A stretch of DNA of 64,000 nt from Glaciihabitans sp. INWT7 (GTDB lineage: Bacteria > Actinomycetota > Actinomycetes > Actinomycetales > Microbacteriaceae): positions 2,670,419 through 2,734,418 of the forward strand of contig NZ_CP043653.1 in NCBI RefSeq assembly GCF_014217685.1. Reading direction: 5' to 3'. The notes under the pieces were generated by a model that saw nothing but the letters and a program-made list of their open reading frames with translations, ran no database searches and was not told the DNA's origin. The translations under genes and the position numbers were made by a program. Shown piece by piece: positions 1-64,000 of this stretch (its first letter is position 1; each line of letters opens with the position of its first letter).

Positions 1-837
1 GGCGCTGGCCAGCGCTTCCACGATCGGGGCGAGGGTCGAATCGTGGCCGGATACCCGTTCGAGCTGGCGGCGAGCCGAGTCGAGCAGCCCGAGCGCGTCC
101 CGCGGCTCCACCAGGTCATCGGATGACACGAGCTCATGCGCCTCGGAAGCGGCGAGCCGCAGGTCCTCGAGATTGGTCAATCGGTCGGCCCGTTCGGCGA
201 GCTCCACGTCCTCACCGGGCTGCGGCGCGACGGACTCGATCTCCGCCATCGCCTGGCGGAGTTCTGCGGCTTCGCTCTGCCGGGACTCCTGCTCCGCCAC
301 GATCACGTCGAGTTCGCCCTGGTTCGCCTGCCACCGCCGGTAGGTGGCCTGGTAGTCGTCGAGAACCGTCGACAGCGCTGCTCCGGCGAAGCGATCGAGG
401 GCCTCGCGCTGCGCCGTCGACGAGCGCAAGCGCACCTGGTCGGATTGACCGTGCACGACGACCAGTTGTTCGCCGAGCTCTGCGAGCACGCTCACCGGCG
501 TTGTGCGACCGCCGACGGTGGCGCGGCTGCGTCCCTCCTGCGAGACCGAGCGGGCGAGGATCAGTTCGCCATCGTCGAGGTCGCCCCCGGCATCACGCAC
601 CCGTTCCGCGACGGCACCATCGTCGTCGACCAGCCAGCGCCCTTCGACGACGGCCGAGCCGCTCCCCTGGCGGAGCACCGAACTGTCCGAGCGATCCCCG
701 AGGAGAAGACCGAGAGCGGTGACCACCATGGTCTTTCCCGCACCGGTCTCGCCGGTGATCGCCGTGAATCCGGGACCGAGGGGAAGTCGCGCTTCGCCGA
801 TCACGCCGAGGTCGCGGATGAAGATCTCTTCGATCAT
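1..837 (-). CDS. recN: DNA repair ATPase RecN, N-terminal part (cut by window edge)
   Basis: SMC-like ATPase that acts early in recombinational repair of double-strand breaks. The reading frame is open from the ATG at 835-837 to base 1, giving 279 codons of the N-terminal head and the start of the coiled coil; the rest lies outside the window. Residues near the start contain the Walker A motif ITGETGAGKT, followed by GLLLGDRSDSSVLR, typical of RecN. The later part is rich in Glu, Ala, Gln and Leu, as expected of coiled coil. The ATG overlaps the TGA of nadK (ATGA), so recN is translationally coupled to NAD kinase, a common actinobacterial arrangement. Confidence 0.95.
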   Translation of the reverse strand, partial: MIEEIFIRDLGVIGEARLPLGPGFTAITGETGAGKTMVVTALGLLLGDRSDSSVLRQGSGSAVVEGRWLVDDDGAVAERVRDAGGDLDDGELILARSVSQEGRSRATVGGRTTPVSVLAELGEQLVVVHGQSDQVRLRSSTAQREALDRFAGAALSTVLDDYQATYRRWQANQGELDVIVAEQESRQSEAAELRQAMAEIESVAPQPGEDVELAERADRLTNLEDLRLAASEAHELVSSDDLVEPRDALGLLDSARRQLERVSGHDSTLAPIVEALASA

Positions 838-1751
838 GCGATCGCGCCGTCGCCCGGCCCACGCCAGCCGCTGGTCGGGAGGTGGAATTTGTTCACCAGC
901 CGGTCGGTGAATGGCCCGCGGTGCAGGCGGGCGAGTCGCACCGGCACCGGTGAGCGTCGCACGATCACCCTCGCGCCGGGCGGCAGGTAGTGGGTGCGTC
1001 GACCGTCGCACCAGAGCACCCCGGTGCCCTGCGTGCGGGCGAGAACCTCCACGGCGAAGACCGACTCCCGCCCGACCACCAGCGGGCGGCCGAACAGCGC
1101 GTGCGGGCTGAGGGGCACGAGAAGCATCGCCTCGAGTTCCGGCCAGACGATCGGTCCGCCCGCTGAGAATGAATAGGCCGTTGATCCGGTGGGGGTCGAC
1201 ATCACCACTCCGTCGCAGCCGAATGATGAGAGAGGACGGCCATCGACCTCGATCACGACCTCGAGCATCCGCTCTCGGCTGGCCTTCTCGACCGTCGCCT
1301 CGTTGAGAGCCCAGGTCTCGTAGATCACCTCGGCGTCGACCTTGACGCGCACGGCAAGAGTCATGCGCTCTTCGACCTCGTAGTCTCGGCTCAGAGCGCG
1401 TCGCACCGTGTCCGTGAGGTTGTCGCGTTCGCTCTCCGCGAGGAAACCGACGTGGCCGAGGTTGACTCCGAGCAGTGGGGCCGTGCAGCCCCGCGTGAGC
1501 TCCGCCGCCCGCAGGATCGTGCCGTCACCGCCGAGCACGATGGCCAACTCGACATCCGCGACAGTCACACTGTCGCCGAGCACCGCGATCGCGCTCAGTT
1601 CCGGGGCGTTGTCGAGAACATCGTCGTGCTCGTCCTTTTTCATGACGGGAGTGACTCCGGCAGCCAGAAGCTGCCGGGAGACCGTCACGGCCGCATCGAG
1701 GGAGTCCTGGCGCCCCGTATGGGCGACCACGAGCATGAAGCGTTCGGACAC
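834..1751 (-). CDS. nadK: NAD kinase
   Basis: Phosphorylates NAD+ to NADP+ in the cytosol. The GGDGTIL motif of the nucleotide-binding site and the STPTGSTAYSFSAGGPI block of the NAD kinase fold are present. An upstream GTG at 1749-1751 is chosen as the start because AAGGAG lies five bases before it. A longer frame begins at 1823 but would translate a short tandem repeat and has no RBS. The resulting 305 residues match the family's usual length. It sits between tlyA and recN and overlaps recN by 4 nt. Confidence 0.94.
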   Translation of the reverse strand: MSERFMLVVAHTGRQDSLDAAVTVSRQLLAAGVTPVMKKDEHDDVLDNAPELSAIAVLGDSVTVADVELAIVLGGDGTILRAAELTRGCTAPLLGVNLGHVGFLAESERDNLTDTVRRALSRDYEVEERMTLAVRVKVDAEVIYETWALNEATVEKASRERMLEVVIEVDGRPLSSFGCDGVVMSTPTGSTAYSFSAGGPIVWPELEAMLLVPLSPHALFGRPLVVGRESVFAVEVLARTQGTGVLWCDGRRTHYLPPGARVIVRRSPVPVRLARLHRGPFTDRLVNKFHLPTSGWRGPGDGAIA

Positions 1752-1792
1752 CGGTTCTCCTTGTGCTTCTCGGGTGATCATCGGCTGGGGAT

Positions 1793-1826
1793 CACTGTCG
1801 GGGTCACTCACTGTCGGGGTCACTCA
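1793..1826. repeat. 16-bp tandem repeat, about two copies
   Basis: The unit CACTGTCGGGGTCACT is repeated head-to-tail with a 16-bp period over 34 bp in the spacer between tlyA and nadK. No protein-coding role is apparent; it would be in the untranslated region before the nadK RBS. Confidence 0.7.
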
Positions 1827-1873
1827 CCATCGAGATGTCCGCTGTGCTCATGTTCACTGTGTGCGACTGTGCC

Positions 1874-2683
1874 TCAGCTGGGGTTTGGTCGAGAGAGCTC
1901 GAGCACGCGCTCTCTCCATTCTGTCGGATTGCTGCCCGTGAGCGCGCTGAACCAGACCAGATACTCATGGTTTCCGGCAGCACCGAGGATTGGTGAGGAG
2001 ATGAGGCCCGCCGTGGGCAGCCCGAGGTCCCACGCTGCCCAGAGCACGTCGCTGATCGCGTCGGCACGAAGTCCGGGATCGTGCACGATGCCCTCCTTCA
2101 CGCCGGTGCGGCCGACTTCGAACTGCGGCTTGATCAGCAGGAGAAAGTCCGCCTCGGTACCGACGGTGGAGACCAGGGCCGGCAGCACTGTGGTCAGGGA
2201 GATGAAAGACAGGTCCGCCACCACGATGCTTACTCGCACGGCGTGGCCGGCCGCGGCATCGAGCGTCGGCACGGTGAGCTCGCGCGCGTTGAATCCTTCG
2301 ATCACAGTGACGGCCCGATTGCTGCCGATGAACGGATCCAGCTGACCGTGTCCCACATCGAGGGCGACGACCGAATGAGCACCACGCTCGAGCAGCACCT
2401 GGGTGAATCCGCCGGTCGAGGCTCCGACATCCAGGGCGTCGCGGCCGGTCACCGGCACGGCGAAAGCGTCGAGTGCCGCGAGGAGTTTGTGGGCGGCACG
2501 ACTCACGTAGTGGTCTATCGCCGTCAGCGCGAGCACCTGGTCGTCCCCGACCCGGGCGGAGGGCTTGATCACGGTTTTCCCGTCGACGGTGACCGAGCCA
2601 TCGGCGATCAGTCGTGCGGCATGGGTGCGGGACCGGGCGATCCCCCGTTCCGCCAGGGCGGCATCCAATCGCGCTTCAGCCAT
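1874..2683 (-). CDS. tlyA: TlyA-type rRNA 2'-O-methyltransferase
   Basis: Family members 2'-O-methylate cytidines in 16S and 23S rRNA; in mycobacteria loss gives capreomycin resistance. Residues 1-60 form an S4 RNA-binding domain (RLDAALAERGIARSRTHA, then LIADGSVTVDGK). The rest is an FtsJ/RrmJ-like SAM methyltransferase with the motif DVGASTGGFTQVLLERGA and the later LLLIKPQFEVGR segment. The length of 269 residues is normal for the family. The start ATG lies inside the end of the upstream small ORF (8-nt overlap), and nadK and recN follow in the same direction. Confidence 0.93.
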   Translation of the reverse strand: MAEARLDAALAERGIARSRTHAARLIADGSVTVDGKTVIKPSARVGDDQVLALTAIDHYVSRAAHKLLAALDAFAVPVTGRDALDVGASTGGFTQVLLERGAHSVVALDVGHGQLDPFIGSNRAVTVIEGFNARELTVPTLDAAAGHAVRVSIVVADLSFISLTTVLPALVSTVGTEADFLLLIKPQFEVGRTGVKEGIVHDPGLRADAISDVLWAAWDLGLPTAGLISSPILGAAGNHEYLVWFSALTGSNPTEWRERVLELSRPNPS

Positions 2684-2888
2684 GCGAGTTCGACGTGTCG
2701 ACGCCCCCGTCTCGAACCGATCCCTCGAGCGTTGCCTGCAGGCGGTCGTGGATCTGCACGAAGGCGGCAGCCCGAGATTCGAGCGGTTGGTCCTCGATCA
2801 CGCGCAGGCGCGGCAGCAGGGCGCTCGCATCGTCGGCGGAAGCGCTGGTTGCGGCGGCCGAGGTCTCGTCGATCGACTCAGGAGTCAT
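2676..2888 (-). CDS. Small acidic hypothetical protein upstream of tlyA
   Basis: A 70-residue frame beginning at an ATG and overlapping the tlyA start by 8 nt. It has an Ala/Ser/Asp-rich N-terminus and a possible helical middle (ESRAAAFVQIHDRLQATLEG). No catalytic motif or membrane segment is visible. Position, tight packing and overlap suggest it is a translated member of the HAD-tlyA-nadK-recN operon. I do not recognise a named family. Confidence 0.6.
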   Translation of the reverse strand: MTPESIDETSAAATSASADDASALLPRLRVIEDQPLESRAAAFVQIHDRLQATLEGSVRDGGVDTSNSHG

Positions 2889-2903
2889 AGTCCAACGGTA
2901 CCG

Positions 2904-3926
2904 TCACGAATAGAGCTCGGGCGCGACGTCGAGCCCATAGATCGGCAGTCCGGATCCCCAGATGAGAGCCGTCGCCGCGCGCAGCAGATCGATCGGCCGA
3001 TCGCCGGCGCGATCGATCGTCACAGTGGACTTGGCGAGACGCACGGCGGCGCCGCGCACGGTGACGACCGTGTCGCCGCTGCGGGGATCGGTGGTGCTCA
3101 CGGCCCGCGGATACTCCTCAGCCAGCTCGCGCAGATCGCCGAGAATGTAGGTGGGGCGGGACTTGGCATTGGCCGCGAGGGCCTGCTTCCGCCCGTCGAT
3201 GCCCGTGAGCACGAGCACCGAGTCCATCCCGGCGCGATTAGCACCCAGGATGTCGGTGTCGAGGCGATCTCCGATGAACAACGCCTTCGTTCCCCCGAAA
3301 CGACGTACGGCCTCCTCGAAGATGGCGATCTCCGGCTTTCCGGCGACAACGGGTAGGCGACCGACGGCATTGTGCACCGCACCGACCAGAGTTCCGTTGC
3401 CGGGAGCGATGCCTCGCGCCACCGGGATCGTCCAGTCGGTGTTGGTCGCCACCCACGGTCGCTCTGGGTCGTCGTTGAGCGCGAACGAGGCCTCGGCCAG
3501 GTCCTTCCAGCCCACATCGGGGGCGAAGCCTTGGATGACGGCGGCCGGCTGGTCGAGCGCCGACCGGGTCACCACGAAGCCGGCCTGCTCGACGACCGAG
3601 GTGAGCCCCTCGCCGCCGACCACGAGCACCGTCGCTCCCGAGGGGACGAGCTCGGCGAGCAACCGGATTGCGGCCTGCGGCGAGGTGACGACGTCGTCCT
3701 CCACCGCTCTCAACCCGAGGCTCGCGAGGTGTTCGGCGACGGATGCGGCCGTGCGCGACGCATTGTTCGTCAGATACCCGATCCGTCGGGTCTGTCCATC
3801 GGCACTGCCGCTGGCCGCATTGAGGCTCTCGACAGCGTGCGGGATGGCCGCGTCGCCCTTGTAGACCACTCCGTCGAGGTCGGCGAGCACGAGGTCGACA
3901 CCGTCCAGGGGTGTGCGGTCGGTCAT
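2904..3926 (-). CDS. HAD superfamily (subfamily IIA) phosphatase
   Basis: NagD/PGP-like sugar-phosphate or nucleotide phosphatase. Motif I is DLDGVVYKG, with the nucleophilic Asp and the acid/base Asp; motif II is in the YLTNNAS region, and GDRLDTDILGANRAG near residue 240 is the Mg-binding motif. About 340 residues, longer than NagD, with a C-terminal extension after the HAD core. The ATG at 3924-3926 is taken as start; a GTG at 3938 overlapping the preceding stop is an alternative. It lies 4 bp after the TPR-like gene. The substrate cannot be predicted. Confidence 0.85.
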   Translation of the reverse strand: MTDRTPLDGVDLVLADLDGVVYKGDAAIPHAVESLNAASGSADGQTRRIGYLTNNASRTAASVAEHLASLGLRAVEDDVVTSPQAAIRLLAELVPSGATVLVVGGEGLTSVVEQAGFVVTRSALDQPAAVIQGFAPDVGWKDLAEASFALNDDPERPWVATNTDWTIPVARGIAPGNGTLVGAVHNAVGRLPVVAGKPEIAIFEEAVRRFGGTKALFIGDRLDTDILGANRAGMDSVLVLTGIDGRKQALAANAKSRPTYILGDLRELAEEYPRAVSTTDPRSGDTVVTVRGAAVRLAKSTVTIDRAGDRPIDLLRAATALIWGSGLPIYGLDVAPELYS

Positions 3927-3930
3927 GCCG

Positions 3931-4926
3931 TCAGTCACCCGCGGGCTCTTGCTGGTCTTCTTCGAGAACAACACCGTCCTGGTCCTCCTCCACAATCTCG
4001 ATCACGTCGTCCTCCGGCTCGCGGTCGCCGGCTTCGATGGCATCGGACGCACGATCGGACCGCTGCCACCACTCCTCTGCCTCGGCCTCGCGGCCCAGAT
4101 CCTCGAGCACGGCCGCGTAGGCATCGAAGAGGGCGGGACTCCACGAGAAGGCAGTGTTCGGATCGAGCTGCGGGATCTGCAGTTCGTCGAGCGCCGCATC
4201 CGTCTGCCCCAGGTCGAGGCGTGCCCCGGACATCGCGATGGCGAGCAGCACCTGCACCTCGACGGCGAGGGAGCTCCTCGGCACGGAACGACCGAGCTCG
4301 AGCGCACGATCCGGTCGCCCAAGGCCGCGCTCGCTGTCGACCATGAGCGGCAGCTGGTCGTCACGACCGGAGATCCGGCGATAGGTTCGCAGTTCACGCA
4401 GGGCGAGCGCGAAGTCGCCGATCGAATACGCCGTGATGGCCAGGGTCTCTCGCACAACCGCGATCCGGCCGGCCCGGCGGGCGGCGGAGACCGCGTGCGC
4501 ATGAGCCAGAACCGGATCGGTGTCGATCAACCGTGCCACCATCGCCAGATGCTGGGCGACACCGTCGGCATTCTCTTTGCTCAGGGTCTTCAGTTGCGCC
4601 CTGGCAACGCGATCGAGATCCTTGGCCTGCACTTCGTCCGGGATGACGGGATCGTCGTGGCGCGAGCGCACAGACTTCGTGCCGAAGGGATCGCGGTCCT
4701 CGATCTCCTGGGCGGAACGCCCCTGGTATCCGGTGCCGGGTCGACGCTCCCGCGGATTCTTCGACAGGTCTGCGTCGGGACGGCCGCGCTGCGGTCGATC
4801 CCCCTGGCCGGCGGGACGAGGCGGCCTGCCCGACGCCGGAGCGCCACGCTGGGGTCGGCCGTCGGCCGCTCGTGAGGCGGCGGGACGGTCGCCCGGCCGC
4901 TGGGAGCGATCTTGGAATTCGGACAC
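3931..4926 (-). CDS. TPR-like protein with charged, disordered N-terminus
   Basis: A 331-residue soluble protein. Residues 1-90 are a low-complexity Arg/Pro/Gly/Asp-rich stretch. Residues 100-300 are helical with repeated Ala-rich pairs such as AHAVSAARRAGRIAVVRETLAI and GDFALALRELRTYRRISGRDD, typical of tetratricopeptide-like solenoids. The C-terminus is very acidic (EPEDDVIEIVEEDQDG). The GTG at 4924-4926 has AGGGG upstream. It is the first gene after the rrn operon and heads the HAD-tlyA-nadK-recN group. The function is unknown; a role as a protein-interaction scaffold is only an inference. Confidence 0.75.
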   Translation of the reverse strand: MSEFQDRSQRPGDRPAASRAADGRPQRGAPASGRPPRPAGQGDRPQRGRPDADLSKNPRERRPGTGYQGRSAQEIEDRDPFGTKSVRSRHDDPVIPDEVQAKDLDRVARAQLKTLSKENADGVAQHLAMVARLIDTDPVLAHAHAVSAARRAGRIAVVRETLAITAYSIGDFALALRELRTYRRISGRDDQLPLMVDSERGLGRPDRALELGRSVPRSSLAVEVQVLLAIAMSGARLDLGQTDAALDELQIPQLDPNTAFSWSPALFDAYAAVLEDLGREAEAEEWWQRSDRASDAIEAGDREPEDDVIEIVEEDQDGVVLEEDQQEPAGD

Positions 4927-4972
4927 GAATTACCCCTGGATCTGTCGTCACTGGTGAAGTTATGGAATAGCG

Positions 4973-4993
4973 GCGCGCGTTCGCAACGCGCGC
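4973..4993. other. GC-rich hairpin between rrn terminator and TPR-like gene
   Basis: A 9-bp perfect inverted repeat GCGCGCGTT / AACGCGCGC with a 3-nt loop. It lies just past the rrn terminator stem and before the downstream gene, without a U-run. It may be a second terminator or a barrier to readthrough. Confidence 0.5.
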
Positions 4994-5000
4994 GTTAAAG

Positions 5001-5046
5001 CAAAATGGCCACCCAACCGCGTCTGTTAAACGTGGTGGGTGGCCAT
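5001..5046 (-). terminator. rrn operon terminator
   Basis: On the minus strand, 12 bases beyond the 5S gene, an 11-bp perfect stem (ATGGCCACCCA / TGGGTGGCCAT) with a 20-nt loop is followed by TTTTG. This is a convincing intrinsic terminator for the rRNA transcript. Confidence 0.85.
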
Positions 5047-5058
5047 CTTACAAAGAAG

Positions 5059-5176
5059 TCCGGCGGTGTCCTACTCTCCCACAAGGTCCCCCTTGCAGTA
5101 CCATCGGCGCAGAGAGTCTTAGCTTCCGGGTTCGGAATGTGACCGGGCGTTTCCCTCTCGCTATGGCCGCCGAAAC
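5059..5176 (-). rRNA. rrf: 5S ribosomal RNA
   Basis: About 118 nt. On the minus strand the sequence begins with GTTTCGGCGGCCATAGCG, continues through ACCCGGTCACATTCCGAACC-like loop C, and ends in GGGAGAGTAGGACACCGCCG, all characteristic of actinobacterial 5S rRNA. It is the last gene of the rrn operon. The ends are estimated to within a few bases. Confidence 0.95.
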
Positions 5177-5349
5177 ACTATGGATATAGGTTTCGAATTA
5201 GCCAACAGCTCAGCAGATCAGACCTCTCGAAAGAGACCATCACAACTGGTGTTGTGCTGATTCCCGACCGTACATCGGGAACCACTCAGTGGACGCAGAG
5301 CATCTCATTCCCACCGGTACCCTTACGGGCCCAGGATGGGAAGAAAAGT
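5177..5349 (-). other. 23S-5S internal spacer
   Basis: 173-nt spacer without a tRNA. It contains sequences able to pair for processing of the 23S 3' end and 5S 5' end; nothing else is recognisable. Confidence 0.7.
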
Positions 5350-10553
<5,204 letters not shown>

Positions 10554-10919
10554 GTTTGATTGCACGAACGACCGAAGTCGAACGGCACATCTAGTGCAAC
10601 CAGCCACCGGAATGGGCGGACAGGTTGCAAGTTTGAAACTGACAGAACAAATCAATACTGACTTGCTTTGTTGTTTTATATCTTTTCCAAAGGAATCCGA
10701 TGCGGTTCGACGGCTAGAAACCGCTTACACCGCATACGGGTTTTTGGCATTTGACATTGTGCACGCTGTTGAGTTCTCAAGGATCGGATGCTCCTGGTTT
10801 TCACCTCGCGGCTTCTACCCAGGGCCATACCATTCGCAGCAAGTGCGCCGTGAAGACGCTGTTTGACTGCAGTAAAACTTGTGTTTGTCACCCTCGCTCT
10901 CGCGCCGGGCAACTTGTCT
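10554..10919 (-). other. 16S rRNA leader
   Basis: Transcribed leader between promoter P2 and the 16S gene. It contains CCTTGAGAACTCAACAGCGT around 10782-10763, the boxA-like element conserved in actinobacterial rRNA leaders and probably involved in antitermination or processing. The flanks can pair with the spacer to give the 16S processing stem. No protein gene is supported here. Confidence 0.6.
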
Positions 10920-10947
10920 AACTTACCACCTTCGCGGTACTTGTCAA
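10920..10947 (-). promoter_or_regulatory. rrn promoter P2
   Basis: On the minus strand a perfect -35 box TTGACA (10942-10947) is followed after 16 bp by TAAGTT (10920-10925). It lies about 370 bp upstream of 16S and closer to the gene than P1. Confidence 0.6.
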
Positions 10948-11131
10948 ATCGACCTTCGCGGCTTGAAAAGCGCGCGATGAACCGGTTCGATATACTCACG
11001 AGGTGGGTTCTTCATCATAAGATCTGAAAACGATCTCCTACAAGAGGTTGACCGCTATTTGACTTAGATTGTGTCCCTCTTGAAGCCGGTAAGCTCTTCC
11101 GCTTTCCGAACCTTTGAGGTGACAAGAAAGA

Positions 11132-11160
11132 AGATTACGTGTCTATCGGGGGTCGGTCAA
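11132..11160 (-). promoter_or_regulatory. rrn promoter P1
   Basis: On the minus strand TTGACC (11155-11160), a 17-bp spacer and TAATCT (11132-11137) make a near-consensus sigma-70 promoter. It is in the gap after tyrS and directed to the rrn operon. Confidence 0.65.
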
Positions 11161-11253
11161 ATCACGACCGCAACCCGGGCGTGTCGCCCTGAAGTACGGG
11201 GTTTTCTCGACGCTGCGACGGGAAGCCTGCCCTGTGGTTGGTGAACACGGCGC

Positions 11254-12555
11254 CTATTCGATGAAGATGCCGGCGAGAGTCTTCTTGCCTCGCCGAAGCA
11301 CCGCCATGCCACCGGGGAGTGCATCCGTCTCGAGAGTGAGCGAGGCATCCCCCACCTTCATGTTGTTGAGGTATACCCCTCCCTGCTCGACCGCTCGGCG
11401 CGATTCCCCGAGACTGGCGGCGAGGCCCGTGTCTACGAGCAACTGCGCCACGGGAGTGTTCGCTGTGGTGGTGGTGTGGGGCAACTCTCGAAGTGCCGCT
11501 TCGAGAGTGACGGGATCGAGTTCATGCAACTCACCCTGGCCGAAGAGGGCCGCGGATGCCGCAATGGCAGCCTCCGTCGCATCCGTGCCATGCACCAGGA
11601 TCGTCACTTCGCGGGCGAGTGCTCGCTGGGCCTCCCGGCGGAACGGTTCCGTTGCGACCAGGCCGGCGAGTCGCTCGATTTCGGCCCGGGTGTTGAAGGT
11701 GAAGATCTTCAGCCGTTCGATCACATCGGCATCGTCGGTGTTGAGCCAGAACTGGTAGAACGCGTAGGGACTGGTGAGCGCGGGATCGAGCCACACCGCA
11801 TTCCCCTCGCTCTTGCCGAACTTCGTGCCATCGGAATTGGTGATGAGGGGCGTGCCGATCGCGTGGGCCGAAGCCCCTTCCGCCTTTCGGATCAGGTCGG
11901 TGCCGCTGGTGAGGTTGCCCCACTGGTCACTCCCCCCGGTCTGGAGCACACAGTCGTAACTGCGGAAGAGCTCGAGGAAGTCCATCCCCTGCAGGATCTG
12001 GTAGCTGAACTCCGTGTAACTGATGCCGGCGTCGCTGTTGAGGCGCGCGCTGACGGCATCCTTCTTGAGCATGGTGCCGACCCGGAAGTGTTTGCCGACA
12101 TCCCGAAGGAAATCGATCGCGCTCAGGGGGGCAGTCCAGTCGAGATTGTTGACGAGCCGGGCCGGGTTGTCACCCTCGAAACTCAGGAACTTCGAAACCT
12201 GCGCCTGGAGGTAGCCGACGAACTCGGCAACCGTCTCCTTGGAGTTGAGAGTGCGTTCGGCGGTCGGCCGGGGATCGCCGATGAGTCCGGTGGATCCCCC
12301 CACGAGCCCGAGGGGCCTGTGCCCGGCGAGCTGGAACCGGCGCATCAACAGCAGCTGCACCAGGTTGCCGAGGTGCAGGCTGGCGGCCGTGGGATCGAAT
12401 CCGCAGTAGTAGGTGATCGGCGCTCCCGACAACAGCGACCGCAGTTCGGCCTGGTCGGTGGAGACATGGACGAGCCCGCGCCAGACCACCTCGTCCCAGA
12501 CCGTATCGAATGACTCGTCATTGCGCTGGGAGGACAGGACTTCGGATGCTGGCAC
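11254..12555 (-). CDS. tyrS: Tyrosyl-tRNA synthetase
   Basis: Charges tRNA-Tyr with tyrosine (class I synthetase). The HIGH-type signature is in GFDPTAASLHLGN near residue 50, the KMSKS loop is KFGKSEGN near residue 240, and a C-terminal S4 RNA-binding domain ends the 433-residue protein. The GTG at 12553-12555 is preceded by TAATCT six bases upstream and no RBS, so it is probably translated from a leaderless mRNA. The rrn operon follows in the same direction. Confidence 0.96.
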   Translation of the reverse strand: MPASEVLSSQRNDESFDTVWDEVVWRGLVHVSTDQAELRSLLSGAPITYYCGFDPTAASLHLGNLVQLLLMRRFQLAGHRPLGLVGGSTGLIGDPRPTAERTLNSKETVAEFVGYLQAQVSKFLSFEGDNPARLVNNLDWTAPLSAIDFLRDVGKHFRVGTMLKKDAVSARLNSDAGISYTEFSYQILQGMDFLELFRSYDCVLQTGGSDQWGNLTSGTDLIRKAEGASAHAIGTPLITNSDGTKFGKSEGNAVWLDPALTSPYAFYQFWLNTDDADVIERLKIFTFNTRAEIERLAGLVATEPFRREAQRALAREVTILVHGTDATEAAIAASAALFGQGELHELDPVTLEAALRELPHTTTTANTPVAQLLVDTGLAASLGESRRAVEQGGVYLNNMKVGDASLTLETDALPGGMAVLRRGKKTLAGIFIE

Positions 12556-12561
12556 GGCCCC

Positions 12562-12567
12562 AGATTA
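12562..12567 (-). promoter_or_regulatory. -10 box for a leaderless tyrS transcript
   Basis: TAATCT on the minus strand, six bases before the GTG start of tyrS and with no Shine-Dalgarno sequence in between. Confidence 0.55.
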
Positions 12568-12582
12568 CCAGCGGGGCACCGA

Positions 12583-13470
12583 TCAGGGCCGGGCTTGCGG
12601 CTCGCTCGCCTCGAGTGCTCTTGGCGGGTAGACCCACGCCACCAGCACGACGGAGATGATCATCAGCAGCACCCACGACACGAGTTTGGTGATCGAGACC
12701 GGTTGCCAGCCGTGCAACTGGTTCGGGTAGGACCACGCATTCGCCCAGGTCGCGATGTTCTCGGCGATCCAGATGAACAGCGCCACGAGCACGAAGGCGA
12801 GCACCGTCGGCATCCGCAACCGAAGTCGGAAGACCCGGAAGTGCATGATGCTGCGACCGAAGAGCAGCCCGACGACGACGAGCAGTATCCAGCGGAAGTC
12901 CCAGATGTAATGGTGGGTGAAGAAGTTGGCATAGATGAGAGCCGCGAGCACTGCGGTGAGCCAGCGTCGCGGATAGCGGTCGAACCGCAGGTCGAACAGG
13001 CGGAACACCCGAACCATGTAGGAGCCGACGGCGGCGTACATGAACCCGCTGTAGAGCGGCACGGAGTAGAGATGCAGCACGCCCGGCCCCTCGTAGATCC
13101 AGGATCCGACACTGGTCTTGAAGAGCTCCATCCCCGTGCCGACGAGATGGAACAGGATGATGACACGCAACTCCCGCACGGTCTCGAGCCGGAGGGCGAT
13201 CATGAGCACCTGGATGACCACGGCTGCGATCGTCACGAAGTCATTGCGAGCGAGGCCCGCGCCTTCGGGATACCAGAGGCGGGTGGCGAAAAGCACCGCG
13301 AGCAGCGCCGCTCCGAAGATGCAGGCCCAGGCCTGCTTGAGCCCGAACACGAGGAACTCGACGACGCCGCGCCAGAGCCGGCTATCCGGCGCCCGGGCAA
13401 GAAGGTCGCGAGCCCGCGCGTCGATGAAGCGCTCGACCGGCGTGAAGCCCGCATCCCCCTCAGCGCTCAT
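12583..13470 (-). CDS. DUF817 family integral membrane protein
   Basis: A 295-residue membrane protein with about eight hydrophobic segments, for example ACIFGAALLAVLFA, FVTIAAVVIQVLMIAL, WILLVVVGLLFG and LVSWVLLMIISVVLVAWV. Conserved-looking polar stretches include HLVGTGMELFKTSVGSWIY, NFFTHHYIWDFRW and WIAENIATWANAWSYP, with the His and Trp pattern of DUF817. The biochemical role is unknown. The ATG at 13468-13470 follows TAGCCT by six bases, again a leaderless layout. It is divergent from the SatD-like gene. Confidence 0.8.
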   Translation of the reverse strand: MSAEGDAGFTPVERFIDARARDLLARAPDSRLWRGVVEFLVFGLKQAWACIFGAALLAVLFATRLWYPEGAGLARNDFVTIAAVVIQVLMIALRLETVRELRVIILFHLVGTGMELFKTSVGSWIYEGPGVLHLYSVPLYSGFMYAAVGSYMVRVFRLFDLRFDRYPRRWLTAVLAALIYANFFTHHYIWDFRWILLVVVGLLFGRSIMHFRVFRLRLRMPTVLAFVLVALFIWIAENIATWANAWSYPNQLHGWQPVSITKLVSWVLLMIISVVLVAWVYPPRALEASEPQARP

Positions 13471-13476
13471 CGGTTC

Positions 13477-13482
13477 AGGCTA
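13477..13482 (-). promoter_or_regulatory. -10 box for leaderless DUF817 transcript
   Basis: TAGCCT on the minus strand, exactly six bases before the ATG of the DUF817 gene; there is no RBS. Confidence 0.5.
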
Positions 13483-13523
13483 GCCGAGGAACGGAATCGC
13501 ATCGCGCGATATCACCCTTCTGA

Positions 13524-13574
13524 GGTTGATTTGATGATATCAACCACTTAGGGTTGATTTGTTCGGATCAACCC
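13524..13574. promoter_or_regulatory. Two tandem palindromic operators
   Basis: Two copies of GGTTGAT-N8-ATCAACC, at 13524-13545 and 13552-13573, with centres 28 bp apart. The second extends to GGGTTGAT / ATCAACCC. They lie 21 bp before the SatD-like gene and between divergent promoters. The adjacent HTH-containing product is the obvious candidate binder. Confidence 0.7.
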
Positions 13575-13594
13575 CCCGGGCATGAGAGGCGAGG

Positions 13595-14209
13595 ATGTTC
13601 GCGATCACCGCGGATCAGGTCGACAGTCGGCACCGACCGGATATCGCCGCTGCGACGATGCTCGCACTCGAATCACTGCTCGGCGCCGGGCTCGTGCTGC
13701 CGGTGGATCGCACGGCCGGCGACGAGATCCAGTTGCTTCTCGACACAGCCGACACCGCCCTCACCGCGATTCTCGCGCTCACCCGGGATGGCGAGTGGAG
13801 CGTGGGATGCGGGATCGGCGACGTGACTATCCCGCTGCCGAAAAACGCGCGTGAAGCCGGCGGGGCCGCGTTCGTCGCCGCCCGGGAGGCGGTGAATGAC
13901 GCGAAGAGACGAGATACTCGCTTCGCTCTTCGCAGTCCCGCGACGACTGAGGCCGCGGATGCCGAGGCCTTCGTCGACCTGCTCCTGAACCTGCGAGGGC
14001 GGCGGAGCACAGAGGGTTGGGAGATCTGCGACCTGCTCCTCGCCGGCAATAGCCAGGCAGAAGCGGCGAAACAGCTCGGGATCACGCCCCAGGCCGCGAG
14101 TAAACGAGCCCGCAGCGCGGCACTCCGCGTCGAGTTCGCGGCGAGGTCCCCCCTCGAACGTAGGCTCGCTGCCGTAGACCTCAGTGCAGGCGAAGGGAGA
14201 ACGTCGTGA
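13595..14209 (+). CDS. SatD-like protein with C-terminal helix-turn-helix
   Basis: A 204-residue protein. The N-terminus MFAITADQVDSR resembles the SatD family, whose members begin with a similar hydrophobic strand and DxVxSR. The middle (GDEIQLLLDT, then WSVGCGIGDV) also fits. Residues 150-185 (ICDLLLAGNSQAEAAKQLGI followed by TPQAASKRARSAAL) form a clear HTH, so DNA binding is likely. GAGGCGAGG precedes the ATG. It overlaps the next membrane gene by 4 nt (GTGA). Family assignment is from memory and moderately sure; the function of SatD proteins is poorly defined. Confidence 0.65.
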   Translation: MFAITADQVDSRHRPDIAAATMLALESLLGAGLVLPVDRTAGDEIQLLLDTADTALTAILALTRDGEWSVGCGIGDVTIPLPKNAREAGGAAFVAAREAVNDAKRRDTRFALRSPATTEAADAEAFVDLLLNLRGRRSTEGWEICDLLLAGNSQAEAAKQLGITPQAASKRARSAALRVEFAARSPLERRLAAVDLSAGEGRTS

Positions 14210-14775
14210 TCGTGCAGGTCGTGTTGTGGGTCTTGGCCATCGCCGTCATCGCCGCGGCGCTCGCGGTCTGTCTCGCCGCCATCCGCTTTCGGCTGCCGTC
14301 CCTCGCGCTTCTCGCTGCGGTGCCGGTGATCGCGGGGCTCGTCGGGCTCGCCCTCCGCGCCGGGGTTTCTGCGCCGAGCAACGCCGTGGCCGTGGTCGCG
14401 GGGATTCTGCTCGCGTTGCTCGGCATCATCGGCGGGAGCCCGGTCACCATCGCCGTGCTCGGCTTCTCCAGCCGGGGTTCGGCACCGGCTGTCGCGGGAG
14501 AACACGGCGGAATCGTGGTGAACGACGGGGTCCCGCCGCAGATCCATCGCGCCGAGGTGCTGCGGGGAGGCACGATCATCGGCTACCTCGAACGTCTGGC
14601 GCTCATCGCCGCCATCGTGCTCGGCCACCTCGAGATCGTGGCGGTGCTGATCGCCGTGAAGGGGCTCGGCCGGTTCTCCGAGCTCGACAGTCCGGAGATC
14701 CGTGAGCGGTTCATCATCGGCACCCTGGTCAGCCTGGTCTGGGCGGGCGCGTGCGCCCTGCTCATCGTGCTCTAG
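14206..14775 (+). CDS. Membrane protein partner of the SatD-like gene
   Basis: A 189-residue integral membrane protein with hydrophobic segments at about residues 3-25, 30-50, 58-90, 125-148 and 165-188. The C-terminal block ERLALIAAIVLGHLEIVAVL, then KGLGRFSELDS and RFIIGTLVSLVWA, resembles the end of DUF3307-type proteins that often follow satD. GTG at 14206 overlaps the satD-like TGA, and GAAGGGAGA lies upstream. Probably co-transcribed and functionally linked with the SatD-like protein; the role is unknown. Confidence 0.6.
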   Translation: MIVQVVLWVLAIAVIAAALAVCLAAIRFRLPSLALLAAVPVIAGLVGLALRAGVSAPSNAVAVVAGILLALLGIIGGSPVTIAVLGFSSRGSAPAVAGEHGGIVVNDGVPPQIHRAEVLRGGTIIGYLERLALIAAIVLGHLEIVAVLIAVKGLGRFSELDSPEIRERFIIGTLVSLVWAGACALLIVL

Positions 14776-14827
14776 CGGGTCACCCGCGCCGCTTCGGCAC
14801 ATGCGCCTTGTACGGCGAAACGCTGCG

Positions 14828-15385
14828 CTATCCCGGCAGCCAGAATCGCCAGGGGTAGTCGTCTGACCCTCCCGCGCCGGACACCCCGGTGCGCGGACCG
14901 GTCGCGAACGGCAGCGGATGCTGCGGCAGGCTCAACTCGAACGGCGGCGCAGCGAGATCCGCTCCCTCTTCGCCGAGGGTGATGCCTAGCGCCACGACCA
15001 GTCGGGCGGGCCCGCGTGCCAGGTCGGCATCCGTCTTCGATGTCGTGCGCCGCGCCCGGGCCAGCTCGACTCCGCAAACCACCTCGCCGCCGCGCATCAG
15101 CACGGCGGTCGCCGTGCCGGCGGGCGAGCACGTCACGTTGGCGCACACGTGCATGCCATAGGTGAAGTACGTGTAGAGATGACCCGGTTCTCCATACATC
15201 ACCGCGTTGCGCTTGCCCGGGCCGCGATACGCGTGCGATCCAGGATCGCGCTCTCCGAGATAGGCCTCCACTTCGGTGAGGCGCACCGCGACGGTGCCCT
15301 CGAGCGTGGTGTGGCTCAGGATCGCCCCGAGCAGAAGCGGCGCGACCTCGGTGGACGGGGCTTCGAAGAACTGCCGGTCGAACAT
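14828..15385 (-). CDS. mpg: 3-methyladenine DNA glycosylase (AAG/MPG family)
   Basis: Excises alkylated purines to start base-excision repair. The family core is visible: LLGAILSH at the N-terminus, TEVEAYLGERDPGSHAYRG with the catalytic Glu, NAVMYGEPGHLYTYFTYGMH and then LMRGGEV. At 185 residues it is slightly short for the family (about 200), mostly at the C-terminus. It begins 10 bp after the stop of the small membrane ORF that is coupled to argH, so it may be read from the end of the arg operon. Confidence 0.92.
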   Translation of the reverse strand: MFDRQFFEAPSTEVAPLLLGAILSHTTLEGTVAVRLTEVEAYLGERDPGSHAYRGPGKRNAVMYGEPGHLYTYFTYGMHVCANVTCSPAGTATAVLMRGGEVVCGVELARARRTTSKTDADLARGPARLVVALGITLGEEGADLAAPPFELSLPQHPLPFATGPRTGVSGAGGSDDYPWRFWLPG

Positions 15386-15395
15386 CGCCGGGTGC

Positions 15396-18177
<2,782 letters not shown>

Positions 18178-18219
18178 GTGTGGTGCTCCTTGTTTTAGTA
18201 GGTCAGTTTATTCGGTGCG

Positions 18220-19140
18220 CTACTGCTGCAGCAGCCAGGCCATCAGGGCCTTCTGCGCGTGCAGGCGATTCTCCGCCTCATCCCAGACCACGCTCTGCGC
18301 ACCGTCGATGACCTCGGCGGTGACCTCGTATCCCCGGTCGGCGGGAAGGCAGTGCAGGAAGAGCGCGTCGGGTTTCGCGAGCGCCATGAGCTCGGTGTCC
18401 ACCCGGTAGGAACCCAGCGTGGTGAGACGCTCGGCCTTCTCCTCCTCTTTGCCCATCGATACCCAGGTGTCGGTCACGACCACGTCGGCGCCGGCGACGG
18501 CTTCCACCGGATCCGTGTAGAGAGTGACCGATCCGCCTGTCTTCGCCGCCGCGCGATCGGCGGCCTCGACCACAGAATCGGTGGGGGCGTAGTCCACCGG
18601 CGAAGCGACGCGCACGTGCATTCCGGCGGTCGCACCCGCGAGCAGATAAGACTGGGCCATGTTGCTCGCGCCGTCCCCGAGGAAGGTGACGGTGAGGCCG
18701 GCAAGGGATCCGCGGTGCTCACGGATGGTGAGCAGGTCGGCAAGCAACTGGCAGGGGTGGAAATCATCCGAGAGCCCGTTGATCACCGGGACTGTGGTGC
18801 CGAGAGCCATCTCCTCCAGCCCAGACTGGGCGAAAGTGCGCCAGACGATGGCGGCGACCTGACGTTCGAGCACGCGGGCCGTGTCGGCGGCAGTCTCCTT
18901 GCCCCCGAGCTGGCTGTTGGCGGTGGAGATGATGAGCGGAATGCCACCGAGCTCCGCGATACCGACGGCGAACGAGACGCGCGTGCGCGTCGACGACTTG
19001 TCGAAGATCACGGCGACGGTCTGCGGCCCCGCGAGGGGGCGAGTGCCGAAGCGATCCTTCTTGAGTTCGACCGCGAGGTCGAGGATCGCGGTCTGTTCGG
19101 CCTGGCTGAGGTCGTCGTCGCGCAGGAAGTGTCGGGTCAT
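18220..19140 (-). CDS. argF: Ornithine carbamoyltransferase
   Basis: Makes citrulline from ornithine and carbamoyl phosphate. Carbamoyl-phosphate loop SSTRTRVSF, the LLADLLTI region ([12 protein letters not shown]) and the C-terminal [10 protein letters not shown] are all present in 306 residues. The ATG overlaps the argD stop (ATGA). Confidence 0.96.
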
Positions 19141-20336
19141 TTCGCGTCCAATGTGAGGGTCTGCAGGGCGAGGCTGAACTTCTCGCGGAACTCGTCGAGC
19201 TCGGCATCTCCGACGATGAGTGGCGGGGCGATTCGGATGCTCGAGTCGTTGGGGGCATTGATGATGAGCCCGTTGGCGAAGGCCGCCGCCGAGAGTGCCC
19301 CGGCGACGGGCTGGGAGAGACCGAGGCCGATGAGAGCCCCCTGGCCACGGATCTCGGTGATGAGCGGAGAGCCGAGGGCGTCGATGATGGCGTGCAACTT
19401 CGCGCCGATCGCCGAGGCGTTCTCGATCAGTCCGGCCCGCTCGATCTCGCCGAGCACGGCGTTTCCTGCCGCTGTTGCCAGCGGGTTCCCCCCGAAGGTG
19501 CTGCCGTGCTGGCCCGGCTGGAACAGCTCGGATGCTGCACCGAAGGTCACGAGCGCACCGATCGGAACCCCTCCGGCAATGCCCTTCGCCAGAGCGAGAG
19601 CATCCGGGACGACAGCGGTCTGCTGGAAGGCGAACCAGGTGCCGGTGCGTCCCACGCCGGTCTGGATCTCATCCAGGATCAGCAGCGCGCCGTTCTCGGT
19701 GGCGAGTTCCCTGGCGCGCTCGAGGAATCCCTGCGGAAGGTCGAGCACACCCGCCTCTCCCTTGATCGGCTCGATGAAGATCGCTGCGACCGTGTCATCC
19801 ATCGCCGCTTCGAGCGCCGCGATGGTCGTGTCGATGTGCTCAACTCCGGGCAGCAGCGGTTCGAAGGCCTCACGCAACGCGGTCTTGCCGGTGAGCGAGA
19901 GCGAGCCCATCGTGCGCCCGTGGAAGGAGTTGATCAGGGAGAGGATGCGCGTGCGCCGACCGTCTCCCCGGTTGAGGCGGGCGAGCTTGATCGCCGCCTC
20001 GATCGCCTCGGCCCCCGAGTTCGCGAAGAACACCCGGCCAGCATCGCCCGCGCCCGTGATGCGACGCAGGCGTTCGGCGAGCTCGAGCTGGGGCGGGGAG
20101 GCGAAATAGTTGGAGACGTGCGCGAGCGTCGCTACCTGGCGACTCACGGCATCCACGAGCACCGGATGCGCGTGGCCGAGCGCGTTGACGGCGATGCCCG
20201 CGAGGAAGTCGAGGTAACGGTTGCCGTCGACGTCCCACACGTGGGCACCCTCACCGCGTTCGAGCATGGCGAGCGGGGGCGCGAGGGAGCCCATCATCGC
20301 GTCGCCGAAGCGTTCGCGCCAGTCGTGCGTGTCCAT
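19137..20336 (-). CDS. argD: Acetylornithine aminotransferase
   Basis: PLP enzyme of the fold-type I class, converting N-acetylglutamate semialdehyde to N-acetylornithine. The segment [18 protein letters not shown] contains the PLP-ring Asp, and the Schiff-base Lys is in [10 protein letters not shown]. The ATG 20334-20336 overlaps the argB stop by one base (TGATG), giving 399 residues. Possibly also succinyl-diaminopimelate aminotransferase, as in other bacteria. Confidence 0.95.
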
Positions 20337-21232
20337 CACAGGTCCTTTCCGGAAACCACTTCGGTGCCGATCCCCTCGGCGGTGAACGCCTCGAGCAGGA
20401 TCGAATGCAAAACGCGACCATCGATGATGGCGGCCTTGGGAACTCCGCCGTCGACCGCGTCGAGGCACGCCGTCATCTTGGGGATCATCCCGGATTCGAG
20501 GGACGGGAGGAGCTGACGCAACTGGGTCGAGTCGATCGTGGAGATGAGGGAATCGCGATCGGGCCAGTCGCGATAGAGACCGGCGACATCGGTGAGGATC
20601 ACGAGTTTCTCCGCCTGGAGGGCGATGGCGAGGGAGGCCGCGGCCGAGTCGGCATTCACATTGAGGGACTGCCCGGGGTTGTCGGCATCCGGAGCAATGG
20701 AGGAGATCACGGGGATCTGACCGGCGTCGAGGATGGCGTGGACTACCGCCGGATCCACGGCCGTGACGTCGCCGACGAGCCCGAGGTCGACGTGTTCCCC
20801 GTCGACCACCGTGCCGCGCCGGGTGCCGGAGAACAGCCCGTCGGTCTCGCCCGACAGAGCCTGCGCGTCGATGCCGTGGGAGTCGATGAGGGTCGCGATC
20901 TCCGGGCCGACGCGGGTGGTGAGCACTTCACGCACCACCGAGATGGCCTCGGCGGAGGTCACGCGGAGGCCTCCACGGAATTCGTTCGGGATGCCCCGGG
21001 CGGCGAGCTCGGCGGAGATCTGTGGCCCCCCGCCGTGCACGACGACCGGTCGGACGCCCACCTGACGCAGGAAGACCATGTCTTCGGCGAAGGCGTGCTT
21101 GAGCTCGTCGTTGACCATGGCGTTGCCGCCGAACTTGACCACGATGGTCTTGCCGTGGAAACGCTGCAGCCACGGCAGGGATTCGATGAGGGCGGATGCC
21201 TTCGCGGATGCTTCCCTCGAGTGCGCGCCCAT
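20336..21232 (-). CDS. argB: Acetylglutamate kinase
   Basis: Phosphorylates N-acetylglutamate, usually the feedback-controlled step. Amino-acid-kinase motifs: VVKFGGNAM at residues 31-39, [11 protein letters not shown] and the C-terminal [20 protein letters not shown]. 298 residues. An N-terminal helix ([21 protein letters not shown]) precedes the catalytic domain, like that of arginine-sensitive hexameric forms. TGATG overlaps join it to argJ and argD. Confidence 0.96.
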
Positions 21233-22383
21233 CAGCTGGAGTACGCGCTGTTCTCGTGCACGTAGTCGTGGGTGAGGTCGTTCGTCCAGACCGTGGCGGT
21301 GGACGACCCGGCGTGCAGGTCGATCAACAGGTGCATGGCGCGACCGGTGAGGTCGACGCTCTCCCGCGGCTGATCGGGCTCGCCCTTGTGCGCGACCCGA
21401 ACGCCGTTCATCGACACGTCGATGTCGTAGGGGTCGAAGGCGGCCTGCGTCGTGCCGACGGCCGCGAGCACCCGGCCCCAGTTGGGGTCGTTGCCGAAGA
21501 CCGCCGCCTTGAAGAGGTTGTTGCGGGCCACGGCCCGGCCCACCTCGACGGCTTCGTCTTCGGAGGCCGAGTTGACCACTTCGATCGTGATGTCATGGGC
21601 CGCGCCCTCGGCATCCTGCTGCAGCTGGGTGGCCAGGTCTTCGCAGAGTGCGGTGAGAGCCGAGGTGAACTCCTCGATCGTCGGCGAGATGCCGGATGCG
21701 GCGGAGGCGAGCAGTGCGACGGTGTCGTTGGTCGACATCGCGCCGTCCGAGTCGAGGCGGTCGAAGGTCACCCGAGTGGCGTGGCGCAGTGCCGCGTCCA
21801 GCTGGCCGGAATCGAGCGCGGCGTCGGTCGTGATCACGACGAGCATGGTCGCGAGCCCCGGAGCGAGCATTCCCGCACCCTTCGCCATGCCACCGATCGA
21901 CCAGCCCTCGCCCTGGGCGACAGCCTGCTTGGGATGCGTGTCGGTGGTCATGATCGCCGTCGCTGCATCCAGTCCCCCGTCTTCCCGCAGGAAGGCGTGA
22001 GCCGCGGTGACACCGAAGCTCACCTTCTGAAGGTCGAGCTGGTCGCCGATGAGGCCGGTGGAGCACACGAGGACATCAGTGGCGGAACTGCCGAGAAGGG
22101 ATGCCGCGTGCTCCGCCGTCGCGTGAGTCACCTGGAATCCGCGCGCGCCGGTGTAGCAATTCGCGCCGCCCGAGTTGAGCACGACGGCGTTGACGATGCC
22201 ATCCGCGATCACCTGCTGCGACCAGATCACCGGATTCGCCTTGGCACGATTGCTCGTGAACACCGCAGCCGCCGCCTGGCTCGGCCCCTGGTTGACGACG
22301 AGTGCGACATCCTTGCCGCCCTTGCCCTTGAGGCCCGACTCGACTCCGGCTGCGACAAAACCTCTGGGGTGGGTGACGCTCAT
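21232..22383 (-). CDS. argJ: Glutamate N-acetyltransferase / ornithine acetyltransferase
   Basis: Transfers acetyl from acetylornithine to glutamate, so the pathway is cyclic. Ntn-type enzyme that cleaves itself before a Thr; the site is [13 protein letters not shown] near residue 180. Also present: [14 protein letters not shown] and FGNDPNWGR. 383 residues. The ATG overlaps the argC stop (ATGA). Confidence 0.95.
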
Positions 22384-23423
22384 GGTGCAACTCCGTCGAT
22401 CGGAAGGCCGCTGGTCTCGTCGAGTCCCAGGGCGATATTGGCTGATTGGATGGCGGCGCCCGCAGTGCCTTTGACGAGGTTGTCGAGGGCCGTGACGGTG
22501 ACGACGCGACCGGCAGCCTCGTCGACCGCGAGGCCGATGAGGGCGGTGTTGGAGCCGAGCACGTCACCGGTGCGGGGCATCCGGCCCTCTGGCAGCAGGT
22601 GCACGAAAGGTTCGTCGGCGTAGGCGGACTCCCACGCGGCGCGGATGTCGCCCGCCGACACTCCCGGCACGAGGCGAGCCGTCGAGGTGGCGAGGATGCC
22701 GCGTGCCATCGGCACGATCACCGGAGTGAAGGAGATCGTCGGGGACGTGGCCCCCGCCGCACGCAGGGACTGCTGGATCTCGGGGATGTGGCGATGGGTG
22801 CCGCCGACGGCATAGGGATTGGCCGACCCGAGGATCTCGCTCGCTAGATTCTCGAGCTTGAGGCTCTTGCCCGCGCCGGATGGTCCGACCGCGAGCACCG
22901 CGACGAGGTCGCGCTCCTCGATCACCCCGGCCGAGATACCCGGCGCGAGCGCGAGTGAGACGGTGCTCGCATTGCAGCCGGGAGCGGCGATGCGGGTGGC
23001 GCCGACGAGGGCCGCGCGCTGCTTGCCGGCTCCCACGGGGAGTTCCGGCACGCCGTACGCCCAGGCGCCGAAGTACTCGCCGCCGTAGAACGCCGCCCAG
23101 TCCGCGGCATCCGAGAGGCGGTGATCGGCGCCGCAATCGATGACGAGGCTGTCATCACCGAGGTGGGCGGTGAGCTCCCCCGACTTGCCGTGCGGCAGCG
23201 CGAGAAACACCAGGTCGTGGCCGCGCAGCACCTCTGGCGTGCTCGGCTGAAGCGTGAGCTGGCCGAAGGAGCGCAGATGCGGCTGCACCTCGGACAGCGA
23301 TTGGCCCGCGTTCTGGAAGGCGGTGACCGTGACCACCTGGAACTCGGGATGCTGGGACAGCAGCCGAAGCAGCTCCCCGCCCGCATAGCCGCTGGCACCG
23401 GCCACGGCAACGGAATAGGACAT
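22380..23423 (-). CDS. argC: N-acetyl-gamma-glutamyl-phosphate reductase
   Basis: NADPH-dependent reduction of acetylglutamyl phosphate. Rossmann motif [16 protein letters not shown] at the N-terminus and the active-site Cys in [14 protein letters not shown] (residue about 150). 347 residues. First structural gene of the arg operon. AAGGTG lies seven bases before the ATG. ACACC 50 nt upstream could pair with GGTGT of this RBS. Confidence 0.95.
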
Positions 23424-23506
23424 GGTTACACCTTATTGAGAGTGGATCGACGAGGCCTGGTGCGGCGGCGCTGGTGTCGGATCATGATGCCGGATTCGGC
23501 AGTCGA

Positions 23507-23620
23507 TCAGACGGAGAGCGTCGCCTGCAGTCGCTGTCCGCGACGGTCCGAGCGCAGGCGGAGACCGCGGCGCACGGACGTGCGGCGTTCGGTCGAACCG
23601 GCGATGCGAAGGATGTCCAC
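23507..23620 (-). CDS. Candidate Arg-rich leader peptide of the arg operon
   Basis: A 37-residue frame from GTG 23618-23620 to TGA 23507-23509, between pheT and argC. Ten residues are Arg, including three RR pairs (ERRTSVRRGLRLRSDRR). TAGGCT lies exactly six bases before the GTG with no RBS, matching the leaderless promoters of other genes here. It ends 83 bp before argC. A ribosome-stalling or attenuation role is inferred from Arg content, position and the lack of argR. High GC inflates Arg codons by chance, so this is a candidate only. Confidence 0.5.
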   Translation of the reverse strand: MDILRIAGSTERRTSVRRGLRLRSDRRGQRLQATLSV

Positions 23621-23626
23621 CTCTCG

Positions 23627-23632
23627 AGCCTA
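23627..23632 (-). promoter_or_regulatory. -10 box in front of the arg leader ORF
   Basis: TAGGCT on the minus strand, six bases before the leader GTG. Just upstream the palindrome GCGGATGTCCGC (23633-23644) could be an operator. No good -35 box is seen. Confidence 0.45.
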
Positions 23633-23654
23633 GCGGACATCCGCCCGCCTCCCG

Positions 23655-26170
23655 CTACTCGCGGATGCCCGCGCCGAATCGCTCGGCGGCGAGGGCGGCT
23701 CCGGCGAGCTTCGCCTCGGTTGCCTCCGGTGCCGTGAGAGTGCGGTCGTCGGCCCGGAAACGCAGGGCGAAGGTGAGTGACTTCGATCCTTCCGCGATGC
23801 CCGATCCGCGGTAGTCGTCCACGAGGTTGGCCACCTCAAGAAGCGGCCCCGCCCCCTCGACGATCGATGACAGCACTTCGCCAGCCGGCACCTCCGCCCC
23901 GAGCACGAGCGAGAGGTCCTGGGTTGCCGCGGGGTAGGCGGCGATCGGGCGTGGCGAGACCTCGGCCTCGGCCAGCTCGATGAGCAGGCCGAGTTCGAGC
24001 TCGAGCACCGCGGTGACCCGGGGAAGGTCCAGTTCGTCGGCGAGGGCCGGGAGCAACTCCCCCGCGAATCCGATGCTCCGATCGCCGAAGAACAGCTCGG
24101 CGGTGCGCCCCGGGTGCAGGGAATGGTGCGAGCCCTTGGCGACCGAGATCGTGGCGCCGAGCGCCTGACCGACCTGGCGAGCCGTGTCGAGCGCATCCGC
24201 CACCCCGTGCTGGATCGCGGGCTGGCCGGGCTGCTTCGAGACCGCGGCGCCGGTGAACAGTGCCGCGACGCGAAGAGGCTGCGGGGGGATGCTGCCGAGC
24301 AGATCCGCGAGCTCCGCGCTCGTCGGGCGGATGATCCCGGAGGGCAGGTCACCACTTCCGTAGCGCACGCCGGACTCCGGTCGGAACACCGATCCGATCT
24401 CGTAGAGGGCGAGATCCACGAGTCCGCGGGAGAGGTTGCGGCGGGCGATCTCGATGAGTCCGGGAAGCAGAGAGGTGCGAAGGAACGGCGCCTCGCCGTC
24501 GAGCGGGTTCGCGAGGCGGATGGCGGGGACCACTCCCGCAACGGACGCGCCGAAGCTGTCGTTGGCGCGCTTCGACACGAAGGGATAGGAGAGCACCTCG
24601 GTGGCACCGGCGGAGGCGAGCAGCTGCGCCGTGGATCGACGGAGTCGTTGCTCGCGCGTGAGGCCGCGCCCGGGAGGAGCGGTGGGCAGCACCGCGGGAA
24701 TGCGGTCGTAGCCCACGATGCGGGCCACTTCCTCGGCGAGGGTCGCCTTGTCGGTGAGGTCGGGGCGCCAGCTCGGAGGGGTCACCGAGAGCGCGTGGTC
24801 GATCGGCTCGATCGATCCGCCGATGTCCGTGAGGGAACGCAGGATCTCGACATCCGAGTAGTCGGCGCCGACGAGACCGGCGATATAGCCGTCCGGCAGC
24901 ACGATCGGCTCGCGCGGAGCAACGTCGAACAGGCGGGAGCTCTCGGGGTCGGCTTGCCCATCGGCGAGCTGCAGGAGCAGTTCGACGACCCGGGCGGCGG
25001 CGGCATCCGCGACCTCGGGATCGACACCGCGCTCGAACCGGCGGGACGCTTCACTCGGCAGTTTGTGGCGGCGGGCGGAGCGGGCGATCGACACGGGGTC
25101 GAAGTTCGCCGCCTCGACGAGAACGTTCGTGGTGGTCGCACCGATCTCGGTGGAGGCTCCGCCCATCACGCCGGCGAGCCCGATCGGCCCGGAGTCGTCG
25201 GTGATCAGCAGGTCCTGCGGATCGAGAGTGCGGGTCTGGTCGTCGAGGGTCACGAGCTTCTCGCCGGGCTCGGCACGGCGAACGACCAGCCCTCCGCTGA
25301 CCCGGTCGAGGTCGTAGCCATGGGTCGGCTGGCCGAGCTCGAGCATCACGTAGTTGGTGATGTCGACGACCAGCGAGATGGAGCGGATGCCGGCGAGGCT
25401 CAGTCTCGCGATCATCCACGGCGGGGTGGGGCGGCCGGCATCGATGCCGCGCACCGTGCGGGTGACGAAGACGGTGGAGCCGACGCGCCCGCGGATCGGG
25501 GCGCGGTCGTCGATCACGGGCACGGGTCTCGATACGGAGCTCGATGCTCCGTCGTCGCTCGCCACTCGACCACCGAGGACGGCCGGGTCGCGGAAAGCAG
25601 CCCCGGTGGCGTGCGCGTACTCTCGGGCGACGCCGCGGATGGAGAAGGCGTAGCCGCGGTCTGGGGTGACGTTGATCTCGACGGCCCAGTCGTCGAGGCC
25701 GAGCAGTGCCGTGGCATCCGCTCCCACCTCGGGGTCGAGGCCGAGCGAGGCGAGACGCAGGATGCCGTCGTGCTCCTCACCGAGACCGAGCTCGCGCGCA
25801 GACGCGATCATGCCGTCGGAGACGTGACCGTAGGTCTTGCGAGCCGCGATGGGGAACGGGCCAGGCAGGATCGCCCCGGGCAGGGAGACGACGACCTTGT
25901 CGCCGACGATGAAGTTGTGCGCGCCGCAGACGATACCTCGGGGCTCGGCCTCCCCCACATCCACCTGGCACCAGTTGATGGTCTTGCCGTTGGACTGCGG
26001 CTCCGGCGTGAACTCCAGCACCTTGCCGACGACGATCGGCCCGCTGAGGCCGAAGTCGTGGATGGCCTCCTCTTCGAAGCCCACGCTCACCAGCGCGGCA
26101 TGAACTTCCTCCGGGGTGACGTCGAGCGGGATATCGACGAACTCCCGCAGCCACGAGATCGGGACGCGCA

Positions 26171-26171
<1 letters not shown>
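23655..26171 (-). CDS. pheT: Phenylalanyl-tRNA synthetase beta subunit
   Basis: 838 residues, normal for bacterial PheT. Domains in order: N-terminal region with tRNA-binding EMAP-like fold (IVVGKVLEFTPEP, then GIVCGAHNF), B3/B4 editing domain, B5 DNA-binding-like domain, catalytic-like module and a C-terminal anticodon-binding FDX-ACB domain (PRPIAAYPAATQDLSLVLG). The ATG overlaps the pheS stop by one base (TGATG). Works as an alpha2-beta2 complex. Confidence 0.96.
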
Positions 26172-28084
<1,913 letters not shown>

Positions 28085-28088
<4 letters not shown>

Positions 28089-28732
28089 CGGGCCACCACC
28101 CATCTCTTTTCCAGTCGTGACGAGAGGATCCCGAGCGGGATGGTGATCACCAGGTAGAAGAAGGCGACGCCGAGCAGGATCGGGACTATCGAGTTGCCGT
28201 TCCCGTTGGCGAGCGCCTTGCCCACCGTGAAGAGTTCCGCCACGAAGAATCCACCGGCGACGGAGGTGTTCTTGGCAAGGGCGACCAGCACGTTGACCAG
28301 GGGCGGGATCACCATGCGGAAGGCCTGGGGAAGGATGATGAGCGTGAGCGCCTGGCCGAAACCCATCCCGAGGCTGCGTGCCGCCTCCGCCTGTCCGATG
28401 GGTACGCCGTTAACGCCGGATCGGAGTGCCTCCGCGACGAAGGGCGCGGTATAGAGGGTGAGGCCCACCAACGCCGCCGGGAAATACGGGATCCGGGGGG
28501 TGAGCTGGGGAAGAACGAACGCGAAGAACAGCAGAACGAGCGTGAGGGGCGTGTTACGAAGCATCTCCGTGTAGGCGGCCGCCGCCCCACGAAGACCCGC
28601 GACCGGAGAGATGCGCATCGCCGCAACGATGGTGCCGAGGATGATCGCAGAGACGCCGGCGATGACGAACAGTGACAGCGTGACGCCGAATCCCTGCAAG
28701 TACAACGGCAGGTTGTCGATCACCGCGTTCAT
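28085..28732 (-). CDS. gluC: Glutamate-type ABC transporter permease (GluC-like)
   Basis: 215-residue permease with about five membrane helices. The EAA loop is ALRSGVNGVPIGQAEAARSL, followed by LTLIILPQAFRMVIPPLVN. The ATG is separated from gluB by 78 bp holding a strong hairpin. Pairs with GluD to form the channel. Confidence 0.9.
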
Positions 28733-28757
28733 GGATCGTTCCCGTCGAGAGTCGTGG

Positions 28758-28796
28758 ATCGGGGTGGTGGCCGCCGCGGCGGCCCACCACCCCGAT
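28758..28796 (-). other. Strong intercistronic hairpin between gluB and gluC
   Basis: A 13-bp perfect outer stem (ATCGGGGTGGTGG / CCACCACCCCGAT) continues inward as CCGCCG / CGGCGG with one bulged base. It starts 15 bp after the gluB stop and has no U-run. Such structures commonly stabilise the binding-protein mRNA or reduce permease expression. Confidence 0.7.
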
Positions 28797-28810
28797 GGGT
28801 GAGGAGTCGG

Positions 28811-29671
28811 TTACAGCGAGTAGTCGTCTACCGCGGGAGGAGCGACATAGGGCAGAACCTTGCCGGCGGTGTCTTCCCACGCCTTCTTGTAGCTTCCGTC
28901 CTTGTATGCCTTGGTGAGCACATCGTTGATGAAGGTACGGAAGTCACTGTCGTCGTGCTTGAGACCGATTCCGTAGGGCTCCTCTGTGAAGGGCTTGCCG
29001 GCGATCTTGAACTCCCCCTCGTTCTGGGCCGCGAGGCCGGCGAGGATCACGTTGTCCGTGCTGACCGCGACCACCGCACCCGAACGAAGCGGCTCGAGGC
29101 AGTTGGAGTAGGTGTCGGTGAGCAGCGGCTTGGCGCCGATCTCGGCGAGCTTCGCTGCCGGGGTGGAGCCCGTCACCGAGCACACCGGCTGCCCGACCAG
29201 GTCTTTCTCGGACTTGATCGACTTGTTGTCGGCCTTCACCAGGATGGACTGGCCCGCCGAGTAGTACGGTCCGGCGAAGGAGACGACCTCTTTGCGCTTG
29301 TCGTTGATCGTGTAGGTAGCGATCACCAGATCGACCTGCTCGGATTCGATGAATGGCTCGCGGTTGGCGGAGACGGTCTCGGTGAAGGTGATGTCGGAGG
29401 CCTTGATGCCCAGGCTGGCCGCGATGAGCTTGCCGATCTCGACGTCGAAACCGACGGGACCGTCCGGGCCTTTGAGCCCGAACAGCGGCTGGTCGAACTT
29501 GGTGCCGATGGTGATCTTGCCGGCCTCTGACAGCTTTGCCATCGTGCTGCCGGCGGCGAAGCTGGCGACGGGCTTGGGGTCTGCGGCCGGCTCGTCAGAG
29601 CCGGCACATCCGGCCAGGATCAGCATGGATGCTGCGGCTAGTCCAATGACGGACAACATTCTCTTCTTCAT
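28811..29671 (-). CDS. gluB: Glutamate-type ABC transporter substrate-binding lipoprotein
   Basis: 286 residues with a signal peptide and lipobox LILAGC (Cys 22), so it is anchored outside the membrane. The binding-protein fold of family 3 is clear: ITIGTKFDQPLFGLKG, GFDVEIGKLIA, LVIATYTINDKRKE, CSVTGSTPA and EEPYGIGLKHDD; overall it is very like Corynebacterium GluB. Substrate is probably glutamate, perhaps also aspartate or glutamine. Confidence 0.9.
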   Translation of the reverse strand: MKKRMLSVIGLAAASMLILAGCAGSDEPAADPKPVASFAAGSTMAKLSEAGKITIGTKFDQPLFGLKGPDGPVGFDVEIGKLIAASLGIKASDITFTETVSANREPFIESEQVDLVIATYTINDKRKEVVSFAGPYYSAGQSILVKADNKSIKSEKDLVGQPVCSVTGSTPAAKLAEIGAKPLLTDTYSNCLEPLRSGAVVAVSTDNVILAGLAAQNEGEFKIAGKPFTEEPYGIGLKHDDSDFRTFINDVLTKAYKDGSYKKAWEDTAGKVLPYVAPPAVDDYSL

Positions 29672-29713
29672 GGATTCGTACCTCTCTCGTGCTGTGATGG
29701 GGTGCGGGTGGGT

Positions 29714-30502
29714 CTAGTGGTCGAGGATCTTCGACAGGAAGTCCTGGGCGCGCGCGGTCTGGGGATTCGTGAAGAACTGCTCCGGTGTGGCTTCTTCTTC
29801 GATCCGGCCGGCGGCCATGAAGAGAACGCGGTCCGCGGCCTTGCGGGCGAAGCCCATCTCGTGGGTGACGACGACCATGGTCATGCCGTCCTTCGCGAGG
29901 CCGACCATCACGTCGAGCACCTCGTTGATCATCTCGGGGTCGAGCGCGCTCGTCGGCTCATCCATCAGGATCAGCTTCGGCGTCATGGCCAGCGACCGGG
30001 CGATGGCCACGCGTTGCTGCTGGCCGCCGGAGAGCTGAGCGGGCATCTTGCCGGCCTGGTCGGCGATCCCCACCCTGTCGAGCATCTCCATGCCGCGCTT
30101 GTCAGCGTCGGTCTTGGAGAGCTTGCGCACCTTGATCGGCGCGAGGGTCACGTTCTCGAGGATCGTCTTGTGGGCGAAGAGGTTGAAGGACTGGAAAACC
30201 ATGCCGACATCGGCCCGAAGCTGCGCGAGCTCAGAACCCTCTTCCGGGAGGAGTTCACCGTCGATGGTGATGGTGCCGCTGTCGATGGTCTCCAGCCGGT
30301 TTATCGCCCGGCACAGGGTCGACTTGCCCGATCCGCTCGGTCCGATCACGACGACGACTTCACCGCGGTTGACCACGGTGTTGATGTCGTTGAGCACGTG
30401 GAGGTCACCGAAGTGCTTGTTCACTCCGTCGAGAATCACCAGGGGTTCTCCTCGAACCACGCTGATGTTCGAGGTCGGGGGCTCGCTTGCGCTTGTCTCC
30501 AT
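29714..30502 (-). CDS. gluA: Glutamate-type ABC transporter ATP-binding protein
   Basis: 262-residue ATPase of the polar amino acid class. Walker A GPSGSGKSTLCRAINRLE, Q-loop MVFQSFNLF, signature LSGGQQQRVAIARSLA, Walker B LILMDEPTSALDPE and the H-loop VVVTHEMGFA are intact. ATG 30500-30502 follows TATATT by seven bases, so the mRNA is probably leaderless. A frame extending upstream to 30541 is not used. First gene of gluABCD. Confidence 0.92.
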   Translation of the reverse strand: METSASEPPTSNISVVRGEPLVILDGVNKHFGDLHVLNDINTVVNRGEVVVVIGPSGSGKSTLCRAINRLETIDSGTITIDGELLPEEGSELAQLRADVGMVFQSFNLFAHKTILENVTLAPIKVRKLSKTDADKRGMEMLDRVGIADQAGKMPAQLSGGQQQRVAIARSLAMTPKLILMDEPTSALDPEMINEVLDVMVGLAKDGMTMVVVTHEMGFARKAADRVLFMAAGRIEEEATPEQFFTNPQTARAQDFLSKILDH

Positions 30503-30509
30503 GTCCCCC

Positions 30510-30515
30510 AATATA
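30510..30515 (-). promoter_or_regulatory. -10 box of gluABCD
   Basis: TATATT on the minus strand seven bases before the gluA ATG, within CCCCTATATTGGGG, itself a short palindrome. Confidence 0.5.
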
Positions 30516-30611
30516 GGGGAGACGAGACGCTCCACTCTCATCGAGGCTCAAAGGGTTGCCTGATCGTTAGCGTGCGACCGAGCGCGCCGACACGGCGACT
30601 TGCCTGCTGAG

Positions 30612-31418
30612 CTACTGCCCGCTTCGCTGCGCGAAGGCACTCTCGTAGAGGCAGACCGAGGCGGCGGTCGCGAGGTTCATCGACTCTGCGTGTCCGTAGA
30701 TGGGCACGGTTATCGCCCGGTCCGCGAGCGCGAAATGCTCGTCCGACAGTCCGCGGGCCTCGTTGCCGAAGAGCCACGCCGTGGGTGAGTCGAGCACGCC
30801 ATCGACCCGGGCAGCGAGGAGGTCCTCCCCCTTGATGTCGGCCGCCAACACGGTGAGCCCTGCCTGCTGCACCTTGAGAAGCACGGCTTCGAGCTCCACT
30901 CCGACCGCAACGGGCAAATGGAAGATCGAGCCCGTCGATGCGCGCACGACCTTGGGGTTGTAGAGGTCGACGCTGCGGCCGGTGAGGATGACCGCATCCG
31001 CTCCCGCGGCGTCCGCCGCCCGGATGATCGTGCCGGCGTTACCCGGGTCGCGCACCTCTTCGAGAATCGCGATCAGCTTCGGCCCTGAGGCCAGGATGTC
31101 TTTGAGCGAGGTGGGGAACTGGCGGCAGACCGCGATGATCCCCTGGGGAGTGACCGTGTCGGCCATCGTGTCGAGCACCTGCTCGGTGACGAATTCCACG
31201 TCGATGCCGGCATCCTCGGCGCGCTGGGCGATATCGGTGTACCGGTCGAGGGCGGTCGGCGTCGCGAACAGCTCTACGACGAGCTCAGGACGGAACGTCA
31301 GCGCCTCCGCAACGGACTGGGGACCCTCGAGCAGAAACTGCCCGCTGGAGATCCTGCCCTCGCGCTTCGCGAGTTTGGCAACGCCTCTTACTCGCGGCGA
31401 ACGGGGATTATCTAGCAC
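30612..31418 (-). CDS. SpoU/TrmH-family rRNA 2'-O-methyltransferase
   Basis: 268 residues. The N-terminal part has an RNA substrate-binding fold (GQFLLEGPQSVAEAL). The C-terminal SPOUT domain carries motif 1 ILEEVRDPGNAGTIIRAADA, motif 2 LFGNEARGLSDEH and motif 3 VPIYGHAESMNLATAASVCL, which together form the knotted SAM site. GTG 31416-31418 has TAGACT six bases upstream, suggesting a leaderless transcript. It lies after rplT, as in many actinobacteria. The exact target nucleotide is unknown. Confidence 0.9.
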   Translation of the reverse strand: MLDNPRSPRVRGVAKLAKREGRISSGQFLLEGPQSVAEALTFRPELVVELFATPTALDRYTDIAQRAEDAGIDVEFVTEQVLDTMADTVTPQGIIAVCRQFPTSLKDILASGPKLIAILEEVRDPGNAGTIIRAADAAGADAVILTGRSVDLYNPKVVRASTGSIFHLPVAVGVELEAVLLKVQQAGLTVLAADIKGEDLLAARVDGVLDSPTAWLFGNEARGLSDEHFALADRAITVPIYGHAESMNLATAASVCLYESAFAQRSGQ

Positions 31419-31424
31419 GGGAGC

Positions 31425-31430
31425 AGTCTA
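31425..31430 (-). promoter_or_regulatory. -10 box for leaderless RNA methyltransferase transcript
   Basis: TAGACT on the minus strand, exactly six bases before the GTG start and no RBS. Confidence 0.5.
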
Positions 31431-31530
31431 TTCTGGCGACCTGAATTAGCCGTGGACGTCGGATTCCCCGGCGCGTATATGTCGACGACCCCTCGAACCG
31501 AAGAGTGATCCGGGGGCCCGGAGTGCACGG

Positions 31531-31568
31531 CGAAGGGCCCGGCGGCCGTGAGGCTACCGGGCCCTTCG
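31531..31568 (-). terminator. Hairpin after rplT
   Basis: A 12-bp perfect stem CGAAGGGCCCGG / CCGGGCCCTTCG with a 14-nt loop, 18 bp past the rplT stop. There is no T-run, as is common for GC-rich actinobacterial terminators. Confidence 0.7.
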
Positions 31569-31586
31569 AGACAACACGACTGCGGG

Positions 31587-31973
31587 CTACGCGAGCACCT
31601 TCGGAGCGGAGGTGTCGGCCGGGAGAGCGGCCTTCGCGGTGGCCACGAGCGCCGCGAACGTGGCGGGCTCGGTGACGGCGAGGTCGGCGAGGATACGGCG
31701 ATCCACTCCGACTCCGGCCAGGTTGAGGCCCTGGATGAGGCGGTTGTAGGTGAGGCCGTTCGCACGGGACGCAGCATTGATGCGCTGGATCCACAGGCGA
31801 CGGAAGTCACCCTTGCGGGCGCGGCGGTCACGGTACGCGTAGACGAGGGAGTGAGTGACCTGCTCCTTGGCCTTGCGGTACAGACGCGAACGCTGGCCGC
31901 GGTAACCCTTGGCGCGCTCGAGGATTACCCGACGCTTCTTGTGGGCGTTGACGGCCCTCTTTACTCTTGCCAT
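31587..31973 (-). CDS. rplT: 50S ribosomal protein L20
   Basis: 128-residue basic protein needed early in 50S assembly. The N-terminus [20 protein letters not shown] and the core [37 protein letters not shown] are diagnostic. Third gene of the infC-rpmI-rplT operon. Confidence 0.98.
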
Positions 31974-32004
31974 TTCCGTTTTCCTTTAGTTCTGGGGCTC
32001 GGCG

Positions 32005-32199
32005 TTAGATGCCGAGAAGCTTCTTGATGGCCTTGACGTTCGCCGGGGCGATGACCTGGTCCTGGTTGAGGCGGCGCTTGCGCTGGCCCGACTTGGTTAC
32101 CAGGTTGTGGCGCATGCCAGCCTGCTGCTTCATGATCTTTCCGCTACCGGTGACCTTGAATCGCTTCTTGGTGCCGGAGTGCGTCTTCTGCTTGGGCAT
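32005..32199 (-). CDS. rpmI: 50S ribosomal protein L35
   Basis: 64 residues: [20 protein letters not shown], then [17 protein letters not shown], the standard L35 sequence. Between infC and rplT with gaps of about 30 bp. Confidence 0.98.
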
Positions 32200-32229
32200 A
32201 TCTCTCCTTTTTGGTGCTACTCGTCGGAA

Positions 32230-33237
32230 CTAGTCCGACGTCACATCTGCTGGTGCAGTCTTGGGCGGAACCGCGCGCGGCTTCGGCGCGTTTCCGGGGG
32301 TGGGGGCCGGGCGAGGTACCGGCTTGGAGGCCGTCGCCGGCGTGGGCTTGGACGCGGCGGCCGGGGTGGGGGTCGCGCGCGGTGCCGGGGTGGCCTTCGC
32401 GGCGGCGGCCGGAGCAGCCTTCGCTGCCGGGGCCGGCGAGGCGGCAGCGGTTGTGGCGGGCGCAGCCTTGGTGGCGGGGGACGCAGCCGGCGTGGAGGCG
32501 GCCGGGGCCGCCTCCACCGACGGAGCGGCCTTGGTCTCGACCGTGGGTGCCTTCCGTGCTTCGACGCGAGCCGCGGCCGGAGCCTCGCCAACCGGGTGGG
32601 CTGCGGCATCCGTCGCGGCCTTGACCGACTCGGGCGGCAGCGCGGGGAGCTCTGCACTCGCGGGGCGCTCGGTGCGCTCCGGCTTCGACTTCGCGACCTT
32701 GGCATCATGCTCTGCCTTGACCTCGGCCTTGGTCTTGAGCGGCCCGATCACCATGACCATGTTGCGGCCATCGATCATCGGGGTCGACTCGACGCTGCCG
32801 AATTCCGACACATCTTCCGCGAAACGCTGCAGCAGGCGCACACCCTGCTCGGGGCGCGACTGCTCGCGACCACGGAACAGGATCATTGCCTTCACCTTGT
32901 CGCCGCCCTGAAGGAATCCTTCGGCGCGCTTGCGCTTGGTCTCGTAGTCGTGCACATCGATCTTGAGGCGGAACCGCACCTCTTTGAGGATGGTGTTGGA
33001 CTGGTTGCGCTTGGCTTCTTTCGCCTTCTGCGCTGTTTCGTACTTGAACTTGCCGAAGTCCATGATCTTGGCGACGGGAGGCTTGGAATTGGGAGCAACC
33101 TCAACCAAATCCAGGTCTGCCTCCTGGGCAAGACGAATAGCGTCTTCAATGCGCACTACACCGACCTGTTCGCCATTGGGGCCAACAAGTCGGACCTCCG
33201 GAACGCGGATTCGGTCATTGGTACGGGGATCGCTGAT
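32230..33237 (-). CDS. infC: Translation initiation factor IF-3 with AUC start and Ala/Pro tail
   Basis: Binds the 30S subunit and controls start-codon selection. No ATG or GTG fits the family N-terminus. ATC at 33235-33237 begins the usual [18 protein letters not shown], and a perfect AAGGAG (33244-33249) lies six bases before it, so initiation is probably at AUC. IF-3 genes are known for rare start codons that IF-3 itself rejects, giving autoregulation. Residues 1-175 are the two IF-3 domains ([25 protein letters not shown]). The remaining 160 are an Ala/Pro/Lys-rich disordered extension seen in high-GC actinobacteria. Confidence in the start is about 0.85. Confidence 0.93.
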
Positions 33238-33428
33238 GCGTAACTCCTTAGTCGGTCGTGTTGGCCTGTGGATTCGGCGATGTGCCGGACTCACGACGAC
33301 TGAAGAAATTCACGCGCCCCCGGCATCCGACTTTCTTCGGACACTTCGGCACGGCGACCTGACTACCCGCACCTCCGTGAGGAGGAACAGGCGGACCGCA
33401 ACAACCCGGTAACCTCGTCATCAGCGAT
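33238..33428 (-). promoter_or_regulatory. Long infC mRNA leader
   Basis: About 190 nt between the probable promoter and the infC start. It can form a small hairpin CCTCC-TCAC-GGAGG (33370-33383 area) and others. A leader this long before a ribosomal-protein operon suggests autogenous control; no named leader family is recognised. Confidence 0.4.
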
Positions 33429-33457
33429 GTTAAGTAAACACATCACTCAGCGGTCAA
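33429..33457 (-). promoter_or_regulatory. Probable infC operon promoter
   Basis: TTGACC (33452-33457, minus strand) precedes an AT-rich -10 region TTTACTTAACA (33429-33439). It is the best sigma-70-like pair in the spacer between infC and the divergent DUF1844 gene. Confidence 0.5.
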
Positions 33458-33542
33458 GCGCGGGTGGGAGAATCTCCACTTTCGTTCCGGGATCCCTTGC
33501 AGGGCCCGGAGCCAGCGTTCAGTGTAACAGAGGAAACGCCCG

Positions 33543-33905
33543 ATGAACCAGCAGGATCATTCAGAACCCGGCCACACCCACGAGAATGATGCCGCGCGGG
33601 ATATCGCGGACGTTCCCGCGATCGAGGTCATCAATACGGTCGCCGTGCATCTGCTCAGTGCCGCCGCGGTGAAGTGTGGGCTGGCGGACGATCCGGACAC
33701 CCAGCTCGACCTCGACGAGGCCCGCAAGCTGATCAACGCGCTGGCCGGCCTGATCACCGCCAGCGCCCCCGATCTCGGCGACCAGCACGCCCGCGCGCTG
33801 CGGGATGGCCTGCGATCCGTGCAGCTGGCGTTCCGCGAGGCATCCCCGATCCCGGATGCCCCGGGCTTCGGTGCCGGCGAGAAGTGGACCGGCGCGGTCA
33901 ACTGA
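33543..33905 (+). CDS. DUF1844 family protein
   Basis: 120-residue small soluble protein. The core PAIEVINTVAVHLLSAAAVK, then CGLADDP and LDLDEARKLINALAGLI matches DUF1844, which is often beside infC in actinobacteria. The function is unknown. The ATG is preceded by AGAGGAAA. Divergent from infC. Confidence 0.85.
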   Translation: MNQQDHSEPGHTHENDAARDIADVPAIEVINTVAVHLLSAAAVKCGLADDPDTQLDLDEARKLINALAGLITASAPDLGDQHARALRDGLRSVQLAFREASPIPDAPGFGAGEKWTGAVN

Positions 33906-33965
33906 GCCGGCGGCAAGCCGTCTCCCAGGCGGGGTGAGTCGCACCCTTGTGTGGCCCGCGACATC

Positions 33966-34013
33966 CACGAGCCGACAGAAGCACGAGCCGACAGAAACAC
34001 GAGCCGACAGAAG
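33966..34013. repeat. Three-copy 16-bp tandem repeat
   Basis: CACGAGCCGACAGAA occurs perfectly three times with a 16-bp period (33966, 33982, 33998); the base between copies is G, A, G. It is in the gap between two convergent genes, DUF1844 and a small membrane ORF. Confidence 0.85.
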
Positions 34014-34022
34014 AGTGCGTCC

Positions 34023-34220
34023 CTAGCGGGGCTCGTCGTCGAAGAGGTTCGGCGGTCCGGGCCGGTTGCGACGATTGCGCGCCGTGACGATGAAGCCCAC
34101 CACGGCCCAGGCGACCGCGACGACGAAGAACCACGGCTGCGAAGCGGCCCCCAGCAGCAGGCCGACCAGCACCACGACGAAGCCGAGGTTCAGCCAGAAG
34201 TAGACCGAGGGGCGACGCAC
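34023..34220 (-). CDS. 65-residue two-helix membrane protein
   Basis: GTG 34218-34220 has AGGGGGAG upstream with a five-base gap. The product has two hydrophobic helices (YFWLNLGFVVVLVGLLLG and WFFVVAVAWAVVGFIVTA) and a basic/Pro-rich tail ending FDDEPR. It starts 11 bp after the prpC stop, so it is probably the last gene of the prp operon. The function is unknown. Confidence 0.7.
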   Translation of the reverse strand: MRRPSVYFWLNLGFVVVLVGLLLGAASQPWFFVVAVAWAVVGFIVTARNRRNRPGPPNLFDDEPR

Positions 34221-34231
34221 CTCGTCTCCCC

Positions 34232-35359
34232 CTAGTTCCGCTCCGATGCCGGAACGTGCCGCTCGTCCGGCCCGTTGTACAGGCTGAGCGGGCGGATGAG
34301 CGCGTTCGCTGCGCGCTGTTCCATGATGTGCGCGGTCCAGCCGGTGATGCGGCTCGCGACGAACAGCGGGGTGAACATCTCGGTGTCGTAGCCGATGAGG
34401 TTGTAGGCCGGGCCGGAGGGGTAGTCCAGGTTCGGCTTGATGTTCTTCGCCTCGCCCATCGCGGCCTCGAGGCTGTCGTAGAGCTCCGCAAGCGGCTGAG
34501 CGTCGTACTCGGCGATCAGAGTGTCGAGGGCCGCCTTCATGGTGGGTACGCGCGAGTCTCCGTTCTTGTAGACCCGGTGGCCGAAGCCCATGATCTTGCG
34601 CTTCTCGGCGAGCGCAGTCTCGAGCCACGCCTGGGCCTGGTCTGCGGTGCCGATCTCGTCGAAGACGTGCATGACGGCCTCGTTGGCTCCCCCGTGGAGC
34701 GGGCCCTTGAGGGCTCCGACCGCACCGACGACAGCCGAATAGAGATCGGCGAGAGTCGAGGTGATCACCCGCGCGGTGAAGGTGGAGGCGTTGAACGAGT
34801 GCTCCGCGTACAGGATCATCGACACGTCGAACGCATTCACGACCACGAGATCGGGCACGTCGCCGAAGGTCATGTGCAGGAAGTTGGCCGAGTATCCGAG
34901 GTCGTCGCGCGGCTCGACCAGCTCCTGGTTGCGGCGGCGGCGCTGGTCGTACGAGACGATCGCGGGCAGCTTTGCCAGCAACGAGATGGACTTGGCCAGG
35001 TTCGATTCCGCACTCGCATCATCGGCGCTGGGGTCATTTGCGCCGATCACGCTGACCGCGGTGCGCACGACATCCATCGGGTGCGCGGTGAGCGGCAGGT
35101 CGTCGATCACTCGCTTCACGTTGTCGTCGAGCGAGCGCTGCGAGCGTTCGAGCGTTTCGAAATCCGCCAGCTGGCGATCATCCGGAAGCTCCCCGTGCCA
35201 GAGCAGGTATGCCACCTCTTCGAAGGAGCAGTTGGCTGCGAGCTCCTGCACGGGATAGCCCCGGTACAGCAGCGAATTGGTGTCGGGGTTCACCTTGGAG
35301 ACCGCGGTGTAGTCGACGACGACTCCCGCGAGACCCTTCTTGATGTCTGGATCTGCCAT
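34232..35359 (-). CDS. prpC: 2-Methylcitrate synthase
   Basis: Condenses propionyl-CoA with oxaloacetate. 375 residues, the short citrate synthase type. Catalytic motifs include LILYAEHSFNAS-like MILYAEHSFNAST (His), GPLHGGANEAV (His) and IMGFGHRVYKNGDSR (Asp/His region). AGGAGCAGAAAC precedes ATG 35357-35359. Assigned to methylcitrate rather than citrate synthase because it follows prpD and prpB; some activity with acetyl-CoA is possible. Confidence 0.93.
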   Translation of the reverse strand: MADPDIKKGLAGVVVDYTAVSKVNPDTNSLLYRGYPVQELAANCSFEEVAYLLWHGELPDDRQLADFETLERSQRSLDDNVKRVIDDLPLTAHPMDVVRTAVSVIGANDPSADDASAESNLAKSISLLAKLPAIVSYDQRRRRNQELVEPRDDLGYSANFLHMTFGDVPDLVVVNAFDVSMILYAEHSFNASTFTARVITSTLADLYSAVVGAVGALKGPLHGGANEAVMHVFDEIGTADQAQAWLETALAEKRKIMGFGHRVYKNGDSRVPTMKAALDTLIAEYDAQPLAELYDSLEAAMGEAKNIKPNLDYPSGPAYNLIGYDTEMFTPLFVASRITGWTAHIMEQRAANALIRPLSLYNGPDERHVPASERN

Positions 35360-35369
35360 GTTTCTGCTC

Positions 35370-36266
35370 CTAGCTGAGGGTGAAGTTGAAGACGCTCGTG
35401 TCGAAGGCGTTGTACGCCTCGTAGTCGAGCAGTTCGTAGAGCCGCGCACGCGTCTGCATGTTCGGCACCTCCGAGTTGAGCGAACCTTCCCCCTTGATCG
35501 TATCGAGCCCGCGCTCCGCGGCACCCATGGCGAGGCGGAGCAGACTCACCGGGTAGATCACCAGGTTGATGCCCACACCGGCGAGCTGATCGTTCGTGAA
35601 CAGCTCACTCTTGCCGAACTCGGTCATGTTGGCGAGGATCGGCACATCGACCGCCGCGCGGATAGCCTCGAACTCTCCGAGGTCTTTCATGGCCTCCGGG
35701 AAGATCGCGTCGGCACCGGCATCCACGAGCGCCTTCGCACGATCGATGGCGACGGCCAATCCGTCGATCGCCCGGATGTCGGTGCGCGCCATGATCAGCA
35801 GGTTCGGGTCGCGGCGCGCATCCACTGCCGCACGGATGCGCTTGGTGGCGGTGTCCGCGTCCACGACGGCCTTGCCGTCGAGGTGACCGCACCGCTTCGG
35901 ATTGATCTGGTCCTCGATGTGCAGGCCGGCGACACCGGCATCCTCGAGCTCCTGCACCGTGCGGGCGACGTTCATCGGCTCGCCGAATCCGGTGTCCGCG
36001 TCGACCAGGGAGGGAAGGTCGGTCATGCGACTGATCTGCTTCGCCCGGTTCGCCACCTCGGTGAGGGTCGTGAGCCCGATGTCGGGCAGGCCCAGGTCGG
36101 CGGCGATGACGGCGCCGGAGATGTAGACCCCGTCGAAGCCCTTGTCCTGGATGAGCTTCGCGCTCAGCGGGTTGAAGGCGCCGGGCACCAGCTGGAGGCG
36201 TCCGCTCGACAGCGCCGTGCGGAACGTGGCGCGCTTCTCGGCGGGGGTCAAGGAGGAATACAGCAT
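35370..36266 (-). CDS. prpB: 2-Methylisocitrate lyase
   Basis: Cleaves 2-methylisocitrate into pyruvate and succinate. The active-site loop is PKRCGH; KRCGH is the methylisocitrate lyase form, while isocitrate lyase has KKCGH. Also GVYISGAVIAADLGLPD and DADTGFGEP. 298 residues, normal length. The ATG shares a base with the prpD stop (TGATG). A longer upstream frame is the shadow of prpD. Confidence 0.95.
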   Translation of the reverse strand: MLYSSLTPAEKRATFRTALSSGRLQLVPGAFNPLSAKLIQDKGFDGVYISGAVIAADLGLPDIGLTTLTEVANRAKQISRMTDLPSLVDADTGFGEPMNVARTVQELEDAGVAGLHIEDQINPKRCGHLDGKAVVDADTATKRIRAAVDARRDPNLLIMARTDIRAIDGLAVAIDRAKALVDAGADAIFPEAMKDLGEFEAIRAAVDVPILANMTEFGKSELFTNDQLAGVGINLVIYPVSLLRLAMGAAERGLDTIKGEGSLNSEVPNMQTRARLYELLDYEAYNAFDTSVFNFTLS

Positions 36267-37768
36267 CAGAAGAGTCCCTTCGGGCCGGTGGCCAGCAGTC
36301 CGGGCCGGGCGGTGACGGTGAGACCGCCCAGCTCCTCGGCGGTCAGCTCCGGCAGCCGCTGCACGAGCGCGAGGAAGCGCTCGATCTCCGCCGGCTCGAG
36401 GATGTCCGCCGCGAGCGCCCGGAATTTCGCGATGTAGTGCTCGCGTGCGAAGGGTCGGGCGCCGAGCGGGTGGGCATCCGCCACCGCGATCTCGTCGACG
36501 ATCGTGGCGCCGTCGGTGAGGGTGATGGCCACGCTTCCGCCGAACGCTTTCTCGGCCGGGTCGTTGGAGTGGTAGCGGCGTGTCCACTCCGGGTCTTCCT
36601 CGGTGACCACACGGTTCCAGAGTGCGACGGTGTCGGGCCGGCCAGCCCGCTCGGGCGCGTAGGACCGCTCATGGTGCCACTCGCCGTCCTGAAGCGCGAC
36701 CGTGAAGATGTAGGGGATCGAGTGGTCGAGGGTCTCGCGGCTCGCTGTCGGGTCGTACTTCTGCGGGTCGTTCGCGCCGGATCCGATCACGTAGTGGGTG
36801 TGGTGCGAGGTACGGATGATGACGCGCTCGATGTTGCCGGCCTGCCCGAGAGCGGGATATTCGTTGTGCAGCTTGCGGGCGAGGTCGATCCAGGCCTGCG
36901 CCTGGTACTCGGCCGAATGCTCCTTCGTATAGGTGTCGAGGATGCCCCGCTTCGCCTCCCCGGCCTCGGGAAGGGGAACCTCGTAGTGGGCGTCCGGCCC
37001 GTCGAGCAGCCAGGCGATCACGCCGTCCTCGCCCTCGTAGATGGGGGTCGGGCTGGTCTGGCCGCGCATGGCTCGATCCACCGCTTCGACGGCCATCTTG
37101 CCGGCGAAGGCAGGAGCGTAGGCCTTCCAGGTGGAGATCTCGCCCTTGCGGGACTGGCGGGTGGCCGTGGTGGTGTGCAGCGCCTGTCCGATCGACTGGA
37201 AGATCACCTCCGGCGAGAGGTGGAGCATCGTGCCGATTCCCGCGGCGGCCGACGGGCCGAGGTGAGCCACGTGGTCGATCTTGTGGGCGTGCAGGCTGAT
37301 CGCCTTCACCAGGTCCACCTGGATCTCATAGCCCGTGGCGATTCCGCGCACGAGGTCGGCGCCGGTGCATCCGACGTGCTGGGCGACCGCGAGGATCGGG
37401 GGGATGTTGTCGCCCGGGTGGGAGTACTCGGCCGCGAGGAAGGTGTCGTGATAGTCGAGCTCGCGAACGGCGACGCCGTTGGCCCAGGCCGCCCACTCGG
37501 GACCGAAACGCCCGCTGACGCCGAACACGGTGGATCCGGGTTCGTACGGGTGGTCTTCGGCCTGCGCCCGGGCGGCGACGGCCGGAGCGCGGGTGATGGA
37601 GGCGGTGGCCACCGCTGCGTTGTCGATCAGTCGGTTGATCACCATCTCGGTGACCTCGGGCGTGACCGCCACGGTGTCGGCTGCGACCTGGGCGATCTTC
37701 CACGCGAGCTGGTCTTCGCGGGCGAGGTTCTCAGAACTCGGGTGGACTCTGACGGAGTGCAGTTTCAC
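36266..37768 (-). CDS. prpD: 2-Methylcitrate dehydratase
   Basis: Dehydrates 2-methylcitrate to methylaconitate. MmgE/PrpD family, 500 residues, cofactor-free. Recognised by [32 protein letters not shown] and [17 protein letters not shown] 37766-37768 overlaps the GntR gene stop (GTGA), so the regulator and cycle genes form one operon in the order gntR-prpD-prpB-prpC. Confidence 0.95.
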
Positions 37769-38460
37769 GGTGTTCCTTTCGGGGCGGGGCTGGTGGCGCC
37801 CGCCGGCTGGTGGAGCTGTGCCATCTTCTGGATGTTTCGGAGGGCCTGGTGCAGGTGCACCTGCGTCGCGTGGGCAGCGAGTTCGGCATCCCGGGCGGCG
37901 ATCGCCTGCACGATCAGCAGGTGCTCCGCCGCAGCGGCGGAGAGCCGAGCCGGGTCGTCGACGGCAAGACGGCGCACGCGCACGAGATGGGTGCGGAGCG
38001 TGGACAGGGCCGCCGCGAGGTAAGAGTTGTCGACGGAGTCGTCGATGGCTTCATCGAGGCGGGCGACGAGGCCGTAGTAGGCATGACGGGCCGGGTCATC
38101 GTGCTCGAGCAGTTCATTCACCGCGGCGAACTCGATCTCGAGCTGCTGGAATACCGCCGGGTCGCCGCGCCGGGCGGCGAGACGTGCTGCCTGTTCTTCG
38201 AGTGCCTGCCGCACTTCGAAGATCTCCCGGATGCTGGCAAGCGACAGCTCGGTGACGACGAGTCCCCGCCCAGACTGGGGGGACACGAGGCCATCCGCCA
38301 TCAGACGGGCGAGCGCCTCGCGCAGGGGGGTGCGGGAGACCCCGAGCCTTGTGGACTGTTCGACCTCGCCGAGCACGCTTCCCGGGCGCAGCTCCCACTC
38401 CACGATCTCATCACGGAGGGTCTGGTATGCCCGGTCGCTCGCGCGCTGAGTGACTGCCAT
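37765..38460 (-). CDS. GntR/FadR-family regulator of the prp genes
   Basis: 231-residue DNA-binding regulator. N-terminal winged HTH ([20 protein letters not shown], then [15 protein letters not shown]). The C-terminal FCD all-helical domain begins at [18 protein letters not shown] and would bind an acyl or acid effector, often with metal through His residues. The ATG has GGAGGGAAGCA upstream. It is the first gene of the prp operon and divergent from prpE. Two palindromes in the promoter region are candidate sites for it. Confidence 0.9.
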
Positions 38461-38492
38461 TGCTTCCCTCCGTTGCGATTGCAATTTGGTTC

Positions 38493-38502
38493 TGTGTACA
38501 CA
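38493..38502. promoter_or_regulatory. Operator palindrome near gntR-prpDBC start
   Basis: TGTGTACACA within TTCTGTGTACACA, 33 bp upstream of the regulator gene. It shares TTCTGTRTACA with the second site and resembles GntR/FadR half-site spacing. Confidence 0.6.
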
Positions 38503-38554
38503 TTATGGCCCACTTCGACCGCGTTTACCCATCCTGTGTCATACTTCATCCACA

Positions 38555-38568
38555 TTCTGTATACAGAA
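38555..38568. promoter_or_regulatory. Operator palindrome near prpE start
   Basis: Perfect 14-bp palindrome TTCTGTATACAGAA, 32 bp before the prpE start codon, positioned like a repressor site in the prpE promoter. Matches the TNGTATACNA-like core of FadR-type operators. Confidence 0.7.
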
Positions 38569-38600
38569 CCGGTAGGGCAACTTCGATGGAGAGGTATTCC

Positions 38601-40523
38601 GTGAGTGCACCACACGAGCAAACTGTGAACTCCGGCGGTTACCGGCAGGCCTTCGACCAGAGCGTCGACGACCGCGAGGGCTTCTGGCTCGACGCGGCGA
38701 AGCTGGTGGACTGGACGGTCGCGCCCACCACCGCCCTCGACAGCAGCACTGCGCCGCTCTACCGGTGGTTCGCGGGCGCGGAACTCAACACCTGTTTCAA
38801 CGCACTCGACCGCCACGTGCTCGCGGGGCGCGGGGAGAACATCGCCCTGATCTACGACTCCCCCGTGGTCGGCAAGAAGAAGAGCTACACCTACGCGACC
38901 CTGCTCGACAAGGTGTCGAGGTTCGCGGGCGTGCTCGCCGATGCCGGGGTGGCCAAAGGCGACCGGGTGATCATCTACATGCCGATGATGCCGCAGGCCC
39001 TCGTCGCCATGTTGGCTTGCGCTCGACTCGGGGCGGTGCATTCCGTGGTGTTCGGCGGCTTCGCGGCCAAAGAGCTCGCCGCCCGCATCGATGACGCCGA
39101 ACCGATCGTGATCGTGACGGCAACCGGTGGAATCGAGCCGAATCGCGTGGTCGAGTACCTTCCCACCATTGCGGCCGCGCTGGAGCTGAGCACCCACACC
39201 GTCGGAACCGTGATCGTGAAGGACCGCCCATAGGTGCCAGGGTGGGCCTCCGATCACGCCACTGAGGGCACGGCCTGGTGGGACTGGGACGAGCACTCGA
39301 TGACGGCGACGCCGCGCGCTGCCGTTGCGGTGGCCGCGACCGATCCGCTCTACATCCTCTACACCTCCGGCACGACGGGTACCCCCAAGGGCGTCGTGCG
39401 CGACAACGGCGGGCACGCAGTGGCCATGGCCTGGTCGATGAAGAACATCTACGACATCGGGCCGGGGGATGTGATGTGGACGGCGAGCGACGTCGGCTGG
39501 GTCGTCGGCCACTCCTATATCGTCTACGGTCCCCTCATCGCCGGGGCGACGACGGTGCTCTACGAGGGAAAGCCGGTGGGAACCCCGGATGCCGGCGCGT
39601 TCTGGCGCGTGGTCTCGGACTATCGCGTGAAGACCCTCTTCACCGCCCCCACCGCGCTGCGCGCCATCCGAAAGGCCGATCCGCACGCCGAACTCTCCCG
39701 CCAGTACGACCTCGGGAGCCTCGACGCCCTCTTCCTCGCCGGCGAGCGCCTCGATCCCGACACCTGGACCTGGGCGACCGCGCTGCTCGAGAAACCGGTG
39801 ATCGACCACTGGTGGCAGACCGAGACGGGTTGGGCGATCTGCGCGAGTCCGCGCGGCCTCGAGGAGCTTCCGTTGCGTGCCGGATCGCCATCCTTCCCCG
39901 TGCCCGGGTACAACGTGAGCATCGTGGATGAGCACGGCCAACCGGTGCCGCACCTCGACGAGGGGAACATCGTCATCACCCTGCCGCTGCCCCCCGGCAC
40001 CCTCGCGACGCTGTGGAACGGCGACGAGCGCTATGTGCACCAATACCTCTCGGTGTTCCCCGGCCACTACCTCACTGGTGACTCCGGCTACTTCGACCGC
40101 GAGGGCTACCTCTATGTGATGGGTCGCACCGACGACATCATCAATGTGGCGGGCCACCGACTCTCGACGGGCTCGATGGAACAGGTGCTCGCGCAGCATC
40201 CGGCCGTCGCCGAATGCGCGGTGATCGGGGTGCACGACGAGATCAAGGGCCAGAAACCGATGGGCTACGTGGTGCTGAAGAGTGGTGCGGAGATCACCGA
40301 CGATGCCCTGGCCGCCGACCTGGTCTCGATGGTGCGGGAGCAGATCGGAGCCGTCGCTGCATTCCGCGACGTTGTGGTGGTCTCCGGACTTCCGAAGACC
40401 CGGTCGGGCAAGATCCTGCGCAAGACCATGCGTCAGATCGTGAACGGGGAGGACTACGTCGTGCCTCCGACGATCGAAGACACGCAATCGATCGCGGTCA
40501 TCACCGCGACGGTCAGTCGCTGA
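38601..40523 (+). pseudogene. prpE: Propionyl-CoA synthetase, interrupted by in-frame TAG
   Basis: Acyl-CoA synthetase of the acetyl/propionyl-CoA type. The GTG at 38601 has GGAGAGG six bases upstream. The frame continues without shift through TAG at 39231-39233 to TGA at 40523; total 640 sense codons plus the amber, the usual PrpE length. The first 210 residues hold the N-terminal ACAS domain (YMPMMPQALVAMLACARLGA). The rest carries the phosphate loop YTSGTTGTPKGVV, WWQTETGW and TRSGKILRKTM with the acylated Lys. GTG directly follows the TAG, and AAGGA lies 10 bases before that GTG, so a restart is conceivable. Single-base change (for example from CAG or GAG), sequencing error or readthrough are all possible. 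Confidence 0.85.
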
Positions 40524-40989
40524 GACCGGCGCGCTGCCGCAACAGCGGTGTAGTGCGGTAGGACACCATCTCCCGCATCGACAGCGAGACCTCGGTGCGC
40601 TCGATTCCCGGTGACGCCAGGATGACCCCGGCGATGCGGTAGAGATCGTCGGTGTCCTGAGCAACAACACGGATCAGGATGTCGGCGTCCCCGGCGATGC
40701 CGTGCACCTCCACCACCTCGGGGATGTCGGTGAGCGCGGACTCGATCTCCTGCAGGCGGTGCTGGTCGACCCGGGCCGCGACGAAGGCGGTGAGCGGATA
40801 GCCCAGGGCCCGGTGCTGCACGCGCTGATCCATGCTGCCGAGCAGTTGCCCGGCCTCGAGCCGGGCGAGCCGGGACTGCACGGTGTTGCGGGAGAGACCG
40901 AGGCGCTGGGCGAGCTCGACGCCCGAGAGCCGCGCATCGTCGCTGAGGGCGAGGAGGATGCGGGCGTCGGTGCCGTCGAGGTCTTGCAT
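40513..40989 (-). CDS. Lrp/AsnC-family regulator
   Basis: 158 residues. HTH at the N-terminus (LDGTDARILLALSDDARLSG, then LAQRLGLSRNTVQSRLARLE), followed by a RAM ligand-binding domain (VHGIAGDADILIRVVAQDTDDL). ATG 40987-40989 is chosen; an upstream frame is not supported. The 3' end overlaps prpE by 11 bp tail-to-tail. Divergent from the branched-chain dehydrogenase operon, so most likely its regulator, probably sensing a branched-chain amino acid. Confidence 0.9.
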   Translation of the reverse strand: MQDLDGTDARILLALSDDARLSGVELAQRLGLSRNTVQSRLARLEAGQLLGSMDQRVQHRALGYPLTAFVAARVDQHRLQEIESALTDIPEVVEVHGIAGDADILIRVVAQDTDDLYRIAGVILASPGIERTEVSLSMREMVSYRTTPLLRQRAGLSD

Positions 40990-41023
40990 GTATCGCAGTC
41001 TGGCACGGTTGGACGCACGATGG

Positions 41024-41040
41024 TTGTGCATTCTGCTCAA
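41024..41040. promoter_or_regulatory. Candidate Lrp/AsnC operator
   Basis: TTGTGCATTCTGCTCAA is a near-perfect inverted repeat (one mismatch; consensus TTGWGCA-N3-TGCWCAA) between the regulator gene and bkdA. GGTTGTGCA is repeated 32 bp further on (41054-41062), about three helical turns, as expected for Lrp oligomers. Confidence 0.55.
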
Positions 41041-41156
41041 CACTCGAGAGATGGGTTGTGCAGTATCGCTGCAGGGCGCACTATTCAGGGACAACTGGCC
41101 ACAAGCCGGGCAGGCGCAGAAGCCCGCATCCATACACGTCAACGAGGACGGTAGCC

Positions 41157-42272
41157 ATGAGCATCGCATCGATCGAGACCACCGAGCACTCCGAAGCGGT
41201 GGCACTCCTGCCGACCGCGGGCGGTGACCTCATCTCCCATCCCGTCTTCTCGAGTCAGGTCAGCGACATCGGTGACGCCGAACTGGTGGAGTTGTACACC
41301 GATCTCGTTGTCGTGCGCCGCATCGACGCCGAGGCCACCGCACTGCAGCGCCAGGGCGAGCTCGGCCTCTGGGCGCCGATGCTCGGCCAGGAGGCCGCGC
41401 AGGTCGGATCCGCCCACGCCCTGCGCTCGAAGGACTTCGTCTTCGCCAGCTACCGTGAGCACGCCGTCGCCTATCTCCGCGGAGTGGATCCCACCATGAT
41501 CCTGCGCTTCTGGCGCGGATCGACCCACTCGGGCTGGAACCCCTACGAGGTCAACATGACCACCCCGGCGATCGTCGTCGGTTCGCAGATGCTTCAGGCG
41601 GTCGGCTACGGGATGGGCATCCGCCGCGACCGCTCCGACGACATCGCGATCACCTATTTCGGAGATGGCGCGACCAGCCAGGGCGACTTCTCGGAGGCCC
41701 TCGGGTTCGCCGCGAGCTTCAACGCCCCGGTCGTCTTCTTCTGCCAGAACAACCAGTACGCCATCTCGGCCCCGGTCGGCGTGCAGACCACGGTGCCGAT
41801 CGTGCGGCGTGCGGCCGGTTTCGGAATCGAGGGCGTGCAGGTCGACGGCAACGACGTGCTGGCGGTACTCGCCGTCACCCGCTACGCCGCCGAGCGTGCG
41901 CGCAACGGCGACGGACCCACCCTCATCGAAGCGGTGACCTACCGCATGGGGCCGCACACCACATCCGACGACCCGACCCGCTATCGCGATGCCGACGAGC
42001 TCGCCCGGTGGAAGGAGCGCGACCCGATCGATCGGCTGCGGCGAACCCTCGAGCATCGTGGGCTCGCTACCCCGGAGATGCTCGCCGCGGCGGAAGCGAA
42101 GGCCGCCGAGTTCGCGGCCTCCGTGCGCGCCGGATGCCTCGGAACCGTCGAACCGGCACCGGAATCCATCTTCGAGAACGTCTACTCCGAACCGCACTCG
42201 CTGCTCGAGGAGGAGCGGGTCGAGTTCCTCGCCTATCACGGCATCCCCGACACGAAGGCGGCCGAGAAGTGA
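41157..42272 (+). CDS. bkdA1: Branched-chain 2-oxoacid dehydrogenase E1 alpha
   Basis: Thiamine-diphosphate subunit that decarboxylates the 2-oxoacids of Val, Leu and Ile. The TPP/Mg motif is YFGDGATSQGDFSEALGFAA ending at FCQNNQYAIS. HSGWNPYEVN and YRMGPHTTSDD (phospho-loop region) are as in BCKDH rather than pyruvate dehydrogenase. 371 residues, with ATG at 41157. The gene overlaps E1 beta by 4 nt (GTGA). Confidence 0.92.
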   Translation: MSIASIETTEHSEAVALLPTAGGDLISHPVFSSQVSDIGDAELVELYTDLVVVRRIDAEATALQRQGELGLWAPMLGQEAAQVGSAHALRSKDFVFASYREHAVAYLRGVDPTMILRFWRGSTHSGWNPYEVNMTTPAIVVGSQMLQAVGYGMGIRRDRSDDIAITYFGDGATSQGDFSEALGFAASFNAPVVFFCQNNQYAISAPVGVQTTVPIVRRAAGFGIEGVQVDGNDVLAVLAVTRYAAERARNGDGPTLIEAVTYRMGPHTTSDDPTRYRDADELARWKERDPIDRLRRTLEHRGLATPEMLAAAEAKAAEFAASVRAGCLGTVEPAPESIFENVYSEPHSLLEEERVEFLAYHGIPDTKAAEK

Positions 42273-43249
42273 CGACCCTCTCCCTCGCCAAGGCGATCAA
42301 CGCGGGGCTGCGGCGCTCGCTCGACTCGGACGACCGCGTGATGCTGATGGGCGAAGACGTCGGGGCGCTCGGCGGCGTCTTTCGGGTGACCGACCAGCTC
42401 CAGGCCGAATTCGGCCGGGAGCGGGTATTCGATACCCCGCTCGCGGAATCCGGCATCATCGGCACCGCCATCGGACTCGCGATGCGGGGCTATCGGCCCG
42501 TCTGCGAGATCCAGTTCGACGGCTTCATCTACCCGGCTTTCGACCAGATCGTGTCTCAGCTTGCGAAGATCCACAAGCGCACCGACGGGGCCGTCACCGT
42601 GCCGCTGACCATCCGGGTGCCCTACGGCGGGGGGATCGGGGCGGTCGAGCACCACTCCGAGTCGCCCGAGGCCTACTTCGCACACACCGCCGGCCTCCGC
42701 GTCGTCTCGTGCTCGTCGGCGGATGACGCCTACGGCATGATCCAGCAGGCCATCGCCTCCGACGACCCTGTGCTGTTCTTCGAACCTAAGCGCCGCTACT
42801 GGGACAAGCAGGACGTCGACCTCGAGGGCACCCCGACTCTCGGGCTCTTCGACGCCCGGGTGCTCGCAGAGGGGACGGATCTCACGGTCGTCGCCTACGG
42901 ACCGATGGTGGCCACCGCCCTCGCCGCCGCCCGCGAGGCGGCCACCGAGGGCACCTCGGTGGAGGTCATCGACCTGCGTTCGCTCTCCCCCATCGACTTC
43001 GTCACCGTCGAGCGCTCGGTCGCGAAGACCGGTCGGCTCGTCGTGGTTCACGAGGCTCCCGCGTTCCTCGGGCTCGGGGCCGAGATCGCCGCCCACATCT
43101 CCGAGCGCTGCTTCTGGATGCTCGAATCCCCCGTGATCCGGGTGGGCGGGTATTCCACCCCTTACCCGCCGTCCAAGGTGGAGCAGTACTACCTGCCGGA
43201 CATCGACCGGGTTCTCGACGCCATCGACCGAAGCCTGGCGGTGCAGTGA
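42269..43249 (+). CDS. bkdA2: Branched-chain 2-oxoacid dehydrogenase E1 beta
   Basis: 326 residues. MGEDVGALGGVFRVTDQL and FDTPLAESGIIGTAIGLA are the transketolase-like beta subunit motifs; GGGIGAVEHHSESPEAYF carries the substrate-channel His pair. GTG 42269-42271 overlaps the E1 alpha TGA. The stop overlaps the bkdB ATG (TGATG). Confidence 0.94.
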   Translation: MTTLSLAKAINAGLRRSLDSDDRVMLMGEDVGALGGVFRVTDQLQAEFGRERVFDTPLAESGIIGTAIGLAMRGYRPVCEIQFDGFIYPAFDQIVSQLAKIHKRTDGAVTVPLTIRVPYGGGIGAVEHHSESPEAYFAHTAGLRVVSCSSADDAYGMIQQAIASDDPVLFFEPKRRYWDKQDVDLEGTPTLGLFDARVLAEGTDLTVVAYGPMVATALAAAREAATEGTSVEVIDLRSLSPIDFVTVERSVAKTGRLVVVHEAPAFLGLGAEIAAHISERCFWMLESPVIRVGGYSTPYPPSKVEQYYLPDIDRVLDAIDRSLAVQ

Positions 43250-44544
43250 TGGCCACCGACTTCCTGCTCCCCGACCTCGGGGAAGGCCTCACCGATGCGG
43301 AGATCGTGCGCTGGCTCGTGAAGGCCGGTGACGAGGTGGCGCTCAACCAGATCATCTGCGAGGTGGAGACCGCCAAGGCCCTGGTCGAGCTGCCCTCACC
43401 GATTGTCGGTGTCGTCTCCTCCCTGCGCGTCTCCGAGGGCGAGACGGTGATGGTGGGGGCGCCGATCATCAGCTTCGGCGCCGATGATCTCGCGCGGGAG
43501 GAGCCGGACGAAGACGGCCGGTCGAACATGCTCGTCGGCTACGGCCCGAGCGAGACCGACCAGAGGTCGGGCCATCGCCGTCGCCGGGGTGCCCCGGCTG
43601 TGGCTGCTGACTCCGCCGCCGCTCCCGCGACTCTCGCCCCTCCCGCCCCTGCTGCGCCGTCGCGCGTGCTCGCCAAGCCGCCGGTGCGGGATCTCGCCCG
43701 GCGTCTCGGGCTCGACCTCACGACCGTCATCGGCACGGGATCGAATGGTGCGGTCATCCGCTCGGATGTCGAGGCCGCCAGTGGCGCTCCGGCGACCGGC
43801 GGCACCGGCTCCGTCGGCACCGCCTCCGCGGCTGGTGACCGGCCGGAGGAGATCCGCGTACCCATCAGCGGCGTGCGCAAACGCACGGCGGCGGCCATGG
43901 TCTCGAGCGCGTTCACCGCGCCCCATGTGACGGAGTTCCTCACCGTGGATGTCACTCCCACCGTCGAGCTGGTGGAGCACCTGCGAGCGCACCCGGCATT
44001 CGAGGGAGCGCGGGTCACCCCGCTGCTGCTCGTCGCGAAGGCGCTGGCGACGGTGACTCTGCGGCACCCGGAACTCAACTCCCGCTGGGACGAGGCGAGC
44101 CAGGAGATCGTGACCCCCCGGGCGGTCAATCTCGGCATCGCGGTGGCCACACCCCGCGGCCTCATGGTGCCGAACGTCCCAGATGTCAACTCACTGACAC
44201 TCCGCGAGCTCGCCGATGCGCTCTCCGGTCTGGCGACTCGCGCGCGCGGCGGCAAGACCGGCGTCTCCGAACTATCCGGCGGCACGATCAGCATCACCAA
44301 CATCGGCAGTTTCGGCATCGACAGCGGCACCCCGATCATCAACCCGGGAGAGGCGGCCATCCTCTGCACCGGGGCGATTCGGCGCCAGCCGTGGGAGTTC
44401 CGCGGGGAGATCGCCCTGCGGTCGGTGATGACCCTGAGCGTCTCCTTCGATCACCGTCTCGTGGACGGCGCCGAAGGTTCGGCCTTCCTCGCAGACATCG
44501 GCCGTATCCTGGCCGATCCGCTCGAACTCATCGCCCTCGGATAG
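43249..44544 (+). CDS. bkdB: Dihydrolipoamide acyltransferase (E2)
   Basis: 431 residues. Residues 1-75 are one lipoyl domain with the modified Lys in [10 protein letters not shown]. An Ala/Pro-rich linker follows, then a peripheral-subunit-binding domain ([20 protein letters not shown]) and the catalytic domain with the active-site His in [15 protein letters not shown] 43249 is used. The cluster has no E3 gene, so lipoamide dehydrogenase must come from elsewhere. Confidence 0.94.
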
Positions 44545-44551
44545 GAGCAGC

Positions 44552-45295
44552 ATGAACATCACCGACACCGTGGCCATCGTCACGGGAGGGGCCTCGGGCC
44601 TCGGGCTCGCGACCGCCCGCGAGCTCGCCTCGGCCGGCGCCCGCGTGGTGATCCTCGATCTGACCGCCCCTGCCGAGGCGCTCGAGAGCACCACCTTCGT
44701 CGCCGCCGATGTGACGAGCGAAACGGAGGTCGCGGCCGCGGTGACGACGGCGACAGGGCTCGGCACCCTTCGCCTCCTGGTCAACTGCGCCGGCATAGCG
44801 CCCGCGAACCGTGTCGTCGGGCGGGAGGGCCCCCTCCCCCTCGACGTGTTCGAGCGCGCCATCCGGATCAATCTGATCGGGACCTTCAACGTGCTGCGCC
44901 TCGCCGCCGCCACCATGCAGCGGAACGAACCGATCGACGGCGAGCGCGGGGTGATCATCAACACGGCCTCGGTGGCGGCGTTCGACGGGCAGATCGGCCA
45001 GGCCGCATACTCGGCCTCCAAGGGTGCGGTCGCCGCGATGACCCTGCCGATCGCGCGCGAATTCGCCGGGCACCTCATCCGCGTCATGACCATCGCACCC
45101 GGGGTGTTCGAGACCCCGATGATGGCGGCCATGAGCGAAGAGACGAAGCTATCGCTCGGCAGCCAGGTGCCACATCCCGCCCGTCTCGGACGGCCGGACG
45201 AATATGCCGCACTCGTGAGGCACATCGTGGAGAACCCCTACCTGAACGGCGAGACGATCCGCCTCGACGGTGCGATCCGGATGACGCCGCGATGA
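44552..45295 (+). CDS. SDR dehydrogenase, probably 3-hydroxyacyl-CoA type
   Basis: 247 residues. Rossmann motif [20 protein letters not shown] and the catalytic Ser and YSASK ([15 protein letters not shown], then [10 protein letters not shown]). Closest in layout to type II 3-hydroxyacyl-CoA / 2-methyl-3-hydroxybutyryl-CoA dehydrogenases (HSD10-like), which act in isoleucine breakdown. It lies 8 bp after bkdB and overlaps the acyl-CoA dehydrogenase by 4 nt. Confidence 0.85.
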
Positions 45296-46488
45296 GCATG
45301 CCGACCGTCACCGCCGAGACGGACGCCCACCGGCCCCGACCCTCCGACGACTTCCTCGACTACCGCGGCCTGCTCACGCCGGTGGAGCAACTCCGCCTCG
45401 TCGACGCCACCGCGATCTTCGATCGCGAGGTGCGTCCGGTCATCGGATCCCACTGGGATGCCTCGACGTTCCCCGTCGAGCTGCTGCCGACCCTCGCCGG
45501 TCTCGACCTCATCGGCATCCCCGACGCGGGAGGCAGCCATCTGCTGCGGGGGTTCCTCCATCTCGAACTGTCGCGGGTCGACATGTCGATCTCCACCTTC
45601 CTCGGAGTGCACTCCGAACTCGTCAGCGCGGCGATCGCCCGGCTCGGCTCCGACGAGCAGCGCGAACGGCTGCTTCCCGGCCTTCATGACCTGTCGCGCA
45701 TCGGCGCCTTCGCGCTGACCGAGCCCGATCACGGGTCGGACATCTCGCGCTCGATGAGCACGACGGCCACCCGGCACGGCGACATCTGGAGCATCACCGG
45801 CGCGAAACGCTGGATCGGCAACGGCACGATGGCCGACCACATCATCCTCTGGGCGCGCGATACGGCCGACGGCGAGATCAAGGCCTTCATCGTCGACCGC
45901 GGCACCCCCGGCCTGCGCACGGAGAAGATCGAGAACAAGATCTCCCTGCGCATCGTGCAGAATGCCGACATCCTGCTCGATGACGTGCGCGTGGACGAGT
46001 CGTGCCGGCTGCCCGGTGCGAGTTCTTTCCGCGACGCGAGTGCACTGCTCACCGACTCTCGGGTCTGGGTGGCCTGGCAGACCGTCGGGCTGCAGTTCGC
46101 CGCCTACGACCACGCGCTGGCCTACGCACTCGAGCGCCGGCAGTTCGGTAAGCCGATTGCGTCGTTCCAGTTGGTGCAGGAGAAACTCGTGCGAATCCTC
46201 GAGAACGCCACGGCGTCGCTCGGCACGATGGTGCGCATCGCCCAGCTCCAACAGCAGGGCACCCTGCGCTCCGAGCACGCGGCGATGGCCAAGGCCTCCG
46301 GCAGCGCCCGCATGCGCGAATCGGTGGCGATGGCGCGCGGCATTCTCGGGGGCAACGGCATCTCGACCGACTTCGGCATGGCGCGCGTCTTCGCGGATGC
46401 CGAAGCGGTCTACAGCTACGAGGGGAGCTACGAGATCAACACCCTGTTGGTCGGGCGGGCGATCACGGGGATCTCCGCCTTCGAATAG
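45292..46488 (+). CDS. Acyl-CoA dehydrogenase
   Basis: 398 residues, FAD flavoprotein. [11 protein letters not shown] and [14 protein letters not shown] are the flavin-binding signatures, and [16 protein letters not shown] near the end has the catalytic-Glu region. The pattern resembles glutaryl-CoA/short-chain dehydrogenases. With bkd and the SDR upstream it most likely oxidises a branched acyl-CoA. The ATG overlaps the SDR stop (ATGA). Electrons would go to ETF, not seen here. Confidence 0.88.
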
Positions 46489-46570
46489 TCCTGCCCTCGA
46501 CGAGCGCGAGGCTGGCTCGAGCGCCTCTCGCACCTCGCCCGCCGGGAGGAGACGGTGAAGGCGCAGTCGG

Positions 46571-46576
46571 TAGAAT
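46571..46576 (+). promoter_or_regulatory. -10 box of hrpA
   Basis: TAGAAT, nine bases before the hrpA ATG; no Shine-Dalgarno sequence in the nine bases. Confidence 0.5.
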
Positions 46577-46585
46577 TGGACACCC

Positions 46586-49500
46586 ATGACCGACGTGACC
46601 ACAGAAAACGCGACCCCCGCGTACGCGATCTCCTACCCCGAAGATCTGCCGGTCAGCCAGCGCCGAGATGACATCGCCGCCGCCATCCGCGACCACCAGG
46701 TCGTGATCATCGCCGGCGAGACCGGCTCGGGCAAGACCACCCAGCTGCCCAAGATCCTGCTCGAACTCGGCAAGACGAGCATCGGCCACACCCAGCCGAG
46801 ACGCATCGCCGCGCGCACCATCGCGGAGCGCATCTCCGATGAACTCGGCACCCCTCTCGGTGGGCTCGTCGGCTACCAGGTGAGATTCACCGACACGGTG
46901 GGCCCCGACACGCGCATCAAGCTGATGACCGATGGCATCCTGCTCAACGAGATCCACCGCGACCGACTCCTGCGCAAGTACGACGCGATCATCATCGACG
47001 AGGCCCACGAGCGCAGCCTCACCATCGACTTCCTGCTCGGCTATCTCAAACAGTTGATGCCGCAGCGGCCCGACCTCAGCATCATCGTGACGTCCGCCAC
47101 CATCGACCCCGAGAGCTTCTCCCGCCACTTCGCGGATGCCGCGGGCATCGGCGCCCCGATCGTCGAGGTGAGCGGGCGGACCTTCCCCGTGGAAGTGCGG
47201 TACCGCCCCCTCGTGGCCGAGGCGTCGCTGGAAGAGGAGGAGGACGAATCGGAGGCGGAGGCCGACCTCGATCCGATGGAGGGCATCAACGCGGCCCTCG
47301 ACGAGCTCGCGAGGGAGTCCAACGGTGATGTGCTGGTCTTCCTCAGCGGAGAGAACGAGATCCGGGATGCCGAGGAGGCGATCGGAGGTCGCAACCTGCC
47401 GTTCACCGAGGTCCTCCCTCTGTACGGCCGGCTCAGCTCGGCGGAGCAGCACCGGGTGTTCGAGACCGGCCGCTCCCCTGGCATCCGTCGTCGCATCGTG
47501 CTGGCCACCAACGTGGCGGAGACCAGCCTCACCGTGCCGGGCATCAAGTACGTGATCGATGCGGGCACCGCCCGAATCTCGCGGTACAGCGTGCGGTCGA
47601 AGGTTCAGCGGCTACCCATCGAGGCGATCAGCCAGGCGAGCGCGAACCAGCGCTCTGGCCGAAGCGGTCGCACGAGCGACGGGATCGCCATCCGCCTGTA
47701 TTCGGAGCAGGACTTCATGCGCCGACCGGAATATACCGAACCGGAGATCCTGCGCACGAACCTCGCCGCCGTGATCCTGCAGATGATCTCGCTCGGGCTC
47801 GGTGACATCGCCAGATTCCCCTTCCTTCAGCCACCCGACTCGCGCGGCATCAAGGACGGTCTGGATCTTCTGCGGGAGCTCGGTGCCGTCAAGGCCGGAA
47901 GCGGAGACGATCCCCGAATAACGCGCATCGGCAAGCAGCTCACGCAACTGCCGATCGATCCGCGACTCGCCCGCATGGTGGTGGAGTCCAATCAGCACGG
48001 GGTTACCCGTGAGGTGATGGCTATCGTCGCCGGGCTGAGCATCCAGGACCCCCGGGAACGACCGCTGGAGAAGCGAGCGCAGGCCGATCAGGCCCATGCT
48101 CGTTTCGTGGATCCGACCAGCGACTTCCTCACGCTGCTCAATCTCTGGAACCACCTTCGAGATCGGGAGAAGGAGCTCAGCGGCAACCAATTCCGGCGGC
48201 TCTGCCGCAGCGAATACCTCAACTACCTTCGGGTGCGCGAGTGGAAGGATGTCTTCCGCCAGCTCGAGCGGATGGCGAAGCCGCTCGGTCTCGTGGTGGG
48301 CGGTGCTTCCACCAACCCCAACGGCATCCACCGCTCGCTCCTTGCGGGCCTGCTGAGCCAGCTGGGCATCCGGGATGTCGCGAAGAAGGACTACATCGGC
48401 GCGAGGCAGGTGCGGTTCAGCGTGTTCCCGGGGTCTGCCCTGGCGAAGAAGCAGCCTGCAGAGCTGATGAGCGCCGAGCTGGTGGAGACGAGCCGACTGT
48501 TCGCCCGCACGAATGCGGCCATCGACCTCTCGTGGGCGGAGCCCATCGCGGGCGATCTCGTGAAGCGCAGCTACAGCGAGCCGCACTGGGAGAGGAAACA
48601 GGGATCCGCGGTGGCGTGGGAGAGGGTCACCCTCTACGGTGTGCCGATCGTGGCCCGTCGGCGTGCTCAGTTCGCCAAGGTGGATCCGGCCTACGCACGC
48701 GAGCTGTTCATCCGCCATGCCCTCGTCGACGGCGATTGGGACCTCGATCGGGTCGACAAGCGGGTGAGCGCCTTCGATCGGGCCAACCGCGCCCTGCGCA
48801 CCGAGCTCGCCGAGCTCGAGGAACGCACGCGTCGACGGGATCTGCTCTTCGACGACGAGGCGGTGTTCGACTTCTACCAGCGCCGCATCCCGACCGAGAT
48901 CACCAGCCAGCGACTGTTCGAGACGTGGTGGCGAACAGCGCGCCGCGAGACCCCAGACCTGCTCACGATGACGGCCGAGAACCTCATCGACGAGGATGAG
49001 GCCGCTCCCGTTGCCGAGCTCGTGGAGACCTCCTACCCGAAGACGTGGAGCCAGGGCGACCAGCAGCTGTCGCTCGGCTACCGGTTCGAGCCGGGGAGCG
49101 ACGACGACGGGGTCACCGTGCAGGTGCCGATCGCCCTGCTGGCGCGGCTCGACCCGGAGGGTTTCGACTGGCAGGTGCCGGGTTTTCGAGAGGAGCTCGT
49201 CACGGCGCTGCTCAAGTCGTTGCCGAAGGCGATCCGCCGCAATGTCGTGCCGGCCAACGACTGGGCACGCCGGCTACTCGCCGACCTCCCCGAGGTGAGC
49301 GATGGACGCTCCCTGCGGGCGGCCATCGCCGCCACGATCACCCGGCTCACCTATGTGCCGGTCGCCGTCACCGACTTCGACGAGTCCCGCATCCCCTCCC
49401 ACCTGCGCATGAGCTTCGCGGTCATCGACGAGCGCTCGCGCACTGTCGCAACGGGCACCGACCTCCGTGCCCTCCAGGAGCAGCTCAAGACGACGGTGCG

Positions 49501-50395
49501 GGAGAGTGTGGCGCGGGCATCCGTCACCCCCCGAAGCAACCTCGAACGCGCGGGGCTCACCGGCTGGGACTTCGACGAGCTTCCTCGCACCCTCGACACC
49601 AAGCAGGGGGGCAACACGATCCGTGCCTATCCGGCACTCGTCGATGAGGGCGCGAGCGTGGCCATCCGCCTCATGACGACCCCGCTGGACCAGTCGAGAG
49701 AGCAACGACGCGGGGTGCGGCGCATGCTGCTTCTCGCCATCCCCTCCCCGGTGTCGTACGTGCAGGATCACCTCACCCAGACCGAGAAGCTCACGCTCGC
49801 CCAGAGCCCGTACCGGACGACGGCCGAGCTGTTCGCGGATTGCATGGCGGTGTGCATCGACGCCGTGATCGCCGGACGCGAGATCTGGACCCGCGGGGAA
49901 TTCGAGGCGGCACGGGACGAGATCTCCGCCACGATCATGGAGGCGCTGTTCCAGACCGTCTCGCTGCTCACAAAGGTGATCGCCGGCGCCCGCGATGCTG
50001 AGAAGGCCATCAAGGCGGCCTCGAACATCGCCATGCTCAGTCCGCTCGCGGATGCCCGTGAGCAGCTGTCAGCCCTGGTCTATCCCGGTTTCGCCTCGCA
50101 GACCGGCCTCTCGCAACTGCGTCGACTGCCGGTGTACCTCGCGGCGATCGTGCATCGCATCGGCAAGCTCGGGGATAATCTCGGCCGCGATCGGGTCTGG
50201 ATGACAGAGGTGCAGACCGCGACGGCGCGCTACGAACTCGCCGGAGGTCGTCTGCCGCTCGCACCGGACTCTGCAGCGTCGCTGGTGCGCGCCCGCTGGT
50301 TGCTCGAGGAGTTGCGACTCAGCCTCTTCGCCCAGCACCTCGGCACCTCGGAGCCGGTCTCGCTCCAGCGCATCGTGCGGGCGCTCTCGGACTGA
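46586..50395 (+). CDS. hrpA: ATP-dependent RNA helicase HrpA
   Basis: 1269-residue DEAH-box helicase acting on mRNA and ribosome-related RNAs. Walker A GETGSGKTTQ, DEAH in IIIDEAHERSL, SAT in VTSATID, motif VI QRSGRSGRTSDG. Then the HA2/ratchet region, an OB-fold domain and a C-terminal DUF3418 region of about 600 residues typical of HrpA. TAGAAT lies nine bases before the ATG, so a very short leader is likely. It ends 4 bp from the convergent fbp operon. Confidence 0.93.
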   Translation: MTDVTTENATPAYAISYPEDLPVSQRRDDIAAAIRDHQVVIIAGETGSGKTTQLPKILLELGKTSIGHTQPRRIAARTIAERISDELGTPLGGLVGYQVRFTDTVGPDTRIKLMTDGILLNEIHRDRLLRKYDAIIIDEAHERSLTIDFLLGYLKQLMPQRPDLSIIVTSATIDPESFSRHFADAAGIGAPIVEVSGRTFPVEVRYRPLVAEASLEEEEDESEAEADLDPMEGINAALDELARESNGDVLVFLSGENEIRDAEEAIGGRNLPFTEVLPLYGRLSSAEQHRVFETGRSPGIRRRIVLATNVAETSLTVPGIKYVIDAGTARISRYSVRSKVQRLPIEAISQASANQRSGRSGRTSDGIAIRLYSEQDFMRRPEYTEPEILRTNLAAVILQMISLGLGDIARFPFLQPPDSRGIKDGLDLLRELGAVKAGSGDDPRITRIGKQLTQLPIDPRLARMVVESNQHGVTREVMAIVAGLSIQDPRERPLEKRAQADQAHARFVDPTSDFLTLLNLWNHLRDREKELSGNQFRRLCRSEYLNYLRVREWKDVFRQLERMAKPLGLVVGGASTNPNGIHRSLLAGLLSQLGIRDVAKKDYIGARQVRFSVFPGSALAKKQPAELMSAELVETSRLFARTNAAIDLSWAEPIAGDLVKRSYSEPHWERKQGSAVAWERVTLYGVPIVARRRAQFAKVDPAYARELFIRHALVDGDWDLDRVDKRVSAFDRANRALRTELAELEERTRRRDLLFDDEAVFDFYQRRIPTEITSQRLFETWWRTARRETPDLLTMTAENLIDEDEAAPVAELVETSYPKTWSQGDQQLSLGYRFEPGSDDDGVTVQVPIALLARLDPEGFDWQVPGFREELVTALLKSLPKAIRRNVVPANDWARRLLADLPEVSDGRSLRAAIAATITRLTYVPVAVTDFDESRIPSHLRMSFAVIDERSRTVATGTDLRALQEQLKTTVRESVARASVTPRSNLERAGLTGWDFDELPRTLDTKQGGNTIRAYPALVDEGASVAIRLMTTPLDQSREQRRGVRRMLLLAIPSPVSYVQDHLTQTEKLTLAQSPYRTTAELFADCMAVCIDAVIAGREIWTRGEFEAARDEISATIMEALFQTVSLLTKVIAGARDAEKAIKAASNIAMLSPLADAREQLSALVYPGFASQTGLSQLRRLPVYLAAIVHRIGKLGDNLGRDRVWMTEVQTATARYELAGGRLPLAPDSAASLVRARWLLEELRLSLFAQHLGTSEPVSLQRIVRALSD

Positions 50396-50399
50396 GGTC

Positions 50400-51491
50400 T
50401 CAGCTGCGTGCGTACACGACGGCGTCGCCGAGCGCACGGAGCACGACCCGGTCGCCGCGGCGATGGGCGGATGCTCCGGTCACCGGGATCTCGACCGACT
50501 GCGCACCGGCCAGCTCCAGGGTCAGCAGCTGGGATGCGCCCTGGAACTCGACAGCGACGACACGGGCGATACAGCCCGCGGCATCCGCTCCCGGAAGCAG
50601 CGGGTCGACGACGAGCTGCTCTGGTCGGAAGAGAGCAGTGCAGGCCCCGACGAGCGCGCTCGACTGAGCGACGAGTCCGAGCACGCAATGCACCCGTCCG
50701 CCCGAGGCTTCCGCGTCGAAGACCACGGCATCCCCGAGGAAGCGCGCGGTGGCGAGATCTGCCGGGGTCGAGTAGAGCGCCACGGGTGTGCCCACCTGGG
50801 CGAGGCGTCCGTCGCGCAGCACGGCGACCTGGTCGCCGAAGGTCAGCGCCTCCTCGCGATCGTGGGTCACCAACACCGTCGTGACCCCGGCCGCGCTGAG
50901 CGCTGCAGCGACCAATTCGCGGGTCGCCGCCCGCAGTCCGGTGTCCAATGCGGAGAACGGCTCGTCGAGAAGCATGATGCCCGGCTTTCGCGCCATCGCG
51001 CGAGCGAGGGCGACCCGCTGCTGCTGCCCTCCCGAGAGCTCATCCGGGCGACGCGAGGCGAGGGAGGGGTCGAGGGAGACCAGATCGAGCAGCTCCGCCA
51101 CGATCGCCCTGCGATCCCCACGCTCGTGTCGGTCGAGCCCGAAGGACACGTTCTGGCCGACCGTGAGGTGGGGGAACAGCGCGCCGTCCTGAGCGACGTG
51201 ACCGATACCGCGGCGATGAGCGGGAACCGCGACGTCGGGCCCGGCAACGATGTCGGGCCCGATCCGGATGCTGCCGGCATCCGGGAAGTCGAAGCCGCTC
51301 AGCAGCCGGAGCAGGGTGGTCTTTCCCGACCCGGAGGAGCCCACGATCACGGTCTTCGACCCCGCAGGCACATCGAGATCGATGGACTCGAGCACCGGGG
51401 TCGCGCCATAGCGCTTGCCGATTCCCCGTATCTGAATGGCACTGTTCTGAATGGCACTGTTCCCAATCGAGGGCGAGGATGAACCGCTCAC
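50400..51491 (-). CDS. fbpC: Iron(III)-type ABC transporter ATP-binding protein
   Basis: 363-residue ATPase of the CysA/FbpC class. Walker A VGSSGSGKTTLLRLLSGFD, Q-loop HVAQDGALFPHLTVGQNV, signature LSGGQQQRVALARAMA, Walker B IMLLDEPFSALD and H-loop VLVTHDREEAL. A C-terminal regulatory domain follows from about residue 240 (LFRPEQLVV). GTG 51489-51491 overlaps the permease stop. The first 20 codons contain a perfect 15-bp duplication giving NSAIQ twice. Confidence 0.9.
   Translation of the reverse strand: MSGSSSPSIGNSAIQNSAIQIRGIGKRYGATPVLESIDLDVPAGSKTVIVGSSGSGKTTLLRLLSGFDFPDAGSIRIGPDIVAGPDVAVPAHRRGIGHVAQDGALFPHLTVGQNVSFGLDRHERGDRRAIVAELLDLVSLDPSLASRRPDELSGGQQQRVALARAMARKPGIMLLDEPFSALDTGLRAATRELVAAALSAAGVTTVLVTHDREEALTFGDQVAVLRDGRLAQVGTPVALYSTPADLATARFLGDAVVFDAEASGGRVHCVLGLVAQSSALVGACTALFRPEQLVVDPLLPGADAAGCIARVVAVEFQGASQLLTLELAGAQSVEIPVTGASAHRRGDRVVLRALGDAVVYARS
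51433..51462. repeat. 15-bp in-frame duplication in fbpC
   Basis: Two perfect head-to-tail copies of GAACAGTGCCATTCA (minus strand) encoding NSAIQ twice just before the ATPase domain. Confidence 0.9.
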
Positions 51492-53032
51492 AGGCTGTTC
51501 ACCGCCGTTCGGTCTGATCGGGATCTCGCGAAGAGCAGGTAGGTGACCGGCAACGAGAGCAGGATCATGAGACTGGCATACGGCGCCGCCCCCACATAAT
51601 CGATGTCGTTGACACGCGACCAGAACTGGATAGCGAGGGTGCGCGTGCCGTTCGGCGCCAGCAGCAGGGTGGAGGTCAGCTCCGTGACGATCCCGAGGAA
51701 GACCAGCGCCGATCCGGCGAGAGCAGAGGGCATGACGAACCGCAGCGTGACGGTGAAGAAGGCGAGCAGCGGCGGGCGACCGAGCGAACGCGCGGCCTCC
51801 TCGAGCCCGGGCGGCACCTGGGCCAGTCCGGAGCGGAGGTTCACAATGGCCCGCGGCAAAAACATCAGGAGGTAGACCACGACCACCAGCGCGGCGGTCT
51901 GGTAGAGGGCGGGCACCAGGCGGATGGCGACGGTCACGAAGGCGAGAGCCGTCACGAGCCCGGGGAGCGAGCTGGTGACGTAGTTGATCGATTCCAGGAT
52001 GCGCGCGACGCGACTGGGGAAACGTACCGCGAGGAGCGCGATCGGAAAGGCGAGCAGGCAGGTGACCACCGCGCCGATGAGCCCGTAGCCGATCGTCTGG
52101 CCCAGAGCCGTGAGGAGGTATCGATCGGTCCAGGCGGCGAGCCCCCCGGAGACCAGCCACCGTCCGACACTCGCGAAGGGCACGGCGACGGAGAGAGCGA
52201 CGAGAAGCCCCAGGAAGAGGTAGGCGACCGGTGCCCACGCGCCGAGAGCAGATCGCTCGGCGGGGCGAGCCGATCCCGAGCCGATGCGGGCGTAGCGAGC
52301 TCCTCCGCGCGCTCCGGACTCCCCCACCAGGAGCACGAGGCAGCACAGCACGAGCACGCCGGCGAGGGCGTTCGCTGCCGGTCCGTTGAAGGTGGAACGG
52401 AATTGGTCGACGATGGCCGTGGTGAACGTGTCGAAGCGGATCAGGGCGAAGGCCCCGTATTCCGACAGCAGATGGAGCCCGATGATGAGCGATCCGCCCA
52501 GGATGGGCAGCCGCAGTTGTGGAAGAACCACGCGGAAGAAGACCCCGACCGGCGCGACGCCGAGAGAACGGGCGGATTCCTCGACGGCGGGGTCGAGGCG
52601 CCGAAGGGCTGCGACCGTCGGGAGGTAGACGAGCGGGAAGTAGGAGAGGCCGGCCACGAGCACTCCGGACCACAGCCCGTTGAGCGAGGGAACGGCGCTC
52701 ACCCAGCCGTAACTGTTGACGAAGGCGGGGATGGCGAGGGGAACAACGAGCAGGACGGCGAAGACCCGGGAGCCGGCGAGTCTGGTGCGCTCCACCAGCC
52801 ACGCGGCGGCCACACCCGCGAGAGCACACAGCGGCACGGTGATGACGACGAGTCCCGCGGTGTTGGCGAGGAGTTCGCCCACCCGCGCCCGGAAGATGAG
52901 CGCGGACAGCGTTGGCCCCCCGGTGAAGATGGCCGTGACCGCGACATAGCCGAGCGGCACGAGGCCCAACAGCGAAACCCCGGCGGCCATCGCGCTGATG
53001 GCACCGGGGGTGCGCTGTCGGAGTCGAGTCAC
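51488..53032 (-). CDS. fbpB: Iron(III)-type ABC transporter fused permease
   Basis: 514 residues with about 12 membrane helices in two homologous halves. Each half has an EAA loop: AVEESARSLGVAPVGVFFRV and GLEEAARSLGRPPLLAFFTV. This fused form is typical of FbpB/ThiP-type permeases. It overlaps fbpC (GTGA) and follows fbpA by 24 bp. Confidence 0.92.
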   Translation of the reverse strand: MTRLRQRTPGAISAMAAGVSLLGLVPLGYVAVTAIFTGGPTLSALIFRARVGELLANTAGLVVITVPLCALAGVAAAWLVERTRLAGSRVFAVLLVVPLAIPAFVNSYGWVSAVPSLNGLWSGVLVAGLSYFPLVYLPTVAALRRLDPAVEESARSLGVAPVGVFFRVVLPQLRLPILGGSLIIGLHLLSEYGAFALIRFDTFTTAIVDQFRSTFNGPAANALAGVLVLCCLVLLVGESGARGGARYARIGSGSARPAERSALGAWAPVAYLFLGLLVALSVAVPFASVGRWLVSGGLAAWTDRYLLTALGQTIGYGLIGAVVTCLLAFPIALLAVRFPSRVARILESINYVTSSLPGLVTALAFVTVAIRLVPALYQTAALVVVVYLLMFLPRAIVNLRSGLAQVPPGLEEAARSLGRPPLLAFFTVTLRFVMPSALAGSALVFLGIVTELTSTLLLAPNGTRTLAIQFWSRVNDIDYVGAAPYASLMILLSLPVTYLLFARSRSDRTAVNSL

Positions 53033-53056
53033 CGGCCGAGTCTATTCAGCGCAGCT

Positions 53057-54103
53057 TCAGAGAAGCCCGGCCGCGGTCATGAGGTCGGTGACCTTGCGAC
53101 TGTCGAGCTTCGAAGGATCGAGCACCGGGGCATCCAGGTCGACCAGCGGCACGAGCGCCTTGTTGGCGGCGACGTCACTGGCGACCGGGTACTCGAATGA
53201 GCTTCCGGTCTGCAGGATGGTCTGGCCGGTCTTTCCGGTGATGAACTTCAGTAAGGCTTGGGCCGCCACCGGGTTCTTCGCCGTCTTCAGCACTCCCCCG
53301 CCGGAGGTGCTCACGAAAGCACCGGGGTCCGAGTTCTTGAAGTAGTAGAGCTTGGTGTTGTCGCTGTTCTCGCCGGTGCCGGACTGGTCGCCGAACCAGT
53401 AGTAGTGATAGATCACTCCGGCCGGGATCTCTCCCGCGTTGACCGCCTTCATCACCGCGCTGTTGCCCTTGTACGCCGTGGCGTTCTCTTTCATCGATGC
53501 GAGCCAGGCGGCTGTGGCCTTCTCCCCCTTCAACGCGAGGAGTGCACTCACGATGGCCTGGAAGTCCGCGCCCGATGGCGAGGCGGCCCACCGCCCCTTC
53601 CACTTCGCGTCCGCGAGGTCGAGCAGCGATGCGGGCAGCTGGCTCTCGGAGAGCAACGACGGGTTGTAGACGAAGACCGTGCTGCGCGCGGCGATCCCGG
53701 TCCAGTGACCCGAGGAAGGACGGTACGCCTCGGGTACCTGGGCGAGAGTAGCGGCGTCCACCGCGGCGAAGAGCTTCGCATTGTCGACGAGGCTCATCGC
53801 CGGGGAGTTCTCGGTGAGGAAGACGTCGGCCGGCGAGGCGTTGCCCTCTTGCACCAGCTGGTTGCCGAGCTCGGAGTCGTCACCGTTGCGCAGCGTGACG
53901 GTGACGCCGGTCTGCTTCGTGAATTCGTCGGCCCAGGCCTGCGTGAGCTCTTCGTGCTGCGCGTTGTAGACCGTGATCGCCCCGCTGGGCTTCGCGCCGG
54001 GTGTGAAACTGGTGGACGGCGTTGCCGTCGAGCACCCGGCGAGAGTGATCGCGGCCACGAGGGCGAGCGCAGCGACGCCGACCCATTTCGGGGTGGTGAT
54101 CAT
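53057..54103 (-). CDS. fbpA: Iron(III)-binding lipoprotein
   Basis: 348 residues. Signal peptide with lipobox ITLAGC (Cys about 24). Binding-protein fold: ITVYNAQHEELTQAWADEF, SPADVFLTENSPAMSLVDN, and IYHYYWFGDQSG with the Tyr pair that coordinates Fe3+ in the FbpA family. GAGGAG precedes the ATG. Iron specificity is supported by the DtxR-type box upstream. Confidence 0.92.
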   Translation of the reverse strand: MITTPKWVGVAALALVAAITLAGCSTATPSTSFTPGAKPSGAITVYNAQHEELTQAWADEFTKQTGVTVTLRNGDDSELGNQLVQEGNASPADVFLTENSPAMSLVDNAKLFAAVDAATLAQVPEAYRPSSGHWTGIAARSTVFVYNPSLLSESQLPASLLDLADAKWKGRWAASPSGADFQAIVSALLALKGEKATAAWLASMKENATAYKGNSAVMKAVNAGEIPAGVIYHYYWFGDQSGTGENSDNTKLYYFKNSDPGAFVSTSGGGVLKTAKNPVAAQALLKFITGKTGQTILQTGSSFEYPVASDVAANKALVPLVDLDAPVLDPSKLDSRKVTDLMTAAGLL

Positions 54104-54126
54104 GGGGAGGCTCCTCAGGTAAAGAC

Positions 54127-54146
54127 AGGTTCTGTCCGCAGAACCT
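54127..54146. other. Hairpin next to the fbp iron box
   Basis: AGGTTCTG-TCCG-CAGAACCT, an 8-bp perfect stem with a tetraloop, directly abutting the iron box. It would be in the 5' untranslated region of fbpA. Confidence 0.6.
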
Positions 54147-54165
54147 TTAGGTAAGCCTACCCTAA
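54147..54165. promoter_or_regulatory. DtxR/IdeR iron box of fbpABC
   Basis: TTAGGTAAGCCTACCCTAA matches the 19-bp DtxR consensus TTAGGTTAGCCTAACCTAA at 17 positions. It lies 43 bp upstream of the fbpA ATG, so the importer should be repressed by iron-loaded DtxR/IdeR. Confidence 0.9.
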
Positions 54166-54169
54166 GCGA

Positions 54170-55747
54170 TCAAGGCTGAGAGCTGACCGCCACTTCCCCC
54201 TCGGCCTCGTAGATGGCCACCAGTTCGCGCTTGAGCACCTTGCCGCTCGGACCGAGGGGAAGGGTCTCTACGATCTCCACCCGACGGGGGTACTTGTAGG
54301 CGGCCAGCTTCTCTTTCGCGTACTCCGCGAGGGCGGCGGTGTCGACATCCGCTCCGGGCGCCAGCACCACCGCGGCCATGATCTCCTGGCCGTGCGTCTC
54401 GTGGGCGACGCCGAATACCGCCGCACTCGAGACCGCCGGATGCGCCACCAGCACCTCTTCGACCTCCCGCGGGTAGACGTTGTAGCCGTTCCGCAGAATC
54501 ATGTCCTTCTTGCGGTCGACGATCCAGAGATAGCCGTCCGCGTCCTTGGTGCCGAGGTCGCCGGTGCGGAACCAGCCGTCAACGATGGCCTTCGCCGACT
54601 CCTCGGGCAGGTTGAGGTAGCCCTTCATGAGGTTGTGCCCGCGGATCACGATCTCGCCGAGCTCGTCGATAGGCAGCAGTTCGATGGAGTCTTCCGTCTC
54701 CGCCCGCGCGATCTCCACATCCACTCCCCAGATCGGGGTGCCGATGCTTCCCGCGCGGGGCGTTCGCCCCACATGGTTGAAGCTCGCGACGGGTGAGGTC
54801 TCGGTGAGTCCGTAGCCCTCGTAGATCTCCACGCCGAATTCGGCGCGGAATCGTTCGATCACGGCGAGCGGGAGCGAAGCTCCGCCGGAGACCGCGTAGC
54901 GCAGCTTCGGGCGCTCGGCGGTCTTCTTCGCGGCCTCGAGCAGTGCGATGTACATGGTCGGAACGCCCATCATGATGGTGCATCCCGAGTCGATGAGCAG
55001 GCGAAGGGCGGAGTCCCCGTCGAACTTCGGCAGCAGCACGATCTTCGCCCCGGCGCGTAGTCCAGTGTTGAGCGTGCACGTCTGGCCGAAGGTGTGGAAG
55101 AGGGGAAGGCCGCCGAAGACCGTGTCTTCCGCGGTCATGTCGAAGGTGGTGAGCAACAGGGTGTTGGTCTGCTCGACGAGCGCGAAGTGGCTGCCCATCG
55201 CCCCCTTCGGTTTACCCGTCGTGCCGCTCGTGTAGAGGATCGTCGCCGTGTCGGAGGGCTGGCGGGGGGTGTAGGTGCGGATCGGTTCCGCCTCCGCGGC
55301 GAGCTTCTCCAGCTGCAGGATGCCCTCGACCGGCTCGGGCGCGAGCACCGACAGCACGGGGATTCCGGCTTGCGCTGCTCCCTTCGCTCCCTGTGCGAGA
55401 AGCGGCGCTGCGCAGGTGAGCATGGTGGCTCCCGAGTCGCGGAGCACGTATTCGATCTCGTCAGCCTTGAGGAGGGCGTGGATCGGCACGACGATGCCGC
55501 CGATGCTGAGGATCGCGAAGTAGGCGCGGGCGAAGTCGGCGACATTCGGAATGAGGATGGCGACCGCGTCTGCCTCGCTTACGCCCTGGCCGAGCAGGGC
55601 TCCGGCGTAGGAACGGGTCTCACTCCACAGTTCGGCGTAGGTGAGCTCCTGGCCGCCGACGACGAGCGCAACATTGTCGGGGGTGCGTTCGGCGGATTCC
55701 TTGAGGATCGCGGCGACGGAGAGGGTGGAGTAGCTCGGGTCGGTCAT
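54170..55747 (-). CDS. Acyl-CoA ligase (long-chain fatty acid type)
   Basis: 525-residue ANL-superfamily enzyme that adenylates an acid and makes its CoA ester. A3 YTSGTTGKPKGAMGSH, A5 YEGYGLTETSP, A7 YLWIVDRKKDMI, A10 PLGPSGKVLKREL. The ATG 55745-55747 has CAGGAACACC upstream; the frame runs further but without support. Its stop is only 4 bp from the fbp iron box, so the fbp promoter is squeezed against it. Substrate chain length cannot be read from the sequence. Confidence 0.88.
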   Translation of the reverse strand: MTDPSYSTLSVAAILKESAERTPDNVALVVGGQELTYAELWSETRSYAGALLGQGVSEADAVAILIPNVADFARAYFAILSIGGIVVPIHALLKADEIEYVLRDSGATMLTCAAPLLAQGAKGAAQAGIPVLSVLAPEPVEGILQLEKLAAEAEPIRTYTPRQPSDTATILYTSGTTGKPKGAMGSHFALVEQTNTLLLTTFDMTAEDTVFGGLPLFHTFGQTCTLNTGLRAGAKIVLLPKFDGDSALRLLIDSGCTIMMGVPTMYIALLEAAKKTAERPKLRYAVSGGASLPLAVIERFRAEFGVEIYEGYGLTETSPVASFNHVGRTPRAGSIGTPIWGVDVEIARAETEDSIELLPIDELGEIVIRGHNLMKGYLNLPEESAKAIVDGWFRTGDLGTKDADGYLWIVDRKKDMILRNGYNVYPREVEEVLVAHPAVSSAAVFGVAHETHGQEIMAAVVLAPGADVDTAALAEYAKEKLAAYKYPRRVEIVETLPLGPSGKVLKRELVAIYEAEGEVAVSSQP

Positions 55748-55879
55748 GGTGTTCCTGTCATCGTCGACTGGGTGCGCTCGCCTGCGAGCGCTCTTTCGCA
55801 CGGTACGCCAGAGAATGCGTAAACATCAACTTGAGCACACTCGGTACAGCAAACGTGCAGCGAGGTGAGGTGGGGCAAG

Positions 55880-56371
55880 CTACAGCGCTTTGGCGTAGCA
55901 GAGCGCGTTCGACATCGATTCGAACGGCGGGTACGGAGCGGTGAGCACATAGCCGAGGCTCTCGTATAGGCCGATCGCGGCCCCCTGCAAGGTGCCGGTC
56001 TGCAGGATCAGCGTCGTCGATCCGAGCTCCCGGCCGGCGGCCTCCAGGTCGAGCATGAGCGCTCGCGAGATGCCCCTGCCGCGATAGGACTCGTGAATAA
56101 AGACTTTCTTGATCTCGAGGATGGCGAGGTCGTCGGAGTCCGCCGGAAAGGGCCGGAGCCCCGCCTGGCCGACGGGCACCTCGCCGCACAGGGCGAGGAT
56201 CGTGGCGACGATCGTCTCCGGGTCCACCGCGAATGCGGCGGAGAGAGCTCGGGCGATCTCCGGAGGATAGTGGTCCATCGTCGAGCCGTAGAGAGCGGTC
56301 ATCTCCTCTTCCATGATGTCCCGCAGCGCAGAAGCGCGCGGGTCGACCCAGTCGACCCGCGCGATCCTCAG
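55880..56371 (-). CDS. GNAT-family N-acetyltransferase, start uncertain
   Basis: Acetyl-CoA-dependent acyltransferase. The acetyl-CoA site is VFIHESYRGRGISRALMLDL, then LILQTGTLQGAAIGLYESLGY. Homologous-looking sequence begins at RIARVDWVDPRASALRDIM, upstream of the first ATG (56312-56314), but no ATG, GTG or TTG precedes it in frame after the nrdB stop. A CTG at 56369-56371 follows AAGGA by four bases and is taken as a possible start. If wrong, the protein begins at 56314. The substrate is unknown. Confidence 0.75.
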   Translation of the reverse strand: MRIARVDWVDPRASALRDIMEEEMTALYGSTMDHYPPEIARALSAAFAVDPETIVATILALCGEVPVGQAGLRPFPADSDDLAILEIKKVFIHESYRGRGISRALMLDLEAAGRELGSTTLILQTGTLQGAAIGLYESLGYVLTAPYPPFESMSNALCYAKAL

Positions 56372-56394
56372 CAGTTCCTTGGGACCGAAAGCGG

Positions 56395-57387
56395 CTACTT
56401 CGCGCCCACAGTCGCCGAGGCGTTCGACTCGTACGACGTGTTGGTCGACTCGAAGAAATTGACCAGCTGGAGGGTGTCGTTCGCGGTCGCCATCCACTTG
56501 GCCGGGTTTGTCACGTTGTACTCGGCTTCGAAGCCGAGCTCCTCGAGACGACGATCCGCCAGGTACTTGACGTACTGGTTGATGTAGTTGGCGTTGAGAC
56601 CGAGGATGCCACCCGGGAGCAGGTCGCGGTTGTACTGCTCCTCGAGCTCCACCGCATCCAGGATCATCTGCTTGATCTCGGCCGCGAACTCCTCAGTCTG
56701 CAGGTCGGGGTTCTCCTCGAGCACGGTCAGGATGAGGTTGATGCCGAACTTGAGGTGAAGGGACTCGTCGCGCACGACCCAGTCCATGAGGGACCCGAAG
56801 TTGCGCAGCAGGTTGCGCTGGCGGAACGACAGCGCGACCATGAAGCCAGAGTAGAACCAGAGGCCTTCGAGGATCACGTTGTACGCCACGAGGTTGCGTA
56901 CGAAGTCCTTCTTGCCCTCCGTGGTGGTGATGTCGAGAGTGTTCTCCGTCATGCGACGGATGTACTTGATCTCGAACTCTTCCTTCTTCGCCATCGAGGG
57001 GATGTCGACGTGCGAGTTGTACGCCGCCTCGCGGTCGATCGGGAAGGTCTCGAGCACGTACTCGAACGACATGCAGTGGTTGGCCTCTTCCCACATCTGC
57101 TTCGCAAGGTAGATGCTGCACTCCGCCGCGTTCACGTAGGGGTACACGCCGAAGGCGAGCGCCTTGTTCACGAGCAGCTCGTTCGGGTTGAAGTAGCTCA
57201 TGAGGAAGGTGACCGCGTGGCGCTCTTCATCCGTCATCTTCTTGAAGTCGGCGATGTCCTCGCCGAGCTGGATCTCGTTCGGAAACCAGGTGTTCGCGAC
57301 GGCCTGGTCGTACAGGTCCATCGCCCACTGGTAACGGATCGGTTTGAGGAGCAGCCCCTCTTGCAGGCCGGTTCCGAGAATTCCCAT
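56395..57387 (-). CDS. nrdB: Ribonucleotide reductase R2 (class Ic-like, Phe at radical site)
   Basis: 330-residue beta subunit. Metal ligands by alignment with class I R2: Glu in NPNELLVNKAL, EEANH, Glu in ILEGLWFYSGF and RDESLHLKFG. The residue four after the EEANH His, normally the radical Tyr, is Phe (EEANHCMSF). Phe there with Glu at the first ligand is the pattern of Chlamydia-type class Ic enzymes with a Mn/Fe cofactor. ATG 57385-57387 gives the usual MGILGTGLQEGLLL start. It follows nrdA and the small tail ORF. Confidence 0.9.
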   Translation of the reverse strand: MGILGTGLQEGLLLKPIRYQWAMDLYDQAVANTWFPNEIQLGEDIADFKKMTDEERHAVTFLMSYFNPNELLVNKALAFGVYPYVNAAECSIYLAKQMWEEANHCMSFEYVLETFPIDREAAYNSHVDIPSMAKKEEFEIKYIRRMTENTLDITTTEGKKDFVRNLVAYNVILEGLWFYSGFMVALSFRQRNLLRNFGSLMDWVVRDESLHLKFGINLILTVLEENPDLQTEEFAAEIKQMILDAVELEEQYNRDLLPGGILGLNANYINQYVKYLADRRLEELGFEAEYNVTNPAKWMATANDTLQLVNFFESTNTSYESNASATVGAK

Positions 57388-57515
57388 GTGCTCTACTTCT
57401 TCCTGTCGCTGTGTGTGGTGATGCTGTCGTGCTTCTGCAATCGCTGATCGAGTGGGGCGCTCAGCGCCCTTCCCGAGATCGGCCCGTCGAAACCGGCCCG
57501 TCGAGATCCGCCCGC

Positions 57516-57596
57516 CTACTGGCAGCTCTCGCACTGCAGGTCGTCCATCGGATCGACCGGAACTTCGTATTCGAATACCTGGGTGTCGTAGTTCAC
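57516..57596 (-). CDS. 26-residue ORF encoding the NrdA-type CxxC redox tail
   Basis: GTG 57594-57596, one codon after the nrdA TAG and in the same frame, runs to TAG 57516-57518. AGGAGAG lies exactly six bases before the GTG. The peptide is acidic and ends DPMDDLQCESCQ. Class I R1 proteins normally end in such a Cys pair, which re-reduces the active site; the NrdA here has no Cys at its C-terminus. It could be a separate trans-acting tail, or be reached by readthrough of TAG. No standard gene name is known to me. Confidence 0.6.
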   Translation of the reverse strand: MNYDTQVFEYEVPVDPMDDLQCESCQ

Positions 57597-57599
57597 TGT

Positions 57600-60140
57600 C
57601 TACTCTCCTGACTTGGGAGCGAGCCCACCGAAGCCGAAGCCGCGCTTGGGTGCCGGAGCCTCAGAAGTCGGGCTCGCCGGAGCGGAGGCGATCGGCGCGA
57701 CGCGGGCGGACTCTACGGCCGGAGCGGCAGCCGGTCCCGCAGAGCCGAAGCCCTTACGCACAGCCCCGCCTGCTCCGCTGCCGATCTGCTCCGACTTGTT
57801 CACCTTCACGGTCGACTGCTCGGCCGTATGGCGCGGCTTCATGTGCAGGTAGTAGGTGGTCTTGACGCCACGCTCCCACGCCCCCATGTAGATATCCATC
57901 ATGTCGCCGAGGTCACGCGTCTCGAGGTACATGTTGCGGCTGATCGACTGGTCGACCCACTTCTGGGCCCGTGCCGCCACCTCGAGGAAGGAGTACGGCG
58001 AGAGCTGGAAGCTCGTCTTGTAGGTGGCCTTGATGTGATCCGGAATGGCCTCGATGCCCTGGATATCGCCCTGGCTGCGCAGGATCGACTCACGGGTGGA
58101 GTCCCAGATGCCGAGCTCCTGAAGGTCGGACACGAGGTTGCGGTTCACCTCGAGGAACTTGCCGTTGGAGGTCGCGCGGCTGAAGATCTGCGAGAACTGC
58201 GGGTCGAGACCCGGAGTCGTGCCGGCGACGAGACCGATGGATGCGGTGGGCGCGATCGCCATGAGCGTCGCGTTGCGCATGCCGCCCTTCACCTTGGTGC
58301 GCAGAGCATCCCAGTCGAGCCGCGTGGTGCGGTTGACCTCGATGCTCGTGCCGCGGTCGGCCTCGGTGAGCGCGATCGAGTCGAACGGCACGAGGCCCTT
58401 CGACCAGCCCGATCCTTCGAAGTTCGCGTAGGACCCGCGCTCCTGCGCCAGGTTGGCGCTCTCGTCGATCGCCGCATAGGAGACGTGCTCCATGATCTCG
58501 TCGATCAGGTCGTAGGCCTCTTCGCTCTCGTAGCTGAATCCGAGACGCTCCACGACATCCGTGAAACCCATCACACCCAGTCCGACGGCGCGGTTCTGCT
58601 GGTTCGAGAAGTCCGCCTCCTTCACGGAGGAACGGGTGATGTCGATGAGGTTGTCGAGCTGCCGCACGGCGAGGCGAGCGCTCTCTTCGATCTTCGCCCA
58701 GTTCATCGCGAGCACCTGACCCTCGCCGGTCAGCGAGTCGAGGTGGCGCGACAGGTTGATCGACACCAGGTTGCAGACGGAGACGTTGTCCTCATCCTGC
58801 GGGAGGGTGATCTCGGTGCAGAGGTTGGAGAGGTGGATCGTTCCCGTGTTGTTGTTGAGCGCACGGAGGTTGATCGTGTCTTTCCAGCACAGCCACGGGT
58901 GGCTGGTGGTCTGCAGGGAGATGAGGATCGACTTGAACTGCTCGCGAGCGGTGATCTTCTTGAACATGTGCATCTCGCCGGCTTCGGCCTTGGCGACGTA
59001 CTCGTTGTACTTCGCCGAGAATTCCTTGCCGTAGAGCTCGTTGAGATCCTGCACCTCGAGCGGGTCGAAGAGGTACCAGTCGTCGTCATTCTGCACGCGC
59101 TTCATGAACTCGTCCGAGATCCAGACGGCGGTGTTCGCGGTGCGGGTGCGGCGATACGGGTCTCCGGAGTTCTGGCGCAGGTCGAGGAACTCGGGGAAGT
59201 CGAGGTGCCAGTTCTCCATGTAGAAGCAGAGGGCGCCGAACTTCTTGCCACCGCGACTCACCGCCCGCAGGATCGAGTCGATCGTGTGCATGAACGGGAT
59301 CGGCCCGGTCGAGGTGGTGTTGTTCGAGCGGATCGGCGAACCCTGGGCGCGCAGCTTGGTGACACTGAGGCCGATGCCGCCGGTGCCCTTGGTGAGCCAC
59401 ATCACATCGCGGGTGGTCTTCGCGATGTGCTCCATGTCATCCTGCATCTCCATGACGAAGCAGTTGGCGAGCTGAGGGTAGATGGTGCCCGCGTTGACGA
59501 GGGTCGAGCCCGCAGCGATGTATTCGAGGCTCGACATCTTCTCGTAGAACGCGATGGCGTGTTCGGTGGGGTTTGCCTCGTTGAGCGAGAGGCCCATGGC
59601 GATGCGCATCCAGAAGTACTGGGGAACCTCGAGGGCGTCGCCGTTGCGTCCCTTGATGCCGTAGCGGTTGTTGAGGGTGACGACGCCGATGTACTTGAGC
59701 AACTCGTCATGCGATGGCTCGAGCGCGTTGGCCAGTGCGTCGAGGTCGAAGAGCTGAGTGAGTCGGGAGTCGAGGAGAAGTTCCTCGACGCCACGGGTGA
59801 CGTTCGCGGCGAAGTGGCTGGCGTGGAGGGCCTTCAGCTCTTCTGCAGTCTCGTAGTCGCCGAGAACGCGCTTGTAGATGGTCTTCAGCAGCAGTCGCGC
59901 GGCCACCGTGTCGAATGCCGGGTCGTCCTTGACGTTCTGCAGGGCGACCTGGATGACCGCCTCGTCGAGCTGCTGGGTGGTGATGCCGTCGAACAGGGTC
60001 AGCTCCAGCTCACTGGCGATCTGCGTGACCCAGGTGATGTTCTCGTCGAGACCGGCACTGGCGTGCTCGATCGCGAGGTTGATCTTGTTCGCGTCGTACG
60101 GCTCTCGCTGCCCATTGCGCTTGACTACGGTGATTGCCAC
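57600..60140 (-). CDS. nrdA: Ribonucleotide reductase R1 (class I) lacking its C-terminal Cys pair
   Basis: 846-residue alpha subunit that reduces nucleoside diphosphates. N-terminal ATP-cone (VVKRNGQREPYDANKINLAI). Active-site Cys residues in QLANCFVM and SNLCTEI (Asn-x-Cys-x-Glu triad), and the radical-path Tyr pair in KTTYYLHMKPRH. After residue 770 there is an Ala/Pro-rich linker ending APKSGE, then TAG. The redox Cys pair expected here is on the next small ORF. GTG 60138-60140 with GAGGGGAAGC upstream is the start. Confidence 0.94.
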   Translation of the reverse strand: MAITVVKRNGQREPYDANKINLAIEHASAGLDENITWVTQIASELELTLFDGITTQQLDEAVIQVALQNVKDDPAFDTVAARLLLKTIYKRVLGDYETAEELKALHASHFAANVTRGVEELLLDSRLTQLFDLDALANALEPSHDELLKYIGVVTLNNRYGIKGRNGDALEVPQYFWMRIAMGLSLNEANPTEHAIAFYEKMSSLEYIAAGSTLVNAGTIYPQLANCFVMEMQDDMEHIAKTTRDVMWLTKGTGGIGLSVTKLRAQGSPIRSNNTTSTGPIPFMHTIDSILRAVSRGGKKFGALCFYMENWHLDFPEFLDLRQNSGDPYRRTRTANTAVWISDEFMKRVQNDDDWYLFDPLEVQDLNELYGKEFSAKYNEYVAKAEAGEMHMFKKITAREQFKSILISLQTTSHPWLCWKDTINLRALNNNTGTIHLSNLCTEITLPQDEDNVSVCNLVSINLSRHLDSLTGEGQVLAMNWAKIEESARLAVRQLDNLIDITRSSVKEADFSNQQNRAVGLGVMGFTDVVERLGFSYESEEAYDLIDEIMEHVSYAAIDESANLAQERGSYANFEGSGWSKGLVPFDSIALTEADRGTSIEVNRTTRLDWDALRTKVKGGMRNATLMAIAPTASIGLVAGTTPGLDPQFSQIFSRATSNGKFLEVNRNLVSDLQELGIWDSTRESILRSQGDIQGIEAIPDHIKATYKTSFQLSPYSFLEVAARAQKWVDQSISRNMYLETRDLGDMMDIYMGAWERGVKTTYYLHMKPRHTAEQSTVKVNKSEQIGSGAGGAVRKGFGSAGPAAAPAVESARVAPIASAPASPTSEAPAPKRGFGFGGLAPKSGE

Positions 60141-60246
60141 GTTTGCTTCCCCTCGTGCGCCCCTCAGCGGGGCCGAAATAGTGTGCGGAAACCGTAATTT
60201 CACGCTCCTCGACCGATGACATCGATGAGCGGGGGTTCCGCGGTTT

Positions 60247-60296
60247 GACCACTATATAGCGGGCCTCCGACAAAACGGTAACCCCATATGTAGTGG
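60247..60296. promoter_or_regulatory. Two NrdR boxes and nrdA promoter
   Basis: Sequences like the NrdR consensus (core CwAtATaTwG) occur at 60247-60262 (core CACTATATAG) and 60281-60296 (core CCATATGTAG), 34 bp apart. On the minus strand TTACCG (60276-60281), 17 bp, TATATA (60253-60258) form the probable promoter, overlapped by the first box. NrdR-ATP/dATP would repress it. Confidence 0.65.
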
Positions 60297-60301
60297 GCGT
60301 G

Positions 60302-60353
60302 TCGTCCACAGCTTGTGGATAAGTTCGCCGGTTTTTGCACAGGCTGTGCACAA
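60302..60353. promoter_or_regulatory. DnaA-box cluster upstream of nrdA
   Basis: TCGTCCACA (60302-60310) and inverted TTATCCACA (minus strand 60322-60314, perfect box) are separated by 3 bp. A third, TTGTGCACA (minus strand 60353-60345), is one mismatch from the actinobacterial TTGTCCACA. The last lies in a perfect TGCACAG-g-CTGTGCA palindrome (60336-60350). Confidence 0.55.
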
Positions 60354-60433
60354 TCCGCCGGGTCTCGATTGCGACACTATCGCCGACATCCGACCCCGGC
60401 GGATCGGCGCCCAACCGATAGGCTTGAAGCCTT

Positions 60434-61645
60434 GTGAAGACCTACCTGAGCCTCCTGAAAACGCGCGGTGTCGCGCGCATCATGGCGGCCCAGTTGGTGG
60501 CGCGATTCCCCAATGGAATGCTCTCCCTCGCATTCCTTCTCCACATCGAGCACATCTCCGGCACCTACTTCGCGGCGGGCCTCGTGCTGGCCGCCACCAG
60601 CATCGGCCAGGCGATCGCCGGGCCTCTGACCAGCCGCTGGATGGGCGTGTGGGGGATGCGCCGCGTGCTCATCCTCACGATGATCGTGTGCGCGACCGCC
60701 GTCGGCACCATCGCCCTCGCGCCCGCACTTCCGATCGGGCTCTATATGGCGATCGGATTCGTCGGAGGACTCAGCACTCCCCCGATCCAGCCGGCGGTGC
60801 GCACCATCTACCCCAAGATGGTCAACTCCCGCCAGCTCACGCCGCTGTTCTCGCTCGATGCGTCCGCGCAGGAGGTGATCTGGGTGCTCGGACCGGTGAT
60901 CACGACCTTCCTCGCGATCCAGGTGAGCACCGTGCTCGCGATTCTCGTCGCCCTCGCTTTCCTGGTCGGCGGGGGCATCTGGTTCATCTCCTCCCCCGAA
61001 GTCGGGCGCGTGCGAATCCCCCGGAGCAAGCGCAATCTCGGAGCGGTGCTGAAGAAGCCCGCGGTGCTGCTCGCGACCACCACCGGGTTCCTTCTGGTCG
61101 GCGCCTGCGCCGCGGTCGAGGCCGGGGTGGTATCGGCATTCGGAGACAGCGGATCCGAGGCCGGCCTCGTGCTCGGCCTCTTCGCCGTCGGATCCCTCAT
61201 CGGCGGACTCGCCCTCGGGCACATCCCCATCGGCCCCTGGGCACTCGCCCGTCGCCTGTTCGCGATCTTCGTCGGGATGTCGCTCGCCGCGGTATCCCTC
61301 AACTTCTGGTGGCTCGCCGTCACTCTGCTGGTCGCGGGCATCGGCATCGCTCCCGCCCTCGCGGTGATGTTCGCCATCGTGTCGTCGAGCGTGCGATTCA
61401 GCGAGACCGCCGAAGCCTACGGCTGGGTGGGCACCGGCCAGCTCATCGGGGCCGCGATCGGTTCCGCCGTGGCCGGGTTCATGATCGACCGTTTCGATGC
61501 CCCCGGCGCATTCTGGGTCGCTGCCGCGTTTGCCGGCTTCGGATTCCTCATCCCCACCATCTTCCATCGGGCGCACCCCGACCTCCGCGGCCGCGACGCC
61601 AGCCCCATTCCCGACACGGAACCGATTGCGACCCATCCCGGCTAG
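60434..61645 (+). CDS. MFS transporter
   Basis: 403 residues with about 12 hydrophobic helices, for example YFAAGLVLAATSIGQAIAGP, LALAPALPIGLYMAIGFVGG and LLVAGIGIAPALAVMFAIVS. The SRWMGVWGMRRVL loop after helix 2 fits the major facilitator motif A. GTG 60434 follows TAGGCT by nine bases. Divergent from nrdA. The substrate cannot be inferred; such single-gene MFS proteins are usually drug or metabolite exporters. Confidence 0.85.
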   Translation: MKTYLSLLKTRGVARIMAAQLVARFPNGMLSLAFLLHIEHISGTYFAAGLVLAATSIGQAIAGPLTSRWMGVWGMRRVLILTMIVCATAVGTIALAPALPIGLYMAIGFVGGLSTPPIQPAVRTIYPKMVNSRQLTPLFSLDASAQEVIWVLGPVITTFLAIQVSTVLAILVALAFLVGGGIWFISSPEVGRVRIPRSKRNLGAVLKKPAVLLATTTGFLLVGACAAVEAGVVSAFGDSGSEAGLVLGLFAVGSLIGGLALGHIPIGPWALARRLFAIFVGMSLAAVSLNFWWLAVTLLVAGIGIAPALAVMFAIVSSSVRFSETAEAYGWVGTGQLIGAAIGSAVAGFMIDRFDAPGAFWVAAAFAGFGFLIPTIFHRAHPDLRGRDASPIPDTEPIATHPG

Positions 61646-61750
61646 CTTCTCGAGGCGCTCGCTTCCCGGCACAGGGCGTGCCCGGAGGAGAGATCCGGGC
61701 GACGGCTCCGCAGGGACCTGACGTGGGGGATGACCAGCGCGAGGAGCTGT

Positions 61751-62310
61751 TCAGCCCTGCAGAGGCGTGAGCGTTGTGGCGAGAAGCGCGGTTTCGTCGA
61801 GAAGCTTGCCGAGGACGGCGACCTCTTTGTCGCTCGGCGAAAAGGCCTCGTCGACGATGAGTCGGGAGGCGAAGGGGATCTCCACCGCGGCGCCGACCCG
61901 CACCATCCCCAGACAGCTGACGACGGTCTCGAGCGCGGTTACCCCCCGGGTGCCGGCCGAAACGCCGCCGTAGCTGACGAAGGCCACCGGCTTGCGCCAC
62001 CACTCCGCGGCGAGATAGTCCAGCGCGTTCTTGAGCGCGGGCGAGAAACTGTGGTTGTACTCGGGAGTCACGAGCACGATCGCATCGACGGCATCGACCC
62101 GGGCACTCCAGTCGAGAGTGTGCTGCTTCGTGTAGGCGCGGAGCCGGGGATGGTTCGGCTCATCCATGAAGGGAAGACCGAGTTCGACGAGGTCCACGAA
62201 ATCCACCTCGAAGTCCCCCGGTCGAGTGCGCTGTGACGCACCCATTCGGCGATCGGCAGACCGATGCGACCCGGTCGCACACTGCCGACGATGATCATGA
62301 GCTTCAGCAT
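61751..62310 (-). pseudogene. NADPH-dependent FMN reductase with a -1 frameshift
   Basis: N-terminal part, from ATG 62308-62310 (GGGAGAACA upstream), reads LKLMIIVGSVRPGRIGLPIA then EWVRHSALDRG in one frame. The rest (DFEVDFVDLVELGLPFMD, LVTPEYNHSFSPALKNALDY and on) is in another. Frames join at the C-tract 62215-62219: one extra G in the gene there would give DRGDFEVDF and 186 residues, the usual length. The flavin motif GSVRPGR is intact. Either a recent mutation at a homopolymer or a base-calling error. Confidence 0.85.
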
Positions 62311-62415
62311 TGTTCTCCCACCGGTCGTCGCCTCGAGCTTCGGGGCTTCTCTCATTCTGCAACCGATCTCGCGGTAAACAGTGGTGAGGCCCAGCCCCGC
62401 TCGGCGACAGTCTTC

Positions 62416-62421
62416 GATAAT
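62416..62421 (+). promoter_or_regulatory. -10 box for leaderless aldo/keto reductase transcript
   Basis: GATAAT, six bases before the ATG at 62428, without RBS. Confidence 0.45.
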
Positions 62422-62427
62422 GGGACG

Positions 62428-63255
62428 ATGACTGCAACGACCTCGCCCCTTCTCACCATGAACGACGGCCGCGGCATCCCGCAACTCGGCCTCGGCGTGT
62501 ACAAGGTGGCGGATGCGGAAGCGGCGCGCGTCGTGGAGCTCGCCATCGACGCGGGCTACCGTCACGTCGACACCGCGACCCTGTACAACAACGAGCGCGG
62601 CGTCGGTGACGGGGTGCGTGCCTCCGGGGTGCCACGAGACGAGATCTTCGTCACCACGAAGGTGTGGGATGACGACCACGGATTCGACAACACCCGCCGC
62701 GCCTTTGACACGAGCCTCGAGTTGCTCGGGTTCGACTACGTCGACCTGTACCTCATCCACTGGCCGGTGCCGTCGAAGGACCTTTTCGTGGAGACCTGGC
62801 GCGCGCTCGAGGCCATCAAGGCCGACGGCCGGGCACTCTCGATCGGCGTCTCGAACTTCGCACCGCACCACCTCGACCGGCTGCTCGCGGAGACCGAGAC
62901 GGTTCCGGCGATCAACCAGGTGGAGCTGCACCCCTGGCTGCCCCAGCGCGAGGTGCGCGACTTCGACACGAGCCACGGCATCCTCACCGAGGCGTGGTCG
63001 CCCCTTGCCCGCGGGCGACTGATCGGCGACCGGGTGCTCGACGCGATTGCGGCGAAGCACGAGCGCAGCGCCGCTCAGGTGGTGATCCGCTGGCATCTCC
63101 AGCTGGGCAACGTGGTGATCCCGAAGTCGGTGACCGCCAGTCGCATCACGGAGAACTTCGAGGTGTTCGACTTCGAACTGGATGCGGCGGATCTCGCGGC
63201 GATCGCGGGGCTGGAGTCCGGCGTGCGCACCGGGATGGAACCGGACGCACACTGA
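62428..63255 (+). CDS. Aldo/keto reductase (2,5-diketo-gluconate reductase-like)
   Basis: 275 residues, NADPH-dependent (alpha/beta)8 barrel. Signatures GYRHVDTATLYNNERGVG with the catalytic Asp and Tyr, Lys in VTTKVWDDDHG, His in YLIHWPVP, and the cofactor motif VIPKSVTASRITENF. The ATG 62428 gives the standard N-terminus; an upstream frame is not used. Actual substrates are unknown. Confidence 0.93.
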   Translation: MTATTSPLLTMNDGRGIPQLGLGVYKVADAEAARVVELAIDAGYRHVDTATLYNNERGVGDGVRASGVPRDEIFVTTKVWDDDHGFDNTRRAFDTSLELLGFDYVDLYLIHWPVPSKDLFVETWRALEAIKADGRALSIGVSNFAPHHLDRLLAETETVPAINQVELHPWLPQREVRDFDTSHGILTEAWSPLARGRLIGDRVLDAIAAKHERSAAQVVIRWHLQLGNVVIPKSVTASRITENFEVFDFELDAADLAAIAGLESGVRTGMEPDAH

Positions 63256-63280
63256 GGTCCCGGTGCGGAAGCCCGCTGCC

Positions 63281-64000
63281 TCACCAGCGATCGTGGATGG
63301 CCGCGCGGAACTCACGGTCGTACAGCGCCGTCACGGCGGCAGTGAAGGCCGGGCTCAACTCCGGCACCGAACCGGCCTCGGCGTTGCTCACGGCCTGGGA
63401 CACATTGCGCGCTCCGGGAATGACCGCACTCACGCCCTCGAGCTGCGCGACCCAGGCGAGGGCGATCTGCGCGGTGCTGAAGCCCGACGCCGCGGCCTCA
63501 CCGGGCAGAAGTGCGGCGAATTCCTTCGCGGCGGCAACTCCCCGTTCGAAGTCGACTCCCGAGAAGGTCTCTCCCACGTCGAACGCGGAACCGTCACGGT
63601 TGTAGTTGCGGTGGTCGTTCGCCGCGAAGGTCGTGTCGGCGGTGTACTTGCCGCTCAGCAGCCCGGAGGCGAGCGGAACCCGGGCGATGACGCCGACGCC
63701 GGCCGCGATGGCGGCGGGCAGCACGGCATCCAGCGGCTTCAGCCGGAAGGCATTGAGGATGATCTGCACCGTGGCGACGTTAGGCCGGGCGATGGCCGTA
63801 AGTGCCTCATCAGCCGTCTCGACGCTCACGCCGTAGGCGGAGATCGCCCCCTCGGCCACGAGGGTGTCGAGGTCGTCAAAGACCCGATCCGTCGAGAAGA
63901 CGGCGGTGGGCGGGCAGTGGAGCTGCACGAGATCGAGTGTGTCGGTGCGCAGGTTCGTGCGGGAGCGGTCGGTCCACTCGCGGAACTTCGCGAGGGTGAA
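63281..64000 (-). CDS. Aldo/keto reductase, N-terminus outside window
   Basis: Open from base 64000 to TGA 63281-63283, 239 residues of the C-terminal two thirds. LDLVQLHCPPTAVF carries the catalytic His, and QIILNAFRLKPLDAVLPAA plus VIARVPLASGLLSGKYT fit the YhdN/Gre3-like AKR class. AVIPGARNVSQAVSNAEA is the cofactor motif. It is convergent with the other aldo/keto reductase but not closely related to it. Confidence 0.88.
   Translation of the reverse strand, partial: FTLAKFREWTDRSRTNLRTDTLDLVQLHCPPTAVFSTDRVFDDLDTLVAEGAISAYGVSVETADEALTAIARPNVATVQIILNAFRLKPLDAVLPAAIAAGVGVIARVPLASGLLSGKYTADTTFAANDHRNYNRDGSAFDVGETFSGVDFERGVAAAKEFAALLPGEAAASGFSTAQIALAWVAQLEGVSAVIPGARNVSQAVSNAEAGSVPELSPAFTAAVTALYDREFRAAIHDRW

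Follow-up and report, generated by a model that had tools for sequence, protein, structure and literature searches.

All de novo supply of dNTPs depends on ribonucleotide reductase (RNR), whose swinging cysteine tail is regarded as belonging to the enzyme. The nearest precedent for a detached tail, taking the sections of the source covered here, is NrdJa/NrdJb, a split class II RNR of Pseudomonas aeruginosa and other Proteobacteria, in which the catalytic and redox-cysteine chains are likewise encoded by two genes in a single operon; NrdJb, the separate chain, acts in thiol-disulfide exchange and is required in vivo (PMC4520616). Class I NrdA occurs as two associating polypeptides in Aeromonas phage Aeh1 and other phages with RNR genes-in-pieces, and, in the portions of the two papers covered, the Aeh1-type split is put down to insertion of the mobE homing endonuclease in a phage gene (PMC3653736, PMC7344957). 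The cysteine-rich domain of NrdJd, in the part of that report covered, can reduce another subunit, so that tail action across subunits is alike, although that domain, unlike a detached tail, is covalently part of the enzyme (PMC5704485).

The window, a 64,000-nucleotide stretch of the Glaciihabitans sp. INWT7 chromosome, carries the following features of an nrdA operon.

57600..60140, minus strand: nrdA, catalytic subunit of a class I ribonucleotide reductase, lacking the C-terminal Cys pair (matches to NF005101 and 5im3)
57603..57794, minus strand: low-complexity linker of 64 residues at the C-terminal end of NrdA, containing repeats of RKGFG and KRGFGFGG (sequence)
57603..57609, minus strand: ribosome-binding-site-like AGGAGAG for the tail ORF, within the last nrdA codons (sequence)
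57600..57602, minus strand: nrdA stop codon, TAG (sequence)
57516..57596, minus strand: tail gene, detached redox tail with a GTG start, 26 residues, MNYDTQVFEYEVPVDPMDDLQCESCQ (sequence, relatives, pN/pS)
56395..57387, minus strand: nrdB, radical-generating subunit (nearest solved match a Chlamydia protein, class Ic)

NF005101 (PRK06539) matches the window NrdA at 1631 bits, above its cut-off, and alignment with the nearest solved structure, 5im3, shows conservation of the cysteines in NCFV, SNLC and VCNL and of TTYYL, which we take to be the active-site cysteines and the radical-transfer tyrosine pair of a class I barrel. The C-terminal cysteine pair expected on the same chain of a class I NrdA is absent; the protein ends ...FGFGGLAPKSGE-TAG, its last residues being KSGE, and no cysteine occurs in the final 86 residues, from TTYYL onward. 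The listed ORF starts at 60203, but translation more likely begins with the GTG at 60140, because many relatives align only from residue 13-24. Downstream, nrdB lies on the same strand and starts 128 bases past the tail; its best solved match is 1syy. The locus is thus class I with its own nrdB and a 26-residue tail, rather than an AdoCbl-dependent class II barrel with a large redox chain; NrdJb has 229 residues, whereas detached tails mostly have 21-40 (PMC4520616, as far as covered), and the likeness lies in the redox-cysteine part having its own gene.

The initial, sequence-only reading had held that NrdA ends at the TAG without a Cys pair, and that a 26-residue GTG ORF begins one codon later in the same frame behind a strong ribosome-binding site. 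All of this was borne out: a single codon, ACA, separates the TAG from the GTG (57596-57594), the frame is shared with only that one TAG between, and AGGAGAG (57609-57603) sits six bases ahead of the GTG. The separate ORF also proved to be far wider in distribution than first noted, with copies in many Microbacteriaceae, unlinked copies, and copies on viruses and plasmids.

Comparison of NrdA C-termini in Microbacteriaceae, the check proposed with that reading, found the tail separate in 87 of 90 loci with a readable nrdA 3' end, a count that takes in the copy of the window itself and some duplicates within species and leaves out L012, L013 and L045, whose sequence ends too early. When identical junctions were merged and the start was taken as the first ATG, else GTG/TTG, from the nrdA stop onward, 97 distinct nrdA-tail junctions were obtained, each with its own start codon (ATG 88, GTG 9), which mostly overlaps or adjoins the nrdA stop; in two, the tail lies 60-61 bases downstream. 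The nrdA stops were TGA in 54, TAA in 30 and TAG in 13, and frame offsets 0, +1 and +2 were all seen. A sequencing error or recent mutation that falsely interrupts an otherwise whole gene would account for the one TAG that parts the two pieces in the window assembly, and absence of the TAG from all homologues had been named as a sign of it; the relatives instead show separation at nearly every readable locus, with varied stops and frames, and leave this explanation a negligible probability.

Recoding that joins the tail to NrdA, by stop readthrough in some species and frameshifting in others, would suit the in-frame window tail and the single frame offset common to 79 of the 97 junctions. It is nevertheless highly improbable: all three offsets occur with a start codon at each, where recoding would show a fixed frame and need no start, and tails are found 60-61 bases downstream, at unlinked sites, upstream of nrdA in one case and, in Naasia lichenicola, solely at an unlinked site. 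Readthrough as the means of adding the tail, one of the two possibilities raised by the sequence-only reading, is rejected, with 84 of the 97 junctions out of frame with nrdA. The other possibility, that a separate peptide acts in trans, finds strong support in the genomics: the start codon at all 97 junctions, the three frames, the unlinked copies with NrdR-like boxes, the sole unlinked copy and the upstream phage tail; from these we infer its redox function in trans.

The tail is under purifying selection. Across 71 distinct operon cores, pN/pS of the 17-codon tail core was 0.29 in its own frame, as against 1.57 and 2.50 in the shifted frames, and pN/pS estimates for the tail ranged over 0.24-0.29. 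Among 398 family genomes, whose lists were compiled by hand, a tail was present in 170/170 with a strong NrdA match (best E below 1e-100), and none of the 221 tail-less genomes had such a match. Seven of the 177 tail-bearing genomes gave a weak NrdA match (three) or none (four), all of them fragmented assemblies.

In sister families the same tail is fused to NrdA. The tail profile, at E up to 1, matched 36/36 genomes of the order tested; the match shares the frame of NrdA in 35 and follows a frame break in the other, G749. A further 22 loci from the order and the class were read, with the tail fused in 20, cut off in one and missing in one. Profile matches to three of the fused tails were weak (E 0.01-0.1), and their letters were read directly. 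Motifs such as CPVDPMERLQCESCQ stand at the C-terminal ends of the sister-family NrdAs and resemble the detached tail in sequence, and many of these fused tails are preceded by linkers with repeats like those of the window NrdA; the detached bacterial tail differs in having its own gene and in the first of the three cysteines, which has mostly given way to another residue, usually Val. In a tree of about 170 C-terminal residues, whose bootstrap had not settled, the Microbacteriaceae NrdAs form one clade (support 98/94); its rows were labelled by source, 82 of them coming from NrdA relatives, including L045 and three loci without an operon tail. In a draw from the class (n=366), the profile matched 25 genomes at E up to 0.01. 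Besides those in G000 and G156, 20 of the matches lie inside frames of >=850 codons, those in G977 and G863 are near contig ends with fused-type sequence, and that in G941 is weak and partial. G156 is a family genome without NrdA; its match falls in a 16-codon frame and is absent from a motif scan of that stretch.

One genome of another family in the class, G1018, has a tail-less NrdA (L336), and a profile search of that genome for a free tail gave nothing better than E 1.2; therefore a tail-less NrdA may work another way. Such a case would fit direct reduction of NrdA by thioredoxin or NrdH, with the peptides left as relics or in some other role, and small reductants able to reduce RNR active sites directly are described in the sections of PMC4520616 covered. 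For Microbacteriaceae we consider this very unlikely, as relics are contradicted by the purifying selection, by the complete co-occurrence with NrdA and by the NrdR-like promoters.

These promoters carry paired sites, in the window as follows.

60282..60296, minus strand: NrdR-box-like site 1 of the nrdA operon, CCACTACATATGGGG (sequence)
60250..60260, minus strand: NrdR-box-like site 2, GCTATATAGTG, overlapping the likely -10 region (sequence and relatives)

Under a laxer scoring rule, 62 of the 68 nrdA promoters read pass, a set that includes the window genome and duplicates; 61 of these have the pair at one offset (36-37), and L091 has it at another. A second, unlinked tail gene has a similar double NrdR-like box upstream. 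The spacer is about 16 at nrdA (aligned to the 16-bp box) and about 17 at the unlinked gene; NrdR sites consist of two boxes usually 15-16 bp apart, with 14-17 bound, in the portion of the source covered (PMC12051234). With two properly spaced boxes at both genes and nrdR present in the genome, we infer that NrdR controls nrdA and the unlinked tail gene alike. Sixty tail copies were hand-picked from the matches listed. Of the 45 unlinked copies read, 30 have the double box and 15 lack it. As the box consensus was derived from these same promoters, the 15 unboxed copies and shuffled sequences served as controls: boxed copies scored 20-26, unboxed copies 0-15, and shuffles (n=900) at most 17. 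Neighbouring ORFs (n=36) of 14 unboxed copies matched 19 phage families, including integrase, excisionase, minor tail and spanin, whereas no phage-family match was found among the neighbours (n=58) of 24 boxed copies.

In Naasia lichenicola no tail lies between nrdA and nrdB. The genome yielded a single tail, the unlinked one, and a single PF02867 protein, NrdA, which is its only class I/II reductase. G014 and G015 also lack the operon tail; they are weaker evidence for action in trans than G013, because each has a back-up class II enzyme that ends in a Cys-rich segment of its own. The idea that the unlinked tail belongs to another RNR was rejected for the window genome, where a genome search showed one PF02867 protein, NrdA itself.

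Free tails were read in 136 viral loci and also occur on plasmids of Microbacteriaceae. Pontimonas phage phiPsal1 is one of the carriers, and the tails of some viruses retain the third cysteine. A stop follows the viral tail directly in 135 of the 136 loci, no frame exceeds 147 codons, and two run off the piece. A few free tails adjoin nrdB, and nrdA or nrdB lies within the fetched DNA of only 5 of the 136 viral loci; at three of the viral loci an overlapping TAATG joins the stop of the tail to the start of nrdB, and phage L189, whose NrdA is tail-less, has the order tail-nrdA-nrdB. In a neighbour scan of 80 of 120 loci, tails mostly adjoined non-RNR genes such as terminase, portal and lysis genes: the terminase large subunit (16/75) and the commonest holin family (12) upstream, portal (12/72) downstream, and a DNA-polymerase exonuclease next to seven. 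The viral tails thus sit at several sites, since terminase, portal, holin and exonuclease neighbours all occur; a single phage locus was considered and rejected on the same observation.

Such copies, often far from RNR genes, and the unboxed copies near phage-type genes might be taken to mean that regulating or inhibiting RNR, or titrating thioredoxin, is the main role of the free peptides rather than service as an obligatory shuttle, with the phage copies as host-takeover peptides. We think this unlikely. NrdA is without any other tail, the peptide bears the motif of the sister-family fused tails, and a role as positive partner suits the unlinked boxed gene better, because it and nrdA have the same type of promoter.

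The detached tail is very probably a diffusible peptide, an electron carrier that serves the tail-less NrdA in trans. One ancestral event would have severed the redox tail of NrdA in those Microbacteriaceae that use class I NrdAB. Translation is predicted to proceed by termination-reinitiation or from the tail's own ribosome-binding site, because the tail has its own start codon, mostly at the nrdA stop. The peptide CxxC would accept electrons from a thioredoxin-type protein and, after every turnover, reduce the active-site disulfide of NrdA in trans; binding and an effect on dNTP supply are likewise predicted from the genomic pattern. The unlinked NrdR-boxed copy may give extra peptide when dNTP synthesis is derepressed, and phage and plasmid copies presumably keep host or phage NrdA running during their own replication. 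The fuller proposal, in which the tail is a redox subunit and its abundance determines RNR turnover, with an NrdR-controlled gene and phage and plasmid versions driving NrdA, may just as readily prove wrong as right; it envisages many unrelated phages and plasmids, each supplying a peptide of roughly 26 residues to the host NrdA or to a tail-less NrdA of its own.

Compared with the described systems, the cut here, unlike the Aeh1-type split, releases the redox tail alone and is old, family-wide and selected, with tail genes that have spread; unlinked, NrdR-boxed and viral or plasmid copies go unmentioned for NrdJb in the covered sections of PMC4520616. No family match at E up to 10 was found in NCBIfam (five peptides) or Pfam (three), and PHROGs (three) gave matches at E 0.034 and 0.21 only; HMMER filters may lose weak matches for such short queries. 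No published description of a detached NrdA tail was found in the literature searched, which included few subscription journals. A conserved, essential-looking peptide is thus missing from the profile libraries searched, and a very small viral gene gains a plausible metabolic role. Nature has here done the detachment experiment, making the need for a tether and the control of RNR by supply directly testable. If the proposal is true, the viral copies would amount to an auxiliary metabolic gene of peptide size that annotation pipelines overlook, and an essential enzyme would rely on a tiny exchangeable part.

The NrdA of the window matches the profile NF005101 and is a class I catalytic subunit, with 5im3 as its closest solved structure; it is the sole protein found in its genome with a PF02867 match. 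Its active-site cysteine columns and TTYYL motif are retained and no cysteine occurs from TTYYL onward, bearing out the sequence-only reading that the chain ends at a TAG past a linker without a C-terminal Cys pair; that a GTG one codon further opens a 26-codon ORF was likewise confirmed in the window sequence. This ORF encodes the tail, a short Cys peptide that represents the redox end of NrdA:

57602-57600, minus strand: nrdA stop codon TAG, after a 64-residue low-complexity linker
57596, minus strand: GTG start of the tail ORF (MNYDTQVFEYEVPVDPMDDLQCESCQ), one codon past the nrdA TAG, 26 codons
56395-57387, minus strand: nrdB, beginning 128 bases past the tail ORF; nearest solved structure, 1syy
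60296-60282 and 60260-60250, minus strand: NrdR-like box pair ahead of nrdA

The linker (57603-57794) carries RKGFG and KRGFGFGG repeats, which are found in many NrdAs with a fused tail too. The structure closest to NrdB, 1syy, is a Chlamydia class Ic protein; because EEANHCMSF of NrdB aligns with EEAVHTHTF of 1syy, at what we take to be the site of the radical tyrosine, this residue is probably replaced by phenylalanine, as in the Chlamydia R2c type.

When NrdA C-termini were compared in related Microbacteriaceae, a separate tail preceded nrdB in 87 of the 90 loci in which the 3' end of nrdA was readable (same-genus genomes and 80 named relatives, counting the window copy and some same-species duplicates), and sequencing error was rejected on this ground. 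These loci and a later census gave 97 distinct nrdA-tail junctions, every one with a start codon (ATG in 88, GTG in 9), as expected of the separate ORF first proposed. Readthrough of the nrdA stop, the alternative put forward with it, was ruled out, since tails occur in all three frames relative to nrdA, each with its start codon, and only 13 share the nrdA frame (5 lie in the second and 79 in the third). The tail start overlaps the nrdA stop by two bases (ATGA type) in 18 junctions and sits at the final base of the stop (TGATG or TAATG type) in 45; arrangements of this kind commonly accompany coupled translation. Across a 17-codon core of 71 distinct operon tails, pN/pS was 0.29 in the tail's own frame, as against 1.57 and 2.50 in the shifted frames.

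In sister families, NrdA bears the tail on its own chain, for example VACPVDPMERLQCESCQ at the extreme C-terminus. The tail was fused in 17 of 18 loci from the order and in 20 of 22 further loci from order and class, the other two being L329, which runs into a contig end, and L336, which lacks a tail. The exception among the 18, L112 (genome G749), has a fused-type NrdA with the tail past a frame break, in another frame beyond the stop and without an obvious start codon; the break is either a sequencing error or an independent event. At E up to 1, a tail profile matched each of the 36 order genomes that have NrdA, and in 35 of them the match fell in the NrdA frame; second-best matches there (E 0.12 or more) lay in the frames of other proteins. 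In a tree built on about 170 residues, the 82 distinct NrdA rows from same-genus genomes and named relatives, including one (L074) titled Cellulomonadaceae in its record, formed a single clade with support of 98/94. Given this clade and the fused tail of the sister families, the split was most likely a single event, preceding the diversification of NrdA-bearing Microbacteriaceae. Fused tails carry a third cysteine (CPxDP...CxxC) where the detached bacterial form mostly has valine.

The exact tail DNA pattern was present in 177 of 398 Microbacteriaceae genomes drawn, including all 170 in which NrdA matched strongly (E below 1e-100), and none of the 221 tail-less genomes of the same draw had such a match. 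The 7 extra tail-bearing genomes, all fragmented assemblies, gave a weak NrdA match (3) or none (4). The NrdA at L336, from another family of the class (G1018), is 62% identical and lacks the C-terminal Cys tail, and no tail gene turned up when the whole genome was searched with a profile (best E, 1.2); this would count against a requirement for the tail. G1018 is likewise absent from the genomes that gave a tail-profile match in a draw from the class, a draw that may not have included it.

No tail lies between nrdA and nrdB in the remaining three of the 90 loci (L039, L072 and L091), whose genomes, searched with up to one mismatch, each hold exactly one tail, unlinked and preceded by a double NrdR-like box. 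The genomes of L072 and L091 also encode a class II reductase, which ends in Cys-rich sequence of its own. In Naasia lichenicola (L039), a hairpin separates nrdA from the nrdB that comes next, and no PF02867 protein other than NrdA was found; because the only tail found there is unlinked, the peptide must presumably reach NrdA in free form, unless this NrdA copes without a tail.

The window genome holds two copies of the tail pattern besides that of the window:

G000:C1:318425-318505: unlinked tail gene (MDNDNSFIGGYAVPVDPMDDLQCDSCQ), with a ribosome-binding site 5' and a terminator-like hairpin 3'
L102:1216-1539 (tail motif at G000:C1:787718-787774): 107-residue protein with the tail motif at its C-terminus, flanked by LPD29 and HicA-like genes

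The 107-residue protein has no Pfam match and probably sits on a mobile element. Sixty tail copies were fetched from 25 genomes, giving, with earlier loci, 45 copies that do not adjoin nrdA. A double NrdR-like box (ACACTACATGTAGTG ... GTTATATAGTG) lies upstream of 30 of these and is absent at 15; box-pair scores were 20-26 at boxed versus 0-15 at unboxed copies, and reached at most 17 in 900 shuffles. The 36 ORFs adjoining 14 unboxed copies matched 19 phage families, including integrase, excisionase, minor tail and spanin, and the 58 ORFs adjoining 24 boxed copies gave zero phage-family matches. Two unboxed copies (L268 and L290) are on plasmid-sized contigs; in genome G139, the exact pattern found only an unlinked boxed copy and one on a plasmid-sized contig. 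The box pair also occurs at an offset of 36-37 in 61 of 68 nrdA promoters read. Aligned by us to a 16-bp box, the pairs have spacers of about 16 bp (nrdA) and about 17 bp (tail gene), and an excerpt of PMC12051234 describes NrdR binding with spacers of 14-17 bp. An nrdR gene is present, and the boxed unlinked tail genes appear to carry putative NrdR sites resembling those of nrdA.

On viral contigs, a first pattern found at least 120 tail-bearing stretches and a second, requiring the third cysteine, found 22 loci, 16 of them new, so that 136 loci were read. A stop directly follows the final Gln in 135 of the 136, and the frames that hold these tails span at most 147 codons, with two running off the fetched DNA. 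Within the fetched DNA, nrdA or nrdB was found at only 5 loci: the tail TAA overlaps the nrdB ATG in L362 and the near-identical pair L244 and L361, the tail lies shortly upstream of nrdB in L207, and in L189 the order is tail, nrdA, nrdB:

L189:9955-13317: viral NrdA that carries an intein at the Cys of SNLC|TEITLP and ends without a tail (...APRKGFGFKSAN)

The other viral tails often adjoin genes for terminase, portal, holin or polymerase (neighbours read at 80 of at least 120 loci). The tail was also read directly in Pontimonas phage phiPsal1 and Clavibacter phages CMP1 and CN1A, for which tblastn E-values were weak with so short a query; no feature is annotated at the tail in these three records. 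Pseudanabaena phage Pan2 encodes MDDFDTIDGFACPNDPADLVSCESCQ (L355:2500-2580) in a frame differing from the annotated ORF. The third cysteine is kept in 23 of the at least 120 first-scan tails, besides the 16 new loci; examples are L131, L154, L244, L361, L362 and Pan2. Such viruses may infect a second lineage in which the tail is detached. Plasmid matches came from 19 records of Clavibacter, Leifsonia and Gryllotalpicola, all Microbacteriaceae. A plasmid peptide of 33 residues that contains the tail motif (L354:4962-5063) is recorded as ribonucleotide-diphosphate reductase subunit beta, which looks like a wrong name transfer; tail peptides tried against NCBIfam and Pfam profiles had no match, and none that was firm in PHROGs.

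The active site of class I and II reductases is re-reduced by C-terminal cysteines. In the split class II enzyme, a separate 229-residue chain, NrdJb, performs this role (excerpt of PMC4520616), and an NrdJd tail can act on a subunit other than its own (excerpt of PMC5704485). By analogy, the simplest interpretation would have the detached peptide re-reduce the NrdA active site as NrdJb does for class II, with the GFGFGG linker as one candidate binding site. Because a separately encoded redox chain is already known in class II, we class the detached tail under split ribonucleotide reductases, although NrdJb is a class II chain of 229 residues, whereas the window tail belongs to class I and has 26. 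Within the literature searched, which covered few subscription journals and held no description of a detached class I tail, the suggestion that a separately encoded shuttle tail would be new holds for class I and for size, and not for the separate chain as such. From their location and conservation, one may guess that the phage and plasmid copies boost dNTP supply. As far as we have seen, what is new is the size of the peptide, its occurrence in class I, the NrdR-boxed second gene, and its spread on phages and plasmids.
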